Shown here one piece after another: positions 1 to 64,000 of a stretch of 64,000 nt of DNA. The position numbers and the translations under genes were made by a program. Below the pieces are notes generated by a model. The model searched no databases. It was not told the origin of the DNA and saw nothing but the letters and a program-made list of their open reading frames with translations. Location: the NCBI GenBank assembly GCA_903813345.2, contig CAIIXF020000008.1, forward strand, positions 34,682,867 through 34,746,866. Direction: 5' to 3'. This DNA is from Owenia fusiformis. Taxonomy: Eukaryota > Annelida > Polychaeta > Sabellida > Oweniidae. Position 1 is the stretch's first letter. The number at the start of each line of letters is the position of its first letter.

Positions 1-202
1 AACATTGCAAGCTTAAACTCCCTAATATGTCACTAATTATCGGTGGTGACATAAATGTTCCTCGAGTAAGAATTATTAACGTACCCTCAACGTTTAGTAA
101 TTCCATATCCCACATGTACCACCCACTCGATAGCTTGTTAAAGGCTGCATTTTTGAATTAAATATTGTTTTCTAAATTCATATATCTCAGAAAATTACAC
201 TA
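1..202. other. part of intron 2 of the proximal tetraspanin gene
   Basis: A+T-rich sequence. I searched the minus strand for the expected third exon (a RYLQT-like motif after an acceptor) and did not find it, so the gene should continue beyond base 1. Confidence 0.5.
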
Positions 203-439
203 CAGTTGGGGACATAAATAAATGACAGGTGGATTTGCTGAAGTGAGGATTTCCCATGTTAAAAATAAGAGAATTTACAAGAGGCCATAAATCAGTGGAT
301 GAGATTATACAAAATGTAAAATATACAAATTTTAAGGGATATGTATCCAGACAATATTGGAAATTATGGGCTTTCAGACCACCATAATTAGGAAATGGTG
401 ATCGAAAATCGACCTGTCATTTATTTTTGTCCCCAACTG
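203..439. mobile_element. 237-bp non-autonomous Tc1/mariner-type element (MITE)
   Basis: Terminal inverted repeats of about 32 bp start with CAGTTGGGGACA at both ends and differ at only about two positions. TA dinucleotides flank the element at 201-202 and 440-441, the target duplication typical of Tc1/mariner. There is no coding capacity. It lies in intron 2 of the proximal tetraspanin gene; its TA target begins three nucleotides after the exon 2 border. Confidence 0.85.
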
Positions 440-444
440 TATAC

Positions 445-1454
445 CTCAACAATCAACGATGAAAATATTGAGCCACCGAATCCAGAGAGTATGTCATCGA
501 AGAACAACATGATTTTTATACTGCACCCACTCTTGTACAATGTCACATTGGTTTCGTTGTAGTTTGGGTGCATGTTGAAACTGTGAACGCCTTGATGTAT
601 ACAGGGCCTGGGGGACATCGGGTCACAACAACTAAATGGCACATCGTCCGTGTAATATTGGTTATTTTTCATTTTTCTATAATCAGAGGCACAATGGGTA
701 ACATTAAGCAGGATAGAATTTTGATAATAACAATGGGCATCTAGTAATGTATTAAGCATAGCAGAATTTTGAATGTAAGAAGAAAAAAGCCAAATTGAAA
801 GCCCGGGATTGAAAGGTTATGTTTTTTTGGAATGTAGTTTGTAGTTTTATAAATTCATCATTTCGTATCGTCTTTATTTACTTACGCTTGTACTTGAGGA
901 GATTTAAGATCGAGAAAACCATTACTGATCCAAGAGATATTAAACCAATCAGTGTAATTCCCAACGCCGCAGCAATTGTATTCTAAATTTAATGCATCAA
1001 TTGTTCTTTTCACTTGCACGCCATTTTTGTAGTTCCTCAACGATTTCATAATCCCATGGTTGAATGAGTGACGCAACATATGTGTGTGGCTAAAGCACAT
1101 GGACGCCGCGGATATAATGATGATTTGGACGGTGAGCATGATAACCATATAAAGGACCATGACACTCTCGAATCTCTGGCGGGTATCGTAGAAGCTGCAA
1201 TCATAGCAGATTTTTGCGCCGACGATATGGAAAAATATCAATATAGTCCCAACTGAGATAAGCATATGGGGAAGTAAATTATAGTGGTCGTAAAACAAAA
1301 GAATATTTATACGGACTTCGATTTTGGATCCTAAGTAAAGGCCCATGAGCACAACCGCCACTCCAAATACTGCGAGGGAGGCATGAAATCCAGCAGCCAC
1401 TTGTCCCAATGTTTGCCTCCCTCTTTCTGTAAATTGTATAGCCAGGACAGCCAT
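445..1454 (-). CDS. PRPH2-like: peripherin-2/ROM1-like tetraspanin, proximal copy (exons 1-2; 3' end off window)
   Basis: Four-pass membrane protein of the tetraspanin superfamily, PRPH2/ROM1 branch; the vertebrate members shape photoreceptor disc rims. Exon 1 is 1454-886 (569 nt, donor GTAAGT); exon 2 is 676-445 (232 nt, acceptor ATTATAG, donor GTATAC). Joined, they give 267 residues. Three hydrophobic segments lie near residues 18-41, 58-82 and 97-120. The large extracellular loop has CCG at 161-163, then DWFNISWISN, then VPFSCCDPMSPRPC in exon 2, which closely matches vertebrate peripherin-2. The intron phases (2, then 0) equal those of human PRPH2. The start is the first Met, in an AAACATGG context, before the conserved N-terminus. 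Exon 3 is not in 1-444; from the sister gene's 972-nt intron it should lie beyond base 1. Exon 1 is about 77% identical in protein to the gene ending at 4470. Loop sequons are at N166, N172, N230 and N233. The retinal role is known for vertebrates and only inferred here. Confidence 0.9.
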
Positions 1455-2133
1455 GTTTCTCCAAAGTTACTCATTCATCAAAATGCTTTTAAGATTTAAT
1501 CCAAATTAAAATCTAAATAGTGTCTTTCTTCTCCGTGATTGCTACTTTACATTCTTCATGTTTCTTCTTCTTGTATATTTTCGAAAATATAACAAACAAA
1601 ACAGTTGCCATGTGATGTATTATTACAAAGCAATGCCATATGTGACGTCACATACTACAACAATAAGACCAAATGTAATTCTGATTTTCCAGCCATGACG
1701 TCATGTACTGTTGCTATGGTGAACTTTGTATATACATCAAATTTAATTTTGATATTGAAGAGAGGTCAAGATCATTAGAGGCTTAATGTCAGCAGATGCC
1801 TCAGTTCAGCTTTATAAAATTAAAGGGAATGATAATATCGTATAATGAAATGTGGTATACTTGTAATATATTGTGTGATATAGCTGGAAATTCTAAACCT
1901 CGGCTAACTGAAAATCGTCCGAGAAATAGGTTTAAATGTAAAAAACAAAATTAATTTGAATTCGTCGTCTACCGTTATTTGTAATAATGTTTTTTTTATG
2001 ATAACTGATCTATAAACATTTATTGGCAGCATCTTCAATTCATGTTTAATTTATTAACACAAAACAACAACTACATTACACCTGAAGAAATTACTTGGGC
2101 AGCTTTTATTGTACATTAACCGTTCAAAAAGGA
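1455..2133. other. intergenic region between the two tetraspanin genes
   Basis: This stretch holds the upstream region of the proximal gene, including two CRE-type palindromes at 1643-1650 and 1696-1703. It also holds the far 3' flank of the distal gene, with a minus-strand AATAAA at 2105-2110. I see no further gene. Confidence 0.6.
1643..1703. promoter_or_regulatory. paired CRE-like palindromes upstream of the proximal gene
   Basis: TGACGTCA occurs twice, at 1643-1650 and 1696-1703, about 190 and 245 bp upstream of the start codon at 1454. Full 8-bp CRE palindromes are bound by CREB/ATF bZIP factors. The second gene has the same arrangement in aligned flanking sequence, which supports a conserved promoter element. 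Function is inferred. Confidence 0.55.
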
Positions 2134-2353
2134 ATTACAAATATTGCACTAGTCCCTTGTGAGAGTTTGCCGAATTTCTTCTAAATATATTTCATCATTT
2201 GCTTAGAAAACTGTTTATTTCCGATTCCCTTTTACACAACCAAGCCGAGTTCAGAAAGAAATTGCAAGTACGGCACAGGTCCCATGTGGGTATTTTCTTC
2301 TAAATATATTACATCACTATCACTTTCTTAGTAAACTGTTTCTTTCGGATTCC
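2134..2353. repeat. degenerate direct duplication in the 3' flank of the distal gene
   Basis: Positions 2134-2228 and 2261-2353 are diverged copies of the same segment, about 126 bp apart. Shared blocks include TTCTTCTAAATATATT and AAACTGTTT. A weaker third match starts near 2381, inside the end of exon 3 (ACAGCACAGG against ACGGCACAGG). The copies lie mostly in the presumed 3' untranslated region and look old. Confidence 0.6.
2214..2219 (-). terminator. candidate polyadenylation signal of the distal tetraspanin gene
   Basis: AATAAA on the minus strand, about 160 nt after the stop codon that ends at 2376. A second AATAAA lies at 2105-2110. Which one is used cannot be told from sequence. Confidence 0.4.
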
Positions 2354-2375
2354 AAGCCAAGTCACGCCCTTTTTG

Positions 2376-2561
2376 CTAGCCATACAAGATACAGCACAGG
2401 CCATCGCAACCACAGCAACGACAACAACAACAAATGCCATCGCAACAGCGAAAGGGGCACTCATCCATCAGGTACCCAGGCGCACTGCCACGCGCCATTC
2501 CCGACATTCGAGCCGTAAATATCGACGTTTGGAGGTACCGCATTTGTAACAACACAATCCA
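2376..2561 (-). CDS. PRPH2-like: exon 3 of the distal peripherin-like gene, with cysteine-rich tail
   Basis: This 61-codon exon was found by joining frames across intron 2. It starts after TTTTCAG at 2562 in phase 0, as exon 3 of human PRPH2 does. It encodes the end of membrane segment 4 (WIVLLQ), then MRYLQTS at the same distance from the splice site as LRYLQTS in human PRPH2. About 20 residues of small and basic type follow, then a 27-residue block with 12 cysteines, including a run of four. That block is written by a TTG/TGT-rich stretch, so codon-repeat expansion may have made it. The minus-1 frame of the same stretch is hydrophobic; the frame used here is preferred because it alone continues the conserved family motif. 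Confidence 0.85.
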   Translation of the reverse strand, partial: WIVLLQMRYLQTSIFTARMSGMARGSAPGYLMDECPFRCCDGICCCCRCCGCDGLCCILYG

Positions 2562-4470
2562 CTGAAAATGGACATAATGCTCATAATAAAGAATATAGCA
2601 TATCTGAACACATGCTTAATGCCTCAGTCACATTTGATCTACGGCAACCGTACGGCTGTCGTAGCTTCCCAAAACCGAGAGAATGCAACATAAAATAAAC
2701 GGATAATCAATACGATGTAGATTTTCTATATTTTTGGGAAGCTACGGTCGCCGTACCGTACGGTTGCCGTACCCCTGGCGTAGAGTAAATGTGGCCGAGG
2801 CTTTAATGAACATGTAGATGGTGATATATGCATGGGAATAGTTTGTGAGGATCTATATCCCCGATAGAATCTAAACTCTTTTGTTAGTCATGTATTATCT
2901 TAAATACTTTAGGAAATCAAAAAACCATTCATTTTCAACAACTTGTGTAAATATGAATATACTAGCTCAACATTTAATTACTCAATGCAAGGGTTTTTTG
3001 AACATGTCCTCCACCCACCTGAATAATCAGTTTGAGCTGTATTTAACAGTCATACATGGTTTTAAACGATAGGTTTCGAGACATATTGTGCACGTTGAAA
3101 AATGAGGTCTGTTAAGCTAAATTATCCAAGGGAGACGTTTCTTGCTTCTAGAGATAACTATATCACCATGTATATATGTTTTAATTGATGGGAATAATGT
3201 TGAGACCATTTGAAGGGTTATCACAAATAATTATTTTTGAATTTCAGTGGATTGAATTGCAATAATAAAGACAATTGAATAATTAGAAAAACGTTCCAAT
3301 GTACAGTACATAATGTCGATTAACGCTCATCATGAGTGGTTTCATTCGTTTTTTTGCTGTGTATGTTCATCAAGAGAGAAATATTAACGTACTCTGAGAA
3401 ATTTGTAACGTACGTGTTTGAATTAAATGTAATTTTCAATATTGAATGGCTCAGAAACGGCGTGAATTCAAATGCGTTGACGCATGGTTATATATGTAGT
3501 AGTTATAGTCAATGCATTTAGTGGAGAGCCTACCTCTACAATTGATGATGTAAAGATGGAACGTCCAAATACAGAGAGAAGTTTCTCAAAGAATAACATG
3601 ATTTGTTTACTGCACCCATTCTTGTACAGTGTCACTTTGGTTTTGTCGTAATTTGGGTGCATGTTGAAACTGTGAACACCTTGATGTATACAAGGCCTAG
3701 GAGACATCGGGTCACAACAACTAAATGGTACATCGTCCGTGTAATATTTGTTATTCTTCATTTTTCTATAATCAGAGGCACAATGGGCAACATTAAGCAT
3801 GATCGAATTTTGTTAATAAGAAGTTCACAATCAAAATGTTGGATCATGTTATATAAAATTTAAAAATTCTTTCCGTTTCGTCATTATTTAATGCAACTTA
3901 CGCTTGTACTTGTGAAGATTCGAGATCGAGAAAATCATTTCTGATCCAAGAGACTTTGAACCAATCAGTGTAACTTCCATTGCCGCAGCAATTGTAGTCT
4001 AAATGTAGTGCATCAATTGTCCTCTTAAGATGCAGACTATTCTTGTAGTTCTTTAATGAATTTATTATTCCATGGTTGAATGAGTGACGCAGCATATGTG
4101 TGTGGCTAAAGCACATGGAGGCAGCGGCTAAAATTATGATCTGGAAGGTGAGCATGATAACCATATAAAGAACCATGACACTCTCGAATCTCTGGCGGGT
4201 ATAGAAGAAGCTGCAATCGTAGCACATTTTAGCGCCAACAGCATGCAGAAATATCAAGGTACACCCAACTGAGATTAACATATGGGGAAGTAAATTATAG
4301 TGGTCGTAATCCACAAGAACACCAAAGCGAACTTCGATTTTGGATCTGAGGTAGACGCCCATAAGCACAACCGCCACTCCAAATACTGCGAGTAGGACGT
4401 GGAATCCAGCAGCCACTTGTCCCAATCTTTGCCTTCCCTTTTCTGTAATATTTATCGCAAAGGCAACCAT
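2376..4470 (-). CDS. PRPH2-like: peripherin-2/ROM1-like tetraspanin, distal copy (complete, 3 exons)
   Basis: Complete tetraspanin of the peripherin-2/ROM1 branch. Exons are 4470-3902 (569 nt), 3765-3534 (232 nt) and 2561-2376 (186 nt), 987 nt in all, or 328 residues plus stop; human PRPH2 has 346. Splice signals: donor GTAAGT and acceptor ATTATAG for intron 1 (136 nt, phase 2); donor GTAGGC and acceptor TTTTCAG for intron 2 (972 nt, phase 0). Membrane segments lie near residues 18-41, 58-82, 97-120 and 243-275. The large loop carries CCG at 161-163, DWFKVSWIRN, FSCCDPMSPRPC (204-215) and C241, giving the six loop cysteines of the family. MRYLQTS (274-280) right after membrane segment 4 matches vertebrate peripherin LRYLQTS. 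The tail is unusual: 12 cysteines in the last 27 residues, where vertebrate tails are acidic. Same strand as the proximal copy, whose start codon lies 3016 bp away: a tandem duplication. Confidence 0.92.
2562..3533 (-). other. intron 2 of the distal tetraspanin gene
   Basis: A 972-nt intron bounded by donor GTAGGC (ending at 3533) and acceptor TTTTCAG (ending at 2562), phase 0. It carries the fold-back element at 2620-2802. The rest, 2807-3533, is A+T-rich and I recognise nothing in it. Confidence 0.8.
2620..2802. mobile_element. 183-bp fold-back MITE flanked by TTAA
   Basis: The two halves are inverted copies. The left arm starts GCCTCAGTCACATTT and the right arm, reversed, starts GCCTCGGCCACATTT. 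Both go on through CTACG, GCAACCGTACGG and GTAGCTTCCCAAAA. The right arm carries extra bases in the middle. TTAA lies at both edges (2616-2619 and 2803-2806), as for piggyBac, Kolobok or Sola3-type elements. No ORF. Its near end is 58 nt upstream of the exon 3 acceptor, so the intron transcript could form a long hairpin there. Confidence 0.75.
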
Positions 4471-5132
4471 GGTCCTTTCAAAGATACGAAATCACCATAG
4501 TGTTCTTTGATTTATTCCTAATCTCATATGTAATTATTCCTAACTACTCCAAGGGTGCAACCCTTCATTCTTTATGTCTCTTTTACTTTTGTGTCTTCCG
4601 TTGCCAAGTGATATATGCTTACAAAACAATGCCATTCATGACGTCATACAAATCAAATTCTCATTTCCCATCTATGACATCATATGCTGTTGATATGGCT
4701 ACATGAATGTTTGAAAACAATTTCCATCGTGATAAACTCCAATAAAAGAAACAATTTATTAATGAAACCAAATATATGGAAACAGAAAAAATGATATGAT
4801 ATTTGAGGACTAACTACATGAGTAATCACGTGTTCTGATATGTGAAACCTATCAATTGCAAGCTTATTTGGAGTCTATGTTGTTCAAGTGGATTTTATAT
4901 ACATGAATACATTATTTAGACGTTTAAAAATCCGTTTGATCATCACCGATGTTAAAGGGCATAATCGAGTTCTACGAAGTAGCAACAGCCTGGAGCCACA
5001 GGGACTTTTGCTGTCAAAATGGAACATATTTGACGTTGATCATGAACAATTGTAAAACTTATCTGTTAGTAACAATCAAATACACAAACAAACGATGAAA
5101 CATGTAAATGATATCTATCTGCTTGGTCAAAA
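4471..5132. other. upstream region of the distal tetraspanin gene
   Basis: Contains the CRE-like sites described separately. Apart from those I see no gene or repeat in this A+T-rich stretch. Confidence 0.5.
4639..4682. promoter_or_regulatory. CRE-like palindrome and a degenerate partner upstream of the distal gene
   Basis: TGACGTCA lies at 4639-4646 and a one-mismatch version, TGACATCA, at 4675-4682, about 170 and 205 bp upstream of the start codon at 4470. The flanks (CAATGCCAT before the first, GCTGTTG or CTGTTGC after the second) align with the matching region of the proximal gene, so the block was carried through the duplication. Confidence 0.5.
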
Positions 5133-5357
5133 ATGCCTTTGAAGTTACAGAAGATATTCAAGAAGAAAAAGAAACCTCGAATATTTCTGCTATCACCGAT
5201 CTTGGGTGCAGAGAATGAAAACATGAACAAAGTTCCAAAAAAGATATATGAACTTAAGAAAATAAATATGAAAACTGGTGAAACAGAAATTCCAAGTGAC
5301 AACATGAAAAGTACAGAACCGCTACACTTAGAAAATGATAGCGCTGGAAATGAGTAG
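5133..5357 (+). CDS. doubtful small ORF or terminal exon, 74 codons
   Basis: An open frame of 74 residues starts at ATG 5133, eight codons after an in-frame stop. The product is lysine-rich near the start (five lysines in a row) and more acidic and polar towards the end, with no membrane segment or motif that I recognise. Two AATAAA signals follow at 5440-5445 and 5455-5460, 80-100 nt after the stop, as expected for an mRNA 3' end. It could be a small single-exon gene, the last exon of a plus-strand gene, or chance. Confidence 0.25.
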   Translation: MPLKLQKIFKKKKKPRIFLLSPILGAENENMNKVPKKIYELKKINMKTGETEIPSDNMKSTEPLHLENDSAGNE

Positions 5358-5460
5358 GCCTAATGTCTAGACGGGTCTTGTTCAATGTGCGGCTACAGAG
5401 GAATGATCTCCACTGCCAAGTTCCAAAACAAAGTTCGAAAATAAACGTTTGTCAAATAAA

Positions 5461-5834
5461 GGAACAGGCTATATAGGAACAGGCTGATAATTTGATATTT
5501 TGTAATAATGATTAAGAGGTTCAAATTGATTCGGAAAATATTTGCTTTTGGCCAACAATACATGTTTAATGTTTTGTACCCATTGATTTATACAACAACG
5601 AATTTGTGAGGATAAGCAAGCCATATTTTATATTCAGTATCATCTGTCCATGTTAAGAACAAAACTATACGATAAAACTCATATAAAATAAGCAATTCTT
5701 TACTGACTAAAAGTATATGAGGTGCAGTAGCCGTACCCATCTACAGGTAAATGACCACGTGAGTTGCTCAGCTAAAATGTTTGAATGATTTGGCCTGCAA
5801 AATGATGATGCACATGTACGTATGGACAATCTCG
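5461..5834. other. unannotated intergenic sequence
   Basis: I recognise no gene, repeat or regulatory site here beyond A+T-rich sequence leading to the transposon that starts at 5842. Confidence 0.4.
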
Positions 5835-6932
5835 GGTGGACCAAGGGCGTTACAATACCCGGGAATTTATCGGTTCGTCCAGTACTTGTTTGTGATAGCG
5901 CCCTCTGTAGGTCACTGTGCTTATAGCCTACAGTAATACGGGGTGGGATATCGGGAATTCGGTCAGTTTCTATCCGTCGATTTCGCTATGAATTGAAGCA
6001 AGTGTGACCACTTTATCCACTTAAACAATTTGATAATTGATTAAATCTTTAAACAAAATCGATAAACACGTTATACACTTCCTATCTCCTTAGAAATTAG
6101 CATGTATTTATGGATTGTGTTTTCGAACAAGGCTCGACCCACCCCAATAGGGAAATCCTTATGCTAATTAGTATGACGTCATATTTTCCTGGGGAATCCT
6201 AGATTTCAAGGCCTCAGTCTGTTATTGTGTCAAATGTAAACGCTCTTGGGACGCTCTTTTGCAGACAGAAAATTGACAGATTAGCTTTTAACTTTCAGCT
6301 TTGATGTTTAAATATTCTGTATTTCTACCGGACTTCTTGCTGAATATCATATAATGTTATAACTTGATTTGGATCATTGCCTGATTGATCATTCTGAAAT
6401 TTTGATTGTGATTCATGATTGATTGGCAAGAAAAATAATTCCTATTGTTTTCCAGCGAAGTCAAAATGTTACAGCATGAGTTATAATGTCGAGTTTGCAT
6501 CATGTTAAATTCTGCTAGTGATTAGAAGTCCATGCACAAGCATACACATAAGAGACAAACACACCCAGGCTCCAGGCCGTGGATGGAAATATAAAACTAT
6601 TTAAGGCACAAACTGGTATTAATAGACCGATATGTAGTGTCTGCCATGTATTGAAGGTAAACCAATCTGTATTATTAATGTTTCTTCTATCAATACATGG
6701 GTTGTGCAATAGAAAAGCAATGGCACAATCAAAAATGTGCATATCAATCGTGAATATCTCTCGGTTCAAAGCTTATTTCCAACAGAATCGTGTCAAAATA
6801 TGTGTCTGAGTAACAGTTATACATTATAAGATCGCAAACTCTTACCAATTATCAGCCGAATGGCTCATTTTCAACGAAATGTCCTTAAGACAACAGCCCT
6901 GGGTCGCGCCTGAGACCAAAAACTACTTCAAA

Positions 6933-8142
6933 CAAGGGCGTTACAATACCCGGGAATTTATCGGTTCGTTCAGTACTTGTTTGTGATAGCGCCCTCTGTA
7001 GGTCACTGTGCTTATAGCCTACAGTAATACGGGGTAGGATATCGGGAATTCGGTCAGTTTCTATCCGTCGATTTCGCTATGAATTGAAGCAAGTGTGACC
7101 ACTTTATCCACTTAAACAATTTGATAATTGATTAAATCTTTAAACAAAATCGATAAACACGTTATACACTTCCTATCTCCTTAGAAATTAGCATGTATTT
7201 ATGGATTGTGTTTTCGAACAAGGCTCGACCCACCCCAATAGGGAAATCCTTATGCTAATTAGTATGACGTCATATTTTCCTGGGGAATCCTAGATTTCAA
7301 GGCCTCAGTCTGTTATTGTGTCAAATGTAAACGCTCTTCATGCTTGGGACGCTCTTTTGCAGACAGAAAATTGACAGATTAGCTTTTAACTTTCAGCTTT
7401 GATGTTTAAATATTCTGTATTTCTACCGGACTTCTTGCTGAATATCATATAATGTTATAACTTGATTTGGATCATTGCCTGGTTGATCATTCTGAAATTT
7501 TGATTGTGATTCATGATTGATTGGCAAGAAAAATAATTCCTATTGTTTTCCAGCGAAGTCAAAATGTTACAGCATGAGTTATAATGTCGAGTTTGCATCA
7601 TGTTAAATTCTGCTAGTGATTAGAAGTCCATGCACAAGCATACACATAAGAGACAAACACACCCAGGCTCCAGGCCGTGGATGGAAATATAAAACTATTT
7701 AAGGCACAAACTGGTATTAATATACCGATATGTAGTGTCTGCCATGTATTGAAGGTAAACCAATCTGTATTATTAATGTTTCTTCTATCAATACATGGGT
7801 TGTGCAATAGAAAAGCAATGGCACAATCAAAAATGTGCATATCAATCGTGAATATCTCTCGGTTCAAAGCTTATTTCCAACAGAATCGTGTCAAAATATG
7901 TGTCTGAGTAACAGTTATACATTATAAGATCGCAAACTCTTACCAATTATCAGCCGAATGGCTCATTTTCAACGAAATGTCCTTAAGACAACAGCCCTGG
8001 GTCGCGCCTGAGACCAAAAACTACTTCAAATAGCCCTCCCCTAATTATATTGGATAATCACATTTATGCGTGCGCGCGCAGCTCATCCAATGAACGAAAC
8101 GCCACTTCCCGCTGAAATCACCGGGTATTGATCTTTCCCTTG
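6933..8142. mobile_element. non-autonomous DNA transposon (inner copy, 1210 bp)
   Basis: A full-length copy of the same element lies inside the outer copy. Its ends are CAAGGGCG at 6933 and CCCTTG at 8142. It is flanked by a 7-bp duplication CTTCAAA at 6926-6932 and 8143-8149, the same duplication length as the outer insertion. It differs from the outer copy by about four substitutions, an extra 7 bp near 7339 and one A near 8163, so the two copies are close relatives and the insertion is recent. Confidence 0.85.
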
Positions 8143-8262
8143 CTTCAAATAGCCCTCCCCTAAATTATATTGGATAATCACATTTATGCGTGCGCGCGCA
8201 GCTCATCCAATGAACGAAACGCCACTTCCCGCTGAAATCACCGGGTATTGATCTTTCCCTTG
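8031..8262 (+). repeat. two tandem copies of the transposon's right-hand 113-bp end
   Basis: TAGCCCTCCCC...CCCTTG occurs at 8031-8142 (inner element) and 8150-8262 (outer element), separated by CTTCAAA. It looks like a 119-bp tandem repeat but is fully explained by the nested insertion. Each copy has an alternating purine-pyrimidine run, GTGCGCGCGC. Confidence 0.8.
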
Positions 8263-8269
8263 GGTGGAC

Positions 8270-8600
8270 CATGTGGTATGTATTATCGCAAATTAATCAG
8301 AAGCAACAAGGTCTTTGTTTTTGTTGAGTCAATAAGTTTCAACATATGGACATTGACATTCCAGTGCAGATCGTATTATACCCACCATACATATAGTCAT
8401 TGATACCGGAGGCCTCTAATTCCATTTAAAGTGGGTCCTCGAAACAAGAATGTTCACGTTTGTACTACTAATTCAGTCTGCACCTCAAAAAGAAAAAAAT
8501 GATAAAAAGCGAACGATAAACGCTCCTTGCGTTCTTCTTTTTGATGAAGAAACGTTCGCTATTTTGACGCAGCACAGTTTTTTCGAAAGTTACACTAATG
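8270..8600. other. unique sequence between the transposon and the satellite array
   Basis: About 330 bp in which I recognise no gene or repeat. It ends in ACTAATG directly before the first array base at 8601. Confidence 0.5.
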
Positions 8601-9063
8601 GCAAAACTGCCCTAATTCACGTCACCATACTAGTCAATGGGCAAAAGGGCAAACGCCTGACTTTTTATCTCGAGTTATGGATTTATGTGGCCTCACTGGC
8701 CTATCTGAGGTTCTAAAGCTATGTCTAAGCTACATCTTGACACTAAACTCGATAGGGGCCAATCATCTACTTTTTGAAATAATTGGTCAATTGTGACACT
8801 ACCCCCTCTCTCTGCAGACACAAATTGAAATTCACAAAAATGAAGGCAAAATTAATACGCCACTTGACTCGAAATTTTCCTTCAGATAACCCAAATAAAC
8901 GCATTTTCAGAAGAAATGGCATGTTGCCATTGCAAAAAGATTACAACTGTGCCTACATACTAGCTTACTGACTCGTCATGATCACAATTGTGTTGGGACT
9001 ACATTTATTTTTGAATACTACTTTTTTCTATTCAGCGGAAGTGACGTATTAGGGCATTTTGGC
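8601..9063. mobile_element. T segment: 463-bp MITE-like element, first of 34 array copies
   Basis: T is the part of L units that S units lack. Its left end is GCAAAACTGCCCTAATTCAC and its right end, reversed, is GCCAAAATGCCCTAATACGT; both go on to CGTCAC or GTCAC with small gaps, an imperfect inverted repeat of about 25 bp. CTAATAG follows T at 9064-9070 and also precedes every later T, while S units have CTAATAG once. This is the pattern of a transposon with a 7-bp target duplication. If CTAWTAG is counted as part of the inverted repeat, the boundary shifts by a few bases. Other T copies start at the first base of each L unit. No transposase is encoded, and the superfamily is unassigned. Confidence 0.75.
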
Positions 9064-9070
9064 CTAATAG

Positions 9071-9929
9071 CCACATGGTTGGATGATTTCTGGCTTTAAA
9101 TTGCGTTTTTCCAATTTACTAGAGTTTTTCAAGTAGTTTTGTGCAGTTTAAGAATATTCTGACAGCAATTATGAAAAATATGGCTACTTCATCACCCCTG
9201 GGGTCATTTTTCCAAGAACCCAATGGTTTTCCTTTAAATTTGACTAGTTTTTCATTTACATCATGAAATCCACTGCCTGATGGTGACATTTTTCAGTATC
9301 GTGTCAAGAAATTGAGTATTTTATTGCATATTGCAATTTTTAGCCAAAATCACTGAACCGTGAACTAGAAAATTGGACAAATTTGACCCACTTTTTGGCA
9401 AAATCTTACTAAAATCATCACTTTTTCATACTTTATTCCATTCAACAACCTCCTGATTTGAAAAATGATGACAAATTTGATCAGTTTTGACTCTGGCCTA
9501 GAGAATTGGGACTTTTGAGATATTTTTAGCTCGAATGTAGTCATTCAGAGTGAACAAATACATCAAAAATTGACACTTAACTCACCAATTTCTGACTGCA
9601 CCCCCGATATGTACCTTCTTTCTATACTGGAAACCATAAGATGGGAAATTCAATCTTTATGATGAATAGCAACTCGTTGGCTTCCCCATTTACGACAACA
9701 AATGACATTTAGGGGTCACTAAGGACAAAATTGTAGCCAAATATCGTCAAAATCAGTGGTTTTTGGGGTAAAAAGCGAAAACTGCTGATTCAGCAAAAAC
9801 ATTAAATTTGTTCATGAAAATTCCCCTTTTTGCCTCCGTCCAAAATATGTTTCACACTAATAAACCTCAATTCTGGTCGATTCTGAGTAGTTTTAAAAAA
9901 TTTTGGTCACTTTCACATGTGACTAATAG
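9071..9929. repeat. B segment: 859-bp satellite core, first copy
   Basis: B is common to L and S units and alone makes up an S unit. It is A+T-rich with no long ORF on the plus strand. It starts CCACATGG and ends CATGTGACTAATAG, so B-B junctions form an interrupted palindrome (CATGTG, 9 bases, CACATG). It contains a short palindrome ATTGCATATTGCAAT. No similarity to a known family was recognised. Confidence 0.85.
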
Positions 9930-12587
9930 GCAAAACTGCCCTAATTCACGTCACCATACTAGTCAATGGGCAAAAGGGCAAACGCCTGACTTTTTATCTC
10001 GAGTTATGGATTTATGTGGCCTCACTGGCCTATCTGAGGTTCTAAAGCTATGTCTAAGCTACATCTTGACACTAAACTCGATAGGGGCCAATCATCTACT
10101 TTTTGAAATAATTGGTCAATTGTGACACTACCCCCTCTCTCTGCAGACACAAATTGAAATTCACAAAAATGAAGGCAAAATTAATACGCCACTTGACTCG
10201 AAATTTTCCTTCAGATAACCCAAATAAACGCATTTTCAGAAGAAATGGCATGTTGCCATTGCAAAAAGATTACAACTGTGCCTACATACTAGCTTACTGA
10301 CTCGTCATGATCACAATTGTGTTGGGACTACATTTATTTTTGAATACTACTTTTTTCTATTCAGCGGAAGTGACGTATTAGGGCATTTTGGCCTAATAGC
10401 CACATGGTTGGATGATTTCTGGCTTTAAATTGCGTTTTTCCAATTTACTAGAGTTTTTCAAGTAGTTTTGTGCAGTTTAAGAATATTCTGACAGCAATTA
10501 TGAAAAATATGGCTACTTCATCACCCCTGGGGTCATTTTTCCAAGAACCCAATGGTTTTCCTTTAAATTTGACTAGTTTTTCATTTACATCATGAAATCC
10601 ACTGCCTGATGGTGACATTTTTCAGTATCGTGTCAAGAAATTGAGTATTTTATTGCATATTGCAATTTTTAGCCAAAATCACTGAACCGTGAACTAGAAA
10701 ATTGGACAAATTTGACCCACTTTTTGGCAAAATCTTACTAAAATCATCACTTTTTCATACTTTATTCCATTCAACAACCTCCTGATTTGAAAAATGATGA
10801 CAAATTTGATCAGTTTTGACTCTGGCCTAGAGAATTGGGACTTTTGAGATATTTTTAGCTCGAATGTAGTCATTCAGAGTGAACAAATACATCAAAAATT
10901 GACACTTAACTCACCAATTTCTGACTGCACCCCCGATATGTACCTTCTTTCTATACTGGAAACCATAAGATGGGAAATTCAATCTTTATGATGAATAGCA
11001 ACTCGTTGGCTTCCCCATTTACGACAACAAATGACATTTAGGGGTCACTAAGGACAAAATTGTAGCCAAATATCGTCAAAATCAGTGGTTTTTGGGGTAA
11101 AAAGCGAAAACTGCTGATTCAGCAAAAACATTAAATTTGTTCATGAAAATTCCCCTTTTTGCCTCCGTCCAAAATATGTTTCACACTAATAAACCTCAAT
11201 TCTGGTCGATTCTGAGTAGTTTTAAAAAATTTTGGTCACTTTCACATGTGACTAATAGGCAAAACTGCCCTAATTCACGTCACCATACTAGTCAATGGGC
11301 AAAAGGGCAAACGCCTGACTTTTTATCTCGAGTTATGGATTTATGTGGCCTCACTGGCCTATCTGAGGTTCTAAAGCTATGTCTAAGCTACATCTTGACA
11401 CTAAACTCGATAGGGGCCAATCATCTACTTTTTGAAATAATTGGTCAATTGTGACACTACCCCCTCTCTCTGCAGACACAAATTGAAATTCACAAAAATG
11501 AAGGCAAAATTAATACGCCACTTGACTCGAAATTTTCCTTCAGATAACCCAAATAAACGCATTTTCAGAAGAAATGGCATGTTGCCATTGCAAAAAGATT
11601 ACAACTGTGCCTACATACTAGCTTACTGACTCGTCATGATCACAATTGTGTTGGGACTACATTTATTTTTGAATACTACTTTTTTCTATTCAGCGGAAGT
11701 GACGTATTAGGGCATTTTGGCCTAATAGCCACATGGTTGGATGATTTCTGGCTTTAAATTGCGTTTTTCCAATTTACTAGAGTTTTTCAAGTAGTTTTGT
11801 GCAGTTTAAGAATATTCTGACAGCAATTATGAAAAATATGGCTACTTCATCACCCCTGGGGTCATTTTTCCAAGAACCCAATGGTTTTCCTTTAAATTTG
11901 ACTAGTTTTTCATTTACATCATGAAATCCACTGCCTGATGGTGACATTTTTCAGTATCGTGTCAAGAAATTGAGTATTTTATTGCATATTGCAATTTTTA
12001 GCCAAAATCACTGAACCGTGAACTAGAAAATTGGACAAATTTGACCCACTTTTTGGCAAAATCTTACTAAAATCATCACTTTTTCATACTTTATTCCATT
12101 CAACAACCTCCTGATTTGAAAAATGATGACAAATTTGATCAGTTTTGACTCTGGCCTAGAGAATTGGGACTTTTGAGATATTTTTAGCTCGAATGTAGTC
12201 ATTCAGAGTGAACAAATACATCAAAAATTGACACTTAACTCACCAATTTCTGACTGCACCCCCGATATGTACCTTCTTTCTATACTGGAAACCATAAGAT
12301 GGGAAATTCAATCTTTATGATGAATAGCAACTCGTTGGCTTCCCCATTTACGACAACAAATGACATTTAGGGGTCACTAAGGACAAAATTGTAGCCAAAT
12401 ATCGTCAAAATCAGTGGTTTTTGGGGTAAAAAGCGAAAACTGCTGATTCAGCAAAAACATTAAATTTGTTCATGAAAATTCCCCTTTTTGCCTCCGTCCA
12501 AAATATGTTTCACACTAATAAACCTCAATTCTGGTCGATTCTGAGTAGTTTTAAAAAATTTTGGTCACTTTCACATGTGACTAATAG

Positions 12588-14305
12588 CCACATGGTTGGA
12601 TGATTTCTGGCTTTAAATTGCGTTTTTCCAATTTACTAGAGTTTTTCAAGTAGTTTTGTGCAGTTTAAGAATATTCTGACAGCAATTATGAAAAATATGG
12701 CTACTTCATCACCCCTGGGGTCATTTTTCCAAGAACCCAATGGTTTTCCTTTAAATTTGACTAGTTTTTCATTTACATCATGAAATCCACTGCCTGATGG
12801 TGACATTTTTCAGTATCGTGTCAAGAAATTGAGTATTTTATTGCATATTGCAATTTTTAGCCAAAATCACTGAACCGTGAACTAGAAAATTGGACAAATT
12901 TGACCCACTTTTTGGCAAAATCTTACTAAAATCATCACTTTTTCATACTTTATTCCATTCAACAACCTCCTGATTTGAAAAATGATGACAAATTTGATCA
13001 GTTTTGACTCTGGCCTAGAGAATTGGGACTTTTGAGATATTTTTAGCTCGAATGTAGTCATTCAGAGTGAACAAATACATCAAAAATTGACACTTAACTC
13101 ACCAATTTCTGACTGCACCCCCGATATGTACCTTCTTTCTATACTGGAAACCATAAGATGGGAAATTCAATCTTTATGATGAATAGCAACTCGTTGGCTT
13201 CCCCATTTACGACAACAAATGACATTTAGGGGTCACTAAGGACAAAATTGTAGCCAAATATCGTCAAAATCAGTGGTTTTTGGGGTAAAAAGCGAAAACT
13301 GCTGATTCAGCAAAAACATTAAATTTGTTCATGAAAATTCCCCTTTTTGCCTCCGTCCAAAATATGTTTCACACTAATAAACCTCAATTCTGGTCGATTC
13401 TGAGTAGTTTTAAAAAATTTTGGTCACTTTCACATGTGACTAATAGCCACATGGTTGGATGATTTCTGGCTTTAAATTGCGTTTTTCCAATTTACTAGAG
13501 TTTTTCAAGTAGTTTTGTGCAGTTTAAGAATATTCTGACAGCAATTATGAAAAATATGGCTACTTCATCACCCCTGGGGTCATTTTTCCAAGAACCCAAT
13601 GGTTTTCCTTTAAATTTGACTAGTTTTTCATTTACATCATGAAATCCACTGCCTGATGGTGACATTTTTCAGTATCGTGTCAAGAAATTGAGTATTTTAT
13701 TGCATATTGCAATTTTTAGCCAAAATCACTGAACCGTGAACTAGAAAATTGGACAAATTTGACCCACTTTTTGGCAAAATCTTACTAAAATCATCACTTT
13801 TTCATACTTTATTCCATTCAACAACCTCCTGATTTGAAAAATGATGACAAATTTGATCAGTTTTGACTCTGGCCTAGAGAATTGGGACTTTTGAGATATT
13901 TTTAGCTCGAATGTAGTCATTCAGAGTGAACAAATACATCAAAAATTGACACTTAACTCACCAATTTCTGACTGCACCCCCGATATGTACCTTCTTTCTA
14001 TACTGGAAACCATAAGATGGGAAATTCAATCTTTATGATGAATAGCAACTCGTTGGCTTCCCCATTTACGACAACAAATGACATTTAGGGGTCACTAAGG
14101 ACAAAATTGTAGCCAAATATCGTCAAAATCAGTGGTTTTTGGGGTAAAAAGCGAAAACTGCTGATTCAGCAAAAACATTAAATTTGTTCATGAAAATTCC
14201 CCTTTTTGCCTCCGTCCAAAATATGTTTCACACTAATAAACCTCAATTCTGGTCGATTCTGAGTAGTTTTAAAAAATTTTGGTCACTTTCACATGTGACT
14301 AATAG
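12588..14305. repeat. array units 4-5 (S S)
   Basis: Unit starts at 12588 and 13447, each 859 bp. The junction ACTAATAGCCACATGG shows the T-less form. Confidence 0.95.
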
Positions 14306-17300
14306 GCAAAACTGCCCTAATTCACGTCACCATACTAGTCAATGGGCAAAAGGGCAAACGCCTGACTTTTTATCTCGAGTTATGGATTTATGTGGCCTCA
14401 CTGGCCTATCTGAGGTTCTAAAGCTATGTCTAAGCTACATCTTGACACTAAACTCGATAGGGGCCAATCATCTACTTTTTGAAATAATTGGTCAATTGTG
14501 ACACTACCCCCTCTCTCTGCAGACACAAATTGAAATTCACAAAAATGAAGGCAAAATTAATACGCCACTTGACTCGAAATTTTCCTTCAGATAACCCAAA
14601 TAAACGCATTTTCAGAAGAAATGGCATGTTGCCATTGCAAAAAGATTACAACTGTGCCTACATACTAGCTTACTGACTCGTCATGATCACAATTGTGTTG
14701 GGACTACATTTATTTTTGAATACTACTTTTTTCTATTCAGCGGAAGTGACGTATTAGGGCATTTTGGCCTAATAGCCACATGGTTGGATGATTTCTGGCT
14801 TTAAATTGCGTTTTTCCAATTTACTAGAGTTTTTCAAGTAGTTTTGTGCAGTTTAAGAATATTCTGACAGCAATTATGAAAAATATGGCTACTTCATCAC
14901 CCCTGGGGTCATTTTTCCAAGAACCCAATGGTTTTCCTTTAAATTTGACTAGTTTTTCATTTACATCATGAAATCCACTGCCTGATGGTGACATTTTTCA
15001 GTATCGTGTCAAGAAATTGAGTATTTTATTGCATATTGCAATTTTTAGCCAAAATCACTGAACCGTGAACTAGAAAATTGGACAAATTTGACCCACTTTT
15101 TGGCAAAATCTTACTAAAATCATCACTTTTTCATACTTTATTCCATTCAACAACCTCCTGATTTGAAAAATGATGACAAATTTGATCAGTTTTGACTCTG
15201 GCCTAGAGAATTGGGACTTTTGAGATATTTTTAGCTCGAATGTAGTCATTCAGAGTGAACAAATACATCAAAAATTGACACTTAACTCACCAATTTCTGA
15301 CTGCACCCCCGATATGTACCTTCTTTCTATACTGGAAACCATAAGATGGGAAATTCAATCTTTATGATGAATAGCAACTCGTTGGCTTCCCCATTTACGA
15401 CAACAAATGACATTTAGGGGTCACTAAGGACAAAATTGTAGCCAAATATCGTCAAAATCAGTGGTTTTTGGGGTAAAAAGCGAAAACTGCTGATTCAGCA
15501 AAAACATTAAATTTGTTCATGAAAATTCCCCTTTTTGCCTCCGTCCAAAATATGTTTCACACTAATAAACCTCAATTCTGGTCGATTCTGAGTAGTTTTA
15601 AAAAATTTTGGTCACTTTCACATGTGACTAATAGGCAAAACTGCCCTAATTCACGTCACCATACTAGTCAATGGGCAAAAGGGCAAACGCCTGACTTTTT
15701 ATCTCGAGTTATGGATTTATGTGGCCTCACTGGCCTATCTGAGGTTCTAAAGCTATGTCTAAGCTACATCTTGACACTAAACTCGATAGGGGCCAATCAT
15801 CTACTTTTTGAAATAATTGGTCAATTGTGACACTACCCCCTCTCTCTGCAGACACAAATTGAAATTCACAAAAATGAAGGCAAAATTAATACGCCACTTG
15901 ACTCGAAATTTTCCTTCAGATAACCCAAATAAACGCATTTTCAGAAGAAATGGCATGTTGCCATTGCAAAAAGATTACAACTGTGCCTACATACTAGCTT
16001 ACTGACTCGTCATGATCACAATTGTGTTGGGACTACATTTATTTTTGAATACTACTTTTTTCTATTCAGCGGAAGTGACGTATTAGGGCATTTTGGCCTA
16101 ATAGCCACATGGTTGGATGATTTCTGGCTTTAAATTGCGTTTTTCCAATTTACTAGAGTTTTTCAAGTAGTTTTGTGCAGTTTAAGAATATTCTGACAGC
16201 AATTATGAAAAATATGGCTACTTCATCACCCCTGGGGTCATTTTTCCAAGAACCCAATGGTTTTCCTTTAAATTTGACTAGTTTTTCATTTACATCATGA
16301 AATCCACTGCCTGATGGTGACATTTTTCAGTATCGTGTCAAGAAATTGAGTATTTTATTGCATATTGCAATTTTTAGCCAAAATCACTGAACCGTGAACT
16401 AGAAAATTGGACAAATTTGACCCACTTTTTGGCAAAATCTTACTAAAATCATCACTTTTTCATACTTTATTCCATTCAACAACCTCCTGATTTGAAAAAT
16501 GATGACAAATTTGATCAGTTTTGACTCTGGCCTAGAGAATTGGGACTTTTGAGATATTTTTAGCTCGAATGTAGTCATTCAGAGTGAACAAATACATCAA
16601 AAATTGACACTTAACTCACCAATTTCTGACTGCACCCCCGATATGTACCTTCTTTCTATACTGGAAACCATAAGATGGGAAATTCAATCTTTATGATGAA
16701 TAGCAACTCGTTGGCTTCCCCATTTACGACAACAAATGACATTTAGGGGTCACTAAGGACAAAATTGTAGCCAAATATCGTCAAAATCAGTGGTTTTTGG
16801 GGTAAAAAGCGAAAACTGCTGATTCAGCAAAAACATTAAATTTGTTCATGAAAATTCCCCTTTTTGCCTCCGTCCAAAATATGTTTCACACTAATAAACC
16901 TCAATTCTGGTCGATTCTGAGTAGTTTTAAAAAATTTTGGTCACTTTCACATGTGACTAATAGGCAAAACTGCCCTAATTCACGTCACCATACTAGTCAA
17001 TGGGCAAAAGGGCAAACGCCTGACTTTTTATCTCGAGTTATGGATTTATGTGGCCTCACTGGCCTATCTGAGGTTCTAAAGCTATGTCTAAGCTACATCT
17101 TGACACTAAACTCGATAGGGGCCAATCATCTACTTTTTGAAATAATTGGTCAATTGTGACACTACCCCCTCTCTCTGCAGACACAAATTGAAATTCACAA
17201 AAATGAAGGCAAAATTAATACGCCACTTGACTCGAAATTTTCCTTCAGATAACCCAAATAAACGCATTTTCAGAAGAAATGGCATGTTGCCATTGCAAAA

Positions 17301-18292
17301 AGATTACAACTGTGCCTACATACTAGCTTACTGACTCGTCATGATCACAATTGTGTTGGGACTACATTTATTTTTGAATACTACTTTTTTCTATTCAGCG
17401 GAAGTGACGTATTAGGGCATTTTGGCCTAATAGCCACATGGTTGGATGATTTCTGGCTTTAAATTGCGTTTTTCCAATTTACTAGAGTTTTTCAAGTAGT
17501 TTTGTGCAGTTTAAGAATATTCTGACAGCAATTATGAAAAATATGGCTACTTCATCACCCCTGGGGTCATTTTTCCAAGAACCCAATGGTTTTCCTTTAA
17601 ATTTGACTAGTTTTTCATTTACATCATGAAATCCACTGCCTGATGGTGACATTTTTCAGTATCGTGTCAAGAAATTGAGTATTTTATTGCATATTGCAAT
17701 TTTTAGCCAAAATCACTGAACCGTGAACTAGAAAATTGGACAAATTTGACCCACTTTTTGGCAAAATCTTACTAAAATCATCACTTTTTCATACTTTATT
17801 CCATTCAACAACCTCCTGATTTGAAAAATGATGACAAATTTGATCAGTTTTGACTCTGGCCTAGAGAATTGGGACTTTTGAGATATTTTTAGCTCGAATG
17901 TAGTCATTCAGAGTGAACAAATACATCAAAAATTGACACTTAACTCACCAATTTCTGACTGCACCCCCGATATGTACCTTCTTTCTATACTGGAAACCAT
18001 AAGATGGGAAATTCAATCTTTATGATGAATAGCAACTCGTTGGCTTCCCCATTTACGACAACAAATGACATTTAGGGGTCACTAAGGACAAAATTGTAGC
18101 CAAATATCGTCAAAATCAGTGGTTTTTGGGGTAAAAAGCGAAAACTGCTGATTCAGCAAAAACATTAAATTTGTTCATGAAAATTCCCCTTTTTGCCTCC
18201 GTCCAAAATATGTTTCACACTAATAAACCTCAATTCTGGTCGATTCTGAGTAGTTTTAAAAAATTTTGGTCACTTTCACATGTGACTAATAG
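14306..18292. repeat. array units 6-8 (L L L)
   Basis: Unit starts at 14306, 15635 and 16964. Confidence 0.95.
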
Positions 18293-19151
18293 CCACATGG
18301 TTGGATGATTTCTGGCTTTAAATTGCGTTTTTCCAATTTACTAGAGTTTTTCAAGTAGTTTTGTGCAGTTTAAGAATATTCTGACAGCAATTATGAAAAA
18401 TATGGCTACTTCATCACCCCTGGGGTCATTTTTCCAAGAACCCAATGGTTTTCCTTTAAATTTGACTAGTTTTTCATTTACATCATGAAATCCACTGCCT
18501 GATGGTGACATTTTTCAGTATCGTGTCAAGAAATTGAGTATTTTATTGCATATTGCAATTTTTAGCCAAAATCACTGAACCGTGAACTAGAAAATTGGAC
18601 AAATTTGACCCACTTTTTGGCAAAATCTTACTAAAATCATCACTTTTTCATACTTTATTCCATTCAACAACCTCCTGATTTGAAAAATGATGACAAATTT
18701 GATCAGTTTTGACTCTGGCCTAGAGAATTGGGACTTTTGAGATATTTTTAGCTCGAATGTAGTCATTCAGAGTGAACAAATACATCAAAAATTGACACTT
18801 AACTCACCAATTTCTGACTGCACCCCCGATATGTACCTTCTTTCTATACTGGAAACCATAAGATGGGAAATTCAATCTTTATGATGAATAGCAACTCGTT
18901 GGCTTCCCCATTTACGACAACAAATGACATTTAGGGGTCACTAAGGACAAAATTGTAGCCAAATATCGTCAAAATCAGTGGTTTTTGGGGTAAAAAGCGA
19001 AAACTGCTGATTCAGCAAAAACATTAAATTTGTTCATGAAAATTCCCCTTTTTGCCTCCGTCCAAAATATGTTTCACACTAATAAACCTCAATTCTGGTC
19101 GATTCTGAGTAGTTTTAAAAAATTTTGGTCACTTTCACATGTGACTAATAG
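18293..19151. repeat. array unit 9 (S)
   Basis: 859-bp unit without T; same junction as units 4 and 5. Confidence 0.95.
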
Positions 19152-22100
19152 GCAAAACTGCCCTAATTCACGTCACCATACTAGTCAATGGGCAAAAGGG
19201 CAAACGCCTGACTTTTTATCTCGAGTTATGGATTTATGTGGCCTCACTGGCCTATCTGAGGTTCTAAAGCTATGTCTAAGCTACATCTTGACACTAAACT
19301 CGATAGGGGCCAATCATCTACTTTTTGAAATAATTGGTCAATTGTGACACTACCCCCTCTCTCTGCAGACACAAATTGAAATTCACAAAAATGAAGGCAA
19401 AATTAATACGCCACTTGACTCGAAATTTTCCTTCAGATAACCCAAATAAACGCATTTTCAGAAGAAATGGCATGTTGCCATTGCAAAAAGATTACAACTG
19501 TGCCTACATACTAGCTTACTGACTCGTCATGATCACAATTGTGTTGGGACTACATTTATTTTTGAATACTACTTTTTTCTATTCAGCGGAAGTGACGTAT
19601 TAGGGCATTTTGGCCTAATAGCCACATGGTTGGATGATTTCTGGCTTTAAATTGCGTTTTTCCAATTTACTAGAGTTTTTCAAGTAGTTTTGTGCAGTTT
19701 AAGAATATTCTGACAGCAATTATGAAAAATATGGCTACTTCATCACCCCTGGGGTCATTTTTCCAAGAACCCAATGGTTTTCCTTTAAATTTGACTAGTT
19801 TTTCATTTACATCATGAAATCCACTGCCTGATGGTGACATTTTTCAGTATCGTGTCAAGAAATTGAGTATTTTATTGCATATTGCAATTTTTAGCCAAAA
19901 TCACTGAACCGTGAACTAGAAAATTGGACAAATTTGACCCACTTTTTGGCAAAATCTTACTAAAATCATCACTTTTTCATACTTTATTCCATTCAACAAC
20001 CTCCTGATTTGAAAAATGATGACAAATTTGATCAGTTTTGACTCTGGCCTAGAGAATTGGGACTTTTGAGATATTTTTAGCTCGAATGTAGTCATTCAGA
20101 GTGAACAAATACATCAAAAATTGACACTTAACTCACCAATTTCTGACTGCACCCCCGATATGTACCTTCTTTCTATACTGGAAACCATAAGATGGGAAAT
20201 TCAATCTTTATGATGAATAGCAACTCGTTGGCTTCCCCATTTACGACAACAAATGACATTTAGGGGTCACTAAGGACAAAATTGTAGCCAAATATCGTCA
20301 AAATCAGTGGTTTTTGGGGTAAAAAGCGAAAACTGCTGATTCAGCAAAAACATTAAATTTGTTCATGAAAATTCCCCTTTTTGCCTCCGTCCAAAATATG
20401 TTTCACACTAATAAACCTCAATTCTGGTCGATTCTGAGTAGTTTTAAAAAATTTTGGTCACTTTCACATGTGACTAATAGGCAAAACTGCCCTAATTCAC
20501 GTCACCATACTAGTCAATGGGCAAAAGGGCAAACGCCTGACTTTTTATCTCGAGTTATGGATTTATGTGGCCTCACTGGCCTATCTGAGGTTCTAAAGCT
20601 ATGTCTAAGCTACATCTTGACACTAAACTCGATAGGGGCCAATCATCTACTTTTTGAAATAATTGGTCAATTGTGACACTACCCCCTCTCTCTGCAGACA
20701 CAAATTGAAATTCACAAAAATGAAGGCAAAATTAATACGCCACTTGACTCGAAATTTTCCTTCAGATAACCCAAATAAACGCATTTTCAGAAGAAATGGC
20801 ATGTTGCCATTGCAAAAAGATTACAACTGTGCCTACATACTAGCTTACTGACTCGTCATGATCACAATTGTGTTGGGACTACATTTATTTTTGAATACTA
20901 CTTTTTTCTATTCAGCGGAAGTGACGTATTAGGGCATTTTGGCCTAATAGCCACATGGTTGGATGATTTCTGGCTTTAAATTGCGTTTTTCCAATTTACT
21001 AGAGTTTTTCAAGTAGTTTTGTGCAGTTTAAGAATATTCTGACAGCAATTATGAAAAATATGGCTACTTCATCACCCCTGGGGTCATTTTTCCAAGAACC
21101 CAATGGTTTTCCTTTAAATTTGACTAGTTTTTCATTTACATCATGAAATCCACTGCCTGATGGTGACATTTTTCAGTATCGTGTCAAGAAATTGAGTATT
21201 TTATTGCATATTGCAATTTTTAGCCAAAATCACTGAACCGTGAACTAGAAAATTGGACAAATTTGACCCACTTTTTGGCAAAATCTTACTAAAATCATCA
21301 CTTTTTCATACTTTATTCCATTCAACAACCTCCTGATTTGAAAAATGATGACAAATTTGATCAGTTTTGACTCTGGCCTAGAGAATTGGGACTTTTGAGA
21401 TATTTTTAGCTCGAATGTAGTCATTCAGAGTGAACAAATACATCAAAAATTGACACTTAACTCACCAATTTCTGACTGCACCCCCGATATGTACCTTCTT
21501 TCTATACTGGAAACCATAAGATGGGAAATTCAATCTTTATGATGAATAGCAACTCGTTGGCTTCCCCATTTACGACAACAAATGACATTTAGGGGTCACT
21601 AAGGACAAAATTGTAGCCAAATATCGTCAAAATCAGTGGTTTTTGGGGTAAAAAGCGAAAACTGCTGATTCAGCAAAAACATTAAATTTGTTCATGAAAA
21701 TTCCCCTTTTTGCCTCCGTCCAAAATATGTTTCACACTAATAAACCTCAATTCTGGTCGATTCTGAGTAGTTTTAAAAAATTTTGGTCACTTTCACATGT
21801 GACTAATAGGCAAAACTGCCCTAATTCACGTCACCATACTAGTCAATGGGCAAAAGGGCAAACGCCTGACTTTTTATCTCGAGTTATGGATTTATGTGGC
21901 CTCACTGGCCTATCTGAGGTTCTAAAGCTATGTCTAAGCTACATCTTGACACTAAACTCGATAGGGGCCAATCATCTACTTTTTGAAATAATTGGTCAAT
22001 TGTGACACTACCCCCTCTCTCTGCAGACACAAATTGAAATTCACAAAAATGAAGGCAAAATTAATACGCCACTTGACTCGAAATTTTCCTTCAGATAACC

Positions 22101-24467
22101 CAAATAAACGCATTTTCAGAAGAAATGGCATGTTGCCATTGCAAAAAGATTACAACTGTGCCTACATACTAGCTTACTGACTCGTCATGATCACAATTGT
22201 GTTGGGACTACATTTATTTTTGAATACTACTTTTTTCTATTCAGCGGAAGTGACGTATTAGGGCATTTTGGCCTAATAGCCACATGGTTGGATGATTTCT
22301 GGCTTTAAATTGCGTTTTTCCAATTTACTAGAGTTTTTCAAGTAGTTTTGTGCAGTTTAAGAATATTCTGACAGCAATTATGAAAAATATGGCTACTTCA
22401 TCACCCCTGGGGTCATTTTTCCAAGAACCCAATGGTTTTCCTTTAAATTTGACTAGTTTTTCATTTACATCATGAAATCCACTGCCTGATGGTGACATTT
22501 TTCAGTATCGTGTCAAGAAATTGAGTATTTTATTGCATATTGCAATTTTTAGCCAAAATCACTGAACCGTGAACTAGAAAATTGGACAAATTTGACCCAC
22601 TTTTTGGCAAAATCTTACTAAAATCATCACTTTTTCATACTTTATTCCATTCAACAACCTCCTGATTTGAAAAATGATGACAAATTTGATCAGTTTTGAC
22701 TCTGGCCTAGAGAATTGGGACTTTTGAGATATTTTTAGCTCGAATGTAGTCATTCAGAGTGAACAAATACATCAAAAATTGACACTTAACTCACCAATTT
22801 CTGACTGCACCCCCGATATGTACCTTCTTTCTATACTGGAAACCATAAGATGGGAAATTCAATCTTTATGATGAATAGCAACTCGTTGGCTTCCCCATTT
22901 ACGACAACAAATGACATTTAGGGGTCACTAAGGACAAAATTGTAGCCAAATATCGTCAAAATCAGTGGTTTTTGGGGTAAAAAGCGAAAACTGCTGATTC
23001 AGCAAAAACATTAAATTTGTTCATGAAAATTCCCCTTTTTGCCTCCGTCCAAAATATGTTTCACACTAATAAACCTCAATTCTGGTCGATTCTGAGTAGT
23101 TTTAAAAAATTTTGGTCACTTTCACATGTGACTAATAGGCAAAACTGCCCTAATTCACGTCACCATACTAGTCAATGGGCAAAAGGGCAAACGCCTGACT
23201 TTTTATCTCGAGTTATGGATTTATGTGGCCTCACTGGCCTATCTGAGGTTCTAAAGCTATGTCTAAGCTACATCTTGACACTAAACTCGATAGGGGCCAA
23301 TCATCTACTTTTTGAAATAATTGGTCAATTGTGACACTACCCCCTCTCTCTGCAGACACAAATTGAAATTCACAAAAATGAAGGCAAAATTAATACGCCA
23401 CTTGACTCGAAATTTTCCTTCAGATAACCCAAATAAACGCATTTTCAGAAGAAATGGCATGTTGCCATTGCAAAAAGATTACAACTGTGCCTACATACTA
23501 GCTTACTGACTCGTCATGATCACAATTGTGTTGGGACTACATTTATTTTTGAATACTACTTTTTTCTATTCAGCGGAAGTGACGTATTAGGGCATTTTGG
23601 CCTAATAGCCACATGGTTGGATGATTTCTGGCTTTAAATTGCGTTTTTCCAATTTACTAGAGTTTTTCAAGTAGTTTTGTGCAGTTTAAGAATATTCTGA
23701 CAGCAATTATGAAAAATATGGCTACTTCATCACCCCTGGGGTCATTTTTCCAAGAACCCAATGGTTTTCCTTTAAATTTGACTAGTTTTTCATTTACATC
23801 ATGAAATCCACTGCCTGATGGTGACATTTTTCAGTATCGTGTCAAGAAATTGAGTATTTTATTGCATATTGCAATTTTTAGCCAAAATCACTGAACCGTG
23901 AACTAGAAAATTGGACAAATTTGACCCACTTTTTGGCAAAATCTTACTAAAATCATCACTTTTTCATACTTTATTCCATTCAACAACCTCCTGATTTGAA
24001 AAATGATGACAAATTTGATCAGTTTTGACTCTGGCCTAGAGAATTGGGACTTTTGAGATATTTTTAGCTCGAATGTAGTCATTCAGAGTGAACAAATACA
24101 TCAAAAATTGACACTTAACTCACCAATTTCTGACTGCACCCCCGATATGTACCTTCTTTCTATACTGGAAACCATAAGATGGGAAATTCAATCTTTATGA
24201 TGAATAGCAACTCGTTGGCTTCCCCATTTACGACAACAAATGACATTTAGGGGTCACTAAGGACAAAATTGTAGCCAAATATCGTCAAAATCAGTGGTTT
24301 TTGGGGTAAAAAGCGAAAACTGCTGATTCAGCAAAAACATTAAATTTGTTCATGAAAATTCCCCTTTTTGCCTCCGTCCAAAATATGTTTCACACTAATA
24401 AACCTCAATTCTGGTCGATTCTGAGTAGTTTTAAAAAATTTTGGTCACTTTCACATGTGACTAATAG
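19152..24467. repeat. array units 10-13 (L x4)
   Basis: Unit starts at 19152, 20481, 21810 and 23139. Confidence 0.95.
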
Positions 24468-27400
24468 CCACATGGTTGGATGATTTCTGGCTTTAAATTG
24501 CGTTTTTCCAATTTACTAGAGTTTTTCAAGTAGTTTTGTGCAGTTTAAGAATATTCTGACAGCAATTATGAAAAATATGGCTACTTCATCACCCCTGGGG
24601 TCATTTTTCCAAGAACCCAATGGTTTTCCTTTAAATTTGACTAGTTTTTCATTTACATCATGAAATCCACTGCCTGATGGTGACATTTTTCAGTATCGTG
24701 TCAAGAAATTGAGTATTTTATTGCATATTGCAATTTTTAGCCAAAATCACTGAACCGTGAACTAGAAAATTGGACAAATTTGACCCACTTTTTGGCAAAA
24801 TCTTACTAAAATCATCACTTTTTCATACTTTATTCCATTCAACAACCTCCTGATTTGAAAAATGATGACAAATTTGATCAGTTTTGACTCTGGCCTAGAG
24901 AATTGGGACTTTTGAGATATTTTTAGCTCGAATGTAGTCATTCAGAGTGAACAAATACATCAAAAATTGACACTTAACTCACCAATTTCTGACTGCACCC
25001 CCGATATGTACCTTCTTTCTATACTGGAAACCATAAGATGGGAAATTCAATCTTTATGATGAATAGCAACTCGTTGGCTTCCCCATTTACGACAACAAAT
25101 GACATTTAGGGGTCACTAAGGACAAAATTGTAGCCAAATATCGTCAAAATCAGTGGTTTTTGGGGTAAAAAGCGAAAACTGCTGATTCAGCAAAAACATT
25201 AAATTTGTTCATGAAAATTCCCCTTTTTGCCTCCGTCCAAAATATGTTTCACACTAATAAACCTCAATTCTGGTCGATTCTGAGTAGTTTTAAAAAATTT
25301 TGGTCACTTTCACATGTGACTAATAGGCAAAACTGCCCTAATTCACGTCACCATACTAGTCAATGGGCAAAAGGGCAAACGCCTGACTTTTTATCTCGAG
25401 TTATGGATTTATGTGGCCTCACTGGCCTATCTGAGGTTCTAAAGCTATGTCTAAGCTACATCTTGACACTAAACTCGATAGGGGCCAATCATCTACTTTT
25501 TGAAATAATTGGTCAATTGTGACACTACCCCCTCTCTCTGCAGACACAAATTGAAATTCACAAAAATGAAGGCAAAATTAATACGCCACTTGACTCGAAA
25601 TTTTCCTTCAGATAACCCAAATAAACGCATTTTCAGAAGAAATGGCATGTTGCCATTGCAAAAAGATTACAACTGTGCCTACATACTAGCTTACTGACTC
25701 GTCATGATCACAATTGTGTTGGGACTACATTTATTTTTGAATACTACTTTTTTCTATTCAGCGGAAGTGACGTATTAGGGCATTTTGGCCTAATAGCCAC
25801 ATGGTTGGATGATTTCTGGCTTTAAATTGCGTTTTTCCAATTTACTAGAGTTTTTCAAGTAGTTTTGTGCAGTTTAAGAATATTCTGACAGCAATTATGA
25901 AAAATATGGCTACTTCATCACCCCTGGGGTCATTTTTCCAAGAACCCAATGGTTTTCCTTTAAATTTGACTAGTTTTTCATTTACATCATGAAATCCACT
26001 GCCTGATGGTGACATTTTTCAGTATCGTGTCAAGAAATTGAGTATTTTATTGCATATTGCAATTTTTAGCCAAAATCACTGAACCGTGAACTAGAAAATT
26101 GGACAAATTTGACCCACTTTTTGGCAAAATCTTACTAAAATCATCACTTTTTCATACTTTATTCCATTCAACAACCTCCTGATTTGAAAAATGATGACAA
26201 ATTTGATCAGTTTTGACTCTGGCCTAGAGAATTGGGACTTTTGAGATATTTTTAGCTCGAATGTAGTCATTCAGAGTGAACAAATACATCAAAAATTGAC
26301 ACTTAACTCACCAATTTCTGACTGCACCCCCGATATGTACCTTCTTTCTATACTGGAAACCATAAGATGGGAAATTCAATCTTTATGATGAATAGCAACT
26401 CGTTGGCTTCCCCATTTACGACAACAAATGACATTTAGGGGTCACTAAGGACAAAATTGTAGCCAAATATCGTCAAAATCAGTGGTTTTTGGGGTAAAAA
26501 GCGAAAACTGCTGATTCAGCAAAAACATTAAATTTGTTCATGAAAATTCCCCTTTTTGCCTCCGTCCAAAATATGTTTCACACTAATAAACCTCAATTCT
26601 GGTCGATTCTGAGTAGTTTTAAAAAATTTTGGTCACTTTCACATGTGACTAATAGCCACATGGTTGGATGATTTCTGGCTTTAAATTGCGTTTTTCCAAT
26701 TTACTAGAGTTTTTCAAGTAGTTTTGTGCAGTTTAAGAATATTCTGACAGCAATTATGAAAAATATGGCTACTTCATCACCCCTGGGGTCATTTTTCCAA
26801 GAACCCAATGGTTTTCCTTTAAATTTGACTAGTTTTTCATTTACATCATGAAATCCACTGCCTGATGGTGACATTTTTCAGTATCGTGTCAAGAAATTGA
26901 GTATTTTATTGCATATTGCAATTTTTAGCCAAAATCACTGAACCGTGAACTAGAAAATTGGACAAATTTGACCCACTTTTTGGCAAAATCTTACTAAAAT
27001 CATCACTTTTTCATACTTTATTCCATTCAACAACCTCCTGATTTGAAAAATGATGACAAATTTGATCAGTTTTGACTCTGGCCTAGAGAATTGGGACTTT
27101 TGAGATATTTTTAGCTCGAATGTAGTCATTCAGAGTGAACAAATACATCAAAAATTGACACTTAACTCACCAATTTCTGACTGCACCCCCGATATGTACC
27201 TTCTTTCTATACTGGAAACCATAAGATGGGAAATTCAATCTTTATGATGAATAGCAACTCGTTGGCTTCCCCATTTACGACAACAAATGACATTTAGGGG
27301 TCACTAAGGACAAAATTGTAGCCAAATATCGTCAAAATCAGTGGTTTTTGGGGTAAAAAGCGAAAACTGCTGATTCAGCAAAAACATTAAATTTGTTCAT

Positions 27401-29702
27401 GAAAATTCCCCTTTTTGCCTCCGTCCAAAATATGTTTCACACTAATAAACCTCAATTCTGGTCGATTCTGAGTAGTTTTAAAAAATTTTGGTCACTTTCA
27501 CATGTGACTAATAGGCAAAACTGCCCTAATTCACGTCACCATACTAGTCAATGGGCAAAAGGGCAAACGCCTGACTTTTTATCTCGAGTTATGGATTTAT
27601 GTGGCCTCACTGGCCTATCTGAGGTTCTAAAGCTATGTCTAAGCTACATCTTGACACTAAACTCGATAGGGGCCAATCATCTACTTTTTGAAATAATTGG
27701 TCAATTGTGACACTACCCCCTCTCTCTGCAGACACAAATTGAAATTCACAAAAATGAAGGCAAAATTAATACGCCACTTGACTCGAAATTTTCCTTCAGA
27801 TAACCCAAATAAACGCATTTTCAGAAGAAATGGCATGTTGCCATTGCAAAAAGATTACAACTGTGCCTACATACTAGCTTACTGACTCGTCATGATCACA
27901 ATTGTGTTGGGACTACATTTATTTTTGAATACTACTTTTTTCTATTCAGCGGAAGTGACGTATTAGGGCATTTTGGCCTAATAGCCACATGGTTGGATGA
28001 TTTCTGGCTTTAAATTGCGTTTTTCCAATTTACTAGAGTTTTTCAAGTAGTTTTGTGCAGTTTAAGAATATTCTGACAGCAATTATGAAAAATATGGCTA
28101 CTTCATCACCCCTGGGGTCATTTTTCCAAGAACCCAATGGTTTTCCTTTAAATTTGACTAGTTTTTCATTTACATCATGAAATCCACTGCCTGATGGTGA
28201 CATTTTTCAGTATCGTGTCAAGAAATTGAGTATTTTATTGCATATTGCAATTTTTAGCCAAAATCACTGAACCGTGAACTAGAAAATTGGACAAATTTGA
28301 CCCACTTTTTGGCAAAATCTTACTAAAATCATCACTTTTTCATACTTTATTCCATTCAACAACCTCCTGATTTGAAAAATGATGACAAATTTGATCAGTT
28401 TTGACTCTGGCCTAGAGAATTGGGACTTTTGAGATATTTTTAGCTCGAATGTAGTCATTCAGAGTGAACAAATACATCAAAAATTGACACTTAACTCACC
28501 AATTTCTGACTGCACCCCCGATATGTACCTTCTTTCTATACTGGAAACCATAAGATGGGAAATTCAATCTTTATGATGAATAGCAACTCGTTGGCTTCCC
28601 CATTTACGACAACAAATGACATTTAGGGGTCACTAAGGACAAAATTGTAGCCAAATATCGTCAAAATCAGTGGTTTTTGGGGTAAAAAGCGAAAACTGCT
28701 GATTCAGCAAAAACATTAAATTTGTTCATGAAAATTCCCCTTTTTGCCTCCGTCCAAAATATGTTTCACACTAATAAACCTCAATTCTGGTCGATTCTGA
28801 GTAGTTTTAAAAAATTTTGGTCACTTTCACATGTGACTAATAGCCACATGGTTGGATGATTTCTGGCTTTAAATTGCGTTTTTCCAATTTACTAGAGTTT
28901 TTCAAGTAGTTTTGTGCAGTTTAAGAATATTCTGACAGCAATTATGAAAAATATGGCTACTTCATCACCCCTGGGGTCATTTTTCCAAGAACCCAATGGT
29001 TTTCCTTTAAATTTGACTAGTTTTTCATTTACATCATGAAATCCACTGCCTGATGGTGACATTTTTCAGTATCGTGTCAAGAAATTGAGTATTTTATTGC
29101 ATATTGCAATTTTTAGCCAAAATCACTGAACCGTGAACTAGAAAATTGGACAAATTTGACCCACTTTTTGGCAAAATCTTACTAAAATCATCACTTTTTC
29201 ATACTTTATTCCATTCAACAACCTCCTGATTTGAAAAATGATGACAAATTTGATCAGTTTTGACTCTGGCCTAGAGAATTGGGACTTTTGAGATATTTTT
29301 AGCTCGAATGTAGTCATTCAGAGTGAACAAATACATCAAAAATTGACACTTAACTCACCAATTTCTGACTGCACCCCCGATATGTACCTTCTTTCTATAC
29401 TGGAAACCATAAGATGGGAAATTCAATCTTTATGATGAATAGCAACTCGTTGGCTTCCCCATTTACGACAACAAATGACATTTAGGGGTCACTAAGGACA
29501 AAATTGTAGCCAAATATCGTCAAAATCAGTGGTTTTTGGGGTAAAAAGCGAAAACTGCTGATTCAGCAAAAACATTAAATTTGTTCATGAAAATTCCCCT
29601 TTTTGCCTCCGTCCAAAATATGTTTCACACTAATAAACCTCAATTCTGGTCGATTCTGAGTAGTTTTAAAAAATTTTGGTCACTTTCACATGTGACTAAT
29701 AG
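24468..29702. repeat. array units 14-18 (S L S L S)
   Basis: Unit starts at 24468 (S), 25327 (L), 26656 (S), 27515 (L) and 28844 (S). A stretch of strict alternation with a 2188-bp period. Confidence 0.95.
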
Positions 29703-32700
29703 GCAAAACTGCCCTAATTCACGTCACCATACTAGTCAATGGGCAAAAGGGCAAACGCCTGACTTTTTATCTCGAGTTATGGATTTATGTGGCCTCACTG
29801 GCCTATCTGAGGTTCTAAAGCTATGTCTAAGCTACATCTTGACACTAAACTCGATAGGGGCCAATCATCTACTTTTTGAAATAATTGGTCAATTGTGACA
29901 CTACCCCCTCTCTCTGCAGACACAAATTGAAATTCACAAAAATGAAGGCAAAATTAATACGCCACTTGACTCGAAATTTTCCTTCAGATAACCCAAATAA
30001 ACGCATTTTCAGAAGAAATGGCATGTTGCCATTGCAAAAAGATTACAACTGTGCCTACATACTAGCTTACTGACTCGTCATGATCACAATTGTGTTGGGA
30101 CTACATTTATTTTTGAATACTACTTTTTTCTATTCAGCGGAAGTGACGTATTAGGGCATTTTGGCCTAATAGCCACATGGTTGGATGATTTCTGGCTTTA
30201 AATTGCGTTTTTCCAATTTACTAGAGTTTTTCAAGTAGTTTTGTGCAGTTTAAGAATATTCTGACAGCAATTATGAAAAATATGGCTACTTCATCACCCC
30301 TGGGGTCATTTTTCCAAGAACCCAATGGTTTTCCTTTAAATTTGACTAGTTTTTCATTTACATCATGAAATCCACTGCCTGATGGTGACATTTTTCAGTA
30401 TCGTGTCAAGAAATTGAGTATTTTATTGCATATTGCAATTTTTAGCCAAAATCACTGAACCGTGAACTAGAAAATTGGACAAATTTGACCCACTTTTTGG
30501 CAAAATCTTACTAAAATCATCACTTTTTCATACTTTATTCCATTCAACAACCTCCTGATTTGAAAAATGATGACAAATTTGATCAGTTTTGACTCTGGCC
30601 TAGAGAATTGGGACTTTTGAGATATTTTTAGCTCGAATGTAGTCATTCAGAGTGAACAAATACATCAAAAATTGACACTTAACTCACCAATTTCTGACTG
30701 CACCCCCGATATGTACCTTCTTTCTATACTGGAAACCATAAGATGGGAAATTCAATCTTTATGATGAATAGCAACTCGTTGGCTTCCCCATTTACGACAA
30801 CAAATGACATTTAGGGGTCACTAAGGACAAAATTGTAGCCAAATATCGTCAAAATCAGTGGTTTTTGGGGTAAAAAGCGAAAACTGCTGATTCAGCAAAA
30901 ACATTAAATTTGTTCATGAAAATTCCCCTTTTTGCCTCCGTCCAAAATATGTTTCACACTAATAAACCTCAATTCTGGTCGATTCTGAGTAGTTTTAAAA
31001 AATTTTGGTCACTTTCACATGTGACTAATAGGCAAAACTGCCCTAATTCACGTCACCATACTAGTCAATGGGCAAAAGGGCAAACGCCTGACTTTTTATC
31101 TCGAGTTATGGATTTATGTGGCCTCACTGGCCTATCTGAGGTTCTAAAGCTATGTCTAAGCTACATCTTGACACTAAACTCGATAGGGGCCAATCATCTA
31201 CTTTTTGAAATAATTGGTCAATTGTGACACTACCCCCTCTCTCTGCAGACACAAATTGAAATTCACAAAAATGAAGGCAAAATTAATACGCCACTTGACT
31301 CGAAATTTTCCTTCAGATAACCCAAATAAACGCATTTTCAGAAGAAATGGCATGTTGCCATTGCAAAAAGATTACAACTGTGCCTACATACTAGCTTACT
31401 GACTCGTCATGATCACAATTGTGTTGGGACTACATTTATTTTTGAATACTACTTTTTTCTATTCAGCGGAAGTGACGTATTAGGGCATTTTGGCCTAATA
31501 GCCACATGGTTGGATGATTTCTGGCTTTAAATTGCGTTTTTCCAATTTACTAGAGTTTTTCAAGTAGTTTTGTGCAGTTTAAGAATATTCTGACAGCAAT
31601 TATGAAAAATATGGCTACTTCATCACCCCTGGGGTCATTTTTCCAAGAACCCAATGGTTTTCCTTTAAATTTGACTAGTTTTTCATTTACATCATGAAAT
31701 CCACTGCCTGATGGTGACATTTTTCAGTATCGTGTCAAGAAATTGAGTATTTTATTGCATATTGCAATTTTTAGCCAAAATCACTGAACCGTGAACTAGA
31801 AAATTGGACAAATTTGACCCACTTTTTGGCAAAATCTTACTAAAATCATCACTTTTTCATACTTTATTCCATTCAACAACCTCCTGATTTGAAAAATGAT
31901 GACAAATTTGATCAGTTTTGACTCTGGCCTAGAGAATTGGGACTTTTGAGATATTTTTAGCTCGAATGTAGTCATTCAGAGTGAACAAATACATCAAAAA
32001 TTGACACTTAACTCACCAATTTCTGACTGCACCCCCGATATGTACCTTCTTTCTATACTGGAAACCATAAGATGGGAAATTCAATCTTTATGATGAATAG
32101 CAACTCGTTGGCTTCCCCATTTACGACAACAAATGACATTTAGGGGTCACTAAGGACAAAATTGTAGCCAAATATCGTCAAAATCAGTGGTTTTTGGGGT
32201 AAAAAGCGAAAACTGCTGATTCAGCAAAAACATTAAATTTGTTCATGAAAATTCCCCTTTTTGCCTCCGTCCAAAATATGTTTCACACTAATAAACCTCA
32301 ATTCTGGTCGATTCTGAGTAGTTTTAAAAAATTTTGGTCACTTTCACATGTGACTAATAGCCACATGGTTGGATGATTTCTGGCTTTAAATTGCGTTTTT
32401 CCAATTTACTAGAGTTTTTCAAGTAGTTTTGTGCAGTTTAAGAATATTCTGACAGCAATTATGAAAAATATGGCTACTTCATCACCCCTGGGGTCATTTT
32501 TCCAAGAACCCAATGGTTTTCCTTTAAATTTGACTAGTTTTTCATTTACATCATGAAATCCACTGCCTGATGGTGACATTTTTCAGTATCGTGTCAAGAA
32601 ATTGAGTATTTTATTGCATATTGCAATTTTTAGCCAAAATCACTGAACCGTGAACTAGAAAATTGGACAAATTTGACCCACTTTTTGGCAAAATCTTACT

Positions 32701-35407
32701 AAAATCATCACTTTTTCATACTTTATTCCATTCAACAACCTCCTGATTTGAAAAATGATGACAAATTTGATCAGTTTTGACTCTGGCCTAGAGAATTGGG
32801 ACTTTTGAGATATTTTTAGCTCGAATGTAGTCATTCAGAGTGAACAAATACATCAAAAATTGACACTTAACTCACCAATTTCTGACTGCACCCCCGATAT
32901 GTACCTTCTTTCTATACTGGAAACCATAAGATGGGAAATTCAATCTTTATGATGAATAGCAACTCGTTGGCTTCCCCATTTACGACAACAAATGACATTT
33001 AGGGGTCACTAAGGACAAAATTGTAGCCAAATATCGTCAAAATCAGTGGTTTTTGGGGTAAAAAGCGAAAACTGCTGATTCAGCAAAAACATTAAATTTG
33101 TTCATGAAAATTCCCCTTTTTGCCTCCGTCCAAAATATGTTTCACACTAATAAACCTCAATTCTGGTCGATTCTGAGTAGTTTTAAAAAATTTTGGTCAC
33201 TTTCACATGTGACTAATAGGCAAAACTGCCCTAATTCACGTCACCATACTAGTCAATGGGCAAAAGGGCAAACGCCTGACTTTTTATCTCGAGTTATGGA
33301 TTTATGTGGCCTCACTGGCCTATCTGAGGTTCTAAAGCTATGTCTAAGCTACATCTTGACACTAAACTCGATAGGGGCCAATCATCTACTTTTTGAAATA
33401 ATTGGTCAATTGTGACACTACCCCCTCTCTCTGCAGACACAAATTGAAATTCACAAAAATGAAGGCAAAATTAATACGCCACTTGACTCGAAATTTTCCT
33501 TCAGATAACCCAAATAAACGCATTTTCAGAAGAAATGGCATGTTGCCATTGCAAAAAGATTACAACTGTGCCTACATACTAGCTTACTGACTCGTCATGA
33601 TCACAATTGTGTTGGGACTACATTTATTTTTGAATACTACTTTTTTCTATTCAGCGGAAGTGACGTATTAGGGCATTTTGGCCTAATAGCCACATGGTTG
33701 GATGATTTCTGGCTTTAAATTGCGTTTTTCCAATTTACTAGAGTTTTTCAAGTAGTTTTGTGCAGTTTAAGAATATTCTGACAGCAATTATGAAAAATAT
33801 GGCTACTTCATCACCCCTGGGGTCATTTTTCCAAGAACCCAATGGTTTTCCTTTAAATTTGACTAGTTTTTCATTTACATCATGAAATCCACTGCCTGAT
33901 GGTGACATTTTTCAGTATCGTGTCAAGAAATTGAGTATTTTATTGCATATTGCAATTTTTAGCCAAAATCACTGAACCGTGAACTAGAAAATTGGACAAA
34001 TTTGACCCACTTTTTGGCAAAATCTTACTAAAATCATCACTTTTTCATACTTTATTCCATTCAACAACCTCCTGATTTGAAAAATGATGACAAATTTGAT
34101 CAGTTTTGACTCTGGCCTAGAGAATTGGGACTTTTGAGATATTTTTAGCTCGAATGTAGTCATTCAGAGTGAACAAATACATCAAAAATTGACACTTAAC
34201 TCACCAATTTCTGACTGCACCCCCGATATGTACCTTCTTTCTATACTGGAAACCATAAGATGGGAAATTCAATCTTTATGATGAATAGCAACTCGTTGGC
34301 TTCCCCATTTACGACAACAAATGACATTTAGGGGTCACTAAGGACAAAATTGTAGCCAAATATCGTCAAAATCAGTGGTTTTTGGGGTAAAAAGCGAAAA
34401 CTGCTGATTCAGCAAAAACATTAAATTTGTTCATGAAAATTCCCCTTTTTGCCTCCGTCCAAAATATGTTTCACACTAATAAACCTCAATTCTGGTCGAT
34501 TCTGAGTAGTTTTAAAAAATTTTGGTCACTTTCACATGTGACTAATAGCCACATGGTTGGATGATTTCTGGCTTTAAATTGCGTTTTTCCAATTTACTAG
34601 AGTTTTTCAAGTAGTTTTGTGCAGTTTAAGAATATTCTGACAGCAATTATGAAAAATATGGCTACTTCATCACCCCTGGGGTCATTTTTCCAAGAACCCA
34701 ATGGTTTTCCTTTAAATTTGACTAGTTTTTCATTTACATCATGAAATCCACTGCCTGATGGTGACATTTTTCAGTATCGTGTCAAGAAATTGAGTATTTT
34801 ATTGCATATTGCAATTTTTAGCCAAAATCACTGAACCGTGAACTAGAAAATTGGACAAATTTGACCCACTTTTTGGCAAAATCTTACTAAAATCATCACT
34901 TTTTCATACTTTATTCCATTCAACAACCTCCTGATTTGAAAAATGATGACAAATTTGATCAGTTTTGACTCTGGCCTAGAGAATTGGGACTTTTGAGATA
35001 TTTTTAGCTCGAATGTAGTCATTCAGAGTGAACAAATACATCAAAAATTGACACTTAACTCACCAATTTCTGACTGCACCCCCGATATGTACCTTCTTTC
35101 TATACTGGAAACCATAAGATGGGAAATTCAATCTTTATGATGAATAGCAACTCGTTGGCTTCCCCATTTACGACAACAAATGACATTTAGGGGTCACTAA
35201 GGACAAAATTGTAGCCAAATATCGTCAAAATCAGTGGTTTTTGGGGTAAAAAGCGAAAACTGCTGATTCAGCAAAAACATTAAATTTGTTCATGAAAATT
35301 CCCCTTTTTGCCTCCGTCCAAAATATGTTTCACACTAATAAACCTCAATTCTGGTCGATTCTGAGTAGTTTTAAAAAATTTTGGTCACTTTCACATGTGA
35401 CTAATAG
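29703..35407. repeat. array units 19-23 (L L S L S)
   Basis: Unit starts at 29703 (L), 31032 (L), 32361 (S), 33220 (L) and 34549 (S). Confidence 0.95.
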
Positions 35408-38400
35408 GCAAAACTGCCCTAATTCACGTCACCATACTAGTCAATGGGCAAAAGGGCAAACGCCTGACTTTTTATCTCGAGTTATGGATTTATGTGGCCT
35501 CACTGGCCTATCTGAGGTTCTAAAGCTATGTCTAAGCTACATCTTGACACTAAACTCGATAGGGGCCAATCATCTACTTTTTGAAATAATTGGTCAATTG
35601 TGACACTACCCCCTCTCTCTGCAGACACAAATTGAAATTCACAAAAATGAAGGCAAAATTAATACGCCACTTGACTCGAAATTTTCCTTCAGATAACCCA
35701 AATAAACGCATTTTCAGAAGAAATGGCATGTTGCCATTGCAAAAAGATTACAACTGTGCCTACATACTAGCTTACTGACTCGTCATGATCACAATTGTGT
35801 TGGGACTACATTTATTTTTGAATACTACTTTTTTCTATTCAGCGGAAGTGACGTATTAGGGCATTTTGGCCTAATAGCCACATGGTTGGATGATTTCTGG
35901 CTTTAAATTGCGTTTTTCCAATTTACTAGAGTTTTTCAAGTAGTTTTGTGCAGTTTAAGAATATTCTGACAGCAATTATGAAAAATATGGCTACTTCATC
36001 ACCCCTGGGGTCATTTTTCCAAGAACCCAATGGTTTTCCTTTAAATTTGACTAGTTTTTCATTTACATCATGAAATCCACTGCCTGATGGTGACATTTTT
36101 CAGTATCGTGTCAAGAAATTGAGTATTTTATTGCATATTGCAATTTTTAGCCAAAATCACTGAACCGTGAACTAGAAAATTGGACAAATTTGACCCACTT
36201 TTTGGCAAAATCTTACTAAAATCATCACTTTTTCATACTTTATTCCATTCAACAACCTCCTGATTTGAAAAATGATGACAAATTTGATCAGTTTTGACTC
36301 TGGCCTAGAGAATTGGGACTTTTGAGATATTTTTAGCTCGAATGTAGTCATTCAGAGTGAACAAATACATCAAAAATTGACACTTAACTCACCAATTTCT
36401 GACTGCACCCCCGATATGTACCTTCTTTCTATACTGGAAACCATAAGATGGGAAATTCAATCTTTATGATGAATAGCAACTCGTTGGCTTCCCCATTTAC
36501 GACAACAAATGACATTTAGGGGTCACTAAGGACAAAATTGTAGCCAAATATCGTCAAAATCAGTGGTTTTTGGGGTAAAAAGCGAAAACTGCTGATTCAG
36601 CAAAAACATTAAATTTGTTCATGAAAATTCCCCTTTTTGCCTCCGTCCAAAATATGTTTCACACTAATAAACCTCAATTCTGGTCGATTCTGAGTAGTTT
36701 TAAAAAATTTTGGTCACTTTCACATGTGACTAATAGGCAAAACTGCCCTAATTCACGTCACCATACTAGTCAATGGGCAAAAGGGCAAACGCCTGACTTT
36801 TTATCTCGAGTTATGGATTTATGTGGCCTCACTGGCCTATCTGAGGTTCTAAAGCTATGTCTAAGCTACATCTTGACACTAAACTCGATAGGGGCCAATC
36901 ATCTACTTTTTGAAATAATTGGTCAATTGTGACACTACCCCCTCTCTCTGCAGACACAAATTGAAATTCACAAAAATGAAGGCAAAATTAATACGCCACT
37001 TGACTCGAAATTTTCCTTCAGATAACCCAAATAAACGCATTTTCAGAAGAAATGGCATGTTGCCATTGCAAAAAGATTACAACTGTGCCTACATACTAGC
37101 TTACTGACTCGTCATGATCACAATTGTGTTGGGACTACATTTATTTTTGAATACTACTTTTTTCTATTCAGCGGAAGTGACGTATTAGGGCATTTTGGCC
37201 TAATAGCCACATGGTTGGATGATTTCTGGCTTTAAATTGCGTTTTTCCAATTTACTAGAGTTTTTCAAGTAGTTTTGTGCAGTTTAAGAATATTCTGACA
37301 GCAATTATGAAAAATATGGCTACTTCATCACCCCTGGGGTCATTTTTCCAAGAACCCAATGGTTTTCCTTTAAATTTGACTAGTTTTTCATTTACATCAT
37401 GAAATCCACTGCCTGATGGTGACATTTTTCAGTATCGTGTCAAGAAATTGAGTATTTTATTGCATATTGCAATTTTTAGCCAAAATCACTGAACCGTGAA
37501 CTAGAAAATTGGACAAATTTGACCCACTTTTTGGCAAAATCTTACTAAAATCATCACTTTTTCATACTTTATTCCATTCAACAACCTCCTGATTTGAAAA
37601 ATGATGACAAATTTGATCAGTTTTGACTCTGGCCTAGAGAATTGGGACTTTTGAGATATTTTTAGCTCGAATGTAGTCATTCAGAGTGAACAAATACATC
37701 AAAAATTGACACTTAACTCACCAATTTCTGACTGCACCCCCGATATGTACCTTCTTTCTATACTGGAAACCATAAGATGGGAAATTCAATCTTTATGATG
37801 AATAGCAACTCGTTGGCTTCCCCATTTACGACAACAAATGACATTTAGGGGTCACTAAGGACAAAATTGTAGCCAAATATCGTCAAAATCAGTGGTTTTT
37901 GGGGTAAAAAGCGAAAACTGCTGATTCAGCAAAAACATTAAATTTGTTCATGAAAATTCCCCTTTTTGCCTCCGTCCAAAATATGTTTCACACTAATAAA
38001 CCTCAATTCTGGTCGATTCTGAGTAGTTTTAAAAAATTTTGGTCACTTTCACATGTGACTAATAGGCAAAACTGCCCTAATTCACGTCACCATACTAGTC
38101 AATGGGCAAAAGGGCAAACGCCTGACTTTTTATCTCGAGTTATGGATTTATGTGGCCTCACTGGCCTATCTGAGGTTCTAAAGCTATGTCTAAGCTACAT
38201 CTTGACACTAAACTCGATAGGGGCCAATCATCTACTTTTTGAAATAATTGGTCAATTGTGACACTACCCCCTCTCTCTGCAGACACAAATTGAAATTCAC
38301 AAAAATGAAGGCAAAATTAATACGCCACTTGACTCGAAATTTTCCTTCAGATAACCCAAATAAACGCATTTTCAGAAGAAATGGCATGTTGCCATTGCAA

Positions 38401-41400
38401 AAAGATTACAACTGTGCCTACATACTAGCTTACTGACTCGTCATGATCACAATTGTGTTGGGACTACATTTATTTTTGAATACTACTTTTTTCTATTCAG
38501 CGGAAGTGACGTATTAGGGCATTTTGGCCTAATAGCCACATGGTTGGATGATTTCTGGCTTTAAATTGCGTTTTTCCAATTTACTAGAGTTTTTCAAGTA
38601 GTTTTGTGCAGTTTAAGAATATTCTGACAGCAATTATGAAAAATATGGCTACTTCATCACCCCTGGGGTCATTTTTCCAAGAACCCAATGGTTTTCCTTT
38701 AAATTTGACTAGTTTTTCATTTACATCATGAAATCCACTGCCTGATGGTGACATTTTTCAGTATCGTGTCAAGAAATTGAGTATTTTATTGCATATTGCA
38801 ATTTTTAGCCAAAATCACTGAACCGTGAACTAGAAAATTGGACAAATTTGACCCACTTTTTGGCAAAATCTTACTAAAATCATCACTTTTTCATACTTTA
38901 TTCCATTCAACAACCTCCTGATTTGAAAAATGATGACAAATTTGATCAGTTTTGACTCTGGCCTAGAGAATTGGGACTTTTGAGATATTTTTAGCTCGAA
39001 TGTAGTCATTCAGAGTGAACAAATACATCAAAAATTGACACTTAACTCACCAATTTCTGACTGCACCCCCGATATGTACCTTCTTTCTATACTGGAAACC
39101 ATAAGATGGGAAATTCAATCTTTATGATGAATAGCAACTCGTTGGCTTCCCCATTTACGACAACAAATGACATTTAGGGGTCACTAAGGACAAAATTGTA
39201 GCCAAATATCGTCAAAATCAGTGGTTTTTGGGGTAAAAAGCGAAAACTGCTGATTCAGCAAAAACATTAAATTTGTTCATGAAAATTCCCCTTTTTGCCT
39301 CCGTCCAAAATATGTTTCACACTAATAAACCTCAATTCTGGTCGATTCTGAGTAGTTTTAAAAAATTTTGGTCACTTTCACATGTGACTAATAGGCAAAA
39401 CTGCCCTAATTCACGTCACCATACTAGTCAATGGGCAAAAGGGCAAACGCCTGACTTTTTATCTCGAGTTATGGATTTATGTGGCCTCACTGGCCTATCT
39501 GAGGTTCTAAAGCTATGTCTAAGCTACATCTTGACACTAAACTCGATAGGGGCCAATCATCTACTTTTTGAAATAATTGGTCAATTGTGACACTACCCCC
39601 TCTCTCTGCAGACACAAATTGAAATTCACAAAAATGAAGGCAAAATTAATACGCCACTTGACTCGAAATTTTCCTTCAGATAACCCAAATAAACGCATTT
39701 TCAGAAGAAATGGCATGTTGCCATTGCAAAAAGATTACAACTGTGCCTACATACTAGCTTACTGACTCGTCATGATCACAATTGTGTTGGGACTACATTT
39801 ATTTTTGAATACTACTTTTTTCTATTCAGCGGAAGTGACGTATTAGGGCATTTTGGCCTAATAGCCACATGGTTGGATGATTTCTGGCTTTAAATTGCGT
39901 TTTTCCAATTTACTAGAGTTTTTCAAGTAGTTTTGTGCAGTTTAAGAATATTCTGACAGCAATTATGAAAAATATGGCTACTTCATCACCCCTGGGGTCA
40001 TTTTTCCAAGAACCCAATGGTTTTCCTTTAAATTTGACTAGTTTTTCATTTACATCATGAAATCCACTGCCTGATGGTGACATTTTTCAGTATCGTGTCA
40101 AGAAATTGAGTATTTTATTGCATATTGCAATTTTTAGCCAAAATCACTGAACCGTGAACTAGAAAATTGGACAAATTTGACCCACTTTTTGGCAAAATCT
40201 TACTAAAATCATCACTTTTTCATACTTTATTCCATTCAACAACCTCCTGATTTGAAAAATGATGACAAATTTGATCAGTTTTGACTCTGGCCTAGAGAAT
40301 TGGGACTTTTGAGATATTTTTAGCTCGAATGTAGTCATTCAGAGTGAACAAATACATCAAAAATTGACACTTAACTCACCAATTTCTGACTGCACCCCCG
40401 ATATGTACCTTCTTTCTATACTGGAAACCATAAGATGGGAAATTCAATCTTTATGATGAATAGCAACTCGTTGGCTTCCCCATTTACGACAACAAATGAC
40501 ATTTAGGGGTCACTAAGGACAAAATTGTAGCCAAATATCGTCAAAATCAGTGGTTTTTGGGGTAAAAAGCGAAAACTGCTGATTCAGCAAAAACATTAAA
40601 TTTGTTCATGAAAATTCCCCTTTTTGCCTCCGTCCAAAATATGTTTCACACTAATAAACCTCAATTCTGGTCGATTCTGAGTAGTTTTAAAAAATTTTGG
40701 TCACTTTCACATGTGACTAATAGGCAAAACTGCCCTAATTCACGTCACCATACTAGTCAATGGGCAAAAGGGCAAACGCCTGACTTTTTATCTCGAGTTA
40801 TGGATTTATGTGGCCTCACTGGCCTATCTGAGGTTCTAAAGCTATGTCTAAGCTACATCTTGACACTAAACTCGATAGGGGCCAATCATCTACTTTTTGA
40901 AATAATTGGTCAATTGTGACACTACCCCCTCTCTCTGCAGACACAAATTGAAATTCACAAAAATGAAGGCAAAATTAATACGCCACTTGACTCGAAATTT
41001 TCCTTCAGATAACCCAAATAAACGCATTTTCAGAAGAAATGGCATGTTGCCATTGCAAAAAGATTACAACTGTGCCTACATACTAGCTTACTGACTCGTC
41101 ATGATCACAATTGTGTTGGGACTACATTTATTTTTGAATACTACTTTTTTCTATTCAGCGGAAGTGACGTATTAGGGCATTTTGGCCTAATAGCCACATG
41201 GTTGGATGATTTCTGGCTTTAAATTGCGTTTTTCCAATTTACTAGAGTTTTTCAAGTAGTTTTGTGCAGTTTAAGAATATTCTGACAGCAATTATGAAAA
41301 ATATGGCTACTTCATCACCCCTGGGGTCATTTTTCCAAGAACCCAATGGTTTTCCTTTAAATTTGACTAGTTTTTCATTTACATCATGAAATCCACTGCC

Positions 41401-43381
41401 TGATGGTGACATTTTTCAGTATCGTGTCAAGAAATTGAGTATTTTATTGCATATTGCAATTTTTAGCCAAAATCACTGAACCGTGAACTAGAAAATTGGA
41501 CAAATTTGACCCACTTTTTGGCAAAATCTTACTAAAATCATCACTTTTTCATACTTTATTCCATTCAACAACCTCCTGATTTGAAAAATGATGACAAATT
41601 TGATCAGTTTTGACTCTGGCCTAGAGAATTGGGACTTTTGAGATATTTTTAGCTCGAATGTAGTCATTCAGAGTGAACAAATACATCAAAAATTGACACT
41701 TAACTCACCAATTTCTGACTGCACCCCCGATATGTACCTTCTTTCTATACTGGAAACCATAAGATGGGAAATTCAATCTTTATGATGAATAGCAACTCGT
41801 TGGCTTCCCCATTTACGACAACAAATGACATTTAGGGGTCACTAAGGACAAAATTGTAGCCAAATATCGTCAAAATCAGTGGTTTTTGGGGTAAAAAGCG
41901 AAAACTGCTGATTCAGCAAAAACATTAAATTTGTTCATGAAAATTCCCCTTTTTGCCTCCGTCCAAAATATGTTTCACACTAATAAACCTCAATTCTGGT
42001 CGATTCTGAGTAGTTTTAAAAAATTTTGGTCACTTTCACATGTGACTAATAGGCAAAACTGCCCTAATTCACGTCACCATACTAGTCAATGGGCAAAAGG
42101 GCAAACGCCTGACTTTTTATCTCGAGTTATGGATTTATGTGGCCTCACTGGCCTATCTGAGGTTCTAAAGCTATGTCTAAGCTACATCTTGACACTAAAC
42201 TCGATAGGGGCCAATCATCTACTTTTTGAAATAATTGGTCAATTGTGACACTACCCCCTCTCTCTGCAGACACAAATTGAAATTCACAAAAATGAAGGCA
42301 AAATTAATACGCCACTTGACTCGAAATTTTCCTTCAGATAACCCAAATAAACGCATTTTCAGAAGAAATGGCATGTTGCCATTGCAAAAAGATTACAACT
42401 GTGCCTACATACTAGCTTACTGACTCGTCATGATCACAATTGTGTTGGGACTACATTTATTTTTGAATACTACTTTTTTCTATTCAGCGGAAGTGACGTA
42501 TTAGGGCATTTTGGCCTAATAGCCACATGGTTGGATGATTTCTGGCTTTAAATTGCGTTTTTCCAATTTACTAGAGTTTTTCAAGTAGTTTTGTGCAGTT
42601 TAAGAATATTCTGACAGCAATTATGAAAAATATGGCTACTTCATCACCCCTGGGGTCATTTTTCCAAGAACCCAATGGTTTTCCTTTAAATTTGACTAGT
42701 TTTTCATTTACATCATGAAATCCACTGCCTGATGGTGACATTTTTCAGTATCGTGTCAAGAAATTGAGTATTTTATTGCATATTGCAATTTTTAGCCAAA
42801 ATCACTGAACCGTGAACTAGAAAATTGGACAAATTTGACCCACTTTTTGGCAAAATCTTACTAAAATCATCACTTTTTCATACTTTATTCCATTCAACAA
42901 CCTCCTGATTTGAAAAATGATGACAAATTTGATCAGTTTTGACTCTGGCCTAGAGAATTGGGACTTTTGAGATATTTTTAGCTCGAATGTAGTCATTCAG
43001 AGTGAACAAATACATCAAAAATTGACACTTAACTCACCAATTTCTGACTGCACCCCCGATATGTACCTTCTTTCTATACTGGAAACCATAAGATGGGAAA
43101 TTCAATCTTTATGATGAATAGCAACTCGTTGGCTTCCCCATTTACGACAACAAATGACATTTAGGGGTCACTAAGGACAAAATTGTAGCCAAATATCGTC
43201 AAAATCAGTGGTTTTTGGGGTAAAAAGCGAAAACTGCTGATTCAGCAAAAACATTAAATTTGTTCATGAAAATTCCCCTTTTTGCCTCCGTCCAAAATAT
43301 GTTTCACACTAATAAACCTCAATTCTGGTCGATTCTGAGTAGTTTTAAAAAATTTTGGTCACTTTCACATGTGACTAATAG
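35408..43381. repeat. array units 24-29 (L x6)
   Basis: Unit starts at 35408, 36737, 38066, 39395, 40724 and 42053. Confidence 0.95.
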
Positions 43382-45099
43382 CCACATGGTTGGATGATTT
43401 CTGGCTTTAAATTGCGTTTTTCCAATTTACTAGAGTTTTTCAAGTAGTTTTGTGCAGTTTAAGAATATTCTGACAGCAATTATGAAAAATATGGCTACTT
43501 CATCACCCCTGGGGTCATTTTTCCAAGAACCCAATGGTTTTCCTTTAAATTTGACTAGTTTTTCATTTACATCATGAAATCCACTGCCTGATGGTGACAT
43601 TTTTCAGTATCGTGTCAAGAAATTGAGTATTTTATTGCATATTGCAATTTTTAGCCAAAATCACTGAACCGTGAACTAGAAAATTGGACAAATTTGACCC
43701 ACTTTTTGGCAAAATCTTACTAAAATCATCACTTTTTCATACTTTATTCCATTCAACAACCTCCTGATTTGAAAAATGATGACAAATTTGATCAGTTTTG
43801 ACTCTGGCCTAGAGAATTGGGACTTTTGAGATATTTTTAGCTCGAATGTAGTCATTCAGAGTGAACAAATACATCAAAAATTGACACTTAACTCACCAAT
43901 TTCTGACTGCACCCCCGATATGTACCTTCTTTCTATACTGGAAACCATAAGATGGGAAATTCAATCTTTATGATGAATAGCAACTCGTTGGCTTCCCCAT
44001 TTACGACAACAAATGACATTTAGGGGTCACTAAGGACAAAATTGTAGCCAAATATCGTCAAAATCAGTGGTTTTTGGGGTAAAAAGCGAAAACTGCTGAT
44101 TCAGCAAAAACATTAAATTTGTTCATGAAAATTCCCCTTTTTGCCTCCGTCCAAAATATGTTTCACACTAATAAACCTCAATTCTGGTCGATTCTGAGTA
44201 GTTTTAAAAAATTTTGGTCACTTTCACATGTGACTAATAGCCACATGGTTGGATGATTTCTGGCTTTAAATTGCGTTTTTCCAATTTACTAGAGTTTTTC
44301 AAGTAGTTTTGTGCAGTTTAAGAATATTCTGACAGCAATTATGAAAAATATGGCTACTTCATCACCCCTGGGGTCATTTTTCCAAGAACCCAATGGTTTT
44401 CCTTTAAATTTGACTAGTTTTTCATTTACATCATGAAATCCACTGCCTGATGGTGACATTTTTCAGTATCGTGTCAAGAAATTGAGTATTTTATTGCATA
44501 TTGCAATTTTTAGCCAAAATCACTGAACCGTGAACTAGAAAATTGGACAAATTTGACCCACTTTTTGGCAAAATCTTACTAAAATCATCACTTTTTCATA
44601 CTTTATTCCATTCAACAACCTCCTGATTTGAAAAATGATGACAAATTTGATCAGTTTTGACTCTGGCCTAGAGAATTGGGACTTTTGAGATATTTTTAGC
44701 TCGAATGTAGTCATTCAGAGTGAACAAATACATCAAAAATTGACACTTAACTCACCAATTTCTGACTGCACCCCCGATATGTACCTTCTTTCTATACTGG
44801 AAACCATAAGATGGGAAATTCAATCTTTATGATGAATAGCAACTCGTTGGCTTCCCCATTTACGACAACAAATGACATTTAGGGGTCACTAAGGACAAAA
44901 TTGTAGCCAAATATCGTCAAAATCAGTGGTTTTTGGGGTAAAAAGCGAAAACTGCTGATTCAGCAAAAACATTAAATTTGTTCATGAAAATTCCCCTTTT
45001 TGCCTCCGTCCAAAATATGTTTCACACTAATAAACCTCAATTCTGGTCGATTCTGAGTAGTTTTAAAAAATTTTGGTCACTTTCACATGTGACTAATAG
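43382..45099. repeat. array units 30-31 (S S)
   Basis: Unit starts at 43382 and 44241. The second S S pair in the array. Confidence 0.95.
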
Positions 45100-48000
45100 G
45101 CAAAACTGCCCTAATTCACGTCACCATACTAGTCAATGGGCAAAAGGGCAAACGCCTGACTTTTTATCTCGAGTTATGGATTTATGTGGCCTCACTGGCC
45201 TATCTGAGGTTCTAAAGCTATGTCTAAGCTACATCTTGACACTAAACTCGATAGGGGCCAATCATCTACTTTTTGAAATAATTGGTCAATTGTGACACTA
45301 CCCCCTCTCTCTGCAGACACAAATTGAAATTCACAAAAATGAAGGCAAAATTAATACGCCACTTGACTCGAAATTTTCCTTCAGATAACCCAAATAAACG
45401 CATTTTCAGAAGAAATGGCATGTTGCCATTGCAAAAAGATTACAACTGTGCCTACATACTAGCTTACTGACTCGTCATGATCACAATTGTGTTGGGACTA
45501 CATTTATTTTTGAATACTACTTTTTTCTATTCAGCGGAAGTGACGTATTAGGGCATTTTGGCCTAATAGCCACATGGTTGGATGATTTCTGGCTTTAAAT
45601 TGCGTTTTTCCAATTTACTAGAGTTTTTCAAGTAGTTTTGTGCAGTTTAAGAATATTCTGACAGCAATTATGAAAAATATGGCTACTTCATCACCCCTGG
45701 GGTCATTTTTCCAAGAACCCAATGGTTTTCCTTTAAATTTGACTAGTTTTTCATTTACATCATGAAATCCACTGCCTGATGGTGACATTTTTCAGTATCG
45801 TGTCAAGAAATTGAGTATTTTATTGCATATTGCAATTTTTAGCCAAAATCACTGAACCGTGAACTAGAAAATTGGACAAATTTGACCCACTTTTTGGCAA
45901 AATCTTACTAAAATCATCACTTTTTCATACTTTATTCCATTCAACAACCTCCTGATTTGAAAAATGATGACAAATTTGATCAGTTTTGACTCTGGCCTAG
46001 AGAATTGGGACTTTTGAGATATTTTTAGCTCGAATGTAGTCATTCAGAGTGAACAAATACATCAAAAATTGACACTTAACTCACCAATTTCTGACTGCAC
46101 CCCCGATATGTACCTTCTTTCTATACTGGAAACCATAAGATGGGAAATTCAATCTTTATGATGAATAGCAACTCGTTGGCTTCCCCATTTACGACAACAA
46201 ATGACATTTAGGGGTCACTAAGGACAAAATTGTAGCCAAATATCGTCAAAATCAGTGGTTTTTGGGGTAAAAAGCGAAAACTGCTGATTCAGCAAAAACA
46301 TTAAATTTGTTCATGAAAATTCCCCTTTTTGCCTCCGTCCAAAATATGTTTCACACTAATAAACCTCAATTCTGGTCGATTCTGAGTAGTTTTAAAAAAT
46401 TTTGGTCACTTTCACATGTGACTAATAGGCAAAACTGCCCTAATTCACGTCACCATACTAGTCAATGGGCAAAAGGGCAAACGCCTGACTTTTTATCTCG
46501 AGTTATGGATTTATGTGGCCTCACTGGCCTATCTGAGGTTCTAAAGCTATGTCTAAGCTACATCTTGACACTAAACTCGATAGGGGCCAATCATCTACTT
46601 TTTGAAATAATTGGTCAATTGTGACACTACCCCCTCTCTCTGCAGACACAAATTGAAATTCACAAAAATGAAGGCAAAATTAATACGCCACTTGACTCGA
46701 AATTTTCCTTCAGATAACCCAAATAAACGCATTTTCAGAAGAAATGGCATGTTGCCATTGCAAAAAGATTACAACTGTGCCTACATACTAGCTTACTGAC
46801 TCGTCATGATCACAATTGTGTTGGGACTACATTTATTTTTGAATACTACTTTTTTCTATTCAGCGGAAGTGACGTATTAGGGCATTTTGGCCTAATAGCC
46901 ACATGGTTGGATGATTTCTGGCTTTAAATTGCGTTTTTCCAATTTACTAGAGTTTTTCAAGTAGTTTTGTGCAGTTTAAGAATATTCTGACAGCAATTAT
47001 GAAAAATATGGCTACTTCATCACCCCTGGGGTCATTTTTCCAAGAACCCAATGGTTTTCCTTTAAATTTGACTAGTTTTTCATTTACATCATGAAATCCA
47101 CTGCCTGATGGTGACATTTTTCAGTATCGTGTCAAGAAATTGAGTATTTTATTGCATATTGCAATTTTTAGCCAAAATCACTGAACCGTGAACTAGAAAA
47201 TTGGACAAATTTGACCCACTTTTTGGCAAAATCTTACTAAAATCATCACTTTTTCATACTTTATTCCATTCAACAACCTCCTGATTTGAAAAATGATGAC
47301 AAATTTGATCAGTTTTGACTCTGGCCTAGAGAATTGGGACTTTTGAGATATTTTTAGCTCGAATGTAGTCATTCAGAGTGAACAAATACATCAAAAATTG
47401 ACACTTAACTCACCAATTTCTGACTGCACCCCCGATATGTACCTTCTTTCTATACTGGAAACCATAAGATGGGAAATTCAATCTTTATGATGAATAGCAA
47501 CTCGTTGGCTTCCCCATTTACGACAACAAATGACATTTAGGGGTCACTAAGGACAAAATTGTAGCCAAATATCGTCAAAATCAGTGGTTTTTGGGGTAAA
47601 AAGCGAAAACTGCTGATTCAGCAAAAACATTAAATTTGTTCATGAAAATTCCCCTTTTTGCCTCCGTCCAAAATATGTTTCACACTAATAAACCTCAATT
47701 CTGGTCGATTCTGAGTAGTTTTAAAAAATTTTGGTCACTTTCACATGTGACTAATAGGCAAAACTGCCCTAATTCACGTCACCATACTAGTCAATGGGCA
47801 AAAGGGCAAACGCCTGACTTTTTATCTCGAGTTATGGATTTATGTGGCCTCACTGGCCTATCTGAGGTTCTAAAGCTATGTCTAAGCTACATCTTGACAC
47901 TAAACTCGATAGGGGCCAATCATCTACTTTTTGAAATAATTGGTCAATTGTGACACTACCCCCTCTCTCTGCAGACACAAATTGAAATTCACAAAAATGA

Positions 48001-50415
48001 AGGCAAAATTAATACGCCACTTGACTCGAAATTTTCCTTCAGATAACCCAAATAAACGCATTTTCAGAAGAAATGGCATGTTGCCATTGCAAAAAGATTA
48101 CAACTGTGCCTACATACTAGCTTACTGACTCGTCATGATCACAATTGTGTTGGGACTACATTTATTTTTGAATACTACTTTTTTCTATTCAGCGGAAGTG
48201 ACGTATTAGGGCATTTTGGCCTAATAGCCACATGGTTGGATGATTTCTGGCTTTAAATTGCGTTTTTCCAATTTACTAGAGTTTTTCAAGTAGTTTTGTG
48301 CAGTTTAAGAATATTCTGACAGCAATTATGAAAAATATGGCTACTTCATCACCCCTGGGGTCATTTTTCCAAGAACCCAATGGTTTTCCTTTAAATTTGA
48401 CTAGTTTTTCATTTACATCATGAAATCCACTGCCTGATGGTGACATTTTTCAGTATCGTGTCAAGAAATTGAGTATTTTATTGCATATTGCAATTTTTAG
48501 CCAAAATCACTGAACCGTGAACTAGAAAATTGGACAAATTTGACCCACTTTTTGGCAAAATCTTACTAAAATCATCACTTTTTCATACTTTATTCCATTC
48601 AACAACCTCCTGATTTGAAAAATGATGACAAATTTGATCAGTTTTGACTCTGGCCTAGAGAATTGGGACTTTTGAGATATTTTTAGCTCGAATGTAGTCA
48701 TTCAGAGTGAACAAATACATCAAAAATTGACACTTAACTCACCAATTTCTGACTGCACCCCCGATATGTACCTTCTTTCTATACTGGAAACCATAAGATG
48801 GGAAATTCAATCTTTATGATGAATAGCAACTCGTTGGCTTCCCCATTTACGACAACAAATGACATTTAGGGGTCACTAAGGACAAAATTGTAGCCAAATA
48901 TCGTCAAAATCAGTGGTTTTTGGGGTAAAAAGCGAAAACTGCTGATTCAGCAAAAACATTAAATTTGTTCATGAAAATTCCCCTTTTTGCCTCCGTCCAA
49001 AATATGTTTCACACTAATAAACCTCAATTCTGGTCGATTCTGAGTAGTTTTAAAAAATTTTGGTCACTTTCACATGTGACTAATAGGCAAAACTGCCCTA
49101 ATTCACGTCACCATACTAGTCAATGGGCAAAAGGGCAAACGCCTGACTTTTTATCTCGAGTTATGGATTTATGTGGCCTCACTGGCCTATCTGAGGTTCT
49201 AAAGCTATGTCTAAGCTACATCTTGACACTAAACTCGATAGGGGCCAATCATCTACTTTTTGAAATAATTGGTCAATTGTGACACTACCCCCTCTCTCTG
49301 CAGACACAAATTGAAATTCACAAAAATGAAGGCAAAATTAATACGCCACTTGACTCGAAATTTTCCTTCAGATAACCCAAATAAACGCATTTTCAGAAGA
49401 AATGGCATGTTGCCATTGCAAAAAGATTACAACTGTGCCTACATACTAGCTTACTGACTCGTCATGATCACAATTGTGTTGGGACTACATTTATTTTTGA
49501 ATACTACTTTTTTCTATTCAGCGGAAGTGACGTATTAGGGCATTTTGGCCTAATAGCCACATGGTTGGATGATTTCTGGCTTTAAATTGCGTTTTTCCAA
49601 TTTACTAGAGTTTTTCAAGTAGTTTTGTGCAGTTTAAGAATATTCTGACAGCAATTATGAAAAATATGGCTACTTCATCACCCCTGGGGTCATTTTTCCA
49701 AGAACCCAATGGTTTTCCTTTAAATTTGACTAGTTTTTCATTTACATCATGAAATCCACTGCCTGATGGTGACATTTTTCAGTATCGTGTCAAGAAATTG
49801 AGTATTTTATTGCATATTGCAATTTTTAGCCAAAATCACTGAACCGTGAACTAGAAAATTGGACAAATTTGACCCACTTTTTGGCAAAATCTTACTAAAA
49901 TCATCACTTTTTCATACTTTATTCCATTCAACAACCTCCTGATTTGAAAAATGATGACAAATTTGATCAGTTTTGACTCTGGCCTAGAGAATTGGGACTT
50001 TTGAGATATTTTTAGCTCGAATGTAGTCATTCAGAGTGAACAAATACATCAAAAATTGACACTTAACTCACCAATTTCTGACTGCACCCCCGATATGTAC
50101 CTTCTTTCTATACTGGAAACCATAAGATGGGAAATTCAATCTTTATGATGAATAGCAACTCGTTGGCTTCCCCATTTACGACAACAAATGACATTTAGGG
50201 GTCACTAAGGACAAAATTGTAGCCAAATATCGTCAAAATCAGTGGTTTTTGGGGTAAAAAGCGAAAACTGCTGATTCAGCAAAAACATTAAATTTGTTCA
50301 TGAAAATTCCCCTTTTTGCCTCCGTCCAAAATATGTTTCACACTAATAAACCTCAATTCTGGTCGATTCTGAGTAGTTTTAAAAAATTTTGGTCACTTTC
50401 ACATGTGACTAATAG
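45100..50415. repeat. array units 32-35 (L x4), last indel-free units
   Basis: Unit starts at 45100, 46429, 47758 and 49087. These are the last units with exactly 1329 bp. Confidence 0.95.
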
Positions 50416-53400
50416 GCAAAACTGCCCTAATTCACGTCACCATACTAGTCAATGGGCAAAAGGGCAAACGCCTGACTTTTTATCTCGAGTTATGGATTTA
50501 TGTGGCCTCACTGGCCTATCTGAGGTTCTAAAGCTATGTCTAAGCTACATCTTGACACTAAACTCGATAGGGGCCAATCATCTACTTTTTGAAATAATTG
50601 GTCAATTGTGACACTACCCCCTCTCTCTGCAGACACAAATTGAAATTCACAAAAATGAAGGCAAAATTAATACGCCACTTGACTCGAAATTTTCCTTCAG
50701 ATAACCCAAATAAACGCATTTTCAGAAGAAATGGCATGTTGCCATTGCAAAAAGATTACAACTGTGCCTACATACTAGCTTACTGACTCGTCATGATCAC
50801 AATTGTGTTGGGACTACATTTATTTTTGAATACTACTTTTTTCTATTCAGCGGAAGTGACGTATTAGGGCATTTTGGCCTAATAGCCACATGGTTGGATG
50901 ATTTCTGGCTTTAAATTGCGTTTTTTCCAATTTACTAGAGTTTTTCAAGTAGTTTTGTGCAGTTTAAGAATATTCTGACAGCAATTATGAAAAATATGGC
51001 TACTTCATCACCCCTGGGGTCATTTTTCCAAGAACCCAATGGTTTTCCTTTAAATTTGACTAGTTTTTCATTTACATCATGAAATCCACTGCCTGATGGT
51101 GACATTTTTCAGTATCGTGTCAAGAAATTGAGTATTTTATTGCATATTGCAATTTTTAGCCAAAATCACTGAACCGTGAACTAGAAAATTGGACAAATTT
51201 GACCCACTTTTTGGCAAAATCTTACTAAAATCATCACTTTTTCATACTTTATTCCATTCAACAACCTCCTGATTTGAAAAATGATGACAAATTTGATCAG
51301 TTTTGACTCTGGCCTAGAGAATTGGGACTTTTGAGATATTTTTAGCTCGAATGTAGTCATTCAGAGTGAACAAATACATCAAAAATTGACACTTAACTCA
51401 CCAATTTCTGACTGCACCCCCGATATGTACCTTCTTTCTATACTGGAAACCATAAGATGGGAAAATTCAATCTTTATGATGAATAGCAACTCGTTGGCTT
51501 CCCCATTTACGACAACAAATGACATTTAGGGGTCACTAAGGACAAAATTGTAGCCAAATATCGTCAAAATCAGTGGTTTTTGGGGTAAAAAGCGAAAACT
51601 GCTGATTCAGCAAAAACATTAAATTTGTTCATGAAAATTCCCCTTTTTGCCTCCGTCCAAAATATGTTTCACACTAATAAACCTCAATTCTGGTCGATTC
51701 TGAGTAGTTTTAAAAAATTTTGGTCACTTTCACATGTGACTAATAGGCAAAACTGCCCTAATTCACGTCACCATACTAGTCAATGGGCAAAAGGGCAAAC
51801 GCCTGACTTTTTATCTCGAGTTATGGATTTATGTGGCCTCACTGGCCTATCTGAGGTTCTAAAGCTATGTCTAAGCTACATCTTGACACTAAACTCGATA
51901 GGGGCCAATCATCTACTTTTTGAAATAATTGGTCAATTGTGACACTACCCCCTCTCTCTGCAGACACAAATTGAAATTCACAAAAATAGAAGGCAAAATT
52001 AATACGCCACTTGACTCGAAATTTTCCTTCAGATAACCCAAATAAACGCATTTTCAGAAGAAATGGCATGTTGCCATTGCAAAAAGATTACAACTGTGCC
52101 TACATACTAGCTTACTGACTCGTCATGATCACAATTGTGTTGGGACTACATTTATTTTGAATACTACTTTTTTCTATTCAGCGGAAGTGACGTATTAGGG
52201 CATTTTGGCCTAATAGCCACATGGTTGGATGATTTCTGGCTTTAAATTGCGTTTTTTCCAATTTACTAGAGTTTTTCAAGTAGTTTTGTGCAGTTTAAGA
52301 ATATTCTGACAGCAATTATGAAAAATATGGCTACTTCATCACCCCTGGGGTCATTTTTCCAAGAACCCAATGGTTTTTCCTTTAAATTTGACTAGTTTTT
52401 CATTACATCATGAAATCCACTGCCTGATGGTGACATTTTTCAGTATCGGTGTCAAGACATTGAGTATTTTATTGCATATTGCAATTTTTAGCCAAAATCA
52501 CTGAACCGTGAACTAGAAAATTGGACAAATTTGACCCACTTTTTGGCAAAATCTTACTAAAATCATCACTTTTTCATACTTTATTCCATTCAACAACCTC
52601 CTGATTTGAAAAATGATGACAAATTTGATCAGTTTTGACTCTGGCCTAGAGAATTGGGACTTTTGAGATATTTTTAGCTCGAATGTAGTCATTCAGAGTG
52701 AACAAATACATCAAAAATTGACACTTAACTCACCAATTTCTGACTGCACCCCCGATATGTACCTTCTTTCTATACTGGAAACCATAAGATGGAAATTCAA
52801 TCTTTATGATGAATAGCAACTCGTTGGCTTCCCCATTACGACAACAAATGACATTTAGGGGTCACTAAGGACAAAATTGTAGCCAAATATCGTCAAAATC
52901 AGTGGTTTTTGGGGTAAAAAGCGAAAACTGCTGATTCAGCAAAAACATTAAATTTGTTCATGAAAATTCCCCTTTTTGCCTCCGTCCAAAATATGTTTCA
53001 CACTAATAAACCTCAATTCTGGTCGATTCTGAGTAGTTTTAAAAAATTTTGGTCACTTTCACATGTGACTAATAGGCAAAAACTGCCCTAATTCACGTCA
53101 CCATACTAGTCAATGGGCAAAAGGGCAAACGCCTGACTTTTTATCTCGAGTTATGGATTTATGTGGCCTCACTGGCCTATCTGAGGTTCTAAAGCTATGT
53201 CTAAGCTACATCTTGACACTAAACTCGATAGGGGCCAATCATCTACTTTTTGAAATAATTGGTCAATTGTGACACTACCCCCTCTCTCTGCAGACACAAA
53301 TTGAAATTCACAACAATGAAGGCAAAATTAATACGCCACTTGACTCGAAATTTTCCTTCAGATAACCCAAATAAACGCATTTTCAGAAGAAATGGCATGT

Positions 53401-56400
53401 TGCCATTGCCAAAAAGATTACAACTGTGCCTACATACTAGCTTACTGACTCGTCATGATCACAATTGTGTTGGGACTACATTTATTTTGAATACTACTTT
53501 TTTTCTATTCAGCGGAAGTGACGTATGTAGGGCATTTTGGCCTAATAGCCACATGGTTGGATGATTTCTGGCTTTAAATTGCGTTTTTTCCAATTTACTA
53601 GAGTTTTTCAAGTAGTTTTTTGTGCAGTTAAGAATATTCTGACAGCAATTATGAAAATATGGCTACTTCATCACCCCTGGGGTCATTTTCCAAGAACCCA
53701 ATGGTTTTCCTTTAAATTTGACTAGTTTTTCATTTACATCATGAAATCCACTGCCTGATGGTGACATTTTCAGTATCGTGTCAAGAAATTGAGTATTTTA
53801 TTGCATATTGCAATTTTTAGCCAAAATCACTGAACCGTGAACTAGAAAATTGGACAAATTGACCCACTTTTTGGCAAAATCTTACTAAAATCATCACTTT
53901 TTCATACTTTATTCATTCAACAACCTCCTGATTTGAAAAATGATGACAAATTTGATCAGTTTTGACTCTGGCCTAGAGAATTGGGACTTTTGAGATATTT
54001 TTAGCTCGAATGTAGTCATTCAGAGTGAACAAATACATCAAAAATTGACACTTAACTCACCAATTTCTGACTGCACCCCCGATATGTACCTTCTTTCTAT
54101 ACTGGAAACCATAAGATGGGAAATTCAATCTTTATGATGAATAGCAACTCGTTGGCTTCCCCATTTACGACAACAAATGACATTTAGGGGTCACTAAGGA
54201 CAAAATTGTAGCCAAATATCGTCAAAATCAGTGGTTTTTGGGGTAAAAAGCGAAAACTGCTGATTCAGCAAAAACATTAAATTTGTTCATGAAAATTCCC
54301 CTTTTTGCCTCCGTCCAAAATATGTTTCACACTAATAACCTCAATTCTGGTCGCTTCTGAGTAGTTTTTAAAAATTTTGGTCACTTTCACATGTGACTAA
54401 TAGGCAAAACTGCCCTAATTCACGTCACCATACTAGTCAATGGGCAAAAGGGCAAACGCCCTGACTTTTTATCTCGAGTTATGGATTTATGTGCCTCACT
54501 GGCCTATCTGAGGTTCTAAAGCTATGTCTAAGCTACATCTTGACACTAAACTCGATAGGGGCCAATCATCTACTTTTTGAAATAATTGGTCAATTGTGAC
54601 ACTACCCCCTCTCTCTGCAGACACAAATTGAAATTCACAAAAATGAAGGCAAAATTAATACGCCACTTGACTCGAAATTTTCCTTCAGATAACCCAAATA
54701 ACGCATTTTCAGAAGAAATGGCATGTTGCCATTGCAAAAAGATTACAACTGTGCCTACATACTAGCTTACTGACTCGTCATGATCACAATTGTGTTGGGA
54801 CTACATTTATTTTTGAATACTACTTTTTTCTATTCAGCGGAAGTGACGTATTAGGGCATTTTGGCCTAATAGCCACATGGTTGGATGATTTCTGGCTTTT
54901 AAATTGCGTTTTTTCCAATTTACTAGAGTTTTTCAAGTAGTTTTGTGCAGTTTAGAATATTCTGACAGCAATTATGAAAAATATGGCTACATCATCACCC
55001 CTGGGGTCATTTTTCCAAGAACCCAATGGTTTCCTTTAAATTTGACTAGTTTTTCATTTACATCATGAAATCCACTGCCTGATGGTGACATTTTCAGTAT
55101 CGTGTCAAGAAATTGAGTATTTTATTGCATATTGCAATTTTTAGCAAAATCACTGAACCCGTGAAATAGAAAATTGGACAAATTTGACCCACTTTTTGGC
55201 AAAATCTTACTAAAATCATCACTTTTTCATACTTTATTCCATTCAACAACCTCCTGATTTGAAAAAATGATGACAAAATTTGATCAGTTTTGACTCTGGC
55301 CTAGAGGAATTGGGACTTTTGAGATATTTTTAGCTCGAATGTAGTCATTCAGAGTGAACAAATACATCAAAAATTGACACTTAACTCACCAATTTCTGAC
55401 TGCACCCCGATATGTACCTTCTTTCTATACTGGAAACCATAAGATGGAAATTCAATCTTTATGATGAATAGCAACTCGTTGGCTTCCCCATTTACGACAA
55501 CAAATGACATTTAGGGGTCACTAAGGACAAAATTGTAGCCAAATATCGTCAAAATCAGTGGTTTTTGGGGTAAAAGCGAAAACTGCTGATTCAGCAAAAA
55601 CATTAAATTTGTTCATGAAAATTCCCCTTTTTGCCTCCGTCCAAAATATGTTTCACACTAATAAACCTCAATTCTGGTCGATTCTGAGTAGTTTTAAAAA
55701 TTTTGGTCACTTTCACATGTGACTAATAGGCAAAACTGCCCTAATTCACGTCACCATACTAGTCAATGGGCAAAAGGGCAACGCCTGACTTTTTATCTCG
55801 AGTTATGGATTTATGTGGCCTCACTGGCCTATCTGAGGTTCTAAAGCTATGTCTAAGCTACATCTTGACACTAAACTCGATAGGGGCCAATCATCTACTT
55901 TTTGAAATAATTGGTCAATTGTGACACTAACCCCCTCTCTCTGCAGACACAAATTGAAATTCACAAAATGAAGGCAAAATTAATACGCCACTTGACTCGA
56001 AATTTTCCTTCAGATAACCCAAATAAACGCATTTTCAGAAGAAATGGCATGTTGCCATTGCAAAAAGATTACAACTGTGCCTACATACTAGCTTACTGAC
56101 TCGTCATGATCACAATTGTGTTGGGACTACATTTATTTTTGAATACTACTTTTTTCTATTCAGCGGAAGTGACGTATTAGGGCATTTTGGCCTAATAGCC
56201 ACATGGTTGGATGATTTCTGGCTTTAAATTGCGTTTTTCCAATTTACTAGAGTTTTCAAGTAGTTTTGTGCAGTTTAAGAATATTCTGACAGCAATTATG
56301 AAAAATATGGCTACTTCATCACCCCTGGGGTCATTTTTTCCAAGAACCCAATGGTTTTCCTTTAAATTTGACTAGTTTTTTCATTTACATCATGAAATCC

Positions 56401-58384
56401 ACTGCCTGATGGTGACATTTTTCAGTATCGTGTCAAGAAATTGAGTATTTTATGCATATTGCAATTTTTAGCCAAAATCACTGAACCGTGAACTAGAAAA
56501 TTGGACAAATTTGACCCACCTTTTTGGCAAAATCTTACTAAACTCATCACTTTGTTCCTACTTTATTCCATTCAACAACCTCCTGATTGAAAAATGATGA
56601 CAAATTTGATCAGTTTTAGTCTGACTCTGGCCTAGAGAATTGGGACTTTTGAGATATTTTAGCTCGAATGTAGTAATTCAGAGTGAACAAATACATCAAA
56701 AATTGACACTTAACTCAACCAATTTCTGACTGCACCCCCGATATGGTACCTTCTTCTATACTGGAAACCATAAGATGGGAAATTCAATCTTTATGATGAA
56801 TAGAAACTCGTTGGCTTCCCCATTTCCGACAACAAATGACATTTAGGGGTCACTAAGGACAAAATTGTAGCCAAATATCGTCAAAATCACGTGGTTTTTG
56901 GGGTGTAAAAAGCGAAAACTGCTGATTCAGCAAAACATTAAATTTGTTCATGAAAATTCCCCTTTTTGCCTCCGTCCAAAATATGTTTCACACTAATAAA
57001 CCTCAATCTGGTCGATTCTGAGTAGTTTTAAAAAATTTTGGTCACTTTCACATGTGACTAATAGGCAAAACTGCCCTAATTCACGTCACCATACTAGTCA
57101 ATGGGCAAAGGGCAAACGCCTGACTTTTTATCTCGAGTTATGGATTTATGTGGCCTCACTGGCCTATCTGAGGTTCTAAAGCTATGTCTAAGCTACATCT
57201 TGACACTAAACTCAATAGGGGCAATCATCTACTTTTTGAAATAATTGGTCAATTGTGACACTACCCCCTCTCTCTGCAGACACAAATTGAAATTCACAAA
57301 AATGAAGGCAAAATTAATACGCCACTTGACTCGAAATTTTCCTTCAGATAACCCAAATAAACGCATTTTCAGAAGAAATGGCATGTTGCCATTGCAAAAA
57401 GATTACAACTGTGCCTACATACTAGCTTACTGACTCGTCATGATCACAATTGTGTTGGGACTACATTTATTTTTGAATACTACTTTTTTCTATTCAGCGG
57501 AAGTGACGTATTAGGGCATTTTGGCCTAATAGCCACATGGTGGATGATTTCTGGCTTTAAATTGCGTTTTTCCAATTTACTAGAGTTTTTCAAGTAGTTT
57601 TGTGCAGTTAAGAATATTCTGACAGCATTATGAAAATATGGCTACTTCATCACCCCTGGGGTCATTTTTCCAAGAACCCAATGGTTTTCCTTTAAATTGA
57701 CTAGTTTTTCATTTACATCATGAAATCCACTGCCTGATGGTGACATTTTTCAGTATCGTGTCAAGAAATTGAGTATTTTATTGCATATTGCAATTTTTAG
57801 CCAAAATCACTGAACCGTGAACTAGAAAATTGGACAAATTTGACCCACTTTTTGGCAAAAATCTTACTAAAATCATCACTTTTCATACTTTATTCCATTC
57901 AACAACCTCCTGATTTGAAAATGATGACAAATTTGATCAGTTTTGACCTCTGGCCTAGAGAATTGGGACTTTTGAGATATTTTTAGCTCGAATGTAGTCA
58001 TCCGAGTGAACAAATACATCAAAAATTGACACTTAACTCACCAATTTCTGACTGCACCCCCGATATGTACCTTCTTTCTATACTGGAAACCATAAGATGG
58101 GAAATTCAATCTTTATGATGAATAGCAACTCGTTGGCTTCCCCATTTACGACAACAAATGACATTTAGGGGTCACTAAGGACAAAATTGTAGCCAAATAT
58201 CGTCAAAATCAGTGGTTTTTGGGGTAAAAAGCGAAAACTGCTGATTCAGCAAAAACATTAAATTTGTTCATGAAAATTCCCCTTTTTGCCTCCGTCCAAA
58301 ATATGTTTCACACTAATAAACCTCAATTCTGGTCGATTCTGAGTAGTTTTAAAAAATTTGGTCACTTTCACATGTGACTAATAG
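50416..58384. repeat. array units 36-41 (L x6), with frequent indels
   Basis: Unit starts at 50416, 51747, 53076, 54404, 55730 and 57065; lengths 1331, 1329, 1328, 1326, 1335 and 1320. The first change is an extra T in a T run near 50921. Most changes are one-base gains or losses in homopolymers. Confidence 0.92.
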
Positions 58385-61300
58385 CCACATGGTTGGATGA
58401 TTTCTGGCTTAAATTGCGTTTTTCCAATTTACTAGAGTTTTTCAAGTAGTTTGTGTGCAGTTTAAGAATATTCTGACAGCAATTATGAAAAATATGGCTA
58501 CTTCATCACCCCTGGGGTCATTTTTCCAAGAACCCAATGGTTTTCCTTTAAATTTGACTAGTTTTTCATTTACATCATGAAATCCACTGCCTGATGGTGA
58601 CATTTTTCAGTATCGTGTCAAGAAATTGAGTATTTTATTGCATATTGCAATTTTTAGCCAAAATCACTGAACCGTGAACCAGAAAATTGGACAAATTTGA
58701 CCCACTTTTTGGCAAAATCTTACTAAAATCATCACTTTTTCATACTTTATTCCATTCAACAACCTCCTGATTTGAAAAATGATGACAAATTTGATCAGTT
58801 TTGACTCTGGCCTAGAGAATTGGGACTTTTGAGATATTTTTAGCTCGAATGTAGTCATTCAGAGTGAACAAATACATCAAAATTGACACTTAACTCACCA
58901 ATTTCTGACTGCACCCCCGATATGTACCTTCTTTCTATACTGGAAACCATAAGATGGGAAATTCAATCTTTATGATGAATAGCAACTCGTTGGCTTCCCC
59001 ATTTACGACAACAAATGACATTTAGGGGTCACTAAGGACAAAATTGTAGCCAAATATCGTCAAAATCAGTGGTTTTTGGGGTAAAAGCGAAAACTGCTGA
59101 TTCAGCAAAAACATTAAATTTGTTCATGAAAATTCCCCTTTTTGCCTCCGTCCAAAATATGTTTCACACTAATAAACCTCAATTCTGGTTGATTCTGAGT
59201 AGTTTAACAAATTTTGGTCACTTTCACATGTGACTAATAGCAAAACTGCCCTAATTCACGTCACCATACTAGTCAATGGGCAAAAGAGGCAAACGCCTGA
59301 CTTTTTATCTCGAGTTATGGATTTATGTGGCCTCACTGGCCTATCTGAGGTTCTAAAGCTATGTCTAAGCTACATCTGACACTAAACTCGATAGGGGCCA
59401 ATCTCTACTTTTGAAATAATTGGTCAATTGTGACCATACCCCCTCTCTCTGCAGACACAAATTGAAATTCACAAAAATGAAGGCAAAATAATACGCCACT
59501 TGACTCGAAATTTCCTTCAGATAACCCAAATAAACGCATTTTCAGAAGAAATGGCATGTTGCCATTGCAAAAAGATTACAACTGTGCCTACATACTAGCT
59601 TACTGACTCGTCATGATCACAATTGTGTTGGGACTACATTTATTTTTGAATACTACTTTTTTCTATTCAGCGGAAGTGACGTATTAGGGCATTTTGGCCT
59701 AATAGCCACATGGTTGGATGATTTCTGGCTTTAAATTGCGTTTTTTTCCAATTTACTAGAGTTTTTCAAGTAGTTTTGTGCAGTTTAAGAATATTCTGAC
59801 AGCAATTATGAAAAATATGGCTACTTCATTACCCCTGGGGTCATTTTTCCAAGAACCCAATGGTTTTCCTTTAAATTTGACTAGTTTTTCATTTACATCA
59901 TGAAATCCACTGCCTGATGGTGACATTTTTCAGTATCGTGTCAAGAATTGAGTATTTTATTGCATATTGCGATTTTTAGCCAAAATCACTGAACCGTGAA
60001 CCAGAAAATTGGACAAATTTGACCCACTTTTTGGCAAAATCTTACTAAAATCATCACTTTTTTCATACTTTATCCCTTCAACACCTCCTGATTTGAAAAA
60101 TGATGAAAATTTGATCATTTTTGACTCTGGCCTAGAGAATTGGGACTTTTGAGATATTTTTAGCTCGAATGTAGTCATTCAGAGTGAACAAATACATCAA
60201 AATTGACACATTAACTCACCAATTCTGACTGCACCCCCGATATATACTTCTTTTCTATACTGGAAACCATAAGATGGGAAATTCAATCTTATGATGAATA
60301 GCAACTCGTTGGCTTCCCCATTTACGACAAAAATGACATTTAGGGGTCACTAAGGACAAAATTGTAGCCAAATATCGTCAAAATCAGTGGTTTTTGGGGT
60401 TTGGTTAAAAAGCGAAAACTGCTGATCAGCAAAAACATTAAATTTGTTCATGAAAATTCCCCTTTTTGCCTCCGTCCAAAATATGTTCACACTAATAAAC
60501 TTCAATTCTGGTCTGGTTCTGAGATAGTTTTAAAAAATTTTGGTCACTTTCACATGTGACTAATAGCCACATGGTTGGATGATTTCTGGCTTTAAATTGC
60601 GTTTTTCCAATTTACTAGAGTTTTTCAAGTAGTTTGTGCAGTTTAAGATATTCTGACAGCAATTATGAAAAATATGGCTACTCATACCCCTGGGTCATTT
60701 TTCCAAGAACCCAATGGTTTCCTTTAAATTTGACTCGTTTTTCATTTACATCATGAAATCCACTGCCTGATGGTGACATTTTTCAGTATCGTGTCAAGAA
60801 ATTGAGTAGTTTATTGCATATTGCATTTTTAAGCCAAATCACTGAACCCGTGAACCAGAAAATTGGACAAATTTGACCCACTTTTTGGCAAAAATCTACT
60901 AAATCATCACTTTTTTCATCCTTTATTCCATTCAACAACCTCCTGATTTGAAAAATGATGACAAATTTGATCAGTTTTGACTCTGGCCTAGAGAATTGGA
61001 CTTTTGAGATATTTTTAGCTCGAATGTAGTCATTCAGAGTGAACAAATACATCAAAAATTGACACTTAACTCACCAATTTCTGACTGCACCCCCGATATG
61101 TACCTTCTTTCTATACTGGAAACCATAAGATGGAAATTCAATCTTTATGATGAATAGCAACTCGTTGGCTTCCCCATTTACGACAACAAATGACATTTAG
61201 GGGTCACTAAGGACAAATTGTAGCCAAATATCGTCAAAATCAGTGGTTTTTGGGGTAAAAAGCGAAAACTGCTGATTCAGCAAAAACATTAAATTTGTTC

Positions 61301-63591
61301 ATGAAAATTCCCCTTTTTGCCTCCGTCCAAATATGTTTCACACTAATAAACTTCAATTCTGGCGATTCTGAGTAGTTTTAAAAATTTTGGTCACTTTCAC
61401 ATGTGACTAATAGGCAAAACTGCCCTAATTCACGTCACCATACTAGTCAATGGGCAAAAGGGCAAACGCCTGACTTTTTATCTCGAGTTATGGATTTATG
61501 TGGCCTCACTGGCCTATCTGAGGTTCTAAAGCTATGTCTAAGCTACATCTTGACACTAAACTCAATAGGGGCCAATCATCTACTTTTTGAAATAATTGGT
61601 CAATTGTGACACTACCCCCTCTCTCTGCAGACACAAATTGAAATTCACAAAATGAAGGCAAAATTAATACGCCACTTGACTCGAAATTTTCCTTCAGATA
61701 ACCCAAATAAACGCATTTTCAGAAGAAATGGCATGTTGCCATTGCAAAAAGATTACAACTGTGCCTACATACTAGCTTACTGACTCGTCATGATCACAAT
61801 TGTGTTGGGACTACATTTATTTTTGAATACTACTTTTTTCTATTCAGCGGAAGTGACGTATTAGGGCATTTTGGCCTAATAGCCACATGGTTGGATGATT
61901 TCTGGCTTTAAATTGCGTTTTTCCAATTTACTAGAGTTTTTCAAGTAGTTTTGTGCAGTTTAAGAATATTCTGACAGCAATTATGAAAAATATGGCTACT
62001 TCATTACCCCTGGGGTCATTTTTCCAAGAACCCAATGGTTTTCCTTTAAATTTGACTAGTTTTTCATTTACATCATGAAATCCACTGCCTGATGGTGACA
62101 TTTTTCAGTATCGTGTCAAGAAATTGAGTATTTTATTGCATATTGCAATTTTTAGCCAAAATCACTGAACCGTGAACCAGAAAATTGGACAAATTTGGCC
62201 CACTTTTTGGCAAAATCTTACTAAAATCATCACTTTTTCATACTTTATTCCATTCAACAACCTCCTGATTTGAAAAATGATGACAAATTTGATCAGTTTT
62301 GACTCTGGCCTAGAGAATTGGGACTTTTGAGATATTTTTAGCTCGAATGTAGTCATTCAGAGTGAACAAATACATCAAAATTGACACTTAACTCACCAAT
62401 TTCTGACTGCACCCCCGATATGTACCTTCTTTCTATACTGGAAACCATAAGATGGAAATTCAATCTTTATGATGAATAGCAACTCGTTGGCTTCCCCATT
62501 TACGACAACAAATGACATTTAGGGGTCACTAAGGACAAAATTGTAGCCAAATATCGTCAAAATCAGTGGTTTTTGGGGTAAAAAGCGAAAACTGCTGATT
62601 CAGCAAAAACATTAAATTTGTTCATGAAAATTCCCCTTTTTGCCTCCGTCCAAAATATGTTTCACACTAATAAACCTCAATTCTGGTCGATTCTGAGTAG
62701 TTTTAAAAATTTTGGTCACTTTCACATGTGACTAATAGCCACATGGTTGGATGATTTCTGGCTTTAATTGCGTTTTTCCAATTTACTAGAGTTTTCAAGT
62801 AGTTTTGTGCAGTTTAAGAATATTCTGACAGCAATTATGAAAAATATGGCTACTTCATCACCCCTGGGGTCATTTTTCCAAGAACCCAATGGTTTTCCTT
62901 TAAATTTGACTAGTTTTTCATTTACATCATGAAATCCACTGCCTGATGGTGACATTTTTCAGTATCGTGTCAAGAATTGAGTATTTTATTGCATATTGCA
63001 ATTTTTAGCCAAAATCACTGAACCGTGAACCAGAAAATTGGACAAATTTGGCCCACTTTTTGGCAAAATCTTACTAAAATCATCACTTTTTCATACTTTA
63101 TTCCATTCAACAACCTCCTGATTTGAAAAATGATGACAAATTTGATCAGTTTTGACTCTGGCCTAGAGAATTGGGACTTTTGAGATATTTTTAGCTCGAA
63201 TGTAGTCATTCAGAGTGAACAAATACATCAAAATTGACACTTAACTCACCAATTTCTGACTGCACCCCCGATATGTACCTTCTTTCTATACTGGAAACCA
63301 TAAGATGGAAATTCAATCTTTATGATGAATAGCAACTCGTTGGCTTCCCATTTACGACAACAAATGACATTTAGGGGTCACTAAGGACAAAATTGTAGCC
63401 AAATATCGTCAAAATCAGTGGTTTTTGGGGTAAAAAGCGAAAACTGCTGATTCAGCAAAAACATTAAATTTGTTCATGAAAATTCCCCTTTTTGCCTCCG
63501 TCCAAAATATGTTTCACACTAATAAACTTCAATTCTGGGCGATTCTGAGTAGTTTTAAAAAATTTTGGTCACTTTCACATGTGACTAATAG
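58385..63591. repeat. array units 42-46 (S L S L S), diverged
   Basis: Unit starts at 58385 (S, 856 bp), 59241 (L, 1326), 60567 (S, 847), 61414 (L, 1325) and 62739 (S, 853). All five share GAACCAGAAAA where the upstream units have GAACTAGAAAA. Confidence 0.92.
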
Positions 63592-64000
63592 GCAAAACTG
63601 CCCTAATTCACGTCACCATACTAGTCAATGGGCAAAAGGGCAAACGCCTGACTTTTTATCTCGAGTTATGGATTTATGTGGCCTCACTGGCCTATCTGAG
63701 GTTCTAAAGCTATGTCTAAGCTACATCTTGACACTAAACTCAATAGGGGCCAATCATCTACTTTTTGAAATAATTGGTCAATTGTGACACTACCCCCTCT
63801 CTCTGCAGACACAAATTGAAATTCACAAAAATGAAGGCAAAATTAATACGCCACTTGACTCGAAATTTTCCTTCAGATAACCCAAATAAACGCATTTTCA
63901 GAAGAAATGGCATGTTGCCATTGCAAAAAGATTACAACTGTGCCTACATACTAGCTTACTGACTCGTCATGATCACAATTGTGTTGGGACTACATTTATT
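63592..64000. repeat. array unit 47 (L, cut by the window end)
   Basis: Begins with T at 63592 and runs off the window. It shares ACTCAATAGGGG with units 41 and 45 in place of ACTCGATAGGGG. Confidence 0.92.

Follow-up and report, generated by a model that had tools for sequence, protein, structure and literature searches.

The window analysed here is a stretch of 64,000 nucleotides (C8:34682867-34746866), which from position 8600 onward is occupied by a tandem array of two components: T, a non-coding segment of 465 bp at 8600-9064 (GGCAAAAC...TTTTGGCC), and B, a passenger that lies between copies of T. Long units (L, 1329 bp) carry both, and short units (S, 859 bp) carry B without T. When parsed in 142 kb of joined sequence, the array comprises 74 T and 91 B over 113 kb, all in one direction and with T outermost. 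Eighteen of its joints are B-B joints, the S units, in which the neighboring B copies overlap by exactly CTAATAG (7 bases) with no remnant of T. The features of the window are the following.

8597-8599, + strand: AAT on the left side, one of the two copies of the 3-bp target duplication that flanks the entire array
8600-64000, continuing to window-frame position 121464 (C8:34804330), + strand: the array, T-(B/T)n
8600-9064, + strand: T, first copy, at the left edge of the array, 465 bp
8600-8625, + strand: left terminal inverted repeat of T, GGCAAAACTGCCCTAATTCACGTCAC
9041-9064, - strand: right terminal inverted repeat of T, reading GGCCAAAATGCCCTAATACGTCAC
9065-9069, + strand: TAATA, right flank of the first T (CTAATAG with the C of T and the next G)
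9065-9928, + strand: B, passenger between two T, with TAATA at both ends
9924-9928, + strand: TAATA, left flank of the second T
9929-10393, + strand: second T; 8600-10393 is a T-B-T arrangement that is also dispersed in the genome
12581-12587, + strand: first S joint, a single CTAATAG without T
13440, 18286, 24461, 26649, 28837, 32354, 34542, 43375, 44234, 58378, 60560 and 62732: starts of the other 12 S joints in the window

The right copy of AAT lies outside the window, at window-frame positions 121465-121467, and a second T-B-T, in the opposite direction, sits 8 host bases to the right of the array. As a long, homogenised tandem array (113 kb, with 0 substitutions among 44 B of its outer blocks), the structure is a satellite; Tandem Repeats Finder, whose longest period is 500, did not report the 1329-bp period. 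In the outer blocks (8.6-50.9 and 110-121.5 kb) every copy matches the reference unit at 100%, apart from a single B at 99.9%; identity is about 99% in the middle, and B falls to 96-99% at 51-63.6 kb. This pattern of identity across window-frame positions 8601-121463 reflects either block structure or an effect of assembly.

Upstream of the array, two similar pairs of stop-to-stop open reading frames (421-1466 and 3468-4491, both on the - strand) contain a CCG motif and look tetraspanin-like by eye; they sit within a duplicated segment. A segment of about 1.1 kb is present as a tandem duplicate at 5842-8000, 99-100% identical in the stretches compared, and sequence near 6955-7040 recurs as the left flank of the T insertions L062 and L098 and looks like a dispersed repeat. 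Directly before the array, at 8024-8262, a 120-bp unit containing TGCGTGCGCGCGCA occurs twice.

Element T and its target duplications

The left and right ends of T form an inverted repeat (84% over 25 columns), and the window contains 66 matches to the T-end pattern at up to three mismatches, both ends pooled, compared with 0.86 expected. As described in the first-pass annotation, which proposed that T is a transposon with inverted ends, T starts GCAAAACTGCCCTAAT and its right end when reversed reads GCCAAAATGCCCTAAT; these lie at 8601 and at 9063-9048, respectively. These boundaries were correct except for one base per end, as an outer G and an outer C also belong to T, making it 465 bp with these two bases and 463 bp without them. 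Because the G preceding the exact 25-base T start is missing in one copy only, we consider the outer G and C best assigned to T, and the repeat flanking internal copies is therefore TAATA, of 5 bp. The CTAATAG that had been described on both sides of T does flank T at internal positions, for example at 9064-9070 and 9923-9929, but the copy at 8600 has it on the right side only. This copy is the left edge of the array, where host DNA (TTACACTAAT) is followed by the G of T.

T is not confined to the array. With up to three mismatches, the 25-base T start occurs at 712 places in the 498-Mb assembly, whereas the reversed control occurs at none, and T copies with different flanks are found on many contigs. 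Exact T starts that follow a G with C, G or T before it number 67 genome-wide; this context marks them as candidate outer left ends, as opposed to B-T joints. Sequence was read in short stretches around 60 of them, five lie within other loci, and those on C165 and C502 were left out. With G and C counted as part of T, an exact 3-bp target duplication is present in 47 of the 51 insertions for which both ends were read. Permuting the flank pairs over 2000 rounds gave a mean of 5.2 matches and a maximum of 13. The duplication was found in 15 of 17 solo T and in one further T with a LINE inside, in 27 of 29 T-B-T and T-(B-T)n insertions, in 3 of 3 arrays, and in the single T-B-B-T. Of the exceptions, L077, L083 and L089 have no matching 3-bp duplication (L083 being the most diverged solo T read, at 81%) and L101 has one of 4 bp. 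Outside this count are 18 loci with an unusable right end (L051, L053, L057, L062, L064, L066, L070, L071, L079, L084, L088, L090, L091, L096, L098, L106, L107 and L109), as well as L160, whose right end is missing, and the array on C10.

A family norm of 3 bp, which follows from the 47 of 51 insertions, replaces the 7-bp target duplication first proposed; the internal CTAATAG, or TAATA, is a special case. The solo copies that were to be sought outside the array thus exist and carry duplications of their own, but of 3 bp and not 7, and the prospect that T would adjoin B everywhere is contradicted by solo T with other flanks. Together, the differing flanks and short duplications outside the array strongly support the identification of T as an inverted-ended transposon. 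Fourteen of the 47 targets are C-NNN-G, so that the duplication appears as 5 bp there. Since the pattern behind 47 of the 51 insertions is blind to targets ending in A, it yields a biased sample of target preference. A separate search returned 11 further left ends whose flank ends in A and is not the B joint; in 8 of these the flank is TAA or TTA. Their left sides alone were read, and they stand outside the count. An NNY target preference was dropped, as the pattern had excluded A before G and these A-ended left ends were later found.

Paralogous empty sites provide a second line of evidence. When the flanks of L097, a T-B-T insertion, are joined, 29 of the 42 matches are to other copies of a host repeat that cross the joint uninterrupted and contain AAT only once there. 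For the array itself, the left flank matches only itself. Its right flank is a repeat, and 8 of 11 matches start at query 117 or 118 and cross the joint between AATACACG and ATGACC; these matches to the joined site, which read through with a single ACG, therefore represent the empty site of the neighboring inverted T-B-T, not that of the array. We also observed that two T-B units, in the left flank of L064 and in L097/L138, lie in opposite directions at apparently the same host-repeat site (AATCCTCCTTGG) on different contigs. In L154, T is split by an apparent non-LTR retrotransposon with an A-rich tail, and the 3-bp duplication is kept.

T is short and has terminal inverted repeats, and the first T and B contain no stop-to-stop open reading frame above 117 aa; Rfam gave no match at gathering score in window positions 1-14500. 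These features, and a target duplication of fixed length at many sites, are those of a MITE or non-autonomous DNA transposon with terminal inverted repeats. T is best explained as a MITE-like, non-autonomous cut-and-paste DNA transposon with imperfect inverted ends of about 25 bp. PIF/Harbinger elements make 3-bp target duplications restricted to TWA, a restriction that T does not obey: none of the 47 duplications is TAA or TTA, in a sample that excludes most A-ended targets, and the 8 of 11 A-ended left ends indicate that TWA occurs without being the rule. Zator elements have 3-bp target duplications and a transposase related to PF07592; a PF07592 search gave no match, with the controls silent too. 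Helitrons, which have neither target duplication nor terminal inverted repeats, do not fit an element that has both. No autonomous partner or transposase was found among the end-pattern matches listed (100 of 178 for one pattern). Two long inverted pairs considered as autonomous candidates were rejected, L154 being T with a non-LTR retrotransposon and L160 and L161 being separate T copies.

T-B-T insertions and the edges of arrays

In addition to its solo form, T occurs as T-B-T (1.8 kb) with one duplication outside, and T-B-B-T was read once, dispersed on C2 with the target duplication ACC. The first two T-B-T insertions read whole, L010 and L011, are 99.8-100% identical to the array in T and 98.6-99.0% in B. 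A passenger lying between two copies of an element and moving as a unit with one outer duplication is the hallmark of a composite transposon, and 27 of the 29 T-B-T and T-(B-T)n insertions carry such a duplication. All T copies within a T-B-T chain share one orientation, so that the left end of one copy could also pair with the right end of a copy further along as usable ends. We suggest that T-B-T, or a longer chain, is mobilised as a single composite; its one outer duplication is observed, and a transposase is presumed. T alone likely moves as well, and a solo T with a duplication could also be a T-B-T that collapsed between its two T.

Copies of T are more alike within an element than between elements. 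Three of four elements have 0 differences between their T copies, and the fourth, the C9 array, has one mismatch and one gap, compared with 1-16 mismatches between elements. The last 70 bases of the first and later T agree in 28 of 32 loci and differ in 4; where loci depart from the commonest T end (9 of 32), the same departure is present in both T in 5 and not in the other 4. This likeness is expected if T-B-T leaves homogenised arrays or if the copies convert one another.

Nearly every B copy read begins and ends with TAATA, although the first B of L095 starts TAAAAG. That the repeat flanking internal T is 5 bp, whereas the family uses 3 bp, counts against the explanation that we favor. TAATA could most simply derive from a founding insertion of T into pre-B DNA that made a longer duplication than usual, before B was duplicated. 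No founder locus for TAATA was found.

The arrays on C8, C1 and C9 have outer target duplications of AAT, TTT and AAA, respectively. The C9 array has T at both sides, and one of its B is broken by a separate 6.5-kb element (L153/L151) with long inverted ends (TAAAGGATGATTCTCGGTTTGGAGAACGAAG...); the 5,960 bases of L153 contain no stop-to-stop open reading frame above 126 aa. The array on C10 has T at its right edge and none at its left. Its left edge reads GGAACATT up to the border and AATAGCC after it, and its right edge reads C and then ATTATAAT, so that B starts at its own border with T; the ATT beside B on the left recurs immediately after the T of the right edge. The most economical interpretation is removal of the left T, with a one-base overlap. 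A 3-bp match would arise from composition alone with a chance of about 10% (the permuted rate), and the break at the exact T/B border is the stronger part of this evidence.

Arrays thus appear to be single T-B-T insertions grown in place. Growth would have proceeded by unequal exchange between direct repeats, giving rise to satellite arrays. Three arrays still have T outermost and a single duplication, that of the presumed founding insertion, and a fourth has lost its left T.

Origin of the short units

Each B-B joint carries one copy of CTAATAG, as had been noted for S in the first-pass annotation. From this, the S site had been taken as empty and the L site as filled, with deletion between the two CTAATAG copies as the alternative. 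For the present S units the relationship is probably the reverse, and the alternative is most likely the one that holds: loss of T between repeats fits better because S carries the B of its own array and because one array end has lost its T. Over the initial 46 kb of the C1 array, 0 substitutions separate the 16 B copies in S context from the 19 in L context, and the same is true of the outer C8 blocks (20 and 24 copies), whereas between arrays B differs by 8 substitutions for C1 versus C8 and by about 50 versus C9 (gaps ignored throughout). In the middle of the C8 array (63.8-110 kb; 28 L, 8 S) there is no split either, the mean differences being 2.4 for L-L, 2.1 for S-S and 2.3 for L-S. At 51-63.6 kb, the variable zone of C8, the mean difference among S copies (22.1) exceeds that among L copies (12.3), a larger spread that we ascribe to position.

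The C9-type B provides a further comparison. Its motif has 64 matches, 19 on C9 and 45 on three unplaced contigs. All 18 motif intervals on C9 are S-like (857-859 bases), whereas on the unplaced contigs 39 of the 42 intervals are L-like and 3 are S-like, as judged by spacing. One B lineage thus appears to exist in both states, as an S-only array and, by spacing, as L-rich arrays. The unplaced contigs, C133, C327 and C450, hold L-spaced arrays and the placed C9 array is S-only; these could possibly be two alleles of one array. Genome-wide there are 130 S joints; the 100 listed fall in seven arrays, and at least one S lies outside arrays, on C2.

Because S has the B of its own array, because a B lineage is found in both states, and because the C10 array has lost an end T, we infer that S units are most likely produced by repeated in-place loss of T, with rejoining at TAATA. 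Inside arrays, T would be removed now and then and the break closed at the flanking TAATA repeat, leaving an S unit. Target duplications can act as microhomology that restores the pre-insertion state, according to the available text of one account (PMC9659126).

Concerted evolution of mixed founders could also make S and L alike without S being derived. In the opposite order of events, B, as an 859-bp satellite, might have come first, with T jumping once into a monomer at TAATA and L units spreading by exchange; S units would then be surviving empty monomers. The TAATA or CTAATAG that flanks T does resemble a target duplication, although at 5 bp it does not match the 3 bp of the family. The interior of the C9 array is B-only and its lineage is about 6% away, which also speaks for this order. 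However, T stands at both ends of this S-only array, flanked by the target duplication AAA, and was therefore already present there; moreover, the B lineage of this array is L-rich elsewhere, by spacing. No array with its ends read (0 of 4) lacks T at both ends, C10 lacking it at one, and B is common to the S and L units within an array. We consider an origin of the S units ahead of T unlikely. Loss of T from L units remains the preferred reading, and to the whole model, comprising a MITE-like T, a composite T-B-T, growth in place and inner loss of T, we assign a probability of about 0.72.

Relation to known systems and implications

LTR retrotransposons, and TRIM elements among them, have TG...CA ends, a primer-binding site, a polypurine tract and target duplications of 4-6 bp. 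If T-B-T were a small, TRIM-like retroelement of this type, then T would be the LTR, solo T would be solo LTRs and the arrays would be tandem LTR elements. The near identity of T copies within an element, with exceptions in 4 of 32 loci, is what such an element would show, but may also be explained by excision from homogenised arrays or by gene conversion. The series of T, T-B-T and chains with one outer duplication likewise resembles plant tandem LTR elements, as these are described in the available text (PMC11899658). However, T ends in GGC...GCC and not TG...CA, its duplication is 3 bp, and the C10 array lost its end T at the exact border. By eye, moreover, B starts TAATAGCCACATGG without a primer-binding site beside T and ends CACATGTGACTAATA without a polypurine tract. 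An LTR-type origin is accordingly very improbable. Least probable of all is plain tandem duplication of a segment holding a long-dead T that was uninvolved in S or dispersal: array growth needs unequal exchange alone, but a separate 3-bp duplication accompanies 27 of the 29 T-B-T or T-(B-T)n insertions, and L010 and L011 are close to the array in both T and B.

A MITE-like T that carries B as part of a composite has parallels in several systems. Xstir and miDNA4 of Xenopus and CvA/Pearl-HindIII of bivalves likewise link a short, non-autonomous, inverted-ended element to a satellite, and in Xstir and miDNA4 the satellite repeats derive from or sit inside the MITE, as far as the available portions of these accounts go (PMC12628747, PMC9659126). 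Here, in contrast to Xstir and miDNA4, the monomer includes the entire MITE (463 of its 1329 bp), a passenger sits between copies of the MITE, and the arrays terminate in the MITE's own ends at every edge read except the left one on C10. In bacterial TIME-COMP, as presented in the accessible part of the report, two copies of a small inverted-ended element flank and move a passenger, as here (PMC13367494); the present case differs in that the genome is eukaryotic, the two copies share one orientation, and satellite arrays are built from the unit. Plant tandem LTR-retrotransposon arrays share with ours a repeated terminal repeat plus inside and one outer target duplication, but, on the available text, have 5-nt target duplications and coding sequence inside, whereas the present element has cut-and-paste ends and a 3-bp duplication (PMC11899658). 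Unlike in those arrays, no coding sequence was found in T or B, as judged by stop-to-stop open reading frames in the first T and B.

McGurk and Barbash reportedly proposed in 2018 that double insertions of a transposable element seed satellites, with tandem copies as the substrate, a likeness to the case described here. Tandems formed through repeated insertion at a single site are described in a review (PMC9659126), probably with reference to the same work. The arrays read here differ from that route in having one target duplication outside and the same TAATA inside. In the literature searched, the combination of a monomer made of MITE and passenger, composite movement, duplications at the array edges and inner loss of T was not found, and such an account may exist.

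A bolder extension of the model, which we hold as a tentative possibility at somewhat below even odds, is that this is a self-seeding mobile satellite. Any left T end together with a later right T end would work as a pair; arrays would throw off pieces (T, T-B-T and T-B-B-T) that land with one 3-bp duplication and grow arrays, and loss of T would turn L arrays into plain S satellites bounded by T alone.

The spread of satellites and the start of new arrays are often inferred from degraded remnants. Here, one genome holds, at high identity, solo T, T-B-T composites, short chains, an array that has no inner copies, and arrays of about 110 kb whose two edges retain the presumed founding duplication. 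With the proposed stages side by side, the step from transposon to satellite is directly testable.
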